The notes beneath the pieces are model-generated. The model worked only from the letters and a program-made list of their open reading frames with translations. It was not told the origin of the DNA and made no database searches. A stretch of DNA of 64,000 bases from contig NZ_MPZS01000001.1 in NCBI RefSeq assembly GCF_002020135.1, positions 124,001 to 188,000 on the forward strand, in the 5' to 3' direction. A program made the translations under genes and the position numbers. The DNA comes from Thioclava marina. GTDB lineage: Bacteria; Pseudomonadota; Alphaproteobacteria; Rhodobacterales; Rhodobacteraceae. This document shows, piece by piece, positions 1 to 64,000 of this stretch (its first letter is position 1; each line of letters opens with the position of its first letter).

Positions 1-142
1 CCCAGTTGACCGTGCCGCCCTCAAGTGCGGCCACTTTCAATACCGGCAGATCGCCCGCACGTGCAGCGACCGCGCCCGAAAGCCCCATCGCGACCGAGAC
101 CAAAGCCGCGCCCGCCGCGCGAGCCCATCCATCAAACGCCAT
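1..142 (-). CDS. Periplasmic ABC-type substrate-binding protein, N-terminal fragment
   Basis: Only the first 47 codons lie in the window; the gene continues past position 1. The ATG at 142 has a strong ribosome binding site (GGAGG four bases upstream). Residues 1-27 form a signal peptide ending near AVAARA. The mature start, LPVLKVAALEGGTVNW, resembles NMT1/THI5-like and other ABC substrate-binding proteins, whose mature ends often read GTVNWEL. The gene is divergent from the cytochrome gene at 335. Binding-protein homologues are often found beside PQQ-alcohol dehydrogenase genes and may not serve in transport. The family is a reasoned guess from a short fragment. Confidence 0.6.
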   Translation of the reverse strand, partial: MAFDGWARAAGAALVSVAMGLSGAVAARAGDLPVLKVAALEGGTVNW

Positions 143-334
143 CTCATCCTCCCATGCGCGATCACGATCACGCCTCCGCAATCAGAGTATCAGCCCGCCC
201 GCGCCCGCCTATTCGACCAAAGGACAATGCCGAACCCCGCCGAACCCGGCCCGACCGAGACCAAGGTCGAATGGTGGCCTGCTGCACCGCCGCGCTATCC
301 AGTGACCAAGCGAGATCTTTTTTGGGAGGTTCAG

Positions 335-1012
335 ATGCTCGACACCCGCATGACCCTGATGGCCGCACTCTGCGCCCTGAGCCCGGCGGTTGCCTTTGCT
401 CATGGCGATGTGACCCCGCAGCCGGTCAATACCGATGTCCTGCCCGATGTGGGCGAGGAGTGGCTCAGCGAAAACCCCTACCGGGCCGCAACCGCCGGCG
501 AAGAAGTCTGGGCGAAGGCCGTGCAAATCGGCGATAGCGGTTTCAACCAGAACTGCGCGCGCTGTCACGGGCTTGGTGCGGTCTCGGGCGGTCTGGCCCC
601 CGACCTGCGCTATCTCGAGGCCGAGGAATATGGCGACGAATGGTTCGTCGAACGCTTCCGCCACGGGATGACCCAGAACGGCATCACCAAGATGCCCGCC
701 TTCGGCGACATCCTCGGTCAGAAAGCGGCCTGGGCGATCCGCACCTATATCGAGACGCGCCCCGACGATGGCGCGCTCGAACCCTATTCGGATCAGCTCC
801 ACAAGATTCGCGACGAGCTTGCCGCGGGCAATGCCGATGTGCCGACTGTGATCGCCACGCTCGAGGATATCGCGGGCAAGGTCGAGACCGCCTCGGGCGC
901 GCCGGTCGCCGACAGCGCGGTGTCGCGCGCGGCCCATGAGCTCGAGAAGAGCCCCGAGAAGCAGAAGGAAGCGGCGGATATGCTCTCGATCGGCATTTCG
1001 GCGGCCGAGTGA
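335..1012 (+). CDS. PedF/XoxG-like periplasmic cytochrome c
   Basis: This 225-residue protein has a signal peptide (residues 1-22, ending AVAFA) and one haem-c site, C74-A-R-C-H78. A likely axial methionine lies in the segment GITKMPAFGD. The layout matches the c-type cytochromes (PedF, XoxG, cytochrome c-550) that take electrons from PQQ-dependent alcohol or methanol dehydrogenases in the periplasm. The ATG at 335 was chosen over an upstream in-frame start because GGGAGG ends five bases before it and the signal peptide begins there. It overlaps the next gene by one base. The C-terminal 75 residues are polar and helix-prone, longer than a minimal cytochrome c. The dehydrogenase itself is not in the window. 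Confidence 0.85.
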   Translation: MLDTRMTLMAALCALSPAVAFAHGDVTPQPVNTDVLPDVGEEWLSENPYRAATAGEEVWAKAVQIGDSGFNQNCARCHGLGAVSGGLAPDLRYLEAEEYGDEWFVERFRHGMTQNGITKMPAFGDILGQKAAWAIRTYIETRPDDGALEPYSDQLHKIRDELAAGNADVPTVIATLEDIAGKVETASGAPVADSAVSRAAHELEKSPEKQKEAADMLSIGISAAE

Positions 1013-1917
1013 TGCGCATGCACCGATTTAGGGCCGGGTGTCTTGCCCTGGCGCTTCTGGGCGGGGTGGCTTTGGCCACACCCGCCCTTTCGGCCTGTGA
1101 GGGCTATGAGCCCGAGCAGAAACTGCAAAACACCGCCCCCCAGGATATCGGGCGCGACCTCGACCGGATCATCGCGGATGGCTATATCGAGTTCGCCCTC
1201 TATGAGGATTACGCGCCCTGGTCCTATGAAGAAGCTGGCAAGGCGAAGGGCATCGATGTCGAGATCGGCAAGATCATCGCTGCGGATCTCGGCGTTCAGC
1301 CCCGCTTCCGTCTGGTGAGCGCGGGCGAGACGCTCGACGCCGATCTGCGCAACTATGTTTACAAGGGCGCAGTGATCAACGGACGTGTCTCGGACGTGAT
1401 GCTGCACGTGCCCTATGATGTGGACTATGCGTGCCGCTTCGATCAGGTGGTCTTCACCGGGCTTTACGGCGAGGAGCATATCGCTATCGCCTATGACGCG
1501 GCGAGCTACCCCGACAAGGGGCCGACGCCGGCGGTGTTCCGCTACGATCCGATCGGGGTCGAGAATGACTCGATCTCGGATTTCTACATGACCGATGTGA
1601 CGCGCGGCCCCTCGGCCGACAAGGTGCATCGCTATCGCTCGACCGTCCTCGCCATGAAGGCGCTGGCCGATCACGAGGTGATGGCTGTGATGGGGCCACG
1701 TGCCGAGATGGAAGCGGCGATAGCGCCCGGCATCAAGATCCACGAGCCGCCCCTGGGCCTGCCGCGTTCAAAATGGGTGATCGGCGTGGCGCTGTCGATG
1801 CAGCACCGCCCGCTGGCATATGCGGTGGATGACGCGATCGCGGCGGCGCTCGAAGATGGTCGGATCGCCAAGGCCTTTGCCGAATACGGCGTGGAATTTA
1901 CCCCACCCACTCCGTAA
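1012..1917 (+). CDS. Quinoprotein dehydrogenase-associated periplasmic binding protein (XoxJ-like)
   Basis: The product has 301 residues. A signal peptide (about 1-29, ending PALSA) is followed by a solute-binding fold with the segment FALYEDYAPWSYEE near the mature start, as in family 3 amino-acid binding proteins. Proteins of this type beside PQQ-alcohol dehydrogenase genes (XoxJ, MoxJ and relatives) are thought to help activate or mature the dehydrogenase and not to transport solutes. The start overlaps the cytochrome stop (TGATG), so the two genes are almost certainly co-transcribed. A second ATG six bases on is also possible. The gene is convergent with apbE, and a strong hairpin lies between them. 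Confidence 0.8.
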   Translation: MRMHRFRAGCLALALLGGVALATPALSACEGYEPEQKLQNTAPQDIGRDLDRIIADGYIEFALYEDYAPWSYEEAGKAKGIDVEIGKIIAADLGVQPRFRLVSAGETLDADLRNYVYKGAVINGRVSDVMLHVPYDVDYACRFDQVVFTGLYGEEHIAIAYDAASYPDKGPTPAVFRYDPIGVENDSISDFYMTDVTRGPSADKVHRYRSTVLAMKALADHEVMAVMGPRAEMEAAIAPGIKIHEPPLGLPRSKWVIGVALSMQHRPLAYAVDDAIAAALEDGRIAKAFAEYGVEFTPPTP

Positions 1918-1927
1918 GAAAGCAAAT

Positions 1928-1960
1928 CGGGCCGCGCTGATCCCAGATCAGAGCGGCCCG
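1928..1960. terminator. Bidirectional terminator hairpin between convergent genes
   Basis: A 15-bp inverted repeat with one mismatch and a 3-base loop (arms 1928-1942 and 1946-1960) lies between the XoxJ-like gene and apbE and covers the apbE stop codon. Read on the minus strand, the hairpin is followed by a T-rich stretch, as in an intrinsic terminator. The plus side is less T-rich. Confidence 0.65.
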
Positions 1961-2811
1961 TAATTCCCCTCGAAATCGACGAGATGCACCTCTGACAGCC
2001 CGAGCTTTGTGGCGCTGCGCGAGATCGCCTTGCGGTCCATCAGGACGAACGCGGTCGAGGCGGCATCAGCCAAAGCCGCGCTTGGTGCCTCGACGGTGAC
2101 GGTCGACCAGATTGCGCGCTGCCCTTTGGGGCCGAGAATGTGGCTGCCGCCAGGCAATACGAGCGCTCCCGGCGAGGAGGTCGCGACCGCTTGGCCATCG
2201 GTCAGAACGAGGCGCGCCAACATGCCAGCCGCCGGGTCCGAGACCCCAAGCGTGAACGGCCCGCCAATCGCCGCAAACTCCCCCATATCGACAAGCACAT
2301 CACGATAACCGCGTGCGATCAGAAGCGCACGAATGCGATCGGCCGCATAGCCTTGGACGATCCCGTTGAGTGTCAGCCCCTGCCCCTGCCCGAGCCGAAT
2401 TTCTTCCCCGATCTCGACACGCTCGAAACCGATGCTCATTCTCTCCGCCTGCCCGTCGCGGCCGTCCGCCAAGGCCTGCCAAAGCGGTTGCACGGTCGGA
2501 TCGAATGCCCCTTCCGTCGCATGGTGAACGAGGCGCGCCAATTCCAGAACGTCGCGCATTGCAGCCGATGGCCTGGCCCGGCCGCGTGCGTTCAATTCTT
2601 TCAGTTCAGACGGGCGATGTAGCGAGAATGTCGCCTCGATAGCCTCAATTTCATCCTGTATTTCATTGAGATCATGCCCAATATTCTTCGCGCCACGAAT
2701 GTCTATGCCGATCTGCGCACCGAAGGCCTGACCCTGCCATGATGTCGCCTGCGCCGGGTGCCCCGCCAGAGCCGCAACCGCTGAAATCTGCAAGAACCGC
2801 CGCCGTTTCAT
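1948..2811 (-). CDS. apbE: FAD:protein FMN transferase (ApbE family, NosX-like)
   Basis: This 287-residue protein belongs to the ApbE family, which attaches FMN covalently to a threonine of exported flavoproteins such as NqrC, RnfG and NosR. The N-terminus KRRRFLQISAVAALAG is a twin-arginine export signal, so the enzyme acts in the periplasm. The segments TLNGIVQGYAADRI and VLVDMGEFAAIGG match the conserved FAD and metal-binding parts of the family. The start (ATG 2811) overlaps the nosR stop by four bases. The chosen start gives the Tat signal at the extreme N-terminus; an upstream in-frame start inside nosR is unlikely. The tight coupling says its substrate is the NosR-like protein. Confidence 0.9.
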   Translation of the reverse strand: MKRRRFLQISAVAALAGHPAQATSWQGQAFGAQIGIDIRGAKNIGHDLNEIQDEIEAIEATFSLHRPSELKELNARGRARPSAAMRDVLELARLVHHATEGAFDPTVQPLWQALADGRDGQAERMSIGFERVEIGEEIRLGQGQGLTLNGIVQGYAADRIRALLIARGYRDVLVDMGEFAAIGGPFTLGVSDPAAGMLARLVLTDGQAVATSSPGALVLPGGSHILGPKGQRAIWSTVTVEAPSAALADAASTAFVLMDRKAISRSATKLGLSEVHLVDFEGNYGPL

Positions 2812-4886
2812 TCCGCCGCCTCCCGAATGCCCGTTGCGCGTTGCGCCCGTTTCGCCTCCAGCACGAGCGGCACGCAAAGCGCCGGGTCATCGTGGATCTT
2901 CACGCAATCAAGGCATTGGAAACACTCGGAATAGCGGATCTCTCCACTCTTCGCGATAGCGCCGTAATTGCAACGCACCTTGCAGAGCTGACAGGGCGAG
3001 CCGCACTCGGCCCTCCGCGGGATCCAGTTGCGCAACCGCAGGAGCCCGCCAAGCCGCATCGCCGCTCCCAATGGGCAAACCGAACGACAAAACCCCTTGA
3101 ACCAGACGGTCGAGACCGCAATCCACCCGGCCGCCCACAACACATAGGGCCAGGGGCGATCGAAATGGGTCGTGATGGCGGTTTTGAAGGGCTCGATCTC
3201 GACGGCCTTCTCGGTGTGGTCGGGCGACAAGAGCGCGATCCCGACAAGCGCGACCAGCGCCAGCGGCCCCGTCCACCAGAGCGCCTGAGCCAACGAGCGC
3301 GGCGGCTCCCAACGTGGCAGGTGCAAAACGCGCCCAAGGTGATGCGCGAATTCCTGCATCGCCCCGTAAGGGCAAAGCCAGCCACAGAAAAAACCGCGCC
3401 CCCATAGGACGAACCCGAGGATTGCCGCTCCCCAGATCAACAGCGAAAACGGATCGTAAAGCAACACTTCAAGCGAACCATTCCCCGTCAGCGCCCGCAG
3501 CACTGCAAGCGGTGTGACGATCGAGAGCTGCCCTTGCCCCCAATACCCGACGAAGCCGATGGTAATCGCGAGAATGCCGAGACGTACCGGCGTGAACAGC
3601 TTCAATGCAGCCAGCTTCGACTGCATCAGAAGCGCGCCGAAAAGAAGCGTCAGGAAGCCGGACAAGATCCAAAGATCCGTGGCCCGGTTGCGCAAGGCCT
3701 CGCGCCACGGGGGCAACGCCTCGGGGGTCTGAGGAAAGGTGAAAAACCGTTCGGGCGTCTTGAGCGTAAGCGAGAAATGCGCCTCGCCCGGCTCGGGCTG
3801 GAACATCCCGTGCATCCGCACCGCCTGCGCCGAAAGCTGCCAATCGCGCGTCGGATCGAACCCAAGCCGACGATCGAGCCGGACGACGAGTTTCGTCGAA
3901 TCCTCAAGGGCTTCCGGTGCGTCCTTCGCAAGATGTGCAAGGATATCCGCATCGCGCAGGGCCAGAGGCAGCCCATCTTGCTGCGCCGAAATCCGGTCGG
4001 GCGCGGTGTTGCGCACGAAATCCTCGCTCACCAGCCCCTGACGCCCAGCCTCGATCAACAGATAAAGCTCGTCATCCGGCGCGCGCGACAGAAACCGGCG
4101 CGTCTCCGCATAGGTTTCAGGCGACAGGACGGCTTTGGCGATCGAGGGCGGCCCAAGGTCGATCACATAAAGATCGAGATACATCCCATTGGGATCATTT
4201 GATCCTTCCGGATCATCATATGCCCATTTCGTGTTCTTGAAAGCGGCATCTTCCTCGGCATTCGTGACCCTGAGCCGTCCGATCAATCCGGCATCGGCAA
4301 GCGCCTTCCAGTCCAGATCCTCAACGTGGTCAGGATCGGGCTTGGGTGGCGGACCGGCGCTGATCCCCTGCATCTTCTCGCGCGCGACCGCGAGCGTCGC
4401 GGCGAGGATCGATTCATGGGCGATCCGCACGCTCGCCGTCGCCTTCGTCACCCCGTCGAGATAGACCAGATCCGAGCCCGATCCCGCCCCCCCGTAAGGT
4501 GTCCCGACGACGAGCGGTTCGTTGATCGAATGTCCGCGATATTGTTCGAGGAAGCCGCGAAACGGCGCTTCGCCGAGCCCCGAGACGAAAACCGGCTCGT
4601 GCTGAGCGATCAGCTTCACGGCGATGAACCGGCCCTCGAGATCAAGCATCACCAACATGTTGATCGGTTTGCCGGAAAACCCCGGAAGGGGCGCGAGCTC
4701 TCCGGTTTCGAAGACGTAGCCCGCCTCGCCACCGCCCGAGTTCAATAGCTGCCAGACACCCTTGTCGTTGATCTCCTCACCCACCGCATAAGGCGCCACG
4801 ACCATATCGGCGACCTGATCATGTGTGAGGCTGGCCGCGAAAGCGGGCAAAACCGTCATCAACCAGAAAAATGCCGCGCGTAACAT
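2808..4886 (-). CDS. nosR: NosR/NirI-family membrane flavo-iron-sulfur protein
   Basis: The 692-residue protein has an N-terminal signal or anchor, a periplasmic FMN-binding domain with DGVTKATASV at 144-153 (Thr150 is the likely FMN attachment residue), a middle periplasmic region, and about five membrane segments. Two CX3CP motifs follow (CGWLCP near 501, CRSVCP near 600), then a C-terminal ferredoxin domain with two cysteine clusters (about 628-672). This is the full NosR plan, a membrane electron-transfer protein that supports N2O reductase. Here it is paired only with apbE; no nosZ, nosD, nosF, nosY or nosL adjoins. It lies 47 bp downstream of pgm on the same strand. It could be a relative serving another periplasmic oxidoreductase. 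Confidence 0.85.
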   Translation of the reverse strand: MLRAAFFWLMTVLPAFAASLTHDQVADMVVAPYAVGEEINDKGVWQLLNSGGGEAGYVFETGELAPLPGFSGKPINMLVMLDLEGRFIAVKLIAQHEPVFVSGLGEAPFRGFLEQYRGHSINEPLVVGTPYGGAGSGSDLVYLDGVTKATASVRIAHESILAATLAVAREKMQGISAGPPPKPDPDHVEDLDWKALADAGLIGRLRVTNAEEDAAFKNTKWAYDDPEGSNDPNGMYLDLYVIDLGPPSIAKAVLSPETYAETRRFLSRAPDDELYLLIEAGRQGLVSEDFVRNTAPDRISAQQDGLPLALRDADILAHLAKDAPEALEDSTKLVVRLDRRLGFDPTRDWQLSAQAVRMHGMFQPEPGEAHFSLTLKTPERFFTFPQTPEALPPWREALRNRATDLWILSGFLTLLFGALLMQSKLAALKLFTPVRLGILAITIGFVGYWGQGQLSIVTPLAVLRALTGNGSLEVLLYDPFSLLIWGAAILGFVLWGRGFFCGWLCPYGAMQEFAHHLGRVLHLPRWEPPRSLAQALWWTGPLALVALVGIALLSPDHTEKAVEIEPFKTAITTHFDRPWPYVLWAAGWIAVSTVWFKGFCRSVCPLGAAMRLGGLLRLRNWIPRRAECGSPCQLCKVRCNYGAIAKSGEIRYSECFQCLDCVKIHDDPALCVPLVLEAKRAQRATGIREAAE

Positions 4887-4933
4887 GCGCCCAGCCTAGC
4901 GGATGGGCGGCACGAAGAAATTCGACCTTCGTC

Positions 4934-8570
<3,637 letters not shown>

Positions 8571-8574
<4 letters not shown>

Positions 8575-9992
8575 CGCGTGCAAAGCTGGTCGTAAAGTGC
8601 CGCGTAACGCTCGGCAGAGCGTGCCCAGCCCCAGTCCATCTTCATCGCGCGTCGCTGCATCGCACCCCAGCCCTTGCGATCGTAATATAGCGCGGCAAAC
8701 CGCATGAGCGCCTGACGCAGAGCGAGGTCGTCGACCGGATGGAAGACAACGCCCGTCGAGGCATTGGCGGCGTCGGTCGCGGGGGTCGATCCGATCACCG
8801 TATCGGCGAGACCACCCACGGCGGCCACGACCGGCAAGCAGCCATAGCGCAGCCCGTAAAGCTGGGTGAGACCGCAAGGTTCGAAACGCGAGGGCACGAG
8901 CACCGCATCGCCACCCGCGAACATCCGGTGGCTGAGCGCCTCGTCATAGCCGATCTTCACACCGACCCGACCGGGATTGTGAGCGGCCAATTCGCGCATC
9001 GCGTGTTCCGCCCAGCCATCGCCCGAGCCCAGCACGGCCAGCCCGCCCCCGGCGGCGAGAAACGGCCCCAGCGCAGGAGTGATCAGGTCAATCCCCTTCT
9101 GCGAGGTGAGCCGCGAGATCAGGATCGCGAGCGGCCCGGGCGCATCCAATCCGAATTCGGCTTCCAGCGCCTTGCGGTTGCTGGCCTTGCCCGCGGGTTT
9201 TGCCGCCGAGAACGGCGTGATCTCGGGGTCAGTCTCGGGGTTCCAGACAGTTGCGTCGATACCGTTGAGAATGCCGTGCAGATCGCCTGCGCGCATCTGC
9301 AAGAGCCCCTCCAGCCCAAGCCCGAACTCGCCGCGCATCAGCTCCTCGGCATAGCGCGGGCTTACGGTGGTGATCGCATCGGCGGCCACGAGACCGGCCT
9401 TGAGCGTCGAGATATCGCCCCAGAACTCCACCCCGTCACGGTTGAAATCCCAGGTCTGGAGCCCGAGAGCCGCGAGCTTGTCGCGCCCGAAACGGCCTTG
9501 AAAGGCGATGTTGTGGATTGTGATCACCGTCGGGATGCCCGAGCCGCGCAGATACCAGGGCACGAGCCCGGTCTGCCAGTCGTGGCAATGCACGAGATCG
9601 GGGCGCCATTTTCCCAGACCCTCCCGCGCGATCTCGGCTGCGACGAAACTCAGCGCGGCGAAGCGCTCGGCATTGTCGCCGTAATCCTGCCCGTCCTGCG
9701 AATAGGGGCCGCCATCACGATCGAAGAGGTGATCGGCAACGAGCGCAAGCACCTCCATCCCGGCGGATTTTCCCAACATCAGCCGCGCCGGGCCGCCATA
9801 GAGATTGGCGCTTTCCCAGACCTTTTTCGGTGATTTCAGCTTTTTCAGAATGCCGCGATAGGCGGGGATCATCACCCGCATGTTCCAGCCTTGCTCGGCC
9901 AGCGCTGCGGGCAACGCGCCCACCACATCGGCCAGACCGCCGGTCTTGACCAGCGGCACGGCTTCCGAGGCGACAGAAAGAACATGTTTCAT
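8571..9992 (-). CDS. glgA: Glycogen synthase (ADP-glucose type)
   Basis: The 473-residue product is a GT5 glycogen synthase. It carries KTGGLADVVGALP near the N-terminus, whose lysine binds ADP-glucose, and the C-terminal EPCGLTQLYGLRYG segment with the catalytic glutamates. Length and domains are normal. The ATG at 9992 follows a GGGGGA ribosome binding site; another possible start lies six codons upstream. It heads a glgA-glgX-pgm unit. The usual companions glgC (ADP-glucose synthesis), glgB and glgP do not lie immediately upstream, where potA ends instead. Confidence 0.95.
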
Positions 9993-10062
9993 GATCTTCC
10001 CCCTATTCAAAACATTCCGGGGCGCAGCGCAGCGACCGAGGGGCTACTCCACCCCTGCCCCG

Positions 10063-11154
10063 TTACCGAAACAGGACCAGCGCGCCGGGTGACCAGGACA
10101 CGCGGGTGCGCGTGCCGACATCGAGCACCGGGCGCCCGAACACATTGCGCATCGAGATCCGCACCGGCTTTTCCATCCCGTCGAGCCGCACGTCATAATA
10201 GGTCATGTCGCCGTAATAGACGACCTCGTCAATCGTGCCCGCGGCTTCGCGATCGCTCGCCTGCTGGCCTTCATACAGAAGCGTCAGCGTCTCGGGCCGG
10301 AAACCGACCGCCGCGCTATCCCCGGTGGGCGCGGCCGAGACTTGCGATGTCGAGACGTCGAGCACCCCGAGACCCGCCACTTCGGCGCTGATCAGATCGC
10401 CGCTTTCGCCGGTCACCTTCGCGGGCAGGAAGTTCATCACGCCGATGAAATCGGCCACGCGGCGCGAATTGGGGCGGCGGTAGAGCGTCTCTGGATCGGC
10501 AAGCTGGGCAATCTCGCCCTCAAACATCACGGCGATCCGGTCGGACATGACCAGCGCCTCTTCCTGATCGTGGGTGACGAGCACGAAGGTGATGCCCACC
10601 TCGCGTTGCAGCTTGATCAGTTCGACCTGCATCTGCTCGCGGATCTTGCGGTCGAGCGCGGAGAGCGGCTCGTCCAGAAGCAGCACCTTCGGCTTCAGGA
10701 TCAGCGCGCGCGCCAGCGCCACACGTTGGCGCTGCCCGCCCGAGAGCGCATGGGCCGCGCGCGCGCCATAGCCCTTCAGCCCCACCATCTCGAGCGATTC
10801 CTCGACCAGCTTGTCCTTCTCGGCCTTCGAGCGCGGATCGCGGCGCAGCCCGAAGCCCACGTTCTGCGCCACCGTCAGATGCGGGAAGATCGCGTAGGAC
10901 TGGAACACCATATTGGTCGGCCGCTTGTTCGCGGGCACGCCGGCCATGTCCTTGCCGTCGATCAGAACCGCGCCCGAAGAGATATCCTCGAACCCCGCGA
11001 TGGTGCGCAGAAGCGTGGTCTTGCCGCAGCCCGAGGGGCCCAGAAGCGAGAAGAACTCACCCGCGCGGATCTCGGCCGAGATGCCGCGCAGCGCGTGATA
11101 ATCGCCGTAATATTTGTGAACGTCTCGGAAGGCGATCATCGGGTTATCTGTCAC
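10063..11154 (-). CDS. potA: PotA-type ABC transporter ATP-binding protein
   Basis: This 363-residue ATPase has Walker A GPSGCGKTT, the Q-loop FQSYAIFPH, signature LSGGQRQR, Walker B LLLDEPLSALD and the switch His in VLVTHDQEEA. A C-terminal TOBE domain (about 285-360) places it with the spermidine/putrescine-type importers. It starts with GTG that overlaps the potC stop by four bases, with GGAGG upstream. It supplies energy to the two permeases encoded just upstream. Polyamine specificity is inferred from family only. Confidence 0.85.
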   Translation of the reverse strand: MTDNPMIAFRDVHKYYGDYHALRGISAEIRAGEFFSLLGPSGCGKTTLLRTIAGFEDISSGAVLIDGKDMAGVPANKRPTNMVFQSYAIFPHLTVAQNVGFGLRRDPRSKAEKDKLVEESLEMVGLKGYGARAAHALSGGQRQRVALARALILKPKVLLLDEPLSALDRKIREQMQVELIKLQREVGITFVLVTHDQEEALVMSDRIAVMFEGEIAQLADPETLYRRPNSRRVADFIGVMNFLPAKVTGESGDLISAEVAGLGVLDVSTSQVSAAPTGDSAAVGFRPETLTLLYEGQQASDREAAGTIDEVVYYGDMTYYDVRLDGMEKPVRISMRNVFGRPVLDVGTRTRVSWSPGALVLFR

Positions 11155-11960
11155 AGGAAACCTCCGGTATCCTTTGCGCCGGTCCGCTTGATGCCGCGGC
11201 GGCGGAAGAACTCGGCCACGCTCAGAAGCAGGATCGAGGCCGCGACGAGGCAGGTGCCAAGCGCCATGATGACCGGGATCGCGCTCGGGAAACGCAGCTG
11301 GGAAAAGATGTAGGTGGGCAACGTCGGTTGGTTGCCCGCGAGGAAGAAGGCCACGATGAACTCATCCAGAGAGATCGTGAACGAGATCAGGAAAGCCGAG
11401 ATGATGCCCGGCATCACCAGCGGCAACACGATCAGGCGGAAGGTGGACATCCGGGTCTCTCCCAGATCCACCGCCGCCTCTTCGAGCGACTGATCGAGCG
11501 TGGCGAACGCCGTTTGCAGCACCGCGATCGCGTAAGGCAGCGCGATGATCACATGGCCAAGGATCACCGTCCCGATCGAGAGGTTCACGCGCAGCACCTC
11601 GAGCATCACCAGAAGCAGCGACATCCCCATCAGAATGTCAGGCAGCACCATCGGCAGCATGATCAGCCCCATGATCCCGCCCTTCGCGCGAAACTTGTAG
11701 CGCGTCGAGGCGCGGGCCGCGAAAACCGCGAGGATCGTCGCACCCGCCGAAGAGGTCAGGGCGATGATCAGCGAGTTCGTCAGAGCGTGGCGCAGCGTGT
11801 CGTTCTCGGCCATCTTCGCGAACCAGTCGGTCGTGAAGCCCTTCAGCGGGAAGGCGATGATCGTGCCGTCGTTGAAAGCGAAAAGCGGCAACAGGAAGAT
11901 CGGCGCATAAAGGAAGATCAGGTAGGCCAGTGCGTAGATCTTGAGCGAGGGAAATTTCAT
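11151..11960 (-). CDS. potC: PotC-type ABC transporter permease
   Basis: The 269-residue membrane protein has six predicted membrane segments and the permease coupling motif near EEAAVDLGETRMSTFRLIVL. It resembles PotC and related permeases of polyamine, putrescine and iron importers. It lies 7 bp downstream of the other permease and overlaps the ATPase gene. Substrate is not determined by the sequence. Confidence 0.85.
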   Translation of the reverse strand: MKFPSLKIYALAYLIFLYAPIFLLPLFAFNDGTIIAFPLKGFTTDWFAKMAENDTLRHALTNSLIIALTSSAGATILAVFAARASTRYKFRAKGGIMGLIMLPMVLPDILMGMSLLLVMLEVLRVNLSIGTVILGHVIIALPYAIAVLQTAFATLDQSLEEAAVDLGETRMSTFRLIVLPLVMPGIISAFLISFTISLDEFIVAFFLAGNQPTLPTYIFSQLRFPSAIPVIMALGTCLVAASILLLSVAEFFRRRGIKRTGAKDTGGFL

Positions 11961-11967
11961 GCGCGGC

Positions 11968-12864
11968 TCACTTTCCGACCTTGAGGAAGCGGCGGTTGAG
12001 CCACAGGAATACCAGCGCCAGGGCGGCGACCACGAGGAGCGAACTGACCGCGATGGCCGACCCCAGCGGTCGGTTGTCCAAAGGCAGCATCTGCGCCTGA
12101 ATGAGGTTCGCCACCATCGGCATCTTGCCGCCCCCGATCAGCTCGGGCGTGACGTAGTCGCCGACCGTCGGGATGAAGACGATCAGGGTCGCGGCGACCA
12201 CGCCCGGCATCGCCAGAGGCAGGGTCACCCGCAGGAAGGTGCGCCAACGGCTCTCACCCAGATCCTGCCCGGCCTCCAGCAGCGAGCGGTCGATCTTCTC
12301 GAGGCTGACAAAGATCGGCAGGATCGCGAAAGGCGCATAGGCATGGGCCAGCGTCAGCGCGATCGCCCCCACCGAATTGAGCATCTGCAGCGGGTCCGCG
12401 ATCAGCCCGTTCGGGCCGATGATCCCGATCCCCTCCAGCGCCGAATTGATCACGCCGTTATAGCCGAGGATCACTTTCCACAGGAACACGCGGATCAGAT
12501 ACGAGGTCCAGAACGGAATGGTGATCAGAAAGATCCAGCGCGCCTTCTGGTTCGGCGCGAGTCCGAAGCTCAGGTAATAGGCAATCGGGAAGGCCAGCCC
12601 CACAGTGACCAGCGTCACCAGCCCCGCCACGAACAGCGACCGCACCAGAATCACGCGAAAGATCGGATCGGACCAGGTCGCGAGGTAATTCTGCAGGGTG
12701 AATTCGTGAATCACCGTGAGATAGCCATCCTTGAAGAAGGAATAGGCCAGGATCGTCGCGAGGGGCGCGGCCAACAAAAGAAGGGCGTAGATCGCGGGCG
12801 GAGAAATCAGCGCATAGCCCTGTGCCGCGTCGCTGCGCAACCAGCTCTCACCTTTAGCGGCCAT
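11968..12864 (-). CDS. potB: PotB-type ABC transporter permease
   Basis: The product has 298 residues with six predicted membrane segments. The cytoplasmic coupling loop reads LLEAGQDLGESRWRTFLRVTLP, typical of PotB. The ATG at 12864 was chosen because GGGAG lies just upstream; a longer reading adds 19 residues without similarity. It is the first gene of a potB-potC-potA unit, 129 bp downstream of the MocR-type regulator on the same strand. No binding protein (potD) adjoins. Confidence 0.85.
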   Translation of the reverse strand: MAAKGESWLRSDAAQGYALISPPAIYALLLLAAPLATILAYSFFKDGYLTVIHEFTLQNYLATWSDPIFRVILVRSLFVAGLVTLVTVGLAFPIAYYLSFGLAPNQKARWIFLITIPFWTSYLIRVFLWKVILGYNGVINSALEGIGIIGPNGLIADPLQMLNSVGAIALTLAHAYAPFAILPIFVSLEKIDRSLLEAGQDLGESRWRTFLRVTLPLAMPGVVAATLIVFIPTVGDYVTPELIGGGKMPMVANLIQAQMLPLDNRPLGSAIAVSSLLVVAALALVFLWLNRRFLKVGK

Positions 12865-12923
12865 GCATGTCTCCCTTTTCGCGCCCTTTGCAGGCGCCAT
12901 CCGGGGGCCACGAAAGCACAAGG

Positions 12924-12963
12924 GCGCGGGCGTGAAAAGGGGCCATGCCCATCACGCGAGCGC
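12924..12963. repeat. Interrupted inverted repeat in the regulator-potB gap
   Basis: The arms GCGC-GGG-CGTGA (12924-12935) and TCACG-CGA-GCGC (12952-12963) pair over nine bases with a 3x3 internal mismatch and a 16-base loop. It lies between the MocR-type gene and potB and has no T-run. It may be an operator or a weak transcript hairpin. Confidence 0.3.
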
Positions 12964-12993
12964 GAGACAGGCAGCTGCCGCAATTTTGTGCAC

Positions 12994-14412
12994 TCAGACC
13001 GGCAGGTCGTCCGGCATCCGATCGAGAAGCCCGGTCAGCGTGCGCAAGGCCGACCTGAAACGTTCTTCGGGGGCGGACCCTGCCATCGCGATCCGCACCG
13101 CATTGGGCGCCTGCCCGTCCTGCACGACATATTCATCGGCCGAGCGCAGCAAGACGCCCTCGGCCTCGGCCATGCGCGCAAAGCTCGACGCGCGCCATCC
13201 GAGCGGTAGCTTGAGCCAGAGGAAGCTCAACCCCGGCAGCCAGGAGATGTCCTGCCCGCCAAGCGCCTGCACCGTCATCTGCAAGCGCCGTCCCATTTCC
13301 TCCTGCGCGGCATAGCGCAGCCGCATCGCCTCGCCGCTGTCGAAGAGACGCGCCACCATATCGGTGATCGGGCGCGCGAGGCCGAAGAAGGAATGTTGCG
13401 CCGCTAGCCGCCCCACCTCGCCCATGCCCTCAGGGGCGGCGACGATGCCAAACCGCATCCCGGCCGAGATAGTCTTGGAGAGCGACGTCACATGCCAGCA
13501 GCGTTCAGGCGCGATCACGCGCAGGCTGGGCAGGCCCGTCACGGGGGCCGTGTAGCAATCATCCTCGATGATCTGGAGGTCGTGGCGGCGCGCGACCTCG
13601 GCCAGCGCCATCCGGCGCGCCTCGTCCATGCGCCCGGCGGTCGGGTTCTGCGCATCCGGGGTGATGCAGACGATCTGCCCGCGATAGCGGCGGCAGGCGG
13701 CATCGAGCGCCTCCGGGATCATCCCCTGCTCATCGATCGCGACCGGATGGATCTCGGCACGGTTGAGCCGCGCGGCATGGCGAAAGCCCGGATAGGCCAG
13801 CTCTTCGATGAAAACGCCGGGACGGTCGCCGCGCAGACAGGTCTGCATCACGAGATTGATCCCGTTCTGCCCGCCATGGGTCAGCACCAGATCGTCTGCA
13901 CTCAACTCGGCATGGAGCGAACAATCCCTCGGGAACCAGTCGAGCACCGCCTCGCGGCAATAGGCGTCGCGACGCAGGCCGGGATATTGCAGATAGGTCT
14001 TGCCGATATCGCGCGCCGCTTCCTGCATCGCCCAGGCCAGCGCCTTGGTCTGGCCGACATCGGGAAGTTGCGGCGAGCGCAGATCGACGACGCGGTCGGG
14101 CTCACGCTCCACCTCTTCGCCGGTCTGGCGATACAAAGGTTCGCGCGGGCCGAGTCGCTGATTTTGTGTCGATACAAATGTACCCCGACCGACCTGCGCA
14201 TCGAGCAGCCCTTCCTGCGTCGCGATCTGGTAACCCCGCGCCACGGTGCCCGGAGTGACCCCGAGTTTCCACGCCAAGTCCCTGACCGTAGGCAATTTTG
14301 TTCCGGGCGGAAGATCGCCGCGGCGGATCCCTTCGCGCAAGGCGCGCACGAGAGCGAGGTATTTCGGGCCACTCAGTTTAGCGAGCTCGGGGGACCAGCT
14401 TGTATCAGTCAC
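12994..14412 (-). CDS. MocR-type transcriptional regulator (GntR-family HTH fused to aminotransferase-like domain)
   Basis: The 472-residue protein joins an N-terminal winged helix (about 15-80: LPPGTKLPTVRDLAWKLGVT) to a fold-type I aminotransferase-like domain. The likely PLP-binding lysine is in HVTSLSKTISAGMRFG. MocR-family proteins such as GabR, PdxR and TauR sense amines, amino acids or PLP. The GTG at 14412 was preferred; a TTG seven codons upstream is possible. It is divergent from a DUF1127 gene with TGTATC repeats between, and potBCA follows on the same strand. That context suggests control of the transporter, but this is inference. Confidence 0.85.
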   Translation of the reverse strand: MTDTSWSPELAKLSGPKYLALVRALREGIRRGDLPPGTKLPTVRDLAWKLGVTPGTVARGYQIATQEGLLDAQVGRGTFVSTQNQRLGPREPLYRQTGEEVEREPDRVVDLRSPQLPDVGQTKALAWAMQEAARDIGKTYLQYPGLRRDAYCREAVLDWFPRDCSLHAELSADDLVLTHGGQNGINLVMQTCLRGDRPGVFIEELAYPGFRHAARLNRAEIHPVAIDEQGMIPEALDAACRRYRGQIVCITPDAQNPTAGRMDEARRMALAEVARRHDLQIIEDDCYTAPVTGLPSLRVIAPERCWHVTSLSKTISAGMRFGIVAAPEGMGEVGRLAAQHSFFGLARPITDMVARLFDSGEAMRLRYAAQEEMGRRLQMTVQALGGQDISWLPGLSFLWLKLPLGWRASSFARMAEAEGVLLRSADEYVVQDGQAPNAVRIAMAGSAPEERFRSALRTLTGLLDRMPDDLPV

Positions 14413-14486
14413 AATATTTCTCTGGCTGCGCAAATCGACACAATGTATCCATCTTATACCAAAGGAACACAGATTGTATCAATACA
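14401..14486. promoter_or_regulatory. TGTATC direct repeats and TGTAT-CA-ATACA palindrome, candidate MocR operator
   Basis: The hexamer TGTATC occurs at 14401, 14444 and 14475, spaced 43 and 31 bp (about four and three helical turns). The last copy forms a perfect inverted repeat TGTATCAATACA (14475-14486). MocR-family regulators typically bind spaced direct repeats, and this is the divergent control region of the regulator and the DUF1127 gene. Confidence 0.45.
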
Positions 14487-14499
14487 GAAAGGCCCTGCA

Positions 14500-14688
14500 A
14501 TGTTGACCCTGTCGCGGACCCGTCCCGCCATCGCCCGTCACGGCTCGCTCAGCCTGATCGCGCGCGTCGCGCGCGTCCTCGAAACCCGCCGCTCCCGCGC
14601 GGCTCTGGGGAAACTTGACGCGCGCCTTCTGCAAGACATCGGAATCAGCCGGGCCGAGGCCCAGCGAGAAGAGCGCCGCTTCCTGTGA
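14500..14688 (+). CDS. DUF1127 family small protein
   Basis: The 62-residue peptide is arginine-rich and ends in the DUF1127 (YjiS-like) core: LGKLDARLLQDIGISRAEAQRE, a helix-turn of about 30 residues, preceded by a basic stretch. Members of this family in alphaproteobacteria have been linked to RNA binding and to phosphate or stress responses; the role here is unknown. The ATG at 14500 follows AAAGG. It is a single-gene unit between TGTATC repeats and a strong terminator. Confidence 0.85.
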   Translation: MLTLSRTRPAIARHGSLSLIARVARVLETRRSRAALGKLDARLLQDIGISRAEAQREERRFL

Positions 14689-14732
14689 CGCGGGCGATCC
14701 GGGCATTCCCCTGAACGGATCGTCATCTATCT

Positions 14733-14760
14733 GGCCGGGCAATGCGCCCGGCCTTTTTTT
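14733..14760 (+). terminator. Intrinsic terminator of the DUF1127 gene
   Basis: A perfect 8-bp GC stem (14733-14740 with 14746-14753), a 5-base loop and seven T residues lie 45 bp after the DUF1127 stop. Confidence 0.95.
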
Positions 14761-14830
14761 GACTGTGATCGCGGTGGTCACCAAGCGCGGCCGATCTGCC
14801 CTGCGGTTGGCGAACCGTCCCGGAGCGCGA

Positions 14831-15601
14831 TTATCCGTGCGCGTCGTGCAACGAACGTGGCCGTCCCGAAAGAGACGGCCGTACGGGACGATAATCGGCT
14901 CTTTCGAGAAGATCTGCGCGTTTTGCCAGCAAATCGGCGCGAGCGATTTGTTCGAGCGCGGCGATGCTTTCGGGCGTCGGGCGAAAGCTCTCTGCCCAAA
15001 CACCCTCGCCCAGGATCAATTCGTGCCGATCGAAAAGCAGCTGGAGATAGCGGACGCCCTCGTGAGGTGTGATCTCTTCGATACCGTCCATCCCGACGAG
15101 ATCGCGCGCCATCACCATCGCCTCGCCCTGCCCATCATGGAAAACCGACAGCAAATGATGGCTGGGCGAAACGATCAGGTCGCGCAGCGGCTGATCGGGG
15201 CCAAGCGCCCCAGCCCGCACCCGCACCGGACGCAACAGTGGATTGAGCGCGAGATCGCGCGCGCTGAAGGTTCGCTCGCCGATCCAGCGAAGAACCTGAA
15301 CCCCGTTGTCGCGGGTCAGGAGCCGTGCACCGGGCACGAGATCTCCGGCCCGGCAGGCGCCACTCTCGGTGGCGAGAAGCGTGTCGGGCGTGAAACAGGG
15401 AATTGCAGCGACGAAATCACGGATCGGCGCTTCGAAAAGCGCCGCGCCCCGAGCATCAAACCCCGCGATCCGCCCTTCCAGATATTCGTAATCCGCAAAG
15501 TCGAGTCGCAGATCGACAAGCTCTTCACGGGCCCGCCGCGTAAATCCGACTGCGGGAGAGCGCCCGATCGTGGTTTCGAAGATGTCACGAATTCCGATCA
15601 T
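14831..15601 (-). CDS. Hint-domain protein
   Basis: The 256-residue product has a Hint (Hedgehog/intein-type) domain from about residue 66: IPCFTPDTLLAT with Cys69, then LLTRDNGVQVLRWIGER and SPSHHLL. Such domains are common in secreted Rhodobacterales proteins, usually at the C-terminus of RTX proteins. Here the N-terminal 65 residues hold no repeats. The ATG at 15601 has GGAGGG seven bases upstream; upstream reading in the same frame runs into the neighbour and lacks similarity. Between the Hint motifs and the neighbouring RTX protein the similarity is clear, so the gene may be a truncated paralogue. Function is unknown. Confidence 0.8.
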   Translation of the reverse strand: MIGIRDIFETTIGRSPAVGFTRRAREELVDLRLDFADYEYLEGRIAGFDARGAALFEAPIRDFVAAIPCFTPDTLLATESGACRAGDLVPGARLLTRDNGVQVLRWIGERTFSARDLALNPLLRPVRVRAGALGPDQPLRDLIVSPSHHLLSVFHDGQGEAMVMARDLVGMDGIEEITPHEGVRYLQLLFDRHELILGEGVWAESFRPTPESIAALEQIARADLLAKRADLLERADYRPVRPSLSGRPRSLHDAHG

Positions 15602-15754
15602 CTTTCGGCCCTCCCCAGCCTCTCTGGTTCCCGATTTCGCCATGCTATGGCGCGGTGGTCTATAAAAAGAAGCAAATACGCCCGCTTTTCGCCCGAAATT
15701 GCGAAAACAGAGTGTTTCGCTCGAGGAAACCCTCACGCCGTCCCAACATGGAAA

Positions 15755-15777
15755 CGCCCGGGGAAATCTCCCGGGCG
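15755..15777 (-). terminator. Terminator-like hairpin after the RTX-Hint gene
   Basis: A perfect 8-bp stem, CGCCCGGG with CCCGGGCG, and a 7-base loop lie 15 bp after the stop at 15792. Only three T residues follow on the minus strand, so termination may be partial. Confidence 0.6.
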
Positions 15778-15791
15778 CCCCGTTTTCTCGT

Positions 15792-18431
15792 TCACCCGCG
15801 CAGCAGCACCGCCGCCTCGTGCCGCTTGAGCGTCTTGCGCGCGGCATGGTAATCGCTGCGCCCCTTTTCGGTTTGCAGATCCGGGAAGAGCTCGAAGATC
15901 TCCTGCCGCTGCGCATTCCCCAAACCGCCAAGCGCCTGGTCGCCAGGCTGGAAGCTCTCGGTCCATGAGCCGTTGGCGAGGACGACCTCGTGACGGTCGA
16001 ACATGAAGTGCAGGTAGCTGGCACCAAGCGTCTCGACGGTCGAGACGCCTTCATTCGCCACAAGGTGCTTGGCCGCGACAAGAACCTCGTGCTCTTCGAA
16101 ATAGAGCGCGGTCATGTCATTGGCGACCAGCATGCGGTGGTTCGGCGAGACCAGCATGTCGCGCTCGGGCAGATCGTTGCCAAGCGACCCGGCCCGGATC
16201 AGCACCGGCTTGAGATGCGGCGCGCGGGCGAGCTGCTCGCGCGTCATGTCGGCACGGCCCGCCCAGCGGATCGCCTGGATGCCGTTGTCGCGGGTGAGCA
16301 CCTTGTCACCCTCGCGCAGCAGCTCGACCGGAACCTCGCCCTTCGGCGTCGCGACCAGCGTACCGGGAGTGAAGCAGGGAATGATCTGCTCCATGTTCGA
16401 GAACGCGAGCGTGCCCGTCACATTGCCGTCGCCATCGAGGAAGCTCACCGTACCCGCATAGGTCGTCGGGTCGGTCATGTAGCTGTCGACGCGCAGAGGA
16501 CCTGCGCCGCGCAGATCGAGCGTATCCCAGTCGTCGCCGCCCTCGCCGCCATCAAGCGTGTCGCCCGCGCCGTTCTCGGGCGCATCCACGAAGAAGAAGT
16601 CGCGATCATCCCCGCCAAACGCATAGTCCGCACCGGTGCCGCCAAGCAGCGTGTCGCTGCCGGTGCCGCCGTCGAGACTGTCCGAGCCGTCGCCGCCGAG
16701 CAGGCTGTCATCGCCCGCATCTCCCATCAGCGTATCGTCGTCGATCCCGCCATCGAGCGTATCGTTGCCATTTCCGCCCGAGATCCAGTCGTCGTCATCC
16801 TCGCCGAAGATCACGTCGTTGCCGTCATTGCCTTCGGCCGAGTCATTGCCCGCGCCGCCGATCATCGAATCCGCCGCATTGCCGCCGATCAGCGTGTCAT
16901 TGCCCTCGCCACCGTCGAGCAGATCCTCGCGCGGGCCGCCAAGCAGACGATCGTCGCCGGCATCGCCATAAAGCGTATCGCCATCCTGACCCGCATCGAG
17001 CGTGTCATTCCCGTCGCCGCCATGCAGCGTGTCGTCTCCCGCTCCGCCCGAGAGGTAATCATCCCCATCGCCGCCATAGAGGTCATCATTGCCCTCGCGA
17101 CCGGCCAGCGTGTCATTGCCGCCTTGACCATAGATCACGTCATCGCCAAGACCGCCGTCGAGGCTGTCATCGCCCGGCTCGCCCGTTCCGTCGAAGACCG
17201 GAACGGCCTCGCACTGGATGTCGGTGATGGTGATCTTCTGATCGGTGGCCCCGCCATTGGCATAGGCGATGGTGATCTTCGCCGTCGGGTGCGCGATCTC
17301 GACGAGCACCGAGCCGATCGCGTCATCCGGGCCAAGATAGCCGGTATCCTGATCGCCCGCGGTGATCGTATAGGTGCCATCGCCATTGTCGGTGACGGTT
17401 TGATTGCCGGAGGGTGTGATCGTGATGTCGACCGGGTTGCCATCGGCGTCGAGCGCCGAGAGCGTCACCACGTCGATATGGTCGTCGCAGCTATCCGAGC
17501 GGTCGATATCATTGATCCGGAAAGCGACGTTCTGCACTTCGCCGGTGTAATCGGGATTGTCCGACGAGAAGCTCAGCACCGTCGTCGAGGTCGGGTCGAT
17601 CCCGCCCTCGCCACCGCAGCCGTAAAGCTCGAGCGCGGAATTGCTGTCGAAGGTCTCGCCCGGAGCGACATATTGCGTCGAGGAGACGAATTTCGCGGTC
17701 GCGCCAAAATCCTGCGAGGTGAAATCGAAGGTGACCTTGGTATCGCCGAGATCGACGGTCTGGTCCGTCAGGGTGCCGCAATAATCGTGCAGATCGCCCC
17801 AGTCGACGGTTTGCGAGACCGGATCGGCGACGGGTCCGTCGGATGTATTGCCATCCCCCCAGATCGTATCGTTGCCCGCGCCACCGTTGATCGTGTCGTT
17901 GCCGCCCTCGCCATACAGAAGATCGTTGCCATCGCCCCCATCGACCGAGTCATTGCCCGCGCCTGCGTAAACTGTGTCATTTCCGTCGCCCGCAAGGATG
18001 ATGTCGTCGTTGCCGACCTGCCCGGGAAGGATCGCGTCGTTATGGTCGACCATGTCGCCCTGCGGATCGCCCGTGTAGGCCACGTCGATCAGATCGTCAC
18101 CGGCGGTGCCTTCCACGATACCGTCGAGCTCGGGCTCCTCGACGGTGAGCGTGACAGTCGCCCAGTCATAGCCGCCATGGCCGTCCGAGATCTGGTAATA
18201 GAAGGTATCTGGCCCGAAATAGTCTGGATCGGGCGTGTAGGTGATGGTTCCGTCCGCATTGAGCGTCACCGACCCATGGGCCGGATCGGTCACCTGGCAC
18301 ACACGGATCGGGTCGCAATCGGGATCGCTGTCATTGGCCAGAACGTTGATCACGACCGAGCTGTTGTAGCTCACTGTTGCCAAGTCGTCCCTGGCATATG
18401 GGTCATGATTGCAGAACGAATAATACGTCAT
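15792..18431 (-). CDS. Cadherin-like/RTX repeat protein with C-terminal Hint domain
   Basis: This 879-residue, very acidic protein starts with a cadherin-like (tandem-95 type) domain (about 11-97), then a first block of calcium-binding RTX nonapeptides (GGxGxDxLxGG type, about 108-190). A unique beta-rich insert follows (about 200-425), then a second and longer RTX block (about 430-640) and a Hint domain beginning [12 protein letters not shown] with Cys686. There is no signal peptide, as expected for type I secretion through an ABC exporter. No exporter genes adjoin. AAGGAG precedes the ATG. It probably forms or modifies extracellular material; the long antisense reading frame over it is an artefact of the repeats. 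Confidence 0.9.
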
Positions 18432-19286
18432 CCCGTACTCTCCTTGGCCTCCCGCCGCTGTCCCGGCCGGTGCGCCTTGTTTCCCCGATCCCGCGGCGCG
18501 AACTGGCAGCGCCGAAATGATTTCCCGGACCTCGCGATCCGGTGATGTTTCGTGAAACGGGATATGGCTTGCTCACACAGGCGCAGCCGCTGACAGACGG
18601 CTCGGATTGCTCCGAGGTCTCGCAATTGTCGGTCGGATTGACGGTTTGTCCCCACGTAATCCTGGCAGCACCTGGTGAGGTCTCGCGCTGAAGCCCCCTT
18701 CACTGGCCACCCCCATGGCCAAGTTGCCCCCCAAGTCGGGCATGGCCACAATCTGCCCGCGCCTCCGCCACAAAGAAAGGGAAATTTGCCTTGTTCTTGC
18801 CTCATTTGCGCGGATTGCCCGCAAAATAAGCAGCAATCGCCGCAGTGCGGAAAGTCGTTGAAAAGCCATATTGTTTCGATTTGAAACTCGGCCGGTTGGC
18901 AATTCCGCAGTGTAGAAGCCTGAAATGGGGAGGTTTTTCGCATCATCGACATGATTTGTCGCGTTTCGCAAAAGCCGGTTCGCCCACTTTGTTCCACGTT
19001 CTGCAACAATGCTGGACTTCAATCGTTTCCAAGTCGCACGCAATCGTGCGCCTTATTCTTGCCATCAATCCGCCCGGATTGTTCCCGATCGCGCTCCAAA
19101 ATCAGAGAGATACGCGGTTTGTTCTCCCCGATGCCGCTGCATCACGTCGAATCACCATTCGGTAATTTCAATTGAGGCAAATGGGATGAAACGAGCCCGT
19201 ATGCGATGCGGCAGGTCTCTGCCCGCCCCAAGGCAAATTGCGCCCTCACGAGCGGTGAACGGACCTGATTTGCTACCGGACTATGG
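18432..19286. other. 855-bp intergenic region, no convincing gene
   Basis: Several short reading frames cross this stretch on both strands, but none has a good ribosome binding site, family motifs or codon use like the neighbours. By eye, part of it (about 18760-19180) is richer in A and T than the flanking genes. It must contain the promoter of the RTX gene. A short inverted repeat, TTTC-GT-GAAA, lies at about 18548. Nothing else was recognised; decayed genes cannot be excluded. Confidence 0.6.
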
Positions 19287-20027
19287 TCACAAAAACGCCG
19301 ACAGACCCCGCCAACCCGCCAGCGCGCCTGAAAACGCCATCACCCCGATTGCCAGCATCCTGTATTGCCCATGGTTGAGGCGCGCGAAGGCACGCGTGCC
19401 CGCCCACGTCCCGAGCGCGAGTGCCGGAATCGACACCACCGTCAGCCAGAGGGTCCTCGCGTCGATCGCTCCGGCCAATGCCAAGCCCGGTGTCGCCATC
19501 AGCGCGGCAAAGAAAAAGAACAGCAAAAGCGACGCGCGGGTCTGCACGGAACTGGTGCCCGCCCCGAGGTAATAGGCGACCGCGGGCGGTCCCGGCATCG
19601 CGGCAAGCCCGGAGAACGCACCCGAAGCGATCCCCGCCGCGATGGCCAGCCCGCCATGGGGATGCGCATGGGTCGGGCGATAGCGCACCAGAACCACGAG
19701 CCCTGCGAGCACCACCACTGCGATGATCACCCGCGCCGCATCCGGGCTGAGCGCGGTGAGCGCAAAGATGCCCAGCGGCGTGCCCAGCAACGCCCCCGCC
19801 GTCAGACGCATCAGCGAGGGCATATGCGCGTCACCCCTGAGCGCGAAAATATCGCGCAGCCCCACCGCGACCTGCAACAAAACCGCGAGGGCGACCGCCT
19901 CGATCGGGGGCAGCAAAAGCGACACGATCGGAACCGCCGCGAGCGCGAACCCGAACCCCGCCACCCCGCGCAGGAAGGCCGAAACGAAAACAGCGCCGAT
20001 CACGAGCGCCGTGGTCGCGCTCAGCAT
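19287..20027 (-). CDS. TSUP family (TauE/SafE) membrane permease
   Basis: The 246-residue product has about eight membrane segments with the two-fold repeat of TSUP transporters: FLRGVAGFGFALAAVP near the N-terminus and GLAAMPGPPAVAYYL in the second half. The family exports or imports sulfur compounds and organic anions such as sulfite or sulfoacetate. The ATG at 20027 overlaps the tetR stop by seven bases, so the pair forms one unit. Substrate unknown. Confidence 0.85.
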   Translation of the reverse strand: MLSATTALVIGAVFVSAFLRGVAGFGFALAAVPIVSLLLPPIEAVALAVLLQVAVGLRDIFALRGDAHMPSLMRLTAGALLGTPLGIFALTALSPDAARVIIAVVVLAGLVVLVRYRPTHAHPHGGLAIAAGIASGAFSGLAAMPGPPAVAYYLGAGTSSVQTRASLLLFFFFAALMATPGLALAGAIDARTLWLTVVSIPALALGTWAGTRAFARLNHGQYRMLAIGVMAFSGALAGWRGLSAFL

Positions 20028-20701
20028 TGCCGCGCCTCGGATTTGGCTTGCGCGATCCGTGCCGCACAGCCCGCGGAGCAAAAGGCGATCAGACCCTCGA
20101 CCGAGGCCTGTGGGCCCTTCGTCGCGGCCAGTGCCGCGACGCGCCATTCCGACGTCAGAAAGGCCAGCAGGGCCGCGACCGAATAGACGAAGCCTTCCGC
20201 GACAACCGAACAGCGCACGCCCGGATAGAGCGCGCAGATCTCCTCGATGAAGCGTTGTGCGGTCGGATCGAAGAGATCGGCCGAAATATCGGCCCAGGCC
20301 GGATCGGCCGAGACCATCGCCACGAGCCGCGCATAGGCCAGCCATTGCGGATCGCTGCCCGCAGCCTTCGCCAAGTAAGGCCGGAAGAAACACTCAAGGA
20401 TCACATCGAGGCTGAGCGCCCCCTGCCCCTTCGCACCCGCAAGCGCTTCGAGACGAAGCTGGGTCAGTTCCTCGGCGCGCCGCTCGACGACTTCGCGAAA
20501 CAGGGCCTCTTTCGAGCCCCCGTGATGGTTCACCAGACCCAGCGGCACTTCGGCCAGGGCAGCGATGTCTCGCACCTTCGCCCCCTCGAATCCATCCCGC
20601 GCGAACACGGTTTCCGCCGCATCGAGAATCCGTGAGCGACTCGCGAGCGAACGCTTCGACGGAGCCCTAAGCCTGTGTTTATCGGTCGTCTTTCTCGTCA
20701 T
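20021..20701 (-). CDS. TetR-family transcriptional regulator
   Basis: The 226-residue protein has an N-terminal TetR helix-turn-helix (about 20-65: SRSRILDAAETVFARDGFEG, then VRDIAALAEVPLGLVNHHGGSKEALF). The C-terminal ligand domain is not recognisable. It is divergent from the FMO operon, and a perfect inverted repeat sits between, so it most likely represses that operon and itself. It is coupled to the TSUP permease gene. Confidence 0.9.
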   Translation of the reverse strand: MTRKTTDKHRLRAPSKRSLASRSRILDAAETVFARDGFEGAKVRDIAALAEVPLGLVNHHGGSKEALFREVVERRAEELTQLRLEALAGAKGQGALSLDVILECFFRPYLAKAAGSDPQWLAYARLVAMVSADPAWADISADLFDPTAQRFIEEICALYPGVRCSVVAEGFVYSVAALLAFLTSEWRVAALAATKGPQASVEGLIAFCSAGCAARIAQAKSEARQC

Positions 20702-20721
20702 CGCATCGGGGCTTGCTTATT

Positions 20722-20737
20722 TTGAACAATGGTTCAA
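20722..20737. promoter_or_regulatory. Perfect inverted repeat, probable TetR operator
   Basis: TTGAACAATGGTTCAA has two perfect 6-bp arms around four bases. It is centred 29 bp from the tetR start and 36 bp from the FMO start, the usual place and form for an operator of a TetR-family autorepressor. Confidence 0.7.
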
Positions 20738-20765
20738 TTTAAGAATGTCTGGGAGGAGACGCAAC

Positions 20766-22085
20766 ATGACAAATACGAGGGGCACGTTCGCCCTGATCGG
20801 CGCGGGCCCGATGGGTCTGGCCGCGGCCAAGGTGCTGGGCGAACAGGGAGTGGAGTATCAGGGGTTCGAGCTGCACAGCGATGTGGGCGGGCTCTGGGAC
20901 ATTGAGGGCGCGCGCTCGACAATGTATGAAAGCGCGCATCTGATTTCGTCCAAGCGGATGACGGAATTTGCCGATTTCCCGATGCGCGAGGACGTGGCCG
21001 AATACCCGAGCCACCGCGAGATGGCGCGCTATTTCCGCGATTTCGCCGATCACTTCGACATCCGCCCCCATTATCGCTTTGGCGCAGAGGTGACGAAGGT
21101 TGAGCCGTTGGGCGGCGATGGCGAGGGCTGGCGGGTCAACTGGCGCGATGCCGAGGGCGAGCATTCGGAGATCTATGCGGGCGTGCTGATCGCCAATGGC
21201 ACGCTCTCCGAGCCGAACATGCCGGAGTTTCCCGGTCAGTTCGACGGCGAGTTGATCCATTCCTCGGCCTATCGCGATCCGTCGCAATTCAACGGCAAGC
21301 GCGTGCTCGTCGTGGGTGCAGGCAATTCGGGCTGCGACATCGCGGTGGACGCGATCCATCACGGGCAAAGCTGCGATCTGTCGATGCGGCGCGGTTATTA
21401 TTTCGTGCCGAAATATGTCTTCGGCAAACCCGCCGACACGCTGGGCGGCGCGATCAAGCTGCCGATGTGGCTCAAGCGCAGGATCGACGGCGCGCTGCTG
21501 AAATGGTTCGTGGGCGATCCGCAGAAATACGGGTTTCCCGAACCCGATTACAAACTCTACGAGAGCCATCCGATCGTGAACTCGCTCGTGCTGTTTCACG
21601 CAGGCCATGGCGATCTGAAAGTGCGCCCGGATATCGAGCGGCTCGACGGCAAGACGGTTCATTTCAAGGACGGCTCGCAGGCGGATTACGACATGATCCT
21701 CGCAGCGACCGGCTACAAGCTGCACTACCCCTTCATCGCGCCCGAGCTGTTGAACTGGCAAGGCGACGCGCCGCATCTTTTTCTTAACGCGATGCATCCC
21801 CAGCGCGACGACCTCTTCGTGCTTGGCATGCTGGAGGCGAGCGGGCTCGGCTGGCAGGGCCGTCACGAGCAGGCCGAGATGGTGGCGCGCTACATTCGCG
21901 GGCTGCGCGACGGCACCGAGGCCGCGAAGCGCCTGAAGGCGAAGAAAGCCGAAGGGTTCGAGCGCGCAACCGGCGGCATGGCCTATCTCAAGCTCGCACG
22001 GATGGCCTATTACGTGGACAAGGCGACCTATCGCAAGGCGGTCACCGGCTGGATCAAGGCGCTCGGCGGGAAGACCGCGGCATGA
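20766..22085 (+). CDS. Flavin-containing monooxygenase-like protein
   Basis: The 439-residue enzyme has an FAD motif IGAGPMG (11-17), the FMO fingerprint F155-P-G-x3-G-x2-I-H165 with SSAY following, and an NADPH motif VVGAGNSG (182-189). Class B monooxygenases with this layout oxygenate nitrogen or sulfur atoms or act as Baeyer-Villiger enzymes; the substrate is not evident. GGGAGGAG precedes the ATG at 20766. A longer in-frame reading crosses the tetR start and is unlikely. It is the first of four genes joined by ATGA overlaps. Confidence 0.85.
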   Translation: MTNTRGTFALIGAGPMGLAAAKVLGEQGVEYQGFELHSDVGGLWDIEGARSTMYESAHLISSKRMTEFADFPMREDVAEYPSHREMARYFRDFADHFDIRPHYRFGAEVTKVEPLGGDGEGWRVNWRDAEGEHSEIYAGVLIANGTLSEPNMPEFPGQFDGELIHSSAYRDPSQFNGKRVLVVGAGNSGCDIAVDAIHHGQSCDLSMRRGYYFVPKYVFGKPADTLGGAIKLPMWLKRRIDGALLKWFVGDPQKYGFPEPDYKLYESHPIVNSLVLFHAGHGDLKVRPDIERLDGKTVHFKDGSQADYDMILAATGYKLHYPFIAPELLNWQGDAPHLFLNAMHPQRDDLFVLGMLEASGLGWQGRHEQAEMVARYIRGLRDGTEAAKRLKAKKAEGFERATGGMAYLKLARMAYYVDKATYRKAVTGWIKALGGKTAA

Positions 22086-22984
22086 CCGGGCTCGACGCGG
22101 TCCGGCTGAATTTCAGCCCCGGCGCCCTGCATCTGCTCAATGCGATCCTCGGAATCGTCATGTTCTCGGTCGCGATCGACCTCAGCCCCCGCGATTTCCG
22201 CCCGCTGGTGCGCAAACCTTGGGCGCTGATCGTGGGGTTTGCCTCGCAATTCCTGGTGTTGCCCGCGCTGACCTTCGGGCTGGTGCTTGCGCTCAAGCCC
22301 AGCCCCTCGATCGCGCTCGGGCTGATCCTCGTCGCGGCCTGCCCGGGCGGGAATGTCTCGAACTTCTTCACCCACCGGGCGGGTGGGAACACGGCGCTGT
22401 CTGTCTCGCTGACAGCCTTCGCCACGGTGGCCGCGATCGTGCTGACGCCGTTCAACATCGCGTTCTGGGGGAGCCTTTACGCGCCGACCCGCGCACTGCT
22501 GCATGCAACCCATATCGACCCGATGAGCGTCGCGTTCACCGTGGGCGTGATGCTTCTGCTGCCGCTCATCGCCGGGATTGCGCTGAACCATTACCGCTAC
22601 GATCTGACGACGCGCATTCGCGACCCGTTGAAATGGGTGTCGATGGCGATCTTCGTGGCGTTCGTGGCGCTCTCACTCAGCGCCAACTGGTCCTATTTCG
22701 TGCAATTCGTCGGGCTGATCGCGGGGATGGTGGTGATGCACAACGCTCTGGCCTTCGCGGGCGGTTACGGCACGGCGACGCTCGCGCGGCTCTCGCCTTA
22801 TGACCGGCGCGCGATCACGATCGAGACTGGCATTCAGAATTCCGGCCTCGGGCTGGTGCTGATCTTCGCCTTCTTCGGGGGGCTGGGTGGCATGGCGATC
22901 GTCGCCGCCTTCTGGGGGATCTGGCACATCATCGCCGGGTTCACGATCTCGACTGTCATGAGCCGAAAGGAGGCCGCGCGATGA
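22082..22984 (+). CDS. Bile acid:sodium symporter family (BASS) transporter
   Basis: The 300-residue membrane protein has nine or ten membrane segments. The two sodium-binding crossover motifs of the BASS family are seen: ACPGGNVSNFFTHRAGGN (about 95-112) and IETGIQNSGLGL (about 256-267). The family imports organic anions with sodium. It overlaps the FMO and the next gene by four bases each, so it probably brings in the substrate of the encoded enzymes. Confidence 0.9.
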   Translation: MTGLDAVRLNFSPGALHLLNAILGIVMFSVAIDLSPRDFRPLVRKPWALIVGFASQFLVLPALTFGLVLALKPSPSIALGLILVAACPGGNVSNFFTHRAGGNTALSVSLTAFATVAAIVLTPFNIAFWGSLYAPTRALLHATHIDPMSVAFTVGVMLLLPLIAGIALNHYRYDLTTRIRDPLKWVSMAIFVAFVALSLSANWSYFVQFVGLIAGMVVMHNALAFAGGYGTATLARLSPYDRRAITIETGIQNSGLGLVLIFAFFGGLGGMAIVAAFWGIWHIIAGFTISTVMSRKEAAR

Positions 22985-23919
22985 CCCGGATCCTGATCAC
23001 CGGTGCCAGCGGCATGATCGGCCGCGTGCTGACAACCGAGCTGGCCGAGAGCGGTCACGAGGTCATCGCGACCGATCTTGCGGCCACGAATACGCTGCCG
23101 GAGGGCGTGGATTTCATGGAGATGGATGTCACGACGGACGCGCCTGCCCGCGTGATCTCGCAGGTACGCCCCGAGGTGATCGTGCATCTCGCCTCCATCG
23201 TGACCCCCCGCCCCGGCATGGGGCGCGAACTGGCTTACAAGGTCGATGTGGAAGGCACGAGGAAAGTGTTGGAGGCGGCTCTGGAAAACGGCGTGCGGCG
23301 GCTCGTCGTGACCTCGTCGGGCGCGGCCTATGGCTATCATGCCGACAATCCCGTGCCGCTGCGCGAGAGCGATCCGGTGCGCGGCAACCCCGAGTTCGCC
23401 TATGCCGATCACAAGCGGCAGGTCGAGGAGATGCTGGCTGAGGCGCGCGCCACCCACCCCGCTCTCGAGCAGGTCGTTCTGCGGGTGGGCACGGTTCTGG
23501 GCAAAGGCACAGAGAACCAGATCACGGCGCTCTTTCGAAAACCGCACTTGCTCGCGATCCGGGGCAGCGAGAGCCCCTTCGTCTTCATCTGGACCCGCGA
23601 TCTCGCGCGTATCCTGATGCGCGCTGCGACCGACGGCCCACCCGGCATCTTCAATGTCGCGGGCGATGGCGCGCTGGGGGTGGCGGACCTCGCACGGCGT
23701 CTGGGTAAACCTGTGCGCCGCTTGCCCGCGCTTGCCATCAAGGCGGCGCTGGCCATCGCTCATCCCCTCGGCCTCAGCCGTTACGGACCGGAACAAGTGC
23801 GCTTCCTGCAATACCGCCCCGTGCTCGCCAACGACGCACTCAAGGAGGTCTTCGGCTACACGCCCGAGCTGACCAGCGCCGAGGTCTTCGAACTCTGGGC
23901 CCGCGAGGCAGGGCTATGA
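22981..23919 (+). CDS. NAD-dependent epimerase/dehydratase family protein
   Basis: The 312-residue protein is an extended SDR. It has the nucleotide motif TGASGMIG (7-14), a catalytic Ser in TSSGAAYGYH and the active-site pair Y-x3-K in FAYADHKRQ. In this operon it is likely a dehydrogenase or lactone-forming enzyme acting on an imported organic acid or ketone, but the substrate cannot be told. Confidence 0.8.
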   Translation: MTRILITGASGMIGRVLTTELAESGHEVIATDLAATNTLPEGVDFMEMDVTTDAPARVISQVRPEVIVHLASIVTPRPGMGRELAYKVDVEGTRKVLEAALENGVRRLVVTSSGAAYGYHADNPVPLRESDPVRGNPEFAYADHKRQVEEMLAEARATHPALEQVVLRVGTVLGKGTENQITALFRKPHLLAIRGSESPFVFIWTRDLARILMRAATDGPPGIFNVAGDGALGVADLARRLGKPVRRLPALAIKAALAIAHPLGLSRYGPEQVRFLQYRPVLANDALKEVFGYTPELTSAEVFELWAREAGL

Positions 23920-24689
23920 GCGCGCAGGTCGCGGTAATCTCGGGCGGCGCCGGGGGGCTTGGGCAGGCCCTTTCGGCGGCACTGCGATCGGAGGGCTGGC
24001 AAGTTGTGCTGCTCGACCGGGACATTTCGGGGCTGTCGGCCACGTCAGGAGAAGAGGCCATTGCCTGCAACCTGACCGATCCGGCGCAACTTGCCAGCGC
24101 CTGCAATGACATCCGTGCGCGACACACCCGGATCGACCTCGTGATCTATAATGCGGGCGTCACCCAGATCGGGCCGTTCGCGGATCTGACCGACTCCGCG
24201 CATCGCAAAGTGTTCGAAATCAACTACTTCGCCGCAACGGCAATGGCGCGTCATTTCCTCGAGCCGCTACGGCAAAGCCACGGCACCCATCTTGCGATTT
24301 CCTCGGTCGCGGGGTTTTCACCGCTTCATCACCGCACCGTCTATGCGGCCTCGAAACATGCGCTCGAAGGTTTTTTCAAATCGCTGCGCTCCGAAGAGGC
24401 GCCGTATGGCGTCCGCGTCCAGATCGCAGCCCCGTCTTTCGTCGCGACGAATATCGGTCGCGAGGGATGCGAGCCCGGTGGCATCGCCCGACCGGGATCG
24501 GCCCCCGACGGGGTGGATTACATGACGCCCGAGGCGGCCGCGCGCGAAATCCTGAAGGGGCTGAAGGCGGGACGCCCGATGATCCCCGTCGGGCGCGTCG
24601 CACGGCTGTCCTGGTGGATCAACGGTCTCTCGCCACGGCTTTTCCAGCGGCTGATGGAGCGCTCGATCGCGAAGACCGGGACCGGTTGA
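23916..24689 (+). CDS. Short-chain dehydrogenase/reductase
   Basis: This 257-residue classical SDR has the cofactor motif GGAGGLG (8-14), NAG in YNAGV, a catalytic Ser in AISSVAGF and Y-x3-K in VYAASKHALEG. It is the last gene of the FMO-BASS-SDR-SDR unit, joined by an ATGA overlap, and probably oxidises or reduces a hydroxyl/keto group of the same compound. Confidence 0.85.
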   Translation: MSAQVAVISGGAGGLGQALSAALRSEGWQVVLLDRDISGLSATSGEEAIACNLTDPAQLASACNDIRARHTRIDLVIYNAGVTQIGPFADLTDSAHRKVFEINYFAATAMARHFLEPLRQSHGTHLAISSVAGFSPLHHRTVYAASKHALEGFFKSLRSEEAPYGVRVQIAAPSFVATNIGREGCEPGGIARPGSAPDGVDYMTPEAAAREILKGLKAGRPMIPVGRVARLSWWINGLSPRLFQRLMERSIAKTGTG

Positions 24690-24723
24690 GCGGCGCGGCG
24701 CGTGTGCTTGCTTTGAGGATGAC

Positions 24724-24807
24724 TGGTGCCCGAGGTCGGACTCGAACCGACACGCCTTGCGGCGGCGGATTTTGAATCCGCTGCGTCTACCATTCCGCCA
24801 CTCGGGC
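24724..24807 (-). tRNA. tRNA-Leu (CAA)
   Basis: The minus strand folds into a cloverleaf of 84 bases with acceptor stem GCCCGAG/CTCGGGC, an anticodon loop TTCAAAA (anticodon CAA at 24774-24772), a long variable arm (CGCCGCAAGGCGT) typical of class II tRNAs, the T-arm GTCGGTTCGAGTCCGAC and an encoded CCA end. Confidence 0.97.
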
Positions 24808-24853
24808 CCAGTTCCCGTCCTCTAGCGCGCTGTTTCGGCGCTGGCAAGCACCC

Positions 24854-25717
24854 TCAGAGGTTGCGCACCGAAAACGTGTCGCATTGCTTGAGATCGCCGC
24901 TCTGATAGCCGCGCTCGAACCAGCGTTGGCGCTGGGCGGAGCTGCCATGGGTGAAGCTGTCGGGCATGGGCACGCGGCCGGCATTGCGCTGGAGCGTATC
25001 ATCCCCGATCCGCGCCGCCGCGTTCATGGCCTCGCCGATATCGCCCGGTTCGATCGAGCCGAATTGCTCCTGCGCCTGTCGCGCCCAGATCCCCGAGAAG
25101 CAATCAGCCTGCAACTCGATGCGCACCGAAAGCGCGTTCGACTGGGCCTCCGAGCTTTGCGCGCGGATCTGGTTGACCTTGCCCAGAATGCCCAGTTCGT
25201 CCTGAACATGGTGGGCGACCTCGTGGGCAACGACATAAGCGGCAGCGAAATCGCCCTTCGCGCCAAGCTGCTGGCTGAGCGTGTCGAAGAAGGCCGTGTC
25301 GAGATAGACCTTCTTGTCGCCCGGACAGTAGAACGGCCCCGTCGCGCCGCTCGCGTTGCCGCAAGAGGATCGCGTGATGCCGCTGTAAAGCACCAGCGTC
25401 ACCGGGTGGTATTGCCGCCCGAGCTCGTCGCGGAAAATCCCGTCCCAGACATCCTCTGTATCAGCCAGCGTCACGGAGACGAAATCTCCCATCGCCTTCT
25501 CGCGTTCGCTCAGCTCGCCCGATTGCGTCACGACAGGTCCCGACGTCGTCGTGCCCTCTAGAAGCGGCGTAAGATCGACCCCGAGGAAATAGGCGATCAC
25601 GACGATTGCCACGACACCCAGCCCTCCGCCGCCGAGCCGGATCGCTCCGCCACCCGCAGAGCGCTGCCCGCGCCGGTCCTCGATATTGCGGCTGCCCCGC
25701 CGTCCACGCCATTGCAT
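24854..25717 (-). CDS. YpfJ-type neutral zinc metallopeptidase
   Basis: The 287-residue protein has one N-terminal membrane segment (about 30-50) after a glycine- and arginine-rich stretch, then a zincin domain with VAHEVAHHVQDELG and the downstream ELQADC that supplies the third ligand. The fold faces the periplasm. The ATG at 25717 has AGGAGGT upstream; a longer reading adds a segment overlapping the next promoter. Physiological substrate unknown. Confidence 0.85.
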   Translation of the reverse strand: MQWRGRRGSRNIEDRRGQRSAGGGAIRLGGGGLGVVAIVVIAYFLGVDLTPLLEGTTTSGPVVTQSGELSEREKAMGDFVSVTLADTEDVWDGIFRDELGRQYHPVTLVLYSGITRSSCGNASGATGPFYCPGDKKVYLDTAFFDTLSQQLGAKGDFAAAYVVAHEVAHHVQDELGILGKVNQIRAQSSEAQSNALSVRIELQADCFSGIWARQAQEQFGSIEPGDIGEAMNAAARIGDDTLQRNAGRVPMPDSFTHGSSAQRQRWFERGYQSGDLKQCDTFSVRNL

Positions 25718-25853
25718 CGCACCGACCTCCTGTCCCGATTTCGTGAAGATTAGCGAAAGCGTGACAAAAGCAAAGACCATCAACGCCCTCTTCGCCTTGA
25801 CCTCGGCGCACATGAGAGGCACGAAGCAAGCCAGAAGCACAGATGAGGCACCG

Positions 25854-26432
25854 ATGATCCGCGGTATCTATGACTGGACGATGGCCCGCGCGAGCCATCC
25901 CAAGGCGATGTGGTTTCTCGCCGCCGTCGCCTTCATCGAGGCCTCGGTCTTCCCGATCCCTCCCGATGTGCTGATGATCCCGATGATCCTCGCGCGGCCC
26001 TGGGCGGCCTGGCGCATCGCGCTGGTGGCGACTCTCGGCTCGGTCGCGGGCGGCTGCCTGGGCTATCTGATCGGCTATGGGTTCATGGATGCGATCGGCC
26101 AGCCGGTGCTCGAATTCTACGGCAAGGCGGGTGCCTTCGACGACCTCGCCGCGCGGTTCAACGAAATGGGCGGCTGGGCGGTGCTGATCGCTGGTGTGAC
26201 CCCCTTCCCCTACAAGGTGATCACGATCTTCTCGGGCGCGACCCATCTCAATCCGGCACTCTTTCTCGGAGTGTCCGTCATCGCACGGGCCCTGCGCTTT
26301 TTCGTCGTGGCCGCGCTCTTGTGGAAGTTCGGCGCGCCGATCAAGGTCTTCATCGAGCGTTGGCTCGGCCTGCTCTTCACCCTCTTTGTCGTTCTGCTGA
26401 TCGGCGGCTTCTACCTGTTGAAATATCTCTGA
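25854..26432 (+). CDS. YqaA/DedA-type membrane protein
   Basis: The 192-residue product has four or five membrane segments with FIEASVFPIPPDVLMIP and AGVTPFPYKVITIFSG, characteristic of the VTT/DedA superfamily, subgroup YqaA. The family acts in membrane lipid or undecaprenyl-phosphate transport. The start at 25854 was preferred because GAGG precedes it and it gives the usual family length. dsbB follows after 8 bp. Confidence 0.8.
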   Translation: MIRGIYDWTMARASHPKAMWFLAAVAFIEASVFPIPPDVLMIPMILARPWAAWRIALVATLGSVAGGCLGYLIGYGFMDAIGQPVLEFYGKAGAFDDLAARFNEMGGWAVLIAGVTPFPYKVITIFSGATHLNPALFLGVSVIARALRFFVVAALLWKFGAPIKVFIERWLGLLFTLFVVLLIGGFYLLKYL

Positions 26433-26440
26433 GGATCCTG

Positions 26441-26929
26441 ATGCAAACCCGGCTCGATTTTCGCATGCTCACCGGCCTCGCCGCCGCTGGCTCCGCCTTT
26501 ATCCTTGCCGGGGCGCTGATGTTCCAGGCAATCGGCTATGCGCCCTGTCACCTTTGCCTGCTGCAACGCTGGCCGCATCTGGCCGCCGCTCTGATCGGCC
26601 TTGCGATCCTGGCTTTCCGACTGCCCGGCTGGACCGCGCTTCTCGGGATGGTCGCGGCGCTGACCACGTCGGGGATCGGCTTTTATCATTCCGGAGTGGA
26701 GCGCAAGATTTTCGCAGGCCCCGTCGACTGCACCTCGGGTGCGGTGAACACGACGATCTCGGCCGCAGACCTGATGAAACAGATCAACGGCGCGCCCCTC
26801 GTGCGCTGCGACGAGATCCCGTGGGACATCTTCGGCATCACCATGGCCAATCTCAACGCCGTGGGCTCGCTGGTCCTTGCGGGGATCTGGCTCTGGGCTT
26901 TCCTCAAGTCGCGCCGCAGCGCGGCTTGA
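26441..26929 (+). CDS. dsbB: Disulfide bond formation protein DsbB-like
   Basis: The 162-residue membrane protein has four membrane segments and two periplasmic cysteine pairs: C-H-L-C in APCHLCLLQRWPH and the pair in GPVDCTSG and LVRCDEIPW. This is the DsbB plan, which reoxidises DsbA and passes electrons to quinone. GAGGA precedes the start and the yqaA-type gene is 8 bp upstream. It may also serve LptD, whose cysteines are conserved further on in this window. Confidence 0.9.
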   Translation: MQTRLDFRMLTGLAAAGSAFILAGALMFQAIGYAPCHLCLLQRWPHLAAALIGLAILAFRLPGWTALLGMVAALTTSGIGFYHSGVERKIFAGPVDCTSGAVNTTISAADLMKQINGAPLVRCDEIPWDIFGITMANLNAVGSLVLAGIWLWAFLKSRRSAA

Positions 26930-26935
26930 TACGCT

Positions 26936-27006
26936 AGAGGCAGGGGCGCTGCCCCCTCTGGCCTGCGGACATTCACCCCAGGGATATTTTCGCCAAGTCG
27001 AAGAGG
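26936..27006. repeat. Dispersed GC-rich hairpin repeat, copy A
   Basis: An imperfect inverted repeat around GGGGCGCTGCCCC is followed by an AGGGATATTTTCGCCAA block and TCGAAGAGG. The same order of blocks recurs at 45595-45665. It lies between the convergent genes dsbB and the tartrate dehydrogenase-like gene, where it may end transcription. Confidence 0.7.
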
Positions 27007-27157
27007 AATTCGCCCCTTTATGCTTCGGGTCGAATACCCCGGGCGGGAGCGCGACAGCGCAACGCCCTCATTCTGGCCGTTTAGGATCGCGTGAAATCAG
27101 AAAACCAGGACGCGCACAGAGCGGGAGGCCGGACGCGCCCTGACATCGGCGCACTCA

Positions 27158-28246
27158 TCACCTCTCCGAGGCGTCGCAATCGAGCGCGCGGCAGAGCCAC
27201 TCCGTGACCTCTCTAGTGCTGGATGTGCCACCGAGGTCGCGCGGGCGGCTTGTGGGATCGGCGGTCACGACCTCGATCGCGCGCATCAGCCTTGCCTCCG
27301 CATCGCTCTCGCCCAGGTGCGCCAGCATCATCGCTGCGCTCCAGAAGGTTCCGATGGGATTGGCCACGCCCTTGCCCGTAATGTCGAAGGCAGAGCCATG
27401 GATCGGCTCGAACATCGAAGGGGCGACACGTTCGGGGTTGAGATTGGCCGTCGGTGCGATGCCGATGGAACCCGCAAGCGCAGCCGCCAGATCCGAAAGA
27501 ATGTCGGCATGAAGGTTCGTGGCGACGATCGTGTCGAGCGAACGCGGATCGAGCGTCATTCGCACGGTCATTGCGTCGACCAGCATCCGGTCCCAGGTCA
27601 CGTCGGGGAACTCGGTCGCGATCTCGGCTGCAATCTCGTCCCACAGCACGAGCCCGTAGCGTTGTGCGTTGGATTTCGTCACCACGGTGAGCCGCTTGCG
27701 GGGACGGGCCCGAGCTTGGGAAAACGCCACGCGCATGATGCGCTCGACGCCAGCGCGCGTGAAGATGGCGGTCTCGGTAGCGACTTCATGAGGTTGGCCA
27801 CGATGGCTGCGCCCGCCCTGCCCCGCATATTCGCCCTCAGAGTTTTCACGCACGATCAGCCAGTCCAGATCCTCCGGGCCGACTTTGGAAAGCGGGCTCG
27901 ACAGGCCCGGCAGGATGCGGGTGGGCCGCAGGTTTGCATATTGGTCGAGCCCCTGGCAGATCGCGAGGCGCAGCCCCCAGAGCGTCAGGTGGTCGGGAAC
28001 GTCCGGAGCCCCGACCGCGCCAAAAAGGATCGCATCATAGGCCCGCAAGGTATCGACCCCGTCTGCGGGCATCAGAGCCCCCTCTCGTTGGTAGCGTTTC
28101 GAGCCCCAATCGAAGCGATCGACCTCGAGGCGGAACGCGTTGGTCTGGCGGCTCAGGTGATCAAGTGCCGTCAGCGCGGCTTCGACCACCTCCGGTCCGA
28201 TCCCGTCGCCGGGAATGGCGGCAATACGATGCACCCGGATCGTCAT
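27158..28246 (-). CDS. Tartrate/D-malate dehydrogenase-like enzyme (isopropylmalate dehydrogenase family)
   Basis: The 362-residue enzyme belongs to the metal-dependent beta-decarboxylating dehydrogenases. It has IPGDGIGPEV at the N-terminus, RENSEGEY for substrate binding, the catalytic lysine in VVTKSNAQRYG and the GSIGIAP/EPIHGSA cofactor region. Overall form matches tartrate dehydrogenase/D-malate dehydrogenase more than isopropylmalate dehydrogenase. AAGGAG precedes the ATG. It ends a lacI-SDR-dehydrogenase unit of the sugar-acid locus and could oxidise a C4 hydroxy acid. Confidence 0.8.
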   Translation of the reverse strand: MTIRVHRIAAIPGDGIGPEVVEAALTALDHLSRQTNAFRLEVDRFDWGSKRYQREGALMPADGVDTLRAYDAILFGAVGAPDVPDHLTLWGLRLAICQGLDQYANLRPTRILPGLSSPLSKVGPEDLDWLIVRENSEGEYAGQGGRSHRGQPHEVATETAIFTRAGVERIMRVAFSQARARPRKRLTVVTKSNAQRYGLVLWDEIAAEIATEFPDVTWDRMLVDAMTVRMTLDPRSLDTIVATNLHADILSDLAAALAGSIGIAPTANLNPERVAPSMFEPIHGSAFDITGKGVANPIGTFWSAAMMLAHLGESDAEARLMRAIEVVTADPTSRPRDLGGTSSTREVTEWLCRALDCDASER

Positions 28247-28253
28247 GTTCTCG

Positions 28254-29096
28254 TCACTCCTTAAGCCAGGCCTTGAACGCGGCGTCGTAGTCCGGATGCC
28301 AGCGCGACAGTGGCGGGCGGTTCTCGGTGATGTCTCCGGCAGCCCAGAGGATGCGCTTCACATCGGTTGCGCGATCGACATCGTTATCGGGACATAGAAT
28401 GTAAAAATCGCCGCGATCGATTGAAGCGAAGAGGAACTCCACGACCTGCTCTGGTGTCCACGCGCCGGCAGGTTTTTCGGTGCGCCCGCCTGCGGTGAGC
28501 GGCGTGTAGACAAATCCCGGTATGAACAGCCGTGCCTCGACCTGACAGCCCTCGCGATTGCGCAAATCGTGCTGCAACGCTTCGGTGAAGGCCTTCACGC
28601 CGGCCTTTGACACGTTATAGGCCGGATCTCCCGGGGGTGTGGTTATCCCCTGCTTGGAACCGGTGTTGACGATCAGGCCCGGGGCACCCGACGCGATCAT
28701 GCGCGGCGCGAAGATCTGGCTCCCGCGGATGATCCCTCCCATATTCACTTCCAAGATACGGTCCCAGTTACACTCGGCGTCAAAGATCGAACTGCCGGGC
28801 TGCGTCCCCGCGTTGTTCATCAGGAGATTGACCGGACCGAAGCGCGCCTCGACCGCATCAGCGAGCGCGGAGAGCTGCTCCCCATCTGACACATCGGTCG
28901 CCAGCGTCATCACGTCAGCGTTCGCCGCGCCCGCCACGATCAGGGCGTCGGCGGCCGCTTCGAGGGCGGCCCCGGGCAGATCGGCGATGCAGACGCGCAT
29001 TCCCAGCCCCGCGAGGTGACGAGCGGCTGCGAGACCGATACCCGAGGCCCCTCCGGTGACGACGGCGACATTGCCTTTGACGACAGCGGGATGCAT
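28254..29096 (-). CDS. Short-chain dehydrogenase/reductase of the sugar-acid locus
   Basis: The 280-residue classical SDR has TGGASGIG (about 14-21), NNAG, a catalytic Ser in NTGSKQGI and Y-x3-K in AYNVSKAGVK. AGGAGA precedes the ATG at 29096. It lies 47 bp downstream of the LacI-family gene and 7 bp before the tartrate dehydrogenase-like gene. A role in oxidising a sugar or polyol is inferred from the neighbours. Confidence 0.8.
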   Translation of the reverse strand: MHPAVVKGNVAVVTGGASGIGLAAARHLAGLGMRVCIADLPGAALEAAADALIVAGAANADVMTLATDVSDGEQLSALADAVEARFGPVNLLMNNAGTQPGSSIFDAECNWDRILEVNMGGIIRGSQIFAPRMIASGAPGLIVNTGSKQGITTPPGDPAYNVSKAGVKAFTEALQHDLRNREGCQVEARLFIPGFVYTPLTAGGRTEKPAGAWTPEQVVEFLFASIDRGDFYILCPDNDVDRATDVKRILWAAGDITENRPPLSRWHPDYDAAFKAWLKE

Positions 29097-29143
29097 GCGG
29101 TTTCTCCTATCCGTTCGAAATTCGGGAGCGGCGCGTGTCAGCC

Positions 29144-30169
29144 TCAAGCGGTTGCGCCAATGAAGACCTCGAAATCAGTGTCGATGATTGTCGGCTCTGA
29201 CGGACGCTCGGGCGAGGCTAGCACTTCCTCGATCGCCTTCTTGCCAATGAGAAAACGATTTGAGCGGACGGTCGAGAGCGGCTGCGGCAGCTCCTTGCCG
29301 ATATCGAGACCGTTGAAGCCGAAGACCGCGAACTCGTCAGGCAGACGGATCCCCTCGGCAAGACAATGGAAGACGCCGCCCACCGCCATGTCGTCATTGG
29401 AATAGACGGCGACGTCGATTTGGGGCGCCGAAGCCCGCAGACGCGCGGTCTGGATCCGCCCTTCTGCGACAGAGCTTGCGCCATCGGCCATCGCATGCGC
29501 CTCGATCGACAAGCCCGCTTCCGAAAGCGCCTCGCACAGCCCGTCATAGCGCAGCCGGGCCCGGCGGTCTGCATCCCAGTCATGGCCTACATAACCGAAA
29601 TGGCGATAGCCCCGCTCAATCAGGTGGCGGCCAATCGCGTGACCCGCGCGCCGGTGTGACGTGCCCACCGCGATGTCGATCGGCGTGCTGTCGATATCCA
29701 TCATCTCGACGACGCGGATGCCGCTCTGCTCGAGCATCTTGCGCGTGGCGTCGGTATGATCAAACCCCGCCAGCAAAATCGCAGCGGGCTTCCATGAGAG
29801 GATACCGCGCACCACGGCTTCTTCGCGGTCGATATTGTACTCTGTAGTCGAGATCACGGGCTGCAGGTCGCTCCCTTCGAGCCCGGCGTGAACGCCTTGC
29901 AACACCTCCGGGAAGACGATGTTCGAAAGAGAGGGAATAACAACGCCCACCAGAAACGAGTCGAGCGAGGCGAGCGAGCCGGCGATACGGTTCGGAACGT
30001 AGCCCATGGCACGGACTGTCTCCATCACCTTCTCGCGTGTCGCCTCGGCGACGAGCCCCTTGTTGCGCATGATGCGCGATACGGTCGACTCGCTGACATT
30101 GGCACGGCGCGCGACCTCGCGCACCGTGATCTTGCTCTTGCGGTCGGGCAATCGCTGCTTAGTCCCCAT
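29144..30169 (-). CDS. LacI-family transcriptional regulator
   Basis: The 341-residue protein has an N-terminal LacI helix-turn-helix (ITVREVARRANVSESTVSRI) and a hinge helix (YVPNRIAGSLAS), then a periplasmic-binding-protein-like sensor domain (FLVGVVIPSLSN onward) resembling GntR-type LacI proteins. GGAGG precedes the ATG at 30169. It is likely to bind the AGCGCT-centred palindromes at 35.0-35.2 and 38.87 kb. A weaker match lies in front of its own gene. Confidence 0.9.
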   Translation of the reverse strand: MGTKQRLPDRKSKITVREVARRANVSESTVSRIMRNKGLVAEATREKVMETVRAMGYVPNRIAGSLASLDSFLVGVVIPSLSNIVFPEVLQGVHAGLEGSDLQPVISTTEYNIDREEAVVRGILSWKPAAILLAGFDHTDATRKMLEQSGIRVVEMMDIDSTPIDIAVGTSHRRAGHAIGRHLIERGYRHFGYVGHDWDADRRARLRYDGLCEALSEAGLSIEAHAMADGASSVAEGRIQTARLRASAPQIDVAVYSNDDMAVGGVFHCLAEGIRLPDEFAVFGFNGLDIGKELPQPLSTVRSNRFLIGKKAIEEVLASPERPSEPTIIDTDFEVFIGATA

Positions 30170-30229
30170 GACGTTTTCCTCCAATTCCTTTCGGGCAAGG
30201 CCGAGTCAATGACCCAGAAATGCACCTTG

Positions 30230-30243
30230 CGGCAGCGTTTTCA
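30230..30243. promoter_or_regulatory. Weak match to the locus palindrome upstream of the LacI-family gene
   Basis: On the minus strand, TGAAAACGCTGCCG matches 10 of 14 positions of TGACAGCGCTGTCA. It is 61 bp upstream of the regulator start and could allow autoregulation; a chance match is possible. Confidence 0.3.
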
Positions 30244-30291
30244 TAGGCCATCCGTGCATTGCGGGCGAAAACGTCACATGGACCGTTGCGA

Positions 30292-31185
30292 TCATACCTC
30301 CACGTATTTGCGCCACGGATGCGCTTCCTTGAAGCCCAGAACCTCGCGCGCCTTGCGGTTCGAGATCGGCGCCTCGTCCGGGCCCATCTCGCGGGTGATC
30401 GGAGTGTTCGGGCAGTATTTGTTCAAGAACTCGGTAGTCGGCATGTCGGCGGTGATCGTATCGTTGACCGCGTTGAACACCTGATAGCCCAGCCCGTCCT
30501 TCTCGATGCACAGATGCACGATCTCACCCAGATCGCGCGCGTCGATATAACTCCAGGCGTTGCGTTTGCGGCTCATCGGATTTTCGAGGAAGCCCTTGAA
30601 CATGCCGTACTCATGCGGCTCGATCACGTTGCCGATGCGCAGCGCATAGATATCGGCGCCATAGCGAGCGGCGAAGGCGCGGGCAGTCTTTTCGTTGCAG
30701 ACCTTGGACAGGCCGTAGCTATCCATCGGATCGCTATCGTAGTCCTCCTCGAGCGGGAAGGAATGAAAATCCTTGTCGCCCTCGGCGAAACACACGCCGT
30801 AGGTCGTCTCGGACGACGCGATGATCACCTTGCGAACGCCGAGCTTCATCGCCGCCTCGATCACGTTGTAGGTACTCATGACATTAGCCTGATAGGTCAC
30901 GTTGTCGGGCTCGATCAGCACGCGCGGGATCGCCGCGAAATGCACGATCGCATCGGGGGCCTTGGGCGGGGCTCCTTTCTCGAACCCATCGAAGTCGTGA
31001 TGGGTGGTCAACGCGTTGAACACGGCGCCACTGTCGGTCACGTCGGTGATCAGCGTGTTGACGCCGGGCAGATCGAGCGGCTTGAGGTCGACATTGAGCA
31101 CATCATAGCCCTTGCTCAGCAGATGCGGCACCGCATGGCGCCCAGCCTTGCCGGTTCCGCCTGTGAATACTACGCGCTTGGTCAT
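30292..31185 (-). CDS. NAD(P)-dependent epimerase-family dehydrogenase
   Basis: The 297-residue extended SDR has TGGTGKAG (about 8-15), a catalytic Ser in IASSETTYG and Y-x3-K in DSYGLSKVCNEK. It is the last gene of the permease, binding protein, ATPase and dehydrogenase unit, with GGAG before the ATG at 31185. Enzymes of this fold oxidise uronates, erythronate or related sugars; in this place it may perform the first oxidation of the imported compound. Another in-frame start 11 codons upstream is less likely. Confidence 0.75.
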   Translation of the reverse strand: MTKRVVFTGGTGKAGRHAVPHLLSKGYDVLNVDLKPLDLPGVNTLITDVTDSGAVFNALTTHHDFDGFEKGAPPKAPDAIVHFAAIPRVLIEPDNVTYQANVMSTYNVIEAAMKLGVRKVIIASSETTYGVCFAEGDKDFHSFPLEEDYDSDPMDSYGLSKVCNEKTARAFAARYGADIYALRIGNVIEPHEYGMFKGFLENPMSRKRNAWSYIDARDLGEIVHLCIEKDGLGYQVFNAVNDTITADMPTTEFLNKYCPNTPITREMGPDEAPISNRKAREVLGFKEAHPWRKYVEV

Positions 31186-31232
31186 TTGAGTCTCCGTTTC
31201 GTTCATTCGCTTGTTCATTCGACGGGATGGCC

Positions 31233-32735
31233 TCAGCCGGTCGCCGCCAGCATCACGCTTTCCTGCGTGGCGTTCTCTCGGGTCAGCTCACCGCTGATCC
31301 GTCCTTCCTTCAGGACGATCACGCGGTCGCTGATCGCCAGGATCTCCGGCAGGTCCGAAGAGACGACAATGATAGACATCCCCTCCTCGGCCATCGAGCC
31401 CAGCAAAGAGTGGACTTCGGCTTTGGCACCGATATCGATCCCCCGTGTCGGCTCGTCGACGATCAGGATCCGGGGGCGCCGCGCAGCCCATTTCGCCAAG
31501 ACGACCTTTTGCTGGTTGCCCCCCGACAGGTTGAGCACCTTCTGCTCGGGCGACGGTGTTTTGATTCCGAGCGCGCGAATGTAATCCGCGCAGGCCGCCG
31601 TTTCCTTGCGACGGTTCACGAAGTCGAGGCTGCAATAGTCGCTGAGATGCGTCAGGGAGAAGTTTTCGCGCACAGACATGCCTAGGACAAGGCCGCGCGA
31701 TTGCCGATCCTCGGTCACGAAGCCGAGGCCATGCTCGATTGCGTCCGAGGGCGAGGAAATGCGCGCCGGCTTTCCGTTGATCGAGATCTCGCCGGTATGG
31801 GGGCGGCTGCCAAAAATCATTTCCATCACTTCCGTTCGCCCTGCGCCCACCAGGCCGAAGAAGCCGAGCACTTCGCCACGATGCAGGTCGAAATCGACAT
31901 CGCGCACGAAAACGCCCTCGTCCTTAACACGCTTCTCGGTGAGATTGCGCACCGACATCAGAACCTCGGCGGTCGCGTGTGACGTGTGATGGCCGAATAG
32001 CTGGTCGAGTTCGCGATCCACCATCAGTCGCACCAACAGATCGCTCGTCATCTCGGACACGGGACGCGTGTCCACGGTCCGTCCGTCACGCAGCACGGTG
32101 ACGCGATCGGCAATCTCGAAAATCTCTTCGAGCTTGTGGGATATGAAAACGATGCCGACGCCCTGCGAAGCGAGCTTGCGCGACATGCGCAAGAGCGTCG
32201 AAGCCTCATGATGGCTGAGCGAAGCAGTCGGCTCATCCATGATGATCAGTTTGGACTTGTAAGAGATCGCTCGGGCGATCTCGATCAGCTGTCTTTGACC
32301 GACCGAAAGGGTGCCGACCATCGCCTCGGGGTCGATATCCACACCAAGCTCGGACAGAACGGCCCGAGTATCCGCATTCATCTTCGCGCGGTCGATCAGG
32401 CCGGTCGGCCTCAGCGGCTCGCGTGCGAGAAAAACGTTCTCGGAAACCGTGAGATTATTCACCACCGCGAGTTCCTGGTAGATGATCGAGATGCCGAGCG
32501 AACGCGCGTGGACCGGGTTCTTGATGACCACGGGCTCGCCCTCGATGCGGATCTCGCCACCCGGATCAGCGCGCAAGACACCGGTCATGATTTTCATCAG
32601 GGTGCTCTTGCCAGCGCCATTCTCACCCGCCAGGACATGCACTTCGCCGGAATTCAGATGAAGGTCAACGTGGTCCAGCGCCTTTACCCCGGGAAAGGTC
32701 TTGGAAATGCTGATCATTTCGAGAAACGGTTTCAT
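31233..32735 (-). CDS. Ribose-type sugar ABC transporter ATP-binding protein
   Basis: The 500-residue protein holds two ABC domains. The first has Walker A GENGAGKST, signature LSVGQRQLIEIARA and Walker B LIIMDEPTASL. The second has a degenerate A site (VGAGRTEVMEMIF), signature LSGGNQQKVVLAKW and LIVDEPTRGIDIGAK. This is the RbsA/XylG layout. It energises the permease at 33899, with the binding protein encoded between. Confidence 0.92.
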   Translation of the reverse strand: MKPFLEMISISKTFPGVKALDHVDLHLNSGEVHVLAGENGAGKSTLMKIMTGVLRADPGGEIRIEGEPVVIKNPVHARSLGISIIYQELAVVNNLTVSENVFLAREPLRPTGLIDRAKMNADTRAVLSELGVDIDPEAMVGTLSVGQRQLIEIARAISYKSKLIIMDEPTASLSHHEASTLLRMSRKLASQGVGIVFISHKLEEIFEIADRVTVLRDGRTVDTRPVSEMTSDLLVRLMVDRELDQLFGHHTSHATAEVLMSVRNLTEKRVKDEGVFVRDVDFDLHRGEVLGFFGLVGAGRTEVMEMIFGSRPHTGEISINGKPARISSPSDAIEHGLGFVTEDRQSRGLVLGMSVRENFSLTHLSDYCSLDFVNRRKETAACADYIRALGIKTPSPEQKVLNLSGGNQQKVVLAKWAARRPRILIVDEPTRGIDIGAKAEVHSLLGSMAEEGMSIIVVSSDLPEILAISDRVIVLKEGRISGELTRENATQESVMLAATG

Positions 32736-32801
32736 CGCGACCTCAGGAATGATGACTGTCGGGCGGGACCAAGTACGGCCCCGCCCAGGTCTTCTCGCAA
32801 G

Positions 32802-33734
32802 TTACTTGGTGTAGCTGTCGAGGTTGTCGGCAGTCACCACGGTCACACCGGTGTCGATGTTCTGCGGATCGGTCTCCTCACCCTTGATCTGGGCCACGAG
32901 ATGCTCGACCGCCAGCTTGCCCATCGTGACCGGACGCTGCACCATGATACCGTCGATGAAGCCTTCCTTCACGCCCTTGATCGTATCGGGCAAGTCGTCG
33001 AAAGCGAACACCTTGATCGTTCCTTTCTTGTCCGCGAACTCCTGCTGCGCCAGCACCTTGGCGACCGCCGGCCCTCCAACCTGGCTGATGCCGAAGATAC
33101 CGGCGAGGTTCGGGTTGGCACGCAAAAGCGCCTCGGTCACCGAAACCGCACGCGCCAGGTCGTCCTCTGTGCCTTCGGTCGCAACGAGCTTGATATCGGG
33201 ATATTCGGCAAGCGCTTCCTTCACGCCGTCGATCCGCTCGTTGAGGTTCGACGCGCCGAGTTGCCCCGTGACGATTGCCACCTCGCCCTTGCCGCCGAGC
33301 GCTTCCGCCATGGATTTGCCCATGGTCACACCGGCCTGCTTGTTGATCGTCCCGATATACATGCTGCGCGAGCTGTTGGCGCTGTCACTGTCGAAGGTGA
33401 CGACCTTGATACCCGCATCGGTCGCCTGCTTGATGATGCCTTCGACCGATTTCGGCTCGTTGACCGAGATCCCGATCCCGTCGACGTGGCGCGCCATCAA
33501 GTCCTCGATGATCTTGACCTGCGTCGAGCCTTGCGTGTTCGCGGGCACCACCCACTGATATTTCACACCCAGTTCCTTCGCCGCCTCGGCCCCGCCGGTG
33601 TTGCAGTCGTCAAAGAACGGAACGGCCACTTTCGGTACGAGGGCCACGGTGATGTCCTGAGCGAAGGACGCCGTCATCCCCATACCCGTCGTCAGGGCCA
33701 GAACCGCAGCGGCGGCTTTCATTGCAATACGCAT
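32802..33734 (-). CDS. Ribose-type sugar ABC transporter substrate-binding protein
   Basis: The 310-residue exported protein has a signal peptide (about 1-26, ending ASFAQ) and the RbsB-type periplasmic binding fold, with ITVALVPKVAVPFF at the mature start. GGAGGAGAG precedes the ATG at 33734. The ligand is probably a sugar or sugar acid that feeds the tetronate pathway genes nearby; the sequence alone does not say which. Confidence 0.9.
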   Translation of the reverse strand: MRIAMKAAAAVLALTTGMGMTASFAQDITVALVPKVAVPFFDDCNTGGAEAAKELGVKYQWVVPANTQGSTQVKIIEDLMARHVDGIGISVNEPKSVEGIIKQATDAGIKVVTFDSDSANSSRSMYIGTINKQAGVTMGKSMAEALGGKGEVAIVTGQLGASNLNERIDGVKEALAEYPDIKLVATEGTEDDLARAVSVTEALLRANPNLAGIFGISQVGGPAVAKVLAQQEFADKKGTIKVFAFDDLPDTIKGVKEGFIDGIMVQRPVTMGKLAVEHLVAQIKGEETDPQNIDTGVTVVTADNLDSYTK

Positions 33735-33898
33735 CTTCTCTCCTCCTCCGGACCCAACCAACCGCGGTGAGCCCCTGTTGTTGATGCAGTTTCGGTTTCA
33801 CGCCCCGCAAAGGGGCCCTCTTCGTCCGGATCTCGCGCCGCTCTCTCCTCCAAAGAGACGCGGTCCGGCTTCTTGATCTTGTCTCTCGGATGGGCGGT

Positions 33899-34861
33899 TC
33901 AGCCGCGCCCGCCCATTCGGTTGCGCAGCACATCCAGGCTGACCGCAATCAGGATCACGCCGCCGGTAATGGCTTGCTGGGCATAAGTGTTGATGTTGAG
34001 CAGCACGACGCCGTTGGCGATCTCGCCAATCAGGGCCGCGCCGATGACCGCGCCGAGTACCGAACCGATGCCACCAGCGAGGCTCGCCCCTCCGATTGCC
34101 GCAGCGGCGATAACCTCAAGCTCCGACCCAAAACCAGACGCGGGTTCCGCCGAAAGATAGCGTGAGAAGGCAATGACGCCTGCCAAAGCCGAAATCGTCG
34201 AGGACAGGACGTAGACCGCGAGTTTGACGCGCTGCACCTTGACCCCGCTCAGACGCGCGGCGCTCTCATTGCCGCCCGTGGCGTAGACGTGCCGTCCAAA
34301 GCGGGTCCGGGTCATGATGATCGTGAAGATGACGGTGAGAACCAACAATATCACTACAGGAACCGGCACCGGCCCGACATAGCCCTGCCCCAGGACACTG
34401 AAGCTCTCGGGCGTCTGCGGGGTCAGCGGCACACCATGGGTGATCATGTACATAAGCCCGCGACCGATGCTCAGCGTGCCAAGCGTCGCGATGAAGGGCG
34501 GTAGGCCGATTGCCGTGATCAGCAGCCCGTTGGTCAACCCGAAGGCAAGCCCGACACCAAGACCGGCTGCCACCGCCGCATATTGCGAATAGCCCGCATC
34601 GAAGCATAACGCCGTAATCAGGCCGGCCAAACCCATCGCGGACCCCACCGACAGGTCGATGCCGCCGGTAATGATGACCATCACCATGCCGATGCTCATG
34701 ATGGCTGTCAGAGAGAATGCCCTCGAGACGCCCATCAGGTTCGAAACGGTCAGGAAATAGGGCGTGAACAGGCTGATCAGCAGCCCCATCAGGATCAAAG
34801 CGATCAGTACGTTGAATTCACGCATGTGACGCAATTGAAGCAATTGATGCAGGACTCGCAT
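33899..34861 (-). CDS. Ribose-type sugar ABC transporter permease
   Basis: The 320-residue permease has eight to ten membrane segments with GMVMVIITGGIDLSVGS and the cytoplasmic coupling loop ATGGNESAARLSGV, as in RbsC. The ATG at 34861 has AAGGA upstream. A TTG 15 codons further upstream also has a good ribosome binding site (GGGAGGGG) and cannot be excluded. It is the first gene of the transporter operon, divergent from the Asp/Glu racemase-like gene, with three palindromes in the shared promoter region. A small hairpin at 33802-33816 lies between it and the binding-protein gene. Confidence 0.9.
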   Translation of the reverse strand: MRVLHQLLQLRHMREFNVLIALILMGLLISLFTPYFLTVSNLMGVSRAFSLTAIMSIGMVMVIITGGIDLSVGSAMGLAGLITALCFDAGYSQYAAVAAGLGVGLAFGLTNGLLITAIGLPPFIATLGTLSIGRGLMYMITHGVPLTPQTPESFSVLGQGYVGPVPVPVVILLVLTVIFTIIMTRTRFGRHVYATGGNESAARLSGVKVQRVKLAVYVLSSTISALAGVIAFSRYLSAEPASGFGSELEVIAAAAIGGASLAGGIGSVLGAVIGAALIGEIANGVVLLNINTYAQQAITGGVILIAVSLDVLRNRMGGRG

Positions 34862-35005
34862 GGATTTCCTTTCCGATGGCGTGACCGAATTTTCCGACAG
34901 TGCCAAAACGCCCCTCCCTTCTCCGCTCCCCGGTCGCTCGACGCGCTCATCCCGAATCCGATTGCTGCGGTTTGAGCTGGCGGTTCGAACGGGGATTCCC
35001 TCGAA

Positions 35006-35021
35006 TTGCTAGCGCTGCCAT
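35006..35021. promoter_or_regulatory. Degenerate AGCGCT palindrome, candidate LacI-family operator
   Basis: TTGCTAGCGCTGCCAT matches 12 of 16 positions of ATGACAGCGCTGTCAT. It lies 23 bp from the stronger copy at 35029, about two helical turns. Confidence 0.45.
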
Positions 35022-35028
35022 TCCTCCT

Positions 35029-35044
35029 GTGACAGCGCTGTCAT
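35029..35044. promoter_or_regulatory. AGCGCT palindrome, strong candidate LacI-family operator
   Basis: GTGACAGCGCTGTCAT contains a perfect 14-bp palindrome, TGACAGCGCTGTCA, of the kind bound by LacI-family dimers (central CpG, symmetric arms). It is 168 bp upstream of the permease start. Confidence 0.75.
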
Positions 35045-35227
35045 ACTGAGAGGCGGACAGATCACTTGTCAATCAGCAATTCACAAAACTTCTGTTTCGC
35101 TTCGCGTTGAGAGAGCGCTCAGCACCCCGACAGAACGACGTTCGAACTCGCGCCAAAGCGCTTCAAACAAGGCCTTGGGGACATTCCCACTTGTCATCAC
35201 ACCATGTCCATGATGATACTTTGCCAT

Positions 35228-35243
35228 ATGACAGCGCTGTCAT
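35228..35243. promoter_or_regulatory. Perfect 16-bp AGCGCT palindrome, strong candidate LacI-family operator
   Basis: ATGACAGCGCTGTCAT is a perfect palindrome 46 bp upstream of the racemase-like gene and 199 bp from its twin at 35029, close to 19 turns of B-DNA, which would suit repression by looping. Confidence 0.8.
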
Positions 35244-35289
35244 GCCACGAGAAGCGAAACGCTGCGACCGGGAGAAATGGAACCTGCAG

Positions 35290-35973
35290 ATGCACGAACA
35301 AAGATACGAATCACCGCAATCGCTGGCAATGATCCATACTGTCGTCGGGCTGATACCCGAGCTCGAAAGCCTGGCGCGGGACCACCTGCCCGACTGGCGC
35401 GTCTTCAACATGCTCGACGAGAGCCTTTTACGCGTGACGATCCGGGACGGGTCGGTAAGCGCCATGACGACGCGACGCCTCACGGGCATGATCTGGTCGG
35501 CGGTCGATGCCGGCGCGGAAGCGGTTCTCGTGACCTGCTCGAGCCTTGGACGCGCGGTGGAGCGAATCGCTCCGCTTTGTCCCGTCCCGCTGATCCGAAT
35601 CGACGAAGGGATGGCCCGCGAGGCGGTTGCACGCGGCGACCGCATCGGCGTGCTGGCGACTTTGCAAACAACTCTGACGCCTACCGTGGAACTCATCGAG
35701 CGCGTCAGCAGGGAGGCCGGGGCAGACCGCAACATCTCGAGCCAAGTCGTCGGGGGCGCCTTCGAGACATTGCAGTCCGGCGACCGGGAGGGACACGACG
35801 CGCGCGTCGCCGAAGGCATAGCGAAACTCGCGCGCGAGAATGACGTGGTGGTTTTGGCACAAGCCTCGATGGCTCGCGCGCTCTCCCGGCTTGAGCCTAG
35901 AGCGGACGATCCACCGGTTCTGACCAGCCCGGCTTTGGGCGTCGCGCATGTCGCAAGGCTTTTGTCGCGCTGA
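35290..35973 (+). CDS. Asp/Glu/hydantoin racemase-like protein
   Basis: The 227-residue protein resembles the Asp/Glu racemase superfamily. The first active-site region is VLVTCSSLGRAVE with a cysteine; at the second the usual cysteine is replaced by Ala/Ser in LAQASMARAL. Such proteins also include decarboxylases and isomerases of small dicarboxylic acids. The start at 35290 was preferred to one inside the palindrome at 35242 (longer by 16 residues) and one at 35329; the choice is uncertain. The gene begins a rightward unit with the aldo/keto reductase, 38 bp away. Confidence 0.65.
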   Translation: MHEQRYESPQSLAMIHTVVGLIPELESLARDHLPDWRVFNMLDESLLRVTIRDGSVSAMTTRRLTGMIWSAVDAGAEAVLVTCSSLGRAVERIAPLCPVPLIRIDEGMAREAVARGDRIGVLATLQTTLTPTVELIERVSREAGADRNISSQVVGGAFETLQSGDREGHDARVAEGIAKLARENDVVVLAQASMARALSRLEPRADDPPVLTSPALGVAHVARLLSR

Positions 35974-36011
35974 TCGCGCATGACGAAACAACCCAACAGG
36001 AGGAGATATCC

Positions 36012-37067
36012 ATGAAATACAGAACGCTCGGACGATCGGGGCTCAAGGTCTCGGTGTTGACGATGGGCACGTTCACTTTCGGTGGCGCAGGCGCTTTCAA
36101 GGCCGTGGGCGCCCAAGGTGTGAAGGAAGCACGCAAGCTGGTCGACACCTGCATCGACGCCGGCATCAATCTGTACGACACCGCGAACATGTACTCGACA
36201 GGCCTTTCTGAAGAGATCCTTGGCGAAGTGCTCGACGGTCGGCGCGATGACGTTCTGATTTCATCCAAGGCGCGGATGCGCATCGCCGACGGCCCCAATG
36301 ACGAAGGCTTCTCGCGCTATCACCTGATCCGCGAATGCGAACGCTCGCTCAAGCGGCTGCGAACCGACCGGATCGATATTTACCATATGCATGAATGGGA
36401 CGGCGTGACCCCCATGGAGGAAATGGTCTCGGCGCTCGACGCGCTCGTGCAGCAGGGAAAAGTTCGCTATATCGCCTGCTCGAACTTCTCAGGCTGGCAT
36501 ATCATGAAGGCGCTCGGGGTCAGTGACCGGAGCTTGCGCGAGCGGTTCGTGGCCCAGCAGATCCATTACACACTTGAAGCGCGCGAGGCGGAATACGAAT
36601 TGCTTCCGATCTCGGTCGACCAGGGGCTGGGAGTGCTGGTCTGGAGCCCGCTCGCCGCAGGTTTGCTCTCGGGCAAGCATCGCCGCGGGAAGGGTACCCC
36701 GGAAGGCTCGCGGCAATTCGCCGGCTGGACGGAACCGCCGATCCGCGACGAGGAGAAACTTTGGAACATCGTCGACGCGCTGGTCGAGATCGGCGACGCG
36801 CATGGCGTTTCGGCCGCGCAGGTCGCTCTGGCGTGGCTGCTGACACGTCCTGCGGTCAGCTCGCTCGTCGTTGGCGGGCGCAACCAGCAGCAGTTCATCG
36901 ACAATTTCCGCGCGGTGGATCTGGAACTGAGCGAGGACGAACTGAAGAGATTGCACGAGGTCAGCAAGCTGCCTGTGATCTACCCTTACTGGCACCAGCA
37001 GCAATTCGCCTCGGATCGTTTCAGCCCGGGCGACTGGGCGCTCCATCGCGACTACATGGAAAACTGA
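36012..37067 (+). CDS. Aldo/keto reductase
   Basis: The 351-residue enzyme has the family barrel with DTANMYS (catalytic Asp and Tyr), a Lys in ISSKARM and a His in IYHMHEWD, plus the NADPH region near the C-terminus (VVGGRNQQQ). AGGAGGAGA precedes the ATG. It fits reduction or oxidation of a sugar aldehyde or polyol in the locus. The gene ends 18 bp from the convergent otnI. Confidence 0.9.
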   Translation: MKYRTLGRSGLKVSVLTMGTFTFGGAGAFKAVGAQGVKEARKLVDTCIDAGINLYDTANMYSTGLSEEILGEVLDGRRDDVLISSKARMRIADGPNDEGFSRYHLIRECERSLKRLRTDRIDIYHMHEWDGVTPMEEMVSALDALVQQGKVRYIACSNFSGWHIMKALGVSDRSLRERFVAQQIHYTLEAREAEYELLPISVDQGLGVLVWSPLAAGLLSGKHRRGKGTPEGSRQFAGWTEPPIRDEEKLWNIVDALVEIGDAHGVSAAQVALAWLLTRPAVSSLVVGGRNQQQFIDNFRAVDLELSEDELKRLHEVSKLPVIYPYWHQQQFASDRFSPGDWALHRDYMEN

Positions 37068-37071
37068 CAGA

Positions 37072-37100
37072 GCGCGCCTTCGTCTCAGGCGAAGGCGCGC
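37072..37100. terminator. Hairpin at the convergent ends of the aldo/keto reductase and otnI genes
   Basis: A perfect 11-bp inverted repeat (GCGCGCCTTCG with its complement, 7-base loop) covers the end of otnI. No T-run follows on either strand, so its strength is uncertain. Confidence 0.5.
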
Positions 37101-37855
37101 AACCAGCCCAAACCATCCTCGGTCCGGCCCGCCGGACGATATTCGCACCCCACGAAACCATCATACCCCAGCGCATCCAACTCGCGCAGGACGCGCATAT
37201 CGTCGAGCTCGCCAGTTCCAGGCTCATGGCGATCCGGCACGGCGGCAATCTGGACATGCCCGATGAGCGAAGCCAACTCCCGCAATCCCATCAGCACGTC
37301 GCCGTGCAGGATCTGGCGATGATAGATGTCGAACTGCAGCTTGAGATTGGCCAAACCCAATTCCGCGATCAGATCGGCGGCAGCCCCGAAGTCGTCAAGG
37401 AAATAGCCCGGCATGTCGCGCGTGTTGATCGGCTCGATGAGCACGTCGAGCCCCCGTGCTCCAGCCGCATCGCAAACCCGCCGCAGCGCATCGCGATAGG
37501 CGTCCAGCGCAGCCGCGTCTTGGCGCGAGGCAAGCCCGCTCATGACATGCACCCGCCCTACCCCTGTCGCCTTGGCATAGCGCAGCGCGGTATCAATCGA
37601 TGCCCGGAACTCCTCTGCCCGCGCGGGCAACGCGGCCAACCCGCGATCGCCCGCCGCCCAATCGCCGGGAGGGAGATTGAAGAGCGCCTGTGTCAGACCA
37701 TGATCGTGTAGCTTCTCCGCTATCGCCTCGGGCGGGTAGTCATAGGGGAAAAGATACTCGACGGCGTCGAAACCGGCGTGCTTGGCCGCAGCGAAGCGGT
37801 CGAGAAAGTCGAACTCGCCGAACATCATCGTAAGGTTGGCGGCAAATCTCGGCAT
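37085..37855 (-). CDS. otnI: 2-oxo-tetronate isomerase (hydroxypyruvate isomerase family)
   Basis: The 256-residue protein is a sugar-isomerase-like TIM barrel with RFAANLTMMFGE at the N-terminus, metal ligands in LIEPIN, LQFDIYH and VQIAAVPDRHEPG, and EYRPAG near the end, as in Hyi/OtnI. OtnI converts 2-oxo-tetronate to 3-oxo-tetronate. Its place 3 bp after ltnD and beside otnK and otnC makes this assignment strong over hydroxypyruvate isomerase. Confidence 0.85.
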   Translation of the reverse strand: MPRFAANLTMMFGEFDFLDRFAAAKHAGFDAVEYLFPYDYPPEAIAEKLHDHGLTQALFNLPPGDWAAGDRGLAALPARAEEFRASIDTALRYAKATGVGRVHVMSGLASRQDAAALDAYRDALRRVCDAAGARGLDVLIEPINTRDMPGYFLDDFGAAADLIAELGLANLKLQFDIYHRQILHGDVLMGLRELASLIGHVQIAAVPDRHEPGTGELDDMRVLRELDALGYDGFVGCEYRPAGRTEDGLGWLRAFA

Positions 37856-37858
37856 CGC

Positions 37859-38788
37859 TCAGCCCTCGCTTGCAGGGCTGGCTGCCTTGGGCAGGTCGAG
37901 GCCCGCGATATTCGCGAGCATCCGCGCCACCGAGGCGTCGTCGTCGCGGCCCATCCCCGCGGCCGCCGTCATCACGAACAGCTGCAGCGCCATGCCGGCA
38001 ATCGGGGTCGGGAACTTCATGCTCCGCCCGATATCCGTCACGATCCCGAGGTCCTTCGTGAAGATATCCACCGCACTGCGCGGGCTGTAGTCGCCCTCGA
38101 GCACATGCGGAACGCGGTTTTCGAACATCCAGGAATTGCCAGCCGAGGCGGTGATCACCTCGTAGACCTTCTCGAGGTCCAGATCCATCGCCTTGGCAAA
38201 GGTGATCGCCTCGCAGGCCGCAGCGATATGCACCCCGGCCAAAAGCTGGTTGACCACCTTGAAGGCTGCGCCCGTGCCCGCCTCTTCGCCCAGTTCGTAG
38301 ACCGTCGCGGCAATACTATTCAGCGCCGGACGAATGCGCGCGAAGACCGAGGACGGCCCCGATCCCATGATCGTCAACTCGCCGCTAGCCGCACGCAGCG
38401 CACCTCCACTGATCGGTGTGTCGAGATACTCCACCCCCAGCTCGGCGCAGCGCGCAGCAAAGGCACGCGCCAGATCGGGGGACATGGTGGCACAGGACAT
38501 TACCACTCCCCCCTCGGACATGGCGGCGACCGCACCGGTCGCCCCGAAAAGCACCTCCTCGGTCTGACCGGAATTGACGACCACAGCGATCACCAGTTCC
38601 GCATCGCGAGCCCCCGCCGCAGGATCAGCTGCAACCGCGCCACCAAGTGCCTCGAAGCGCTCCATCGCGTCCGAATTCACATCGACGCCCGTCACCGCGA
38701 ACCCGTCGCGCAGCAAGCTTTCTGCCATGCCGAAGCCCATCGATCCCAGACCGATGACACAGACCTTCGTCTCTTGGGGTGAATTCAT
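37859..38788 (-). CDS. ltnD: L-threonate dehydrogenase-like beta-hydroxyacid dehydrogenase
   Basis: The 309-residue protein has GLGSMGFGMA for NAD, the substrate motif DTPISGGA and the catalytic lysine in AAFKVVNQLL. This is the canonical 3-hydroxyisobutyrate dehydrogenase family form. LtnD oxidises L-threonate to 2-oxo-tetronate. The ATG at 38788 has AGG upstream; a TTG 12 codons earlier is less likely. It is divergent from otnK over a control region with an AGCGTT palindrome. Confidence 0.85.
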   Translation of the reverse strand: MNSPQETKVCVIGLGSMGFGMAESLLRDGFAVTGVDVNSDAMERFEALGGAVAADPAAGARDAELVIAVVVNSGQTEEVLFGATGAVAAMSEGGVVMSCATMSPDLARAFAARCAELGVEYLDTPISGGALRAASGELTIMGSGPSSVFARIRPALNSIAATVYELGEEAGTGAAFKVVNQLLAGVHIAAACEAITFAKAMDLDLEKVYEVITASAGNSWMFENRVPHVLEGDYSPRSAVDIFTKDLGIVTDIGRSMKFPTPIAGMALQLFVMTAAAGMGRDDDASVARMLANIAGLDLPKAASPASEG

Positions 38789-38866
38789 GCGGAATACCTC
38801 TCGATCGCCGATTTCCAGTGCCAACCTGCCCCTTTCCAGCGTCCATCTTGCGCTTGGTTTGCTGGA

Positions 38867-38882
38867 ATGATAGCGTTGTCAT
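38867..38882. promoter_or_regulatory. AGCGTT palindrome between ltnD and otnK, candidate LacI-family operator
   Basis: ATGATAGCGTTGTCAT matches 14 of 16 bases of the palindrome at 35228. It lies 78 bp from the ltnD start and 104 bp from the otnK start, and so could control both catabolic units. Confidence 0.7.
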
Positions 38883-38986
38883 TACATCGTTAGCCCGAGC
38901 CGCGATAGCATTGCAAGGGCTATGTGAAATCGCCGCCCCGAGCTTTCGGGGCGACCGGCGATCTGTGAGCCGAGGGAGGAATTTCC

Positions 38987-40264
38987 ATGCTGATCGGGGC
39001 GATCGCCGATGATATTACCGGCGCGACTGACCTGTGCCTGATGCTGTCACGCAGCGGCCTCAAGACACGGCAGGTCATTGGCCTTCCCGGGCCGCAATTG
39101 GACCTCTCGGGCGCCGAGGCGGTGGTGATCGCGCTCAAGTCCCGTACGATCCCGGCGGCAGAGGCAGTCGAGATGTCGTTGCAAGCCGCGCAAGCCCTGC
39201 GCGAGGCCGGAGCGCGACGTTTGATGTTCAAATATTGCTCGACATTCGATTCCACCGACGCGGGCAATATCGGGCCGGTTACCGAGGCGTTGATGGCGTT
39301 CACGGGCGCTCCCCTGACCATCGCCTGCCCCGCCTTCCCGGCCACCGGGCGCACTGTGTACAAAGGCCACCTCTTCGTTGGGGACCGGCTACTGTCGGAA
39401 AGCCCCCTCAAGGACCATCCCCTCACCCCGATGCATGACCCCGATCTGGTGCGGGTATTGGGTCGACAGACGACGCTGCCGGTCGGCTCGATCGACATCA
39501 CGACGATCCGGCAGGGAGAAGCCGCGCTGCGCGAGGCACTCGACGCGGCGCGCGCCGCGGGCAAACGTATCGTCATTACCGATACGATCGACGAATCGGA
39601 CCTGATGACGCTCGGCGCGGCTTGCGCAGAGATGCCGCTCATCACGGGCGGCTCAGGGATCGGCCTTGGTCTCGCGGCGGCACTACGCGACAACAGCGAT
39701 CTTCATGCCGCTCCGGCTCGGATGGAGGCTCCCGAAGGCCGCAGTGCGATCCTCGCAGGCTCCTGCTCGTTGGCGACGCGTGGCCAGATCGCGGCCGCGC
39801 AAGCTGCGGGTTTGCCGAGCCTCGCGCTCGATGTCGATGCACTGACCGAGAGGCGCCAGAGTGCAGAAGCGATCGCCGACTGGGCAATCGCACAACCCGC
39901 CGACAGCACGCCCCTGATTTATTCGAGCGCCGATCCTGCTCAGCTCACCCAGATCCAGTCGCGTCTGGGACGTGATGCCTCCGGTGCTCTGGTCGAAGAC
40001 ACGCTCGCAGCGATCGCCGAACGCCTGCGCGACGCAGGTTTCACACGGATTCTGATCGCGGGAGGCGAGACGTCGGGCGCGGTGACGGCAGCACTCGGGG
40101 TGCGGTTGCTCGACATCGGACCGGAGATCGACCCTGGCGTGCCGTGGACGATGAGCCTGTCCGGTCCGCGCCTTGCGCTCGCGCTCAAATCGGGGAATTT
40201 CGGTGCCGAGGATTTCTTCCTCAAAGCATGGGATCTGCTGGAGCCGGAGGCCGAGCATGTCTGA
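38987..40264 (+). CDS. otnK: 3-oxo-tetronate 4-kinase (DUF1537 family)
   Basis: The 425-residue protein is a four-carbon acid sugar kinase. The N-terminal domain starts with IGAIADDITGATDLC and includes FKYCSTFDST; the C-terminal nucleotide domain has ILIAGGETSGAVTAALG. DUF1537 kinases phosphorylate 3-oxo-tetronate or similar acids. GGGAGGA precedes the ATG, and otnC overlaps by eight bases. Confidence 0.92.
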   Translation: MLIGAIADDITGATDLCLMLSRSGLKTRQVIGLPGPQLDLSGAEAVVIALKSRTIPAAEAVEMSLQAAQALREAGARRLMFKYCSTFDSTDAGNIGPVTEALMAFTGAPLTIACPAFPATGRTVYKGHLFVGDRLLSESPLKDHPLTPMHDPDLVRVLGRQTTLPVGSIDITTIRQGEAALREALDAARAAGKRIVITDTIDESDLMTLGAACAEMPLITGGSGIGLGLAAALRDNSDLHAAPARMEAPEGRSAILAGSCSLATRGQIAAAQAAGLPSLALDVDALTERRQSAEAIADWAIAQPADSTPLIYSSADPAQLTQIQSRLGRDASGALVEDTLAAIAERLRDAGFTRILIAGGETSGAVTAALGVRLLDIGPEIDPGVPWTMSLSGPRLALALKSGNFGAEDFFLKAWDLLEPEAEHV

Positions 40265-40895
40265 CGAAACGCGCCTGCGCGACCAGATTTGCGCTATCGG
40301 GCGCTCGCTCTTCGATCGTGGACTGACTGCGGGTTCCTCGGGAAACATCTCGGCGCGGCTGCCCGATGGCGGATGGTTGATGACACCCACCAACGCGTCG
40401 CTCGGCGCGCTCGACCCGGCCCGGATCTCACTCTTCGACGAGGACGGAAATTTTGTCTCGGGCGACAAGCCGACCAAGGAATCCTTTCTCCATTTCGCGA
40501 TGTATGACCAGCGCCGCGAGGCAGGCGCCGTGATCCACCTGCACTCGACCCATTCGACTGCGGTCTCGATCCTGCGCGACATCGACCCCGAGGACGTGCT
40601 CCCGCCGCTGACCGCCTATCACGTCATGCGCGTAGGAAAGCTGCCGCTCGTACCCTATTACGCGCCGGGCGACCCGGAGCTGGCCGAGGCAGTCCGCTCA
40701 CTCGCTAGCGCACATCACTCGGTCCTGCTGGCCAATCACGGCCCCGTCGTGGCGGGCACGAGCCTGTCGAACGCGCAATACGCCGCCGAAGAGCTGGAAG
40801 AGACCTCCAAGCTTTTCCTCGCATTGCAAGGCCATGCGATCCGCCCCCTCACACCCGCACAGGTCGCGGACCTGCGCGAGCGGTTCAATCTCTGA
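40257..40895 (+). CDS. otnC: 3-oxo-tetronate 4-phosphate decarboxylase (class II aldolase family)
   Basis: The 212-residue enzyme has the class II aldolase zinc site: HLHSTHST and the later LANHGPVV, with GSSGNISARL at the phosphate site and KPTKESFLHF. OtnC splits 3-oxo-tetronate 4-phosphate to dihydroxyacetone phosphate and CO2. It overlaps otnK by eight bases and so works with it. L-fuculose phosphate aldolase-like activity is the alternative. Confidence 0.88.
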   Translation: MSDETRLRDQICAIGRSLFDRGLTAGSSGNISARLPDGGWLMTPTNASLGALDPARISLFDEDGNFVSGDKPTKESFLHFAMYDQRREAGAVIHLHSTHSTAVSILRDIDPEDVLPPLTAYHVMRVGKLPLVPYYAPGDPELAEAVRSLASAHHSVLLANHGPVVAGTSLSNAQYAAEELEETSKLFLALQGHAIRPLTPAQVADLRERFNL

Positions 40896-40934
40896 TCCAA
40901 ATTTGACGATCTATCGACCCTAGCGGAGTATCCA

Positions 40935-41828
40935 ATGACTAAGACCCAGGAAACCATCGGCTTCATCGGCACCGGCCTGATGGGCCACGGCATGGCCAAG
41001 AACATCGTCGAGAAAGGCTATCCGCTGACCGTGATTGCCCATCGCAACCGAAAGCCGATCGACGACCTGGTTTCGCGCGGTGCGACCGAGGCGACCTCCT
41101 ATGAAGACCTCGCATCCCGGTCCTCGATCATCTTCCTGTGCCTTACAGGCGCCCCTGAAGCCGCCGAGGCGGTTGCGAAGCTGACCCCGGGCCTGAAGGC
41201 TGGCAGCGTGATCGTGGATTGCTCGACCGGCGAGCCGACCATGACGGTGAAACTCGCTCAGGACATGGACGCGATCGGTGTCGCCTATGCGGACGCGCCG
41301 CTCAGCCGCACTCCGAAAGAGGCCTGGGAAGGTACGCTCGATTGCATGGTCGGCGCGGACGAAGAGCTGTTCGCCCGCATCGAACCGGTGATCGACACCT
41401 GGGCGGGCAAGATCGTGCGAGTGGGCGGCCTTGGCGACGGCCACCGGATGAAACTGCTCAACAACTTCGTCTCGCTCGGCTACGCCGCGCTTTATTCCGA
41501 AGCCCTCGCCCTCTCGCGCAAGGTCGGCATCCCGGTCGAGCAGTTCGACAAGGTGATCCGAGGCGGCCGGATGGATTGCGGCTTCTATCAGACCTTCATG
41601 GGCTACGCGCTCGAGGGCAACCGCGAGGCGCACAAGTTCACGCTCGCCAATGCCTACAAGGACCTGCGTTACGTCGAAACGATGGCGAATGCCGCCACCG
41701 TCGCCACGCCGCTCGCCAGCACGGCCAAGAACGTTTTTGCGATGGCGATGGCAACGGGGGGCGATGGCCCTGAAGATTACGTCCCTCATCTTGCCGATTT
41801 CGTTGCGCGCGCGAACGGGCTCGACTGA
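40935..41828 (+). CDS. Second beta-hydroxyacid dehydrogenase of the locus
   Basis: The 297-residue protein has GFIGTGLMGHGMAKN for NAD(P) and the catalytic lysine in GHRMKLLNNF. Its substrate motif is ADAPLSRTPKEA, not the usual D-x-P-x-S-G-G, so its substrate probably differs from that of the LtnD-like enzyme. It follows otnC by 39 bp. A hydroxy-acid such as another tetronate epimer is a fair guess. Confidence 0.8.
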   Translation: MTKTQETIGFIGTGLMGHGMAKNIVEKGYPLTVIAHRNRKPIDDLVSRGATEATSYEDLASRSSIIFLCLTGAPEAAEAVAKLTPGLKAGSVIVDCSTGEPTMTVKLAQDMDAIGVAYADAPLSRTPKEAWEGTLDCMVGADEELFARIEPVIDTWAGKIVRVGGLGDGHRMKLLNNFVSLGYAALYSEALALSRKVGIPVEQFDKVIRGGRMDCGFYQTFMGYALEGNREAHKFTLANAYKDLRYVETMANAATVATPLASTAKNVFAMAMATGGDGPEDYVPHLADFVARANGLD

Positions 41829-41853
41829 ACCCCGCCCCTTCCCGACACGAAGA

Positions 41854-41879
41854 CAGCCCGGCCAGTTACGGCCGGGCTG
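41854..41879 (+). terminator. Terminator hairpin after the otnK-otnC-dehydrogenase unit
   Basis: A perfect 10-bp stem (CAGCCCGGCC with GGCCGGGCTG), six-base loop and a T-containing tail (CATCGTTTTGG) lie 25 bp after the stop. Confidence 0.85.
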
Positions 41880-42085
41880 CATCGTTTTGGTCAAATCTCA
41901 GCGAGAACGACCCGCCCCGAGAAAGGCGCCGAGAGGTGCGAACCAAGGTATGGCTCCCGGAGAGCTGGGGCTAAGATGGGCCCCGATCCCCGCGCAAACC
42001 TCGAAGAGGCGGCCTTGACGTCCACAGCGTGACTGGGTTGCGCGCGGCGACCTAAGTTAAGTCCCGGCCCCCGCCCCGCCCTCGA

Positions 42086-42859
42086 TCAGAGCGCCGTCCA
42101 GCCGCCATCGACCGAGATGGTCGTGCCGGTGATCTGCCCGGCCGCGTCAGAGCAGAGGAATACCGCGGTGCCGCCGATCTGCTCGGTGGTCGCGAACTCC
42201 TTCGAAGGCTGGCGCGCGAGGATGACCTTCTCGATCACCTCTTCCTCGGTCATGTTGTATTCCTTCGCCGTATCGGGGATCTGCGCCTCGACGAGCGGGG
42301 TCTTCACATAGCCCGGGCAGATCGCGTTGGCGGTGATGTTTTCCTTCGCGGTCTCGAGCGCGGTCACCTTGGTCAGCCCCACCACGCCATGCTTGGCCGA
42401 GACATAGGCCGATTTATAGGGCGAGGCGGTCAGCCCGTGCGCCGAGGCGATATTGACGACGCGGCCCCAGCCCGCCTTGCGCATCATCGGCAGCGCGACG
42501 GCGGTCGTGTGGAAGGCCGAGGTCAGCATGATCGCGATGATCGCGTCCCATTTCTCGACCGGGAAGTCCTCGATCGGCGAGACATGCTGGATGCCCGCAT
42601 TGTTGACGAGGATGTCGCATTTGCCTGCCTGCTCGATCAGCGCGCGCGCCTCGGCGCCTTTCGACAGGTCCGCCTTGATATAACGCGCGGTGACACCGAA
42701 CTCCTTGCCGAGATCTGCGGCGAGCTGGTGATCTTCCTCGCGGTCGGTGAAGGAGTTGAGCACCACATCCGCGCCCGCACGGGCCAGCTCGCGTGCGACG
42801 CCGAGGCCGATCCCCGAATTCGAGCCGGTGATGACGGCGGTTTTTCCCTTGAGCGACAT
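42086..42859 (-). CDS. bdhA: 3-hydroxybutyrate dehydrogenase
   Basis: The 257-residue SDR has TGSNSGIG (about 10-17), NNAGIQHVSP, a catalytic Ser in IASAHGLTASPYK and Y-x3-K in AYVSAKHG. The QHVSP and HGLTAS stretches are typical of D-3-hydroxybutyrate dehydrogenase, which oxidises the monomer of polyhydroxybutyrate to acetoacetate. AAGGAGAGG precedes the ATG at 42859. It is convergent with the sugar-acid unit and stands alone. Confidence 0.9.
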   Translation of the reverse strand: MSLKGKTAVITGSNSGIGLGVARELARAGADVVLNSFTDREEDHQLAADLGKEFGVTARYIKADLSKGAEARALIEQAGKCDILVNNAGIQHVSPIEDFPVEKWDAIIAIMLTSAFHTTAVALPMMRKAGWGRVVNIASAHGLTASPYKSAYVSAKHGVVGLTKVTALETAKENITANAICPGYVKTPLVEAQIPDTAKEYNMTEEEVIEKVILARQPSKEFATTEQIGGTAVFLCSDAAGQITGTTISVDGGWTAL

Positions 42860-42997
42860 GTCCTCTCCTTCCTGGTGACTGGATACTGAGTCTCGATCTG
42901 GCGCGATCATGGCGCGCGGCCAGCATAAAGACCATGCTGCACGTGCAAATGCGCGTGAGCCCGCGCCGAGGCGGATTGAAACTGCGATGGAGAAAAG

Positions 42998-43072
42998 AAA
43001 AAAGACGCCCGCACAAGGCGGGCGTCAAGTCATGAGGCAGGTTTCATACAGGCAAGAAACCTATCGAGCAGT
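42998..43072 (-). ncRNA. Predicted 75-nt small RNA with its own promoter and terminator
   Basis: On the minus strand a sigma70-type promoter (43079-43107) points to a start near A43072. The predicted transcript has one hairpin, AGGTTTC/GAAACCT with a 10-base loop (43039-43062), a short linker, then a terminator with a perfect 9-bp stem (43004-43012 with 43018-43026) followed by six T. No reading frame fits. No protein gene transcribed leftwards lies upstream, so the terminator needs another client, and a short RNA explains all parts. It lies in the 323-bp gap between bdhA and the YejA-like gene. Confidence 0.55.
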
Positions 43073-43078
43073 GCCCCC

Positions 43079-43107
43079 TTTATAAGCAATCGCGCGCCGC
43101 TCTCCAA
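43079..43107 (-). promoter_or_regulatory. Predicted sigma70-type promoter of the small RNA
   Basis: On the minus strand, TTGGAG (-35, 43107-43102), a 17-base spacer and TATAAA (-10, 43084-43079) are 4/6 and 5/6 matches to consensus, unusually good for this G+C-rich region. Confidence 0.5.
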
Positions 43108-43182
43108 GGGAAAAGTTTGCGCAGTTTCAAACCTCTCGCTAGCTTGGCGTCACAAAATACGGGCAGACGGGGAATTGTTAAC

Positions 43183-45003
43183 ATGCAGGGATCGGTGTTT
43201 TTCCACGCTATCACGGCGCTGGCACTGGGGCTCGCCCCAGTATTTACAGGCCCTGCCCGGGCCGAGCCGCAACCCGCGATCGCAATGTATGGCAAACCGG
43301 CCCTGCCCTCGGGATTCACCCACCTTCCCTATGCCGATCCCGACGCACCGAAAGGGGGCGAGATCCGATTCGGTGTCTCGGGGATGTTCGATTCTCTCAA
43401 TCCCTGGATCCTGAATGGCCGCCCGGCGCAGGGAATCAGTTCCTATGTCACCGAATCGCTGATGGGCCGGTCGATGGACGAGCCCTTCACGCTCTACGGT
43501 CTGCTCGCGGAATCGGTCGAGACGGATGATGCGCGCAACTGGGTCGAGTTCACCTTGCGCCCGGATGCGAAATTCTCCGATGGCAATCCCGTCACCGTCG
43601 AGGATGTGATCTGGAGTTACGAGACGCTCGGCACACAAGGCCACCCGCGCTACCAGAACGCCTGGTCGAAGGTGGACAAGATCGAGCAGACCGGACCGCG
43701 CAAGCTGCGCATCACCTTCAAGGAGGCGGATCGAGAGCTCGCGCTGATCATGGGGATGCGTCCGGTGCTCGAAAAAGCGCAGTGGGAAGGCCGTGATTTC
43801 TCCTCGACCACCGATATAGTTCCGATCGGCTCGGGTCCCTACACGGTGGGGCGCGTCGATCCGGGCAAGTTCATCGAACTCAAGCGCAATCCCGATTACT
43901 GGGGTAACGATCTGGGCTTCAACAAGGGCCGGAACAATTTCGACGTGATCCGCTATGACTATTTCGGCGATGGCGGGGTCGTCTTCGAGGCCTTCAAGGG
44001 CAGCGAGACCGACAGCTATACCGAGACGAACGCAGCCGACTGGGGCCGGAACTACAATTTCCCGGCCGTCACCTCGGGAGAGGTCGTCAAATCCGAGATC
44101 GCGAACGGACGGCCCTCGGGCATCAAGGGGCTGGTGATGAACACCCGCAACCCGCTCTTCGCGGATTGGCGGGTGCGTCAGGCGATGATCGACGCGTTCA
44201 ATTTCGAGTTCATCAACACGACGATCAATGGCGGGGCCGAGCCGCGCATCGCCTCCTATTTCTCGAATTCGGAACTCGGGATGAAACCCGGCCCGGCCGA
44301 GGGCAAGGTGAAGGCGCTTCTCGAGCCCTTCGCCGATCAGCTCCCGCCCGGCACGATCGAGGGCTACGCGCTGCCGCAATCCGATGGCGGCGTGCGCAAT
44401 CGCAAGAACATGCGCGCGGCGACGAAATTGCTCGAAGAGGCAGGCTGGCACGTCGATGGCGACGGCATTCTGAAGAAGAACGGCCGGCCCTTCAGTTTCG
44501 AGATCGTGCTGCAACAGGGCGCGGCCGAGACCCAGAGCGTCGTCGATATCTATGTCGAGGCGCTCAAGAAGCTCGGGATCTTCCCGAAAGTCACGGTGAT
44601 CGACGATGCGCAATATTCGCAGCGCACCAACGCCTATGATTTCGACATGGCCTGGTATTGGCGCGCGCTCTCGCTGAGCCCCGGCAACGAACAGATGCTC
44701 TACTGGGGGTCGAAAGGCGTGACCGAGCCCGGGTCGCGAAACTGGATGGGGATGAACTCTCCCGCCGCCGAGGCGATGATCCGGGCGATGCTGAATGCGC
44801 GCAGTCACGAGGATTTCGTGGCCGCGACCCGTGCGCTCGACCGCATCCTCACGGCGGGGCGCTACGTGATCCCGATCTGGTATGCACCGGTTGACCGCAT
44901 CGCGCATATCAAGCAACTTCATTTCCCGGAGAAGACCCCGCTCTACGGGGCTTGGCCCGGGTTTCAACCCGATGTTTGGTGGTATGACGAGGCAGGACAA
45001 TGA
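43183..45003 (+). CDS. YejA-like ABC transporter extracellular solute-binding protein (family 5)
   Basis: The 606-residue exported protein has a signal peptide (about 1-27, ending GPARA) and the family 5 peptide-binding fold, with LPYADPDAPKGGEIRFGVSG near the mature start, characteristic of YejA. YejABEF imports oligopeptides and peptide antibiotics. The ATG at 43183 places the signal peptide at the N-terminus; a TTG 22 codons upstream is not needed. The permease and ATPase genes expected to follow are absent; the next gene is an entericidin. Confidence 0.85.
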   Translation: MQGSVFFHAITALALGLAPVFTGPARAEPQPAIAMYGKPALPSGFTHLPYADPDAPKGGEIRFGVSGMFDSLNPWILNGRPAQGISSYVTESLMGRSMDEPFTLYGLLAESVETDDARNWVEFTLRPDAKFSDGNPVTVEDVIWSYETLGTQGHPRYQNAWSKVDKIEQTGPRKLRITFKEADRELALIMGMRPVLEKAQWEGRDFSSTTDIVPIGSGPYTVGRVDPGKFIELKRNPDYWGNDLGFNKGRNNFDVIRYDYFGDGGVVFEAFKGSETDSYTETNAADWGRNYNFPAVTSGEVVKSEIANGRPSGIKGLVMNTRNPLFADWRVRQAMIDAFNFEFINTTINGGAEPRIASYFSNSELGMKPGPAEGKVKALLEPFADQLPPGTIEGYALPQSDGGVRNRKNMRAATKLLEEAGWHVDGDGILKKNGRPFSFEIVLQQGAAETQSVVDIYVEALKKLGIFPKVTVIDDAQYSQRTNAYDFDMAWYWRALSLSPGNEQMLYWGSKGVTEPGSRNWMGMNSPAAEAMIRAMLNARSHEDFVAATRALDRILTAGRYVIPIWYAPVDRIAHIKQLHFPEKTPLYGAWPGFQPDVWWYDEAGQ

Positions 45004-45116
45004 AGAAACTGATCCTTTTCGCCGCGCTGGCCGCGGCATTGGCTGGGTGCAACACGGTCGCGGGCGTGGGCGACGACGTCTCTTCGGGCGCGCGCACGGT
45101 CCAGAGCTGGTTCTGA
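45000..45116 (+). CDS. Entericidin-family small lipoprotein
   Basis: The 38-residue peptide starts MKKLILFAALAAALAGC; the lipobox LAGC gives a lipid-anchored Cys17 and a 22-residue mature peptide CNTVAGVGDDVSSGARTVQS followed by WF. This is the entericidin A/B pattern. Entericidins are stress-related toxin/antidote lipoproteins in enterics; in alphaproteobacteria their role is poorly known. The start overlaps the YejA-like stop (ATGA), so the two are translated together. A hairpin follows. Confidence 0.85.
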   Translation: MKKLILFAALAAALAGCNTVAGVGDDVSSGARTVQSWF

Positions 45117-45120
45117 TAAC

Positions 45121-45138
45121 CGTCCGGTGAGCCGGACG
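45121..45138 (+). terminator. Hairpin after the entericidin gene
   Basis: A perfect 7-bp stem CGTCCGG/CCGGACG with a 4-base loop begins five bases after the stop. There is no T-run, so it may stabilise the message as well as slow transcription. Confidence 0.45.
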
Positions 45139-45253
45139 CGATGGAACCAAGCAACCGATAATTTCCTTTTGCCTTGCAAACCTGCCCGCGCGATCCTTTC
45201 TCAGGAAAGGAAGGCGCGTCAGCCGCGCTCTGCGCTCAGGATGGAGAACACAC

Positions 45254-45577
45254 ATGAAATGGCATCATATCGAGGAAAACTGGGCGGCCTTCTACGAGGC
45301 GATCGTCGACAAATGGCCCGAGGCCGACGAGGCCGAACTGGACGAGATCGACGGTGACCAGCGCGCCTTCGTGAAATATATCGCAGAGCTCACCGAGCAG
45401 GAACTGGCCGACGCACGCGAAGAGATCCTCGATTGGATGCGCGGCGAGCTGCCTTCCGACGTGGTGATGGATCCGGGCCATGACGGGCATTCGATCTCGC
45501 TTTCCGCGAAATACGTGGGCGAAGGCGAGGACGAATATGACGACGACGCACGCTTCGGAGATGACGAGAAGGAGTGA
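45254..45577 (+). CDS. CsbD-like protein with acidic C-terminal tail
   Basis: The 107-residue protein begins MKWHHIEENWAAFYEAIVDKW and continues through AELDEIDGDQRAFVKYIAEL, resembling the CsbD stress-protein family (W-x2-IE-x-NW, then a helical bundle). Its last 20 or so residues are strongly acidic (EGEDEYDDDARFGDDEKE), unlike most CsbD proteins. GGAG precedes the ATG. It is a separate unit from the entericidin, 137 bp upstream. Confidence 0.65.
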   Translation: MKWHHIEENWAAFYEAIVDKWPEADEAELDEIDGDQRAFVKYIAELTEQELADAREEILDWMRGELPSDVVMDPGHDGHSISLSAKYVGEGEDEYDDDARFGDDEKE

Positions 45578-45594
45578 GCGGCGTCCCGGCGGAG

Positions 45595-45665
45595 AGGTCG
45601 AGGGGGCGCTGCCCCCGCATGCGTTCCGCATGCCCCCCGGGATATTTTCACCAATTCGAAGGGGC
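45595..45665. repeat. Dispersed GC-rich hairpin repeat, copy B
   Basis: GGGGGCGCTGCCCCC forms a perfect inverted repeat, followed by a second small palindrome (GCATGCGTTCCGCATGC) and CCCGGGATATTTTCACCAA with TCGAAGGGG. The block order matches copy A at 26936-27006. It lies between the csbD-like gene and the acyl-CoA ligase. Confidence 0.75.
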
Positions 45666-45707
45666 ATGGCGCTTGCTCGCACGCAGCGCCCGGCCTAGCT
45701 AGGCGCT

Positions 45708-47228
45708 ATGGACTCGCTTTATCGCACCGCCCCGATCCCCGCCCCGCCAGCCGCCTTCAACATGGCAGCCCATGTGTTGTCCGCTGGCATGTCCACGCCC
45801 GACAAGCTCGCGATGCAGATCGTGAAGCCTTCGGGGGCCGAGCGCTGGTCCTATGCGCGGCTGAACGCTGCGGTGCGAGGCGCCGGAACGGTATTCCTGC
45901 GCGCAGGGCTTGTGCCCGGTGACCGGGTCCTCCTGCGGCTGGGGAACGGGCCTGAATTCCCGGTGGCCTTTCTCGGCGCGATCGCGGCGGGTCTGGTTCC
46001 CGTGCCCTCCTCGTCGCAGCTGACCGGGCCCGAGATCACCAAGCTTGCGCGTGACCTCGCACCCTCGGCCGTCGTTGCGGGCGCGGGTATCGCGCTGCCC
46101 GATCATCCGGCGCAGGTGATCGGTGCCGATGCATTGCGGCGCGCCGAGGAGATCGAGCCCTGCGCTTTTGATCTCGGCGATCCGAACCGTCTTGCCTACA
46201 TGATCTTCACGTCGGGCACGGGCGGCTCGGCGCGCGCCGTGATGCATGCCCATCGCGCGATCTGGGCGCGGCAGATGATGTATCGCGGCTGGTACGGGAT
46301 GGGGTCCGAAGACCGGCTGATGCATGCGGGCGCGTTCAACTGGACCTATACGCTCGGCACCGGGTTGATGGACCCCTGGACCCTGGGAGCAAGCGCGCTG
46401 ATCCCCGCCGAGGGTGTCGAGGCGCGGGCGCTCCCTCTGTTGCTCAAGCGCTTCGATGCGACGATCTTCGCGGCCGCACCGGGGGTGTACCGTCAGATCC
46501 TCAAACATCACGAGCAACTGTCCTTGCCGAAGCTACGCCATGGGCTGAGCGCGGGCGAAGCCCTGCCCGAGCCCACGCGCGCAGCCTGGAATGCCGCGAC
46601 CGGGACCAAGATCTACGAGGCGCTCGGAATGTCGGAATGCTCGACCTTCATCTCGGGCAGCCCCGATCATCCCGCGCCCCCCGGCACCACGGGCTATCCG
46701 CAGGAGGGGCGCACCGTTGCGGTGCTGGGCGAGAATGGCCAGCCCGTGCCGCGTGGCGAGCCGGGCCAGCTCGCGATCCATGAGAGCGATCCGGGGCTCT
46801 ATCTCGGCTACTGGAACGCCCCCGAGGAAACAGCCGCCCGGCGCGTGGGTGAATGGTTCGTCACCGGCGACACGGTGTCGATGGCGGAAGATGGCGCGAT
46901 CACCTATCTCGGGCGCGGCTATGACATGATGAATGCGGGCGGGTTCCGGGTCTCGCCGATCGAAGTTGAGGAAGCGATGCATGACTGCCCCGGCGCGGGT
47001 GACGTGGCCGCCGTCGAGGTCGCGGTGAAAGCCGATGCGACGGTGATCGCCCTGGCCTATACCGGCGAGGCCACGCCCGAGGCGCTGGAGGCCCATGCGC
47101 AACAGGTGCTGGCGCGGTACAAACAGCCGCGGATGTTCCGCCATGTGGACGCCCTGCCCCGCAACCGCAACGGCAAGATCCTGCGTTCGGAGATCCGCGC
47201 GCGGCTGCAAGAGGAGATGATCACGTGA
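45708..47228 (+). CDS. AMP-forming acyl-CoA synthetase, benzoate-CoA ligase type
   Basis: The 506-residue enzyme belongs to the adenylate-forming ligases. The A3 motif is FTSGTGGSARAVMHAH (normally TSGTTGxPK, here with Arg for Lys), followed by YEALGMSECSTFISG, GEWFVTGDTV and the A10 lysine in LPRNRNGKILR. Segments resemble benzoate-CoA and related short/aromatic acyl-CoA ligases. It overlaps the DsbA-family gene by four bases. Substrate not established. Confidence 0.8.
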   Translation: MDSLYRTAPIPAPPAAFNMAAHVLSAGMSTPDKLAMQIVKPSGAERWSYARLNAAVRGAGTVFLRAGLVPGDRVLLRLGNGPEFPVAFLGAIAAGLVPVPSSSQLTGPEITKLARDLAPSAVVAGAGIALPDHPAQVIGADALRRAEEIEPCAFDLGDPNRLAYMIFTSGTGGSARAVMHAHRAIWARQMMYRGWYGMGSEDRLMHAGAFNWTYTLGTGLMDPWTLGASALIPAEGVEARALPLLLKRFDATIFAAAPGVYRQILKHHEQLSLPKLRHGLSAGEALPEPTRAAWNAATGTKIYEALGMSECSTFISGSPDHPAPPGTTGYPQEGRTVAVLGENGQPVPRGEPGQLAIHESDPGLYLGYWNAPEETAARRVGEWFVTGDTVSMAEDGAITYLGRGYDMMNAGGFRVSPIEVEEAMHDCPGAGDVAAVEVAVKADATVIALAYTGEATPEALEAHAQQVLARYKQPRMFRHVDALPRNRNGKILRSEIRARLQEEMIT

Positions 47229-47872
47229 TCACGCTTGATATCTTCGCCGATCCGGTCTGCCCCTGGTGTTTCATCGGCAAGGCGCGGCTGGATCGCGCGC
47301 TGGAGCAGCGCCCCGGCCATTCCATCGTGCGCAGCTGGCAACCTTTCGAACTGAACCCGACAATGCCCGCCGAGGGCATATCGCGCGCAGCCTATCTGCA
47401 GGCGAAATTCGGGCAGGATGGCGCCGCGAAAATGCATGTGCAGCTCCTCGAGATCGCCGAAGCGGAAGGCTACGATTTTCACCCCGAGCGCGTCACCCAT
47501 CAGCCCAACACCCGCGACGCGCATCGCCTGCTCTACTGGGCCGGGATCGAGGAAGCGCAGGAGGCGGTGATGGAAGGGCTGCTGAGCGCCCATTGGCGCG
47601 AGGGGCGCAATATCGGCGATCATGCGACGCTGGGCGCGATTGCCGAAGCCGCCGGGATGGACCGCCGAATGATCCAGCGCCTGCTGGCCTCGGATGCCGA
47701 TCGCGACACGATCATCGCCAAGGAGGACTATGCTCGCGAGCGCGGCATCACCGCAGTCCCCAGCGTGATCGTCGCGAATGCCCATCTGGTGAGCGGGGCG
47801 CAGCCGACCGAGCTTTGGCTCAAAGTGATCGACGAGCTGTCCGGCGCCCCGCCCGAGGCCACGCGACACTGA
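47225..47872 (+). CDS. DsbA-family (FrnE-like) thioredoxin-fold oxidoreductase
   Basis: The 215-residue protein starts LDIFADPVCPWCFIGKARLD with C-P-W-C, then a helical insert and ends TAVPSVIVANAHLVSGAQ with the cis-proline. There is no signal peptide, so it acts in the cytoplasm like FrnE/polyketide-associated DsbA proteins. Start is GTG overlapping the ligase stop. Pairing with a ligase is seen elsewhere, but the partner of this one is not known. Confidence 0.85.
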   Translation: MITLDIFADPVCPWCFIGKARLDRALEQRPGHSIVRSWQPFELNPTMPAEGISRAAYLQAKFGQDGAAKMHVQLLEIAEAEGYDFHPERVTHQPNTRDAHRLLYWAGIEEAQEAVMEGLLSAHWREGRNIGDHATLGAIAEAAGMDRRMIQRLLASDADRDTIIAKEDYARERGITAVPSVIVANAHLVSGAQPTELWLKVIDELSGAPPEATRH

Positions 47873-47983
47873 TGACCTCCGCGTGAGCGCACACGGGTCT
47901 GCGCGCCCTGCCCTCTGGCCTTTGGCACGGATTTGCCTATTGTCGCGCCCGTACCAATCCGTCTTGCGGAAAGATCCCCCGTC

Positions 47984-49204
47984 ATGGCCCAGATGACCGA
48001 CGCGCCGCGAGCGCGCACGCCCCTTTCGCTGCCTGAACTCACTGTGATGCTGGCTTCGCTCACCGCGACGGTGGCCTTTTCGATCGACGCGATGTTGCCC
48101 GCGCTGCCGCAGATCGCGGCCGAGCTGAGCCCCGACGCGATCAACCGCGCACAGCTGGTGCTGACCGCTTTCGTGCTGGGCATGGGCGTGGGCACGTTGT
48201 TCGCCGGACCGATCTCGGATGCGATCGGGCGCAAGAAGACGATCACGGGGGGAATCGCGATCTACCTCGTCGGCGCCTTCGTCGCGGCCCATGCCCAAAG
48301 TCTTGAGGCACTGCTTGCCGCGCGCCTTTTGCAAGGGATCGGCGCGGCCGGTCCGCGCATTACAGTGATGGCGCTGGTGCGCGACCTGTTTGCGGGACGC
48401 GAGATGGCGCGCGTGACCTCCTTCATCATGATGATCTTCATTCTCGTGCCGGCCGTGGCCCCGTCGATCGGCGCCATCGTGATCGGCTTCGCCGGATGGC
48501 GCGGCGTGTTCTGGGCCTTCATGGTCTTCGGTCTGGTCGGGGTGAGCTGGCTCAATATCCGTCAGCCCGAAACGCTTCCGCCCGAGTATCGCCGCCCGCT
48601 GAGCGTGAGCAAGCTTAGCGCCGCCGCGCGCGAGGTGCTCGCGCATTCCGACGTTCGCCTCTACATCATCACGATGACGCTGGGCTTCGGGCAGATGTTC
48701 GCGCTGCTTTCGTCCGCCCAACAGCTTTATGCCGCCCATGGCGTGACCGACACCTTCCCGGTCTGGTTCGCCATCGGCGCGCTGCTGGCGGGCACGGGTT
48801 CGATCTTCAATGCCCGCTTCGTGATGCATCTCGGGATGCGCAAGATCGTCAAGGGCAGCTACATCATGCAGATCATCGTCTCGGGCGTGATGCTGGTGCT
48901 GGTGCTGACCGGGATGACCGAAGGGGTGACGGGCTTTCCGCTGATCTTCCTCTACACGGTCAGCGTGTTCTGGATGGCGGGCGTGACCTTCGGCAATCTC
49001 AACGCACTGGCACTCGAACATATGGGCCATATCGCGGGCATGGCGGCCTCGATCGTCACCGCGATCGCCACGGTCGGCGCGGTGCTGATCGCCGCGCCCG
49101 TGGGGCTGGCCTTCAACGGCACGGCGCTGCCGATCGTGGTCGCGACCTTCCTGTGCTCGGCGCTGGCCTGGTGGCTGATGCGGAACACGAGCAGCGACAG
49201 CTGA
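47984..49204 (+). CDS. MFS drug-resistance transporter, Bcr/CflA type
   Basis: The 406-residue protein has twelve membrane segments, the loop 2-3 motif GPISDAIGRKKT and, in segment 4-5, LLQGIGAAGPRITVMALVRDLFAG, which is typical of the Bcr/CflA subfamily of drug exporters. The ATG at 47984 was preferred; the ATG nine bases on is equally possible because the ribosome binding site is weak. Substrate unknown. Confidence 0.85.
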   Translation: MAQMTDAPRARTPLSLPELTVMLASLTATVAFSIDAMLPALPQIAAELSPDAINRAQLVLTAFVLGMGVGTLFAGPISDAIGRKKTITGGIAIYLVGAFVAAHAQSLEALLAARLLQGIGAAGPRITVMALVRDLFAGREMARVTSFIMMIFILVPAVAPSIGAIVIGFAGWRGVFWAFMVFGLVGVSWLNIRQPETLPPEYRRPLSVSKLSAAAREVLAHSDVRLYIITMTLGFGQMFALLSSAQQLYAAHGVTDTFPVWFAIGALLAGTGSIFNARFVMHLGMRKIVKGSYIMQIIVSGVMLVLVLTGMTEGVTGFPLIFLYTVSVFWMAGVTFGNLNALALEHMGHIAGMAASIVTAIATVGAVLIAAPVGLAFNGTALPIVVATFLCSALAWWLMRNTSSDS

Positions 49205-49293
49205 ACCCTCTGCCCCAGCGTCACAACTGCCGCGGGCTTGGGAGTTTGCCCGATCGTTGTTATCTTGGATCAAGGGAGACCGGAGATCCAATC

Positions 49294-49938
49294 ATGACAC
49301 GCCACCAATTGAGCCACAGTTTTCACGAGCATTTCGCCGACGGGATCGTCCATGTGCTGGGCGTCGTGTTCGCCGTGGCGGGCGTGAGTGCGCTGATCGT
49401 CTGGGCCTCGCTCGCAGCGCCTGCGGGGCGGATCTGGCCGCTAGCGATCTATTCGGTGGGCCTGATCGCGTCGTTTTCGCTCTCGGCGGCCTATAACCTC
49501 ACGCTGCATGCACCCACCCGTGCGGTGCTGCGCCGCTTCGATCACGCCGCAATCTACCTGCTGATCGCGGGCACCTATACCCCGATGGCGCTGATCGGGC
49601 TCGCCGGGGTTGCCGGCTGGGTGCTGACCGCGACGGTTTGGGGGCTCGCGACGGTCGGGATCGTGATGAAGCTCGGCTTCTTTCACCGCTCGGAGCGCGC
49701 CGGGTTCTGGCTCTATCTCGCGATGGGCTGGCTTGGGATGATCGCGGTCTGGCCGCTGGTCTCGGCCCTGCCGCTGCCCGCGTTGATCCTTCTGGTCGCG
49801 GGCGGGCTGACCTACACGGTGGGCGTGATCTTCTACCATGTCGAGCGCATCCCCTTTTCGCGCGCAATCTGGCATACTCATGTGCTCGCCGCCGCCGCGA
49901 CCCATTATGCGGCAGTGATCCTTATCTCGCATAACTGA
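49294..49938 (+). CDS. Hemolysin III/PAQR-family membrane protein
   Basis: The 214-residue protein has seven membrane segments with conserved metal-site residues in RFDHAAIYLLIAGTYTP and HTHVLAAAATHYAAV, plus HSFHEHFADG near the start. PAQR/YqfA-type bacterial members have unclear function. GGAG precedes the ATG. No partner gene is adjacent. Confidence 0.88.
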   Translation: MTRHQLSHSFHEHFADGIVHVLGVVFAVAGVSALIVWASLAAPAGRIWPLAIYSVGLIASFSLSAAYNLTLHAPTRAVLRRFDHAAIYLLIAGTYTPMALIGLAGVAGWVLTATVWGLATVGIVMKLGFFHRSERAGFWLYLAMGWLGMIAVWPLVSALPLPALILLVAGGLTYTVGVIFYHVERIPFSRAIWHTHVLAAAATHYAAVILISHN

Positions 49939-50190
49939 GCGGACGCGGCCGTTTCTCCGTCCAGTTCCCTAGTGACGGGAACGCGGTCTGCGGAGACGCC
50001 TCAAGCGACGTTGCTGCGCGGGCTGAAAACCGGCAAACGCGTTTCGTTTTCCTGAAGATATTCGCGACGGACACTGGGCCCCTCAACGCCACACGGCTTC
50101 CCGGAGCCGGGAGCCCGCGCCCCGATCACCTGCGCCCGTCCCGACAATCCTTAGCGCGTGGCCACGAAGGTCACGCCCCGTCTAGCCAGA

Positions 50191-51318
50191 TCAGAGCGGC
50201 TCGATATCACCCATCGCACGGGTCTCGTGGAACTCTGTCACGAAACGCGCAAGTTCGCCCTCAGTGATCGCCGCACGCAGGCCCGCCATCAGTTCCTGAT
50301 AGTAGTGCAGGTTGTGCCAGGTCAGCAGCATGCCCGAGATCATCTCGCCGGCGCGGAAAACATGGTGCAGATAGGCGCGCGAGTAATTCGAGCAGGCCGG
50401 ACAGCTGCAGGCCTCGTCGAGCGGACGCGGATCATCGGCATGGCGCGCGTTCTTGATATTGACCTGCCCGCGACGGGTCCAGGCCTGCCCGGTCCGCCCC
50501 GAGCGCGAGGGCAGCACGCAATCCATCATGTCGATACCGCGCTCGACCGCGCCGACGATATCATCGGGCTTGCCCACGCCCATCAGGTAGCGCGGCTTGT
50601 CGGCAGGCAACATCTCGGGAGCGTAATCGAGGACGCCGAACATCGCCTCCTGCCCCTCGCCCACCGCGAGACCGCCAACCGCATAACCGTCAAAGCCGAT
50701 TTCCTTGAGTTTCTCGGCGCTTTCCTCGCGAAGCTCACGCGTCACGCCGCCCTGCTGGATTCCGAACAGCGCGTGACCCGGACGATCGCCGAAGGCATCG
50801 CGGCTCCGCTGCGCCCATCGCATCGAAAGCCGCATCGATTTCGCGACCTCTTCTTCCGTCGCGGGCAGCGCGGGACATTCGTCGAAACACATCACAATAT
50901 CCGAGCCCAGAAGTTTCTGGATCTCCATCGAGCGTTCCGGGCTGAGCATGTGCTTGGAGCCATCGACATGGCTCGCGAAGGTCACGCCCTCTTCGGTCAG
51001 CTTGCGCAAGGAAGACAGGCTCATCACCTGGAACCCGCCCGAATCCGTCAGGATAGGTTTGTCCCAGTTCATGAATTTGTGCAGCCCGCCCAGACGCGCG
51101 ATCCGCTCGGCGCCCGGACGCAGCATCAGATGATAGGTATTGCCCAGCAGGATATCGGCACCGGTCGCGGCCACGCTCTCGGGCATCATCGCCTTCACGG
51201 TCGCGGCGGTTCCCACGGGCATGAAGGCAGGCGTCTGGATCTCGCCGCGCGGGGTCGAGATCGTACCCGTGCGGGCTCGGCCATCGGTAGCCTTGAGAGT
51301 GAAGCTGAATTTCGTCAT
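50191..51318 (-). CDS. tgt: Queuine/preQ1 tRNA-ribosyltransferase
   Basis: The 375-residue enzyme exchanges guanine 34 of tRNAs with GUN anticodons for preQ1. It has [12 protein letters not shown] with Asp92, the nucleophile Asp in [12 protein letters not shown], and a zinc site (CSCPAC...H) near 306-337. AGGAG precedes the ATG. It is convergent with hlyIII, with a 252-bp gap in which I recognise only a small nested hairpin (49954-49996). Confidence 0.97.
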
Positions 51319-51415
51319 CCGGGCGCTCCTGAGCGGTCAGGGCGCGGGTTTAGACCGAAGTGGTGCGAAAGAAAAGCACCGGCAAGGATTGCGCCATTCC
51401 GCAGCGCGAAGTCGA

Positions 51416-51444
51416 TTGACACGCCCGCGGGCCGTTCCGAGAAT
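51416..51444 (+). promoter_or_regulatory. Predicted sigma70-type promoter of the asparagine-synthase-like gene
   Basis: TTGACA (51416-51421), a 17-base spacer and GAGAAT (51439-51444) lie about 90 bp before the gene at 51532. The -35 is perfect and the -10 matches 4 of 6. Confidence 0.45.
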
Positions 51445-51531
51445 GCGGCCATGGCAATTTGACCCGCGCATCGGCCCTCCCGCTGATTTCCAAACCGGAT
51501 TTTCGCCCCTCCGACGCGCCTTCACGAGCAT

Positions 51532-53109
51532 ATGATGGCAGAGACCTCCCCTCCCGAACAGCCGACGCAGGCGCATGCGATCTGTGTCCAGCAAGGGTTT
51601 GATCCCGCAGATGCGCTCAGCACGCAGTTCCTGCTCTGCGAAAACCCCGCCGAGACGCTTCCCGGTCTTGAGGCGATCGAGCTCGACCGTTTCACGCTCC
51701 AGCTCGGGCGCGAGATGCCGCGGGTCGAGATGCGCGACGAGAAAGGGCGCCTGTTCGGCGTGTTCATGGGGATCGGCGTCGATCCCGACGGCGCCTTGAT
51801 CACGGATGGCAGCTTCAGCCGCTTCAACCTCGATGCGAAAGATTTCGTCACCGATCTCGAGGCCTATATCGCCTATAGCGCGGGCCGCTATGCGGTCGTC
51901 ATCGACTGCCCCCGCGCCCACGAGATGCTGTTCGATCCGGTCGCCCATCTGAGCACCGTCTACGACCCGCAGACGCGGCGCGCGGCCTCATCGGTGATGC
52001 TCGCACTGACCCGGCCGATCATCGAGAACCCGCTTTTCGACACCACGGCGATCGGCAACGGGCGCGCGCGGGGCGATACGGAGATCGCCTATCTGCTCGG
52101 GCATAGCCGCGACGCGCAGGTGAAGTTCTGCATGCCCAACCACCGGCTGAACCTCGACAGTTTCACACCCGAGCGGATCTGGCCCTTGCCCGACAGTTTT
52201 CCGCCCTGCGCAGCCGATGAGCACGAAAAGCTCGTGGGCGAAATGGTCGAGCGGCTTCGCGCGATCCTGCATGCGCTCGTGGACAACCACCCTTCGATCA
52301 TGCCGATCTCGGGCGGGACGGATTCGCGCAAGCTCGTCGCCTGCGTCACCGACAAGCTCGACCAGATCGGTGAACTCTTCGCCTTCCAGCACACCCGCTA
52401 TGCCGATCTCGACGCAACGACGGGCGAATATGTCGTCACCGAACTGCTTGGCCAGCCCTTCCGGCGCTATACCGAACTCGATGCCGCCGATCACGCTGCC
52501 AAGCGCCCCTTCGAGAAACGTCAGGCGAAGCGACTCTTCTGGATGCGCACCTCCTCGGTCGCGCCGCCCCCGAACGAACACAGCCGTGGACTGACGTCAC
52601 TGACGCCTCCGGGGCATCTGCACCTTCGCGGCAATGTGATGGATGTGATGCGCGGGGTCTGGTGGGGCAGCTTTGCCAATCGCGCCGAAATGGTGAGCCT
52701 CAATCTCGAACAGGAGATCGGCTCGCTCTTCCTCACGGGATCGCCCTCGAAGGAGGTGATCGCGAAATGGGCCGAGGACTATATTCGCTGGAAGCTGACG
52801 CTGCCGGAAAACGCGCAGGCGCTGGTCTATGATTTCATCTTCCTCGAGTTGTTCCTGCATGTCTCGAGCGCGAAATATTACGGCTATGAGCGCAATTTCT
52901 ACATCTGCCCCTTCTCGGACCGAAAGCTGATCGAGACCTCGCTGCGCTTCCCCGTCGAGGTTCGTTTCGCCGGAACGCTCAACGAGATGTTCCTCGAAGC
53001 GGCCGATCCCCGACTTGCGAACCAGCCCTATCGCGGCGGGGTGCGCGATCTGATCAAGGCGGGGAAGTGGACGCCGAAAACGGCAATCCGAGAGGACGCC
53101 GCCGAATGA
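51532..53109 (+). CDS. Asparagine-synthase-like PP-loop ATPase protein
   Basis: The 525-residue protein holds a PP-loop, PISGGTDSRKLVA (motif 260-266), of the asparagine synthase C-terminal domain. The N-terminal part (about 1-250) resembles the fold order of such proteins but lacks the catalytic Cys2 needed for glutamine hydrolysis, so it would use ammonia or an amine. Similar proteins occur in beta-lactam, lasso peptide and exopolysaccharide clusters, none of which is seen here. The gene faces an ATP-grasp gene. Start uncertain between two adjacent ATG codons. A promoter is predicted upstream. Confidence 0.75.
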   Translation: MMAETSPPEQPTQAHAICVQQGFDPADALSTQFLLCENPAETLPGLEAIELDRFTLQLGREMPRVEMRDEKGRLFGVFMGIGVDPDGALITDGSFSRFNLDAKDFVTDLEAYIAYSAGRYAVVIDCPRAHEMLFDPVAHLSTVYDPQTRRAASSVMLALTRPIIENPLFDTTAIGNGRARGDTEIAYLLGHSRDAQVKFCMPNHRLNLDSFTPERIWPLPDSFPPCAADEHEKLVGEMVERLRAILHALVDNHPSIMPISGGTDSRKLVACVTDKLDQIGELFAFQHTRYADLDATTGEYVVTELLGQPFRRYTELDAADHAAKRPFEKRQAKRLFWMRTSSVAPPPNEHSRGLTSLTPPGHLHLRGNVMDVMRGVWWGSFANRAEMVSLNLEQEIGSLFLTGSPSKEVIAKWAEDYIRWKLTLPENAQALVYDFIFLELFLHVSSAKYYGYERNFYICPFSDRKLIETSLRFPVEVRFAGTLNEMFLEAADPRLANQPYRGGVRDLIKAGKWTPKTAIREDAAE

Positions 53110-53112
53110 GAA

Positions 53113-53148
53113 ACGCGCCCCGGAGCCCGCAAGGCCGCCGAGGCGCGT
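53113..53148. terminator. Hairpin between the asparagine-synthase-like and ATP-grasp genes
   Basis: The 11-base arms (53113-53123 and 53138-53148) pair with one mismatch, with a 14-base loop. It is at the convergent ends of the two genes and is AT-rich on the right side, so it may end transcription from both. Confidence 0.5.
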
Positions 53149-53177
53149 AAATTCATTCAAGTCCAGGTGAACAACTC

Positions 53178-54311
53178 TCAGAACGGCAGGAGCGATTTCT
53201 TCGGTTTGAACTCGACCCCGCAGCTTTCGAAGAACGCACGCACTTCCGGGGTGAGCATCCCCTTTCCGTTCGAATATTGCGGCAGGTCGAAGCCACCACC
53301 GGCATTGATTTCCACCACGACCGGACCATCCTCGGTGATCGCGATATCGGTCGACTGGTAGCGGATCGGGGCAAAGCTGCGCGCCGCACGTTCGTTGATT
53401 TCGAGAACTTCCGACCAGAACGGCAGGATCATCCCCATGAGCCCCGCCTGATCGGGGTGATCGTCGAGGAACTCGACCTCGATCCCGCGCCGCGCAACCG
53501 TCCGAATCCGCCCCGTCGCAACCTCGATCCCGCAGGCGAGGTTGCCCGGGCGCCAGAACGCATCCGCGATATTGTCGCCCTGCGGCAGCTTGATCGCCGC
53601 CATCGGCACGCGCAGCCCGTCATCGGTGATCAGGTTCACCATGCGGATCGTCGCAAGCGCGGAGGCAAACGGCCTCAGCGCGCTGTGGTTTTCGATGACC
53701 GGCTGAAGGATATAGGCGTTCTGCGCCAACGTTTGCGCCGCGAAATCCCCGTAGCTCATCGGTTCGTGACCGGAGCAATAGACCATCTCGGCATCGGCTT
53801 TCTCGATGCGGAACGCGCCGAAGCTGACCATCCCGTCATTGATCTTGCCGAAGAATTGCTGGCCCGGGCGCGCCAAAAGGAAGGCGCGAAGTTCGTCTGC
53901 CCCGGTGATCCGTTCGGCACCGCCGGGATAAATCCGCTGCGAGCTGTCGAGCACGGCAACGATCTCGGGCACCGGCACCCCGGCAGCACTCAGCAGCGTG
54001 GTCGCGACGGATTTATCTTCCGCCGCGCTATACCAGCCGCGATTGTTCACCTTGTTGGCGATCGGCCAGTGCAGGTCGTTGGAGAGGAATTCCGCGCGTG
54101 CCTGCGCCTCGAAGCGCGCCTGATCGTAAAGGCCGAAGCGGACATATTCGACGAGATTGATCCGGGTTTCCGATTTCGCCATCTGACGATAATCGCGCAG
54201 AACCTGAAGCACGGACCGGCCGGATTTCTTCGCCGCATAGACGAGAAGATCCTGGAAGGAACTGTCGCGCGCGGCCGTGTAGTTGCTTTCATCGAGGGTG
54301 GCGAGGGACAT
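53178..54311 (-). CDS. Sugar-transfer-associated ATP-grasp-like protein
   Basis: The 377-residue protein has an ATP-grasp fold: an ATP-binding lysine in FFGKINDGMVSFG, a middle part with RMVNLITDDGL, and a C-terminal acidic/Asn metal site in VVVEINAGGGFDLPQ. This matches the alpha-L-glutamate-ligase-related 'sugar-transfer' ATP-grasp group found in capsule and exopolysaccharide loci. The ATG at 54311 has GGAG five bases upstream; an ATG eight codons earlier has none. Reaction unknown. Confidence 0.75.
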   Translation of the reverse strand: MSLATLDESNYTAARDSSFQDLLVYAAKKSGRSVLQVLRDYRQMAKSETRINLVEYVRFGLYDQARFEAQARAEFLSNDLHWPIANKVNNRGWYSAAEDKSVATTLLSAAGVPVPEIVAVLDSSQRIYPGGAERITGADELRAFLLARPGQQFFGKINDGMVSFGAFRIEKADAEMVYCSGHEPMSYGDFAAQTLAQNAYILQPVIENHSALRPFASALATIRMVNLITDDGLRVPMAAIKLPQGDNIADAFWRPGNLACGIEVATGRIRTVARRGIEVEFLDDHPDQAGLMGMILPFWSEVLEINERAARSFAPIRYQSTDIAITEDGPVVVEINAGGGFDLPQYSNGKGMLTPEVRAFFESCGVEFKPKKSLLPF

Positions 54312-54504
54312 ATCGGCTCCGATAGAAACAATCATGGGGGCATTGGGTTGATTTGATCCTAATGCGAAACACGGCAGAAATTGGGCGCCTCGATGTCATT
54401 TTACCGTTTCGGCTTCACAATGCGGGCGCACGAAATTGGGTTCTGAAGGCCTCGATAGACCGGAATCGGCTTTTTCGATTACGCTGGGTCAAAGGAGACC
54501 CGCC

Positions 54505-55320
54505 ATGTTCCGAGTTGCCCTCACCCTGATATTCGCCCTGCTTGCCCCGCTGACGGTGCAGGCGCAAAGCCAGCGCATCAGCCATTGCATCGCGATCGCG
54601 CAATCCGCCCCCGGGATCGACTACCTGCACAAGGCCAGTTGGACCGACCCTGTGCCCGCGCAATCGGTACGGCTCCATTACATCGACCACTCGATGTTTC
54701 TCTTGCAAACCCAGGGCGGAATCACGGTCATCACCGATTACAATGGCTGGGTCGGCGGTTCGCGCTTCGCGCCCGATTACGTCACGATGAATCGCGCCCA
54801 TTCGAGCCATATGAGCGAGGACGTCCCCGATGGCACGGTAGCGCTGAAAGGCTGGTCGGACCAGTTCGGCATCGCCGCCGAGCACTATCTCGACCTGGGC
54901 GAATTGCTGATCCGCAACGTGCCCACCGCGATCCGCAGCTTTGGTGGCGTCGAGGAGAACGGCAATTCGATCTTTATCTTCGAGGTGGCGGGGTTGTGCA
55001 TCGGCCATCTGGGCCACCTCCATCACGAACCGAACGCGGCGCAATATGCGGCACTTGGGCGGCTCGACGTAGTGATGGCGGCGGTGGATGGGTCGATGAC
55101 GGTCGATCAGCCCACGATGATCCGCATTCTCGAACGGCTGCGTTCCCGCATCGTGATCCCGATGCACTGGTTTGGCGAACCGACCTTGCAGAGCTTCCTT
55201 GACGGGATGCAGAGCGAATTCGTGATCGAGCGACCTTTGTCGAGTGATCTCGTGGTGTCCCTCAAGACACTCCCGCGAGAGCCGACCGTAATCGTGCTGG
55301 AGCCCGAGAGGCTGCGGTGA
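54505..55320 (+). CDS. Secreted MBL-fold metallo-hydrolase-like protein
   Basis: The 271-residue protein has a signal peptide (about 1-21, ending VQAQ) and an MBL-like fold related to the UlaG group: LHYIDHSMFLL, ITVITDYNGW, HLGHLHHE and IPMHWFGEPTL. The place of the usual H-x-H-x-D-H site is MNRAHSSHMSED, so metal binding would differ from classic enzymes. AAAGGAGA precedes the ATG at 54505. The 193-bp gap to the ATP-grasp gene holds nothing else. Substrate unknown. Confidence 0.75.
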   Translation: MFRVALTLIFALLAPLTVQAQSQRISHCIAIAQSAPGIDYLHKASWTDPVPAQSVRLHYIDHSMFLLQTQGGITVITDYNGWVGGSRFAPDYVTMNRAHSSHMSEDVPDGTVALKGWSDQFGIAAEHYLDLGELLIRNVPTAIRSFGGVEENGNSIFIFEVAGLCIGHLGHLHHEPNAAQYAALGRLDVVMAAVDGSMTVDQPTMIRILERLRSRIVIPMHWFGEPTLQSFLDGMQSEFVIERPLSSDLVVSLKTLPREPTVIVLEPERLR

Positions 55321-55338
55321 TCCGCTCGAGCGTTGCGT

Positions 55339-55358
55339 GGGGCCAGATCGGAGGCCCC
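55339..55358. terminator. Hairpin between the MBL-fold gene and holC
   Basis: GGGGCC and GGCCCC pair around an 8-base loop at the ends of the convergent genes. There is no T-run. Confidence 0.45.
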
Positions 55359-55368
55359 CATCGCCCTC

Positions 55369-55824
55369 TCAACTCTCCGCTTTCTTCTCCCAGCGGCCGC
55401 CCTCTTCGGACCAGTAGATCGCCTTCGCCCCCGCTCCGGTCAGCGCCTTCCACTGGCCGCGCGCATGTTGCACCGCCTCTGGGTCGTTGCCGTCGAAGAG
55501 GATCCAGAGCCGCTTATGCGCGTCCGTTTCCTCAGCGGCGATCTCGGCGCCATCGACGGCCATTATCGCTTCGCGCCCGTCACCCGCGGGCCTGGTGCCC
55601 AGCAGGATCGGTTGCAGCGCATCATGCGGGCCACCCGCGAGACCGTGCGGCAGGAAGCTCTCATCGCCCATCAGCCACAGTTTCTGGTCCAGCCAGTCGA
55701 GCCGATCGGGATTTCTCCCGCGCAATTCCACCTTCCAACCCTGCTCGAGCGCGCGCGAGGAGAGGTTGAGCACCACCTCCTCGACGCTCGAGTGGGTCAG
55801 ATGGTAGAAATTGACCTGCCCCAT
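55369..55824 (-). CDS. holC: DNA polymerase III chi subunit
   Basis: The 151-residue protein starts GQVNFYHLTHSSVEEVVLNL and has LWLMGDESFLPHG and RLWILFDGNDPEAVQ, as in HolC, which links the clamp loader to single-stranded DNA binding protein. It follows pepA by 13 bp on the same strand, the gene order seen in many proteobacteria. Confidence 0.93.
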   Translation of the reverse strand: MGQVNFYHLTHSSVEEVVLNLSSRALEQGWKVELRGRNPDRLDWLDQKLWLMGDESFLPHGLAGGPHDALQPILLGTRPAGDGREAIMAVDGAEIAAEETDAHKRLWILFDGNDPEAVQHARGQWKALTGAGAKAIYWSEEGGRWEKKAES

Positions 55825-55837
55825 CCCGGTCTCCGCC

Positions 55838-57307
55838 TCAGGCTTCGAACTTGTCGCGGATCAGCCGGTCGAGCGTGCGCACGCCCCAACCCGTCGGACC
55901 TTTCGGCGCAAGCGTGGTCTCGGAGGGCGGCAGGGCGACGCCCGCGATGTCGATATGGCACCACGGCACCTCGGGCTTCACGAAACGCTTGAGGAAAGCG
56001 GCCGCCGTGATCGAGCCGCCCCAACGCCCGCCCACGTTCTTCACATCCGCAAGGCGCGACTTGATCAGCTTGTCATAGGCGGGTTGGAGCGGCATGTGCC
56101 AGGCCCCTTCGCCCTCTGCCTTCGCCGCATCAAGAATATCCGCTACGAGTTTGTCATCATTGGCAAAAAGACCCGCATTCTCATGACCGAGCGCGACGAT
56201 GATCGCGCCGGTCAGCGTGGCGAGGTTCACCATCGCCTTGGGCTTGAAGCGGTCCTGCGCATACCAGAGCACATCGGCCAGCACGAGGCGGCCTTCGGCA
56301 TCGGTATTGATCACCTCGATCGTATCGCCCTTCATCGAGGTCACGATATCGCCGGGACGCTGAGCCTTGCCGTCGGGCATGTTCTCGACGAGCCCCACCA
56401 GCCCCACGACATTGGCCTTGGCCTTGCGCAGCGCCAGCGTGCGCATCACGCCCGAGACGACCCCGGCGCCGCCCATATCCATCGTCATCTCTTCCATGCC
56501 CGCGCCGGGCTTGAGCGAGATCCCACCGGTATCGAAGACCACGCCCTTGCCGACCAGCGCGAACGGGGCCTCCCCCTTGGCGCCGCCATTCCATTGCATG
56601 ACAACGAGTTTCGACGGCATCTCGGAGCCCTGCCCCACGCCGAGCAACGCGCCCATCCCGAGCTTTTTCATGTCCTCTTCTTCGAGGATCTCGACGTCGA
56701 GGCCCAGTTCGTGCATCGCGGCGAGGCGGGCTGCGAAATCGTCGGTGGTGAGGATGTTCGTCGGCTCATTGATCAGATCGCGGGTGAAGAACACGCCCTC
56801 TGCCAGCGCCGCATGGGGGGCGGCGGCAGCGGCGACCTCCTCGGGCTTGGAGGCCATGATCGTCACCGGGCCGAAGCCCTTCTTGTCTTCGCCCGTGTGA
56901 TAATCGAAGCGATAGGCGCGCAACGCGAGCCCGAGCGAGAGATCCGCCGCGCGGGGATGGCCCTGCGCCACGACGAGCGCGCCCTCCGCGCCCAGTTTTG
57001 CCCCGATCGCGGCACCGGCCTTGCGGGCTTCATCGGCGGAGGACTTGCGGTCGAGACGCACCACCTGCACCGCCTGCGCCTCGATCCCCGCGGGCCAGCT
57101 CAGCTCCATTGCCTCGCCCTGCCCCAGACCTTTGAACGCCTCAGAGCCGACCGCGCGGCTCAAAGCGCTCTTCATCGCACGGTCGAGCTTGCGTCCCGCA
57201 GGCCCGAGCTTGCCATCCCCGCCCACGATCAGCGCGATCCGGCCGGTTTGCGAGGCGAAAACCTCGGGATCGGTTTCCTTGAAGGCGATGGCGACAGGCT
57301 GTGTCAT
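55838..57307 (-). CDS. pepA: Leucyl aminopeptidase
   Basis: The 489-residue enzyme is an M17 aminopeptidase. Metal and catalytic residues are in LVGKGVVFDTGGISLKP (Lys, Asp), MTMDMGGAG (Asp) and NTDAEGRLVLAD (Asp, Glu, Arg). It removes N-terminal residues in the cytoplasm and can act as a DNA-binding regulator in some species. GGGAGA precedes the ATG. The divergent lptF is 184 bp away. Confidence 0.97.
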   Translation of the reverse strand: MTQPVAIAFKETDPEVFASQTGRIALIVGGDGKLGPAGRKLDRAMKSALSRAVGSEAFKGLGQGEAMELSWPAGIEAQAVQVVRLDRKSSADEARKAGAAIGAKLGAEGALVVAQGHPRAADLSLGLALRAYRFDYHTGEDKKGFGPVTIMASKPEEVAAAAAPHAALAEGVFFTRDLINEPTNILTTDDFAARLAAMHELGLDVEILEEEDMKKLGMGALLGVGQGSEMPSKLVVMQWNGGAKGEAPFALVGKGVVFDTGGISLKPGAGMEEMTMDMGGAGVVSGVMRTLALRKAKANVVGLVGLVENMPDGKAQRPGDIVTSMKGDTIEVINTDAEGRLVLADVLWYAQDRFKPKAMVNLATLTGAIIVALGHENAGLFANDDKLVADILDAAKAEGEGAWHMPLQPAYDKLIKSRLADVKNVGGRWGGSITAAAFLKRFVKPEVPWCHIDIAGVALPPSETTLAPKGPTGWGVRTLDRLIRDKFEA

Positions 57308-57491
57308 GGAGTTCTCCCTTGGCAGGCCGACCCGGTGCAGTCTGCACAGCGAACGGGCCCGCGATTGGCATCAATTTGCGCGCGAGCCTAACGGGGCGCC
57401 CGGAAAATGAAAAGCGCTCCGAACGTGGTCTTCCCTCACCCGATCCGACAGGCTAGAGAGAGGAGAAACCGCCGCGGGGATAGGAAAACAA

Positions 57492-58616
57492 GTGACGCGA
57501 CTGGACAGATATGTCTTGTCAAAGCTGATGGCTCTGTTCGGGTTTTTCGCGCTCGTGCTGGTGTCGGTCTATTGGGTGAACCGGGCTGTGATGATGTTCG
57601 ACAGCCTGATCTCGGATGGGCAGACGGCGGCAGTCGTACTGGAATTCACCGCCCTCACCTTGCCATACGTGATCCGCATCGTCCTGCCGGTGGCGGCCTT
57701 CGCGGCCACGATCTACGCGGTCAACCGGCTCGATCAGGACAGCGAACTGGTGGTGATGCGCGCGACCGGCACCTCGAACTGGCGCCTAGGGCGCCCGGTG
57801 CTGGTCTTCGGATTGATCGTGTCGCTGATGATGGCGGTTCTGGTGAATTTTCTCGTGCCCGCCGCCAAGGCCCGGCTTGCCGATCGCCAGCAGCAGGTGT
57901 CGCAGAACATGACCGCGAAGTTCCTCACCGAGGGCACCTTCCAGCACCCCGCCAGCGGCATCACGATCTATATCCGTCGGATCTCGGATCTGGGCGAGCT
58001 TTACGACCTGTTCCTCTCGGACCGGCGCAATCCGAAGGCGCACACGATCTACACTTCGGAAAAGGCGCTGATCGTCAAGACAGAGACCGGTCCGAAGCTG
58101 ATCATGTTCGAAGGCATAGCCGAGACGCTGCGCCCGGATACGGGCCGCCTCGAGGTGACCCGGTTCTCCAATTTCACCTATGATATCGGCAGCTTCCTGA
58201 GCGGCGGCAAGGCCCGCAAACCTAACCTCGACGAGATGATGACGCCCGAGTTGCTAAAGGGCGGCGCCGCGATCGCGGCGCTTGGCGAGGGGGTTGAGCC
58301 GCGCGTGACGCTGGAGCTGGCACGTCGCATCGCGCAGCCGCTCCTTGCGCCGATCGCGGCGCTGATCGGATTCGCGGCCCTGATGATGGGAACCTTCTCG
58401 CGCTTCGGGATGTGGCGGCAGATGACGCTCGCGATCGGCGGGCTGATCTTCGTGCAGGTCCTGCAAAACGCCGCGGAAAGCGCGACCAACCGCGATCCGA
58501 CGCTCTGGCCCGTGTTGTTCGTGCCGACGGTGGGTGGCGCGGTGATCGCGCTCTTCATGCTCTGGTGGTCGGGTCGGCCGCGACGCATCCGGGTCATACG
58601 GGAGGGCACCGCGTGA
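57492..58616 (+). CDS. lptF: LPS export system permease LptF
   Basis: The 374-residue protein has six membrane segments, three at each end of a periplasmic beta-jellyroll (about 130-270). LDRYVLSKLMALFGFF at the start and SELVVMRATGTSNW in the first cytoplasmic loop mark the family. With LptG and LptB it extracts LPS from the inner membrane. The start is GTG. The gene leads an lptF-lptG-lptD-surA-pdxA operon. Confidence 0.95.
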   Translation: MTRLDRYVLSKLMALFGFFALVLVSVYWVNRAVMMFDSLISDGQTAAVVLEFTALTLPYVIRIVLPVAAFAATIYAVNRLDQDSELVVMRATGTSNWRLGRPVLVFGLIVSLMMAVLVNFLVPAAKARLADRQQQVSQNMTAKFLTEGTFQHPASGITIYIRRISDLGELYDLFLSDRRNPKAHTIYTSEKALIVKTETGPKLIMFEGIAETLRPDTGRLEVTRFSNFTYDIGSFLSGGKARKPNLDEMMTPELLKGGAAIAALGEGVEPRVTLELARRIAQPLLAPIAALIGFAALMMGTFSRFGMWRQMTLAIGGLIFVQVLQNAAESATNRDPTLWPVLFVPTVGGAVIALFMLWWSGRPRRIRVIREGTA

Positions 58617-59731
58617 CGATCGCTCTCTACCTCGCCCGCCGGTTTGCCAAAAGCTTCCTCGTCGTTGCAGGCAGCTTCTGGGGGATCCTCTTCCTGATCG
58701 ACATCGTCGAGGAGATCCGGCGGTTTTCCGACGAGGGCCTGACGCTGGTGCAGCTGGCCGTTCTATCGGCGCTCAACATCCCTTCGACGGTCTACAATAT
58801 CCTGCCTCTGATCGTGATGCTGTCGGCGGTGGCGCTGTTCATCGCGCTCGCGCGCAGCTCCGAGCTGGTGGTGATCCGCTCCGCCGGTCGCTCGGCACTG
58901 CGGATGCTTGCAGCCCCGCTGGGGGTCGCCCTGATCCTTGGGCTGCTTGCGCTTTTCGTCGGCAATCCGCTCGTCTCGGCCACGTCGAAACGCTACGAGA
59001 GCCTTGTCGATCACTACACGTCGGGCGGAAATTCCACCGTGTCGATCGGGCGCGAGGGGGTCTGGATGCGCCAGAGCGCGGGCCTCGGCTCTGACGGCAA
59101 ATCGCTCGCACAGGCGGTCATTCACGCCGAAACCGCCAATGGCGATGCCACGACCCTGCGCAACGTGACCTTCCTGATCTTCGATCCCGAGCGCGGACCG
59201 GTGCGTCGGATCAATGCGAAAAAGGCCGTCCTCGAGCCCGGAGAATGGGTGCTGACGGATGCCAAGGACTGGGCGCTCGGCGCCTCGACCAACCCCGAGC
59301 GCGACGCCAAGGAAGTGGCGAGCCTGACGCTGCCTTCGGATCTGACAGTCGCGCGCATCCGCGACAGCTTCGGCAAGCCCTCCTCCGTGCCGATCTGGCA
59401 ATTGCCGGGCTTCATCGCCTCTCTCGAAGAGGCAGGTTTCTCGGCCCGCCGCCATATCATGTGGTTCCAGATGGAGCTTGCGCTACCGGTGCTGCTGGTG
59501 GCGATGGTGATGGTCGCGGCGAGCTTCACGATGGATCACGCCCGCTTTGGCGGAACGGGGACGAAAGTTCTTTTAGCGCTCGCCGCTGGTCTGGGCTTGT
59601 TCTTCCTTCGCAATATCGCGCAAGTTCTGGGCGACAACGGACAGATTCCGATCCTTCTTGCGGCTTGGGCGCCGCCGGTGATCGGGCTGATGCTGCCGCT
59701 TGCGCGGCTCTTGCACCGGGAGGATGGTTGA
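58613..59731 (+). CDS. lptG: LPS export system permease LptG
   Basis: The 372-residue partner of LptF has the same six-segment plan with a periplasmic jellyroll and the conserved ARSSELVVIRSAGRS loop. GGGAGGG precedes a GTG that overlaps the lptF stop (GTGA). An ORF that starts earlier in lptF is in the wrong frame for the family. Confidence 0.95.
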   Translation: MTIALYLARRFAKSFLVVAGSFWGILFLIDIVEEIRRFSDEGLTLVQLAVLSALNIPSTVYNILPLIVMLSAVALFIALARSSELVVIRSAGRSALRMLAAPLGVALILGLLALFVGNPLVSATSKRYESLVDHYTSGGNSTVSIGREGVWMRQSAGLGSDGKSLAQAVIHAETANGDATTLRNVTFLIFDPERGPVRRINAKKAVLEPGEWVLTDAKDWALGASTNPERDAKEVASLTLPSDLTVARIRDSFGKPSSVPIWQLPGFIASLEEAGFSARRHIMWFQMELALPVLLVAMVMVAASFTMDHARFGGTGTKVLLALAAGLGLFFLRNIAQVLGDNGQIPILLAAWAPPVIGLMLPLARLLHREDG

Positions 59732-61968
59732 TGCGGTCGCGGTTGCGCTCTGAGCCCTGGGCGGGGCGGGTCAGTGCTCTGGCGCTTGCCTGCGTGCTCG
59801 GGCTTGTGGGGTTTGGCCCCGCCCCGGCGCAGGTCACCGACACCAAGGCCGCGCATGATGTCGCCGACCCTTCCGCCATTCCCGCGAGCGAGGAGCTTGC
59901 AACGCTGCTGGCCGATCGGGTGCGCATCGAGGATGGCGGAAAGCTCGTGGCCGAGGGCAATGTCGAGGTTTTCTACAAGTCGAACCGGCTCTCCGCGACG
60001 CGGGTGATCTACGATCAGAAGGAAGACAAGCTCTATCTCGAAGGGCCGATCCGGCTGGTGCAGCCGGGGCAGTCAAACGCGGTGATCCTCGCCTCGTCGG
60101 CGGAGCTGTCGACCGATCTGCAAAACGGTCTGTTGCTGAGCGCGCGCATGGTGATGGCGCGCGAATTGCAGCTCGCGGCGGCGAAGATCGAACGGCGCGA
60201 CGGGCGGCTGACGGTGATGGACAAGGTCGTCGCCTCCTCGTGCCAGGTCTGTGCGAGCAACCCCACCCCGCTATGGGAGATCCGCGCGAGCCGCGTCATC
60301 CATGACGCGCAGACCCGCCAGATCGTCTTCCGCGACGCGCAGCTTCGCGCGATGGGCGTGCCGATCGCCTACATCCCGCGCCTGCGCATGCCCGAACCCG
60401 GCGTCAAGCGCATGTCGGGCTTCCTCCAGCCCGAGTTCCGCACCACTTCGGGCCTCGGGCCCGGCCTCAAGATCCCCTATTTTCTTGCGCTCGGCCCCAG
60501 CCGTGACCTGACGATCACGCCTTACGTGGCCACGTCGCGCACCCGTACGCTCGAGCTGCGCTACCGTCAGGCTTTCGAGTGGGGCAAGACGGAATGGTCG
60601 GGGGCGCTGAGCAAAGACGACATCATCGCCGACAAGACCCGCGGCTATCTTTTCGCAGATCTCGAGGCGCAGCTGCCGCGCGATTTCAAGCTTACGGCGC
60701 AACTGCGGCTGGTGAGTGACCGCTCCTACCTGCTCAATTACGGCATCTCCGACGAGGATCGTCTCTGGTCGGGCGTCACGCTGGAGCGGATCCGCGCCGA
60801 CGAGATGATCTGGGCGCGGTTCGGCAACACCCATTCGATCCGCGACGGCGAGAGCAACGCAAGTCAGCCGATGCTGAGCGGCACCGCCGAATGGGTCAAA
60901 CAATTTGAGCCAGCTACCCTTGGCGGGATCGCCACACTGCGGCTTTCGACGCTCGGCAGCCGGCGCGCGGCATCGAGCACGCTCGATACCGATGGCGACG
61001 GCATCCCGGACGGGCGCGATGTGCTGCGCGGCTCGCTCACCGCCGACTGGCGTCGCAACTGGCTCTTCGGGCCGGGGATGCTCGGCTCGATCGAGGCGCA
61101 ATTTGCCGGCGACATCATCGAGACCAATGACGACCCCGCCTATCCGCAAACCGTGCTGCGCGGTCAGCCGACGCTCGCTGCCGAGCTGCGCTGGCCCTGG
61201 GTGAAGACGAGCGGACGCGCGGCCTATGTGATCGAGCCGATCGCGCAGATCGCCTGGGCCCCGAACCGTCTGAGCGCCTCGCCGAACGAAGACAGCCAGC
61301 TGCCCGAGTTCGACGAGGGCAACCTCTTCTCGCTCACCCGCTTCCCCGGCGAGGATCTGCGTGAAACGGGATTGCGCGCCAATCTCGGCCTGAGCTGGAC
61401 GCGCTATGACAGCTCGGGCTGGTCGCTGGGCGTCGCGGCGGGCCGGATCTTCCGCCAGCGCGACCTCGACCAGTTCACCCCCGGCACCGGTCTTTCGGGG
61501 ATCCGCTCGGACTGGTTGCTGTCGACCCATCTGAGCACGGCGAACGGGTTGACGCTCTCGAACCGGGCGCTTTTCGACGACACGCTCGCGATCTCGCGCG
61601 ACGAATTGCGCCTCGCCTGGGCCACGGATCGCTATGACATTGCAGCGGGCTATCTCTGGCTCGAGGCGAACCCCGCCGAGGGGCGCGACACCGACATGTC
61701 AGAGCTGATGCTCGATACCGGCTGGAGCTGGGGCAATGGCTGGTCGGGCACCTTCGGCACCCGCTACGACTTCACCGCCGAGCGCGCCGCCAAGGCCAAT
61801 CTGGGCCTGCGTTACACCAATGAATGCCTCGCGGTTGATCTTTCCCTCTCGCGCCGCTTCACTTCCTCCACTAGTGTAAGCCCCGAGACCGCATTCGGCC
61901 TCTCGGTCCAGTTGATCGGCTTCGGGGCGAGCGAAGGAGGCCCGGTCCGCCAGACCTGCGGACGCTGA
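59731..61968 (+). CDS. lptD: LPS assembly outer membrane protein LptD
   Basis: The 745-residue precursor has a signal peptide (about 1-34), an OstA/jellyroll domain (LVAEGNVEVFYKSNRLSATR onward) and a C-terminal 26-strand barrel. Cysteines occur as two pairs of positions, 171/174 and 699/743, as needed for the two long-range disulfides; DsbB in this window fits that need. The ATG overlaps the lptG stop by one base, with GGGAGGA upstream. LptD with LptE puts LPS in the outer leaflet. Confidence 0.95.
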   Translation: MRSRLRSEPWAGRVSALALACVLGLVGFGPAPAQVTDTKAAHDVADPSAIPASEELATLLADRVRIEDGGKLVAEGNVEVFYKSNRLSATRVIYDQKEDKLYLEGPIRLVQPGQSNAVILASSAELSTDLQNGLLLSARMVMARELQLAAAKIERRDGRLTVMDKVVASSCQVCASNPTPLWEIRASRVIHDAQTRQIVFRDAQLRAMGVPIAYIPRLRMPEPGVKRMSGFLQPEFRTTSGLGPGLKIPYFLALGPSRDLTITPYVATSRTRTLELRYRQAFEWGKTEWSGALSKDDIIADKTRGYLFADLEAQLPRDFKLTAQLRLVSDRSYLLNYGISDEDRLWSGVTLERIRADEMIWARFGNTHSIRDGESNASQPMLSGTAEWVKQFEPATLGGIATLRLSTLGSRRAASSTLDTDGDGIPDGRDVLRGSLTADWRRNWLFGPGMLGSIEAQFAGDIIETNDDPAYPQTVLRGQPTLAAELRWPWVKTSGRAAYVIEPIAQIAWAPNRLSASPNEDSQLPEFDEGNLFSLTRFPGEDLRETGLRANLGLSWTRYDSSGWSLGVAAGRIFRQRDLDQFTPGTGLSGIRSDWLLSTHLSTANGLTLSNRALFDDTLAISRDELRLAWATDRYDIAAGYLWLEANPAEGRDTDMSELMLDTGWSWGNGWSGTFGTRYDFTAERAAKANLGLRYTNECLAVDLSLSRRFTSSTSVSPETAFGLSVQLIGFGASEGGPVRQTCGR

Positions 61969-62034
61969 GGCGAGACGAGTAGACAACAGGCCGGCCAGGC
62001 CGCGAATGAACGAGACGAAACGGACAGGCACGCG

Positions 62035-63264
62035 ATGACGATGATGACCCGACTGCTCACCCTTCTGGCTCTGGTGCTCACCTTGCCGCTGGCACCGCGT
62101 GTCGCGATGGCGCAGGCCGGCAATTACGCCCCGGTGATCACCGTGAACGGCCTTGGCATCACCGATTACGAGATCAGCCAGCGCGAGAAATTCCTCAAGC
62201 TTCTGGGCACGCCCCAATCGACCCGCGAGGATGCCGAGAAAGCTCTGATCGAGGACCGCCTGCGGACCTGGGCAGGCAAGCAGCTCGGGATGAAGATGAA
62301 TGAGGAGGCGCTCACGCGCGGCATGTCCGAATTCGCGAGCCGCGGAAACCTGTCGACCGAACAATTCATCACGCTGCTCGGCCAGAATGGCATCGACCCC
62401 AACACCTTCCGCGATTTCGTCGCCGCCGGCGTGATCTGGCGCGAGGTGGTGCGCGCGCGCTTCGCCCCCCTGATCAATGTCACCTCCGCCGATGTCGATC
62501 GCGCGATGATGCCCGAAAGCCAGACCGGCAAGGGCGTGAAAGTGCTGATCTCCGAAGCGATCGTCCCCGCCCCGGCCGGTCAGGAAGCCGCAGCGTTGGG
62601 TCAGGCCCGCCAGCTCTCGGCGGCGAAGGGCGAAGGCGCCTTTGCTGCATTGGCACGCAAATATTCCGCCGCGCCGACCCGTGATCGCGGCGGGCGTCTC
62701 GAATGGATGCCGATCGACAAGCTGCCCGCACAGCTGCGCGGTCCGATCCTCGCGCTCAAGCCCGGCACCGCGACCGGTCCGATCCAGCTCAACGGGGCTG
62801 TGGCGGTGTTCATGCTGCGCGCGATCGGCGATGGCGATGCGCCCTCGGCACCGCAGGATCTGAGCTACATGACCCTGAATCTCGGCGCGACTGGCAGCGC
62901 ACAGGCCGCGAAGCTCGCAGCACAGGCCGCCGCCGATGCGCGCGTGTGCAATCAGCTCTATACCGTCGCAAAGGGCCTGCCCGAAAGCGCCATCACCCTT
63001 CACGAGAAGGTCGCGCAATCCGCCGTCCCGACCGACGAGGCGCTGGTTCTGGCCCAGCTCGATCCGGGCGAGACCCAGATCCTGCGTCGTGGCGGCAGTG
63101 ACGTGCTGGTGATGCTGTGCTCGCGCGAGGTGGCCGACACCAAGGATCAGCCCGCGCCCGATCGCAAGACGGTGCGTTCCTCGCTCGAGGATCAGGCGCT
63201 CGGCGCCTATGCGACGGGCTATCTCGCCGATCTCGAGGCCGAAGCGGTGATCGTTCGGAAATGA
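62035..63264 (+). CDS. surA: SurA-like periplasmic peptidyl-prolyl isomerase/chaperone
   Basis: The 409-residue protein has a signal peptide (about 1-26, ending VAMAQ), the SurA N-terminal chaperone domain (VITVNGLGITDYEISQREKF) and one rotamase region (about 175-275: YSAAPTRDRGGRLEWMPIDKL). It helps fold outer membrane proteins including LptD, which is just upstream. The second rotamase domain of the E. coli protein is not evident, as usual in alphaproteobacteria. Confidence 0.88.
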   Translation: MTMMTRLLTLLALVLTLPLAPRVAMAQAGNYAPVITVNGLGITDYEISQREKFLKLLGTPQSTREDAEKALIEDRLRTWAGKQLGMKMNEEALTRGMSEFASRGNLSTEQFITLLGQNGIDPNTFRDFVAAGVIWREVVRARFAPLINVTSADVDRAMMPESQTGKGVKVLISEAIVPAPAGQEAAALGQARQLSAAKGEGAFAALARKYSAAPTRDRGGRLEWMPIDKLPAQLRGPILALKPGTATGPIQLNGAVAVFMLRAIGDGDAPSAPQDLSYMTLNLGATGSAQAAKLAAQAAADARVCNQLYTVAKGLPESAITLHEKVAQSAVPTDEALVLAQLDPGETQILRRGGSDVLVMLCSREVADTKDQPAPDRKTVRSSLEDQALGAYATGYLADLEAEAVIVRK

Positions 63265-64000
63265 GACCGCGCGACGCAGACCGCCCGGTCATTTTGAGCT
63301 GTGGCGATCCATCCGGCGTCGGGCCGGAACTCGCCGCGCGCGCCTGGGAGCATTTCGGCGCGCGACTGCCCTTCGTCTGGATCGGCGATCCGTCACACCT
63401 GCCGCGCGGCACCAAGATCCGCGAGATCGAGCGCGCCTCCGACGCCGTCACCCATGCCAGCGCGGGCCTGCCCGTGCTGCCGCATGCCTTCCCGGCCGCC
63501 GCCATTCCGGGTCAACCCGATCCGGCCAACGCGAAATCGGTCGTCGATGTGATCGCGCGGGGGGTCGATCTTGTGATGCGTGGCGAGGGTGTGGCGCTTA
63601 CGACCGCGCCCATTAACAAGAAAGCGCTGCATGACGGGGCGGGCTTTGCCTTTCCCGGGCATACTGAATTTCTCGCCCATCTCGCGGGTGTCGAACGGGT
63701 GGTGATGATGCTCGCCAGTTCGCGCAGCACGCCGCCCTTGCGCGTCGTGCCCGCCACGATCCATATCGCGCTGCGCGATGTGCCCGAGGCCTTCACGCCG
63801 CAACTGTTGCGCGACACGGTGCGCATCACCGCCGAAGGGCTGCGCCGCGATTTCGCGCTCGACACGCCACGCATCGCGGTCGCAGGGCTCAACCCCCATG
63901 CCGGCGAAGGCGGCGCGATGGGGAGCGAGGAAGGCGACTGGATCGCCGACACGATCGCCGGGCTGCGCGAAGAGGGCTATGCGCTCGCCGGTCCCCTGCC
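63261..64000 (+). CDS. pdxA: 4-hydroxythreonine-4-phosphate dehydrogenase, N-terminal part
   Basis: The gene starts with an ATGA overlap with surA and runs past the window end, so 246 codons are visible. PdxA motifs are clear: SCGDPSGVGPE near the N-terminus, ALTTAPINKKA, the metal-ligand His in FPGHTEFLA and GLNPHAGEGGAMG. The enzyme oxidises 4-phosphohydroxythreonine in the vitamin B6 pathway. ksgA often follows in this order but is beyond the window. Confidence 0.95.
   Translation, partial: MRPRDADRPVILSCGDPSGVGPELAARAWEHFGARLPFVWIGDPSHLPRGTKIREIERASDAVTHASAGLPVLPHAFPAAAIPGQPDPANAKSVVDVIARGVDLVMRGEGVALTTAPINKKALHDGAGFAFPGHTEFLAHLAGVERVVMMLASSRSTPPLRVVPATIHIALRDVPEAFTPQLLRDTVRITAEGLRRDFALDTPRIAVAGLNPHAGEGGAMGSEEGDWIADTIAGLREEGYALAGPL

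What the first reader, a model, noticed from the sequence alone, without database searches (positions are those of the whole stretch)
35006..38882. A set of near-identical AGCGCT/AGCGTT palindromes joins the two halves of the sugar-acid locus into one regulon
Three strong copies of a 16-bp palindrome (35029, 35228, 38867) and a degenerate one (35006) lie only in the divergent control regions of the transporter/racemase-like genes and of ltnD/otnK; a weaker match is in front of the LacI-family gene (30230). The two best copies are 199 bp apart, about 19 helical turns, suggesting repression loops. The central CpG and symmetry fit LacI-family binding. That the LacI-family protein at 29144 binds them is inferred from location.
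Basis: partly seen in the sequence, partly recalled or inferred. Interest (0 to 1): 0.7.

Follow-up and report, generated by a model that had tools for sequence, protein, structure and literature searches.

The report
LacI-type operators of sugar-acid regulon
Short DNA palindromes in front of the sugar-acid uptake and breakdown genes are very probably the docking sites of the repressor encoded in the same locus, so the locus works as one switchable unit; this is a textbook kind of bacterial gene switch, newly placed here.

Summary
The palindromes are real. Core TGACAGCGCTGTCA is exact at 35030 and 35229; TGATAGCGTTGTCA lies at 38868; a degenerate copy at 35007. In the 3.65 Mb genome these three are the only exact matches to the symmetrised consensus TGAYARCGYTRTCA. 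In relatives carrying the same LacI protein the motif (at most 1 mismatch) lies in 26 of 26 otnK/ltnD control regions, 18 of 20 racemase/permease regions and 19 of 26 ltnD/lacI regions, against 19 matches in 1.32 Mb elsewhere. It is absent upstream of otnK in 52 of 52 fetched Rhodobacteraceae genomes with otnK but no close LacI. Site variants tend to follow the recognition-helix residues. So the one-regulon reading and the LacI assignment are well supported; binding is untested. Two parts fail: the weak site before lacI at 30230 is not conserved (0 of 28 regions), and phased looping is unsupported: spacing in relatives is 156-200 bp without common helical phase, and the protein lacks a counterpart of Lac repressor's C-terminal tail. 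Promoter-like elements at fixed distance suggest simple steric repression. A new member of a known kind.

The parts
35228..35243 (.). Operator O-rac, perfect 16-bp palindrome ATGACAGCGCTGTCAT, 7 bases after the -10-like hexamer of the racemase-like/aldo-keto reductase promoter
   Evidence: equivalent site in the racemase/permease region of relatives
35029..35044 (.). Operator O-perm, GTGACAGCGCTGTCAT, at the promoter of the leftward permease-to-ttc gene string
   Evidence: TTG element at fixed distance in 17 of 18
35006..35021 (.). Auxiliary degenerate operator TTGCTAGCGCTGCCAT, 23 bp from O-perm
   Evidence: present in Thioclava loci L015, L016, L022, L045 and the window, not in the other relatives
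38867..38882 (.). Operator O-ltn, ATGATAGCGTTGTCAT, between ltnD and otnK
   Evidence: a site with at most 1 mismatch in 26 of 26 otnK/ltnD regions; 12 of 12 LacI clusters
35067..35072 (-). -35-like element TTGACA of the permease promoter
   Evidence: (sequences: TTGACA in 11 of 16 listed): TTG[ACT] within 1 nt of -29 from the operator in 17 of 18
35191..35220 (+). Promoter-like TTGTCA-18-GATACT for the racemase-like gene
   Evidence: 1 found in the region, 0.1 expected. In relatives a TTG element lies nearer the operator (-29, 12 of 17), so the window's own hexamers are not the conserved ones in exact position
38911..38916 (-). -35-like TTGCAA of the ltnD promoter
   Evidence: TTG[ACT] within 1 nt of -35 in 23 of 24; the consensus scan found no promoter here
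38886..38893 (-). -10-like CTAACGAT of the ltnD promoter
   Evidence: consensus GGCTAAC of the 60-nt flank; the consensus scan found no promoter here
29144..30184 (-). LacI/GntR-subfamily repressor, recognition pair Glu-Ser before TVSR
   Evidence: Pfam LacI and Peripla_BP_3; NCBIfam GntR best but below cut-off
30292..31218 (-). NAD-dependent epimerase/dehydratase-family protein
   Evidence: Pfam PF01370
31233..32735 (-). Sugar ABC transporter ATPase
   Evidence: Pfam
32802..33761 (-). Sugar ABC substrate-binding protein
   Evidence: Pfam PF13407
33899..34861 (-). Sugar ABC permease
   Evidence: Pfam PF02653 (run on 33899-34906)
28254..29147 (-). Short-chain dehydrogenase/reductase-like gene, probably in the same leftward string
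   Evidence: Gene position; same order in several relatives; name is from reading the sequence, no family search run
27158..28246 (-). Tartrate dehydrogenase
   Evidence: TIGR02089, 523 bits, cut-off 470
35290..35973 (+). Asp/Glu/hydantoin racemase-family protein
   Evidence: PF01177
36012..37067 (+). Aldo/keto reductase
   Evidence: PF00248
37085..37855 (-). OtnI, 2-oxo-tetronate isomerase
   Evidence: NF043033, 354 bits, cut-off 325
37859..38788 (-). LtnD, L-threonate dehydrogenase
   Evidence: NF043037, 446 bits, cut-off 350 (run on 37859-38824)
38987..40264 (+). OtnK, 3-oxo-tetronate kinase
   Evidence: NF043035, 568 bits, cut-off 350
40257..40895 (+). OtnC, 3-oxo-tetronate 4-phosphate decarboxylase
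   Evidence: NF043034, 341 bits, cut-off 250

Best explanation
The palindromes are the operators of a local LacI-family regulon. Without inducer, a dimer of the LacI protein encoded at 29144 sits on each operator and blocks the promoter beneath it: O-perm blocks the leftward string permease - binding protein - ATPase - epimerase-like - lacI - SDR - ttc, O-rac blocks racemase-like - aldo/keto reductase, and the single O-ltn lies between the ltnD-otnI and otnK-otnC genes and can block both. A four-carbon sugar acid or an intermediate of its breakdown would release the protein. Since lacI lies in the leftward string, O-perm would also give autoregulation without a separate lacI operator. Shown: the sites, their rarity in the genome, conservation, co-occurrence with this LacI, fixed position next to promoter-like elements, a tendency of site bases to follow recognition residues. 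Inferred: binding, repression, dimer state, operon structure, effector, autoregulation.
For: Only three exact matches to TGAYARCGYTRTCA in the 3.65 Mb genome, all here. The consensus was written from the window's own sites before the relatives were scanned; with at most 1 mismatch it is in 26/26 otnK<>ltnD, 18/20 rac<>perm (20/20 at 2 mismatches) and 19/26 ltnD<>lacI regions, with 19 matches in the other 1.32 Mb; by clusters of LacI at 85% identity 12/12, 8/9 and 13/18. TGACAGCGCTGTCA is the commonest perfect 14-bp palindrome found without any prior motif, in 11 of 74 loci. In 52 of 52 fetched Rhodobacteraceae genomes with otnK but without a close LacI no site with at most 1 mismatch lies in the fetched stretch of about 1.3 kb or more upstream of otnK. 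Promoter-like elements at fixed distance: 17/18, 12/17, 23/24 (shuffled flanks reached at most 6). The 7 ltnD<>lacI regions without a 1-mismatch site carry related palindromes in at least six cases: TGCAAGCGCTGTCA twice (L080-L082), TGTTAGCGCTGAGA twice (L053, L058), TGAAAGCGCTTGCA (L078).
Against: No binding or expression data. Relatives are linked by descent, so flank conservation is not fully independent, and the shuffles do not correct for this. The genomes differ in gene order (ltnD seen in 27 of the 52 stretches), so some promoters may lie outside the fetched stretch. At 1 mismatch the motif is common somewhere in the genomes of the family: 136 of 149 have a match, many more than for the reversed pattern (for example 17 against 2), probably other LacI operators that I did not trace. 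7 of 26 ltnD<>lacI regions lack a site at 1 mismatch, 3 at 2 mismatches. A consensus scan found no promoter in 38780-39000 and none leftward in 34850-35310; the otnK-side element is less regular (13 of 24), and around the ltnD<>lacI sites a fixed TTG element is weak (7 and 9 of 23).
Confidence: 0.87

Rival explanations
1. The sites belong to the other GntR-like LacI protein of the genome (C1:1965206, 44% identical), perhaps a global central-carbon regulator such as GapR, and the local LacI protein binds elsewhere.
For: That protein also has Glu in the recognition pair (Glu-Met) and its probable sites share the AGCG centre: a 2-mismatch TGTTAGCGATAACG before its own gene and CGTTAGCGCTAACG before a glucose-6-phosphate dehydrogenase-like gene.
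Against: Its probable sites have TT where these have AC in each arm. LacI proteins matching at E at most 1e-60 are in 128 of 149 family genomes and, recounted from the lists, in 44 of the 52 genomes, yet 52 of 52 lack the motif before otnK. I did not classify those proteins one by one, so this is indirect.
Confidence: 0.07
2. Same regulon, but the protein loops the DNA between O-perm and O-rac (199 bp).
For: Two strong operators 199 bp apart; two well-separated sites with at most 2 mismatches in 21 of the 22 rac<>perm regions scored, one of which (L149) duplicates L029. Looping would not need exact phase with a flexible partner.
Against: Spacing 156-200 bp with no common helical phase (Rayleigh p 0.54-0.58 for 21 and 0.93-0.95 for 18 regions; without the duplicate 0.68-0.75 for 20 and 0.91-0.94 for 17). 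The match to Lac repressor ends at query residue 323 of 346 and LacI residue 306 of 360, so the stretch that tetramerises Lac repressor (recalled) has no counterpart. Each operator has its own promoter-like element.
Confidence: 0.1
3. The protein is an activator or dual regulator at some of these promoters.
For: Some LacI-family members are predicted to be dual regulators (PckR, section 11 of PMC4052901).
Against: By distance from the -35-like elements the sites lie over or just downstream of the -10 region at the permease, racemase and ltnD sides, where a bound protein would block polymerase.
Confidence: 0.07
4. The palindromes are chance or belong to an unrelated feature such as a terminator stem.
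For: With mismatches allowed the genome is near background.
Against: Exact copies, conservation and placement; no terminator-like site found in 34850-35310 or 38780-39000.
Confidence: 0.01

Closest known systems
LacI-family local regulons as reconstructed by Ravcheev et al. 2014 (PMC4052901; outline with abstract, sections 9 and 11 and passages seen)
   Same: Even palindrome with central CG, sites near promoters of neighbouring catabolic operons, multiple sites in divergent regions; tandem distances there peak at 13, 22 and 32 bp, close to the 23 bp here
   Different: The words threonate and tartrate do not occur in its main text; its supplement and RegPrecise were not readable here, so this regulon may be listed there
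GntR/IdnR gluconate and idonate repressors (LacI family)
   Same: Best NCBIfam models for the protein; sugar-acid theme
   Different: Below both curated cut-offs (287 of 400 and 231 of 500 bits). GntR's Lys-Met pair and its ACCGGT-centred operator are recalled; Lys-Met relatives found here have A[CT]CG[AG]T-centred palindromes
VdtR, DeoR-family repressor of the ltnD/otnK cluster in Brucella (PMC10580937; passages seen)
   Same: Represses the same C4 acid-sugar pathway
   Different: Another protein family; its DNA binding was not changed by L-threonate or D-erythronate in that paper
E. coli Lac repressor
   Same: DNA-binding and sensor domain architecture; operator near the start site (the latter recalled)
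   Different: No counterpart of its C-terminal tail

Membership tests
LacI-family transcription factor | N-terminal LacI HTH and periplasmic-binding-protein-like sensor domain | tested here: met
   PF00356 57.9 bits (cut-off 27), PF13377 76.7 bits (cut-off 26.5)
LacI-family operator | Even palindrome with central CG | tested here: met
   description of the family
LacI-family operator | Bound by the cognate protein | not testable with these tools
   Only co-occurrence and covariation
Local LacI regulon with a separate operator before its own gene | Site directly upstream of lacI | tested here: not met
   0 of 28 epim>lacI regions at 2 mismatches; in relatives where lacI stands next to ltnD there is such a site (19 of 26 at 1 mismatch)
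GntR/IdnR equivalog | Score above curated cut-off | tested here: not met
C4 acid-sugar catabolic cluster (ltnD, otnI, otnK, otnC) | All four enzymes above curated cut-off | tested here: met
Loop-forming tetrameric repressor (Lac type) | C-terminal tetramerisation stretch | tested here: not met
   the role of the stretch in Lac repressor is recalled
Loop-forming tetrameric repressor (Lac type) | Helically phased operator spacing conserved | tested here: not met

The most novel reading that the evidence does not exclude
This is an undescribed family of LacI-type repressors of C4 acid-sugar catabolism across Alphaproteobacteria, in which the same target genes (ltnD-otnK) have been held under LacI proteins whose recognition pairs (ES, EI, EN, EA, KM, QM) and operators changed in step: AGCGCT-centred with different arms (TGACAGC, TGTTAGC, TCTCAGC), A[CT]CG[AG]T-centred and TACGTA-centred. 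It would be a natural series for testing the LacI recognition code with the regulated pathway held constant.
Probability: 0.5. Interest if true: 0.45.

Novelty: new member of a known kind. Interest (0 to 1): 0.3.

Why it matters
It gives a likely regulator and an operator motif to a C4 acid-sugar pathway whose only regulator paper met in these searches is on the DeoR-type VdtR of Brucella, ties an uncharacterised ABC transporter, racemase-like protein, aldo/keto reductase and epimerase-like protein to that pathway, and so narrows what they do. The change of recognition residues and operators at one target is a modest resource for the LacI recognition code.

Tried and rejected
Rejected: (1) a core-only pattern AGCGCT-N4-AGCGYT, which gives background; (2) the 30230 site (3 mismatches, 27 places in the window do as well; 0 of 28 regions at 2 mismatches; the 3-mismatch match itself is seen in 2 of 4 Thioclava loci, L015 and L022); (3) phased loops; (4) further regulon members in the genome: of the three 1-mismatch places two lie inside long open frames (C1:1118327 and C2:331662), and C1:489823 lies about 120 bp before a sugar-binding protein-like gene (named by reading the sequence) and has the arm TGTTAGC, which fits the paralogue better; (5) TGACAGCGCTAACA inside the binding-protein gene of L017, L020 and L021 and the 3-mismatch match at 33374, which look like conserved coding sequence; (6) the paralogue as the binder.

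Dropped or not counted: loci L089-L092 (Clostridia, no hits to the cluster genes) were left out of the 78 loci, leaving 74. L015, L022 and L045 (Thioclava) were dropped and in the second half, but kept; one search repeats the count by cluster. L149 (G077) turned out on checking to hold the same stretch as L029, so it is no independent case; one search repeats the phase test without it. In one search, 52 of the 53 genomes with otnK and without a close LacI were fetched (G121 was not), one otnK place each although G007, G102 and G134 have more. L147 (G021) ends at a contig edge, has no otnK match and was not counted. The permuted patterns include repeats. Structure prediction, fold search and covariance models were not used.
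Full report
What was checked. The informative unit is the whole 14-bp core TGACAGCGCTGTCA: it gives two exact copies (35030, 35229), one with 2 mismatches (38868) and five with 3 in the window, while a core-only pattern gives background. In the 3,653,331-base genome the exact core occurs only at those two places, the symmetrised consensus TGAYARCGYTRTCA only at the three strong sites, and TGNYAGCGCTRNCA only at 35007, 35030 and 35229. With mismatches the genome is near background (14 against 13 for the reversed pattern; 6 against 3; 64 against 45).

The locus. LtnD, OtnI, OtnK, OtnC and tartrate dehydrogenase score above their curated cut-offs. The other members are a sugar ABC transporter, an epimerase-family protein, an Asp/Glu racemase-family protein and an aldo/keto reductase. 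The regulator at 29144 is a LacI-family protein whose best models, GntR and IdnR, are below cut-off.

Conservation. A scan for relatives of the LacI protein gave 78 loci; 74 carry hits to the cluster genes, by their titles mostly Rhodobacterales and Rhizobiales. 61 of the 74 hold at least one of ltnD, otnK, otnC and otnI in the fetched DNA; 13 do not, several of them on short contigs. Without using a motif, the commonest perfect 14-bp palindrome in the 74 loci is TGACAGCGCTGTCA, in 11 of them (four are Thioclava); the next has 6. With the consensus written from the window alone and at most 1 mismatch, a site is in 26 of 26 otnK<>ltnD regions, 18 of 20 rac<>perm regions and 19 of 26 ltnD<>lacI regions; at 2 mismatches 26, 20 and 23. 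The other 1.32 Mb of these loci hold 19 matches at 1 mismatch. The regions hold 86 sites at 1 mismatch. For 300 arm-permuted patterns the mean was 0.46; one reached 73 sites (TRAYAGCGCTRTYA) and one 25, both made from the real motif by moving degenerate letters. Collapsing LacI proteins at 85% identity leaves 12 of 12, 8 of 9 and 13 of 18 clusters. Of the 9 regions that fail at 1 mismatch, the two rac<>perm ones have 2-mismatch sites, and the seven ltnD<>lacI ones have a 2-mismatch site or a related palindrome: TGCAAGCGCTGTCA twice in each of three Chelatococcus loci, TGTTAGCGCTGAGA twice in two loci, TGAAAGCGCTTGCA in one, a 2-mismatch site in L050.

The site follows the regulator. Of 149 Rhodobacteraceae genomes 55 have otnK. 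Apart from the window's own genome and G077, which carries the close LacI and sites but is the genome of L029 again, I fetched about 1.3 kb or more upstream of otnK from 52 of the other 53. None has a site with at most 1 mismatch; one has a 2-mismatch match, inside ltnD. The gene order differs (ltnD seen in 27 of 52 stretches), which weakens but does not remove the contrast. Against uniqueness: anywhere in the genome, 136 of 149 genomes have a match with at most 1 mismatch, often well above the reversed pattern; I did not trace these, and they are probably other LacI operators.

Recognition residues. By the published LacI code the pair before TVSR goes with two bases of each arm (PMC2978694; passages and section 9 seen; its table of pairs was not readable). 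Here the arms under Glu-Ser proteins (28 loci with sites) have AC 61, GC 43, AT 25, CA 8 and others 7; under Glu-Ile proteins (21 loci) AC 34, TT 14, GT 6, CT 6 and others 4. So the two share AC and differ in the second choice: TT is never seen under Glu-Ser. The CA arms are under Glu-Ser in Chelatococcus and in L021 and L023, an exception to a strict rule. Two Glu-Asn loci carry TGTTAGCGCTGAGA in two inverted copies. In other Rhodobacteraceae a Lys-Met or Gln-Met LacI protein stands next to or within 6 kb of ltnD, and before its gene lies an A[CT]CG[AG]T-centred palindrome in 5 of 6 Lys-Met stretches examined, or TGTTTACGTAAACA-like in 2 of 2 Gln-Met ones; these were picked as the best palindromes in each stretch, so they are suggestive only. 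Of the four LacI-type proteins of the own genome only the local one has Glu-Ser; the others have Glu-Met, Pro-Thr and Lys-Ser (read).

Mechanism. Upstream of the permease operator a TTG element, TTGACA in 11 of 16 listed, lies at -29 in 17 of 18 regions; on the racemase side 12 of 17; for ltnD a TTGC element at -35 in 23 of 24 with GGCTAAC between it and the operator; for otnK 13 of 24. Shuffled flanks reached at most 6, but do not correct for common descent. Around the ltnD<>lacI sites the signal is weak (7 and 9 of 23). In the window TTGTCA-18-GATACT ends 7 bases before the racemase-side operator; the scan found no promoter on the permease side or near ltnD/otnK, so those elements rest on conservation. 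By these distances the operators lie over or just after the -10 region, the place for steric repression. Looping is not supported: spacing varies from 156 to 200 bp without common phase, and the protein ends shortly after the region matched to Lac repressor. lacI has no operator of its own here (0 of 28); if the leftward genes are one transcript, O-perm gives autoregulation. In relatives where lacI stands next to ltnD it has a site directly before it (19 of 26).

Comparison with print. Searches for threonate with LacI, DUF1537/threonate/erythronate, Rhodobacteraceae/LacI/threonate, ltnD/otnK with regulator and tetronate with LacI family listed no paper whose title or abstract names a LacI regulator of this pathway; lists were cut at 8 to 20 rows. 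The one regulator paper met is on VdtR, a DeoR-type protein of Brucella. The library lacks most subscription journals and RegPrecise could not be consulted, so absence from print is not shown.

Verdict. It is an ordinary kind of system with a new member.

Noticed in passing
L156 4089-4102 (G000:C3:240588) and L112 4217-4230 (G000:C1:1966216): Palindrome CGTTAGCGCTAACG ends 22 bases before the start of a glucose-6-phosphate dehydrogenase-like gene (named by reading the sequence), and TGTTAGCGATAACG lies before the Glu-Met LacI paralogue: this may be the GapR regulator of PMC4052901 and its motif.
   Followed up: partly
L107, L119, L120, L131, L134, L141, L143, L144: Other Rhodobacteraceae have a different LacI protein (Lys-Met or Gln-Met pair) next to or within 6 kb of ltnD, in 7 of these 8 with a different palindrome before its gene: regulator replacement at the same target genes.
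   Followed up: partly
L051, L062, L068, L069, L071, L073-L076, L085: In ten loci of the Glu-Ile branch two operators stand 54-57 bp apart before lacI, a tighter spacing than in the racemase/permease region.
   Followed up: no
L080, L081, L082: Chelatococcus Glu-Ser proteins go with two TGCAAGCGCTGTCA sites 32 bp apart in inverted order, an exception to a strict residue-to-base rule.
   Followed up: no
L017 6799, L020 1235, L021 6810; window 33374: TGACAGCGCTAACA inside the ABC binding-protein gene of three relatives, a weaker version in the window; probably coding constraint, but an internal operator is not excluded.
   Followed up: no
many genomes of the family, e.g. G006, G032, G049, G120: Matches to TGAYARCGYTRTCA with 1 mismatch far exceed the reversed pattern (17 against 2, 17 against 2, 17 against 1, 14 against 0), hinting at other regulons with similar operators.
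   Followed up: no
window 47218-47231: Perfect palindrome TGATCACGTGATCA at the junction of two genes near 47225 (C1:171218).
   Followed up: no
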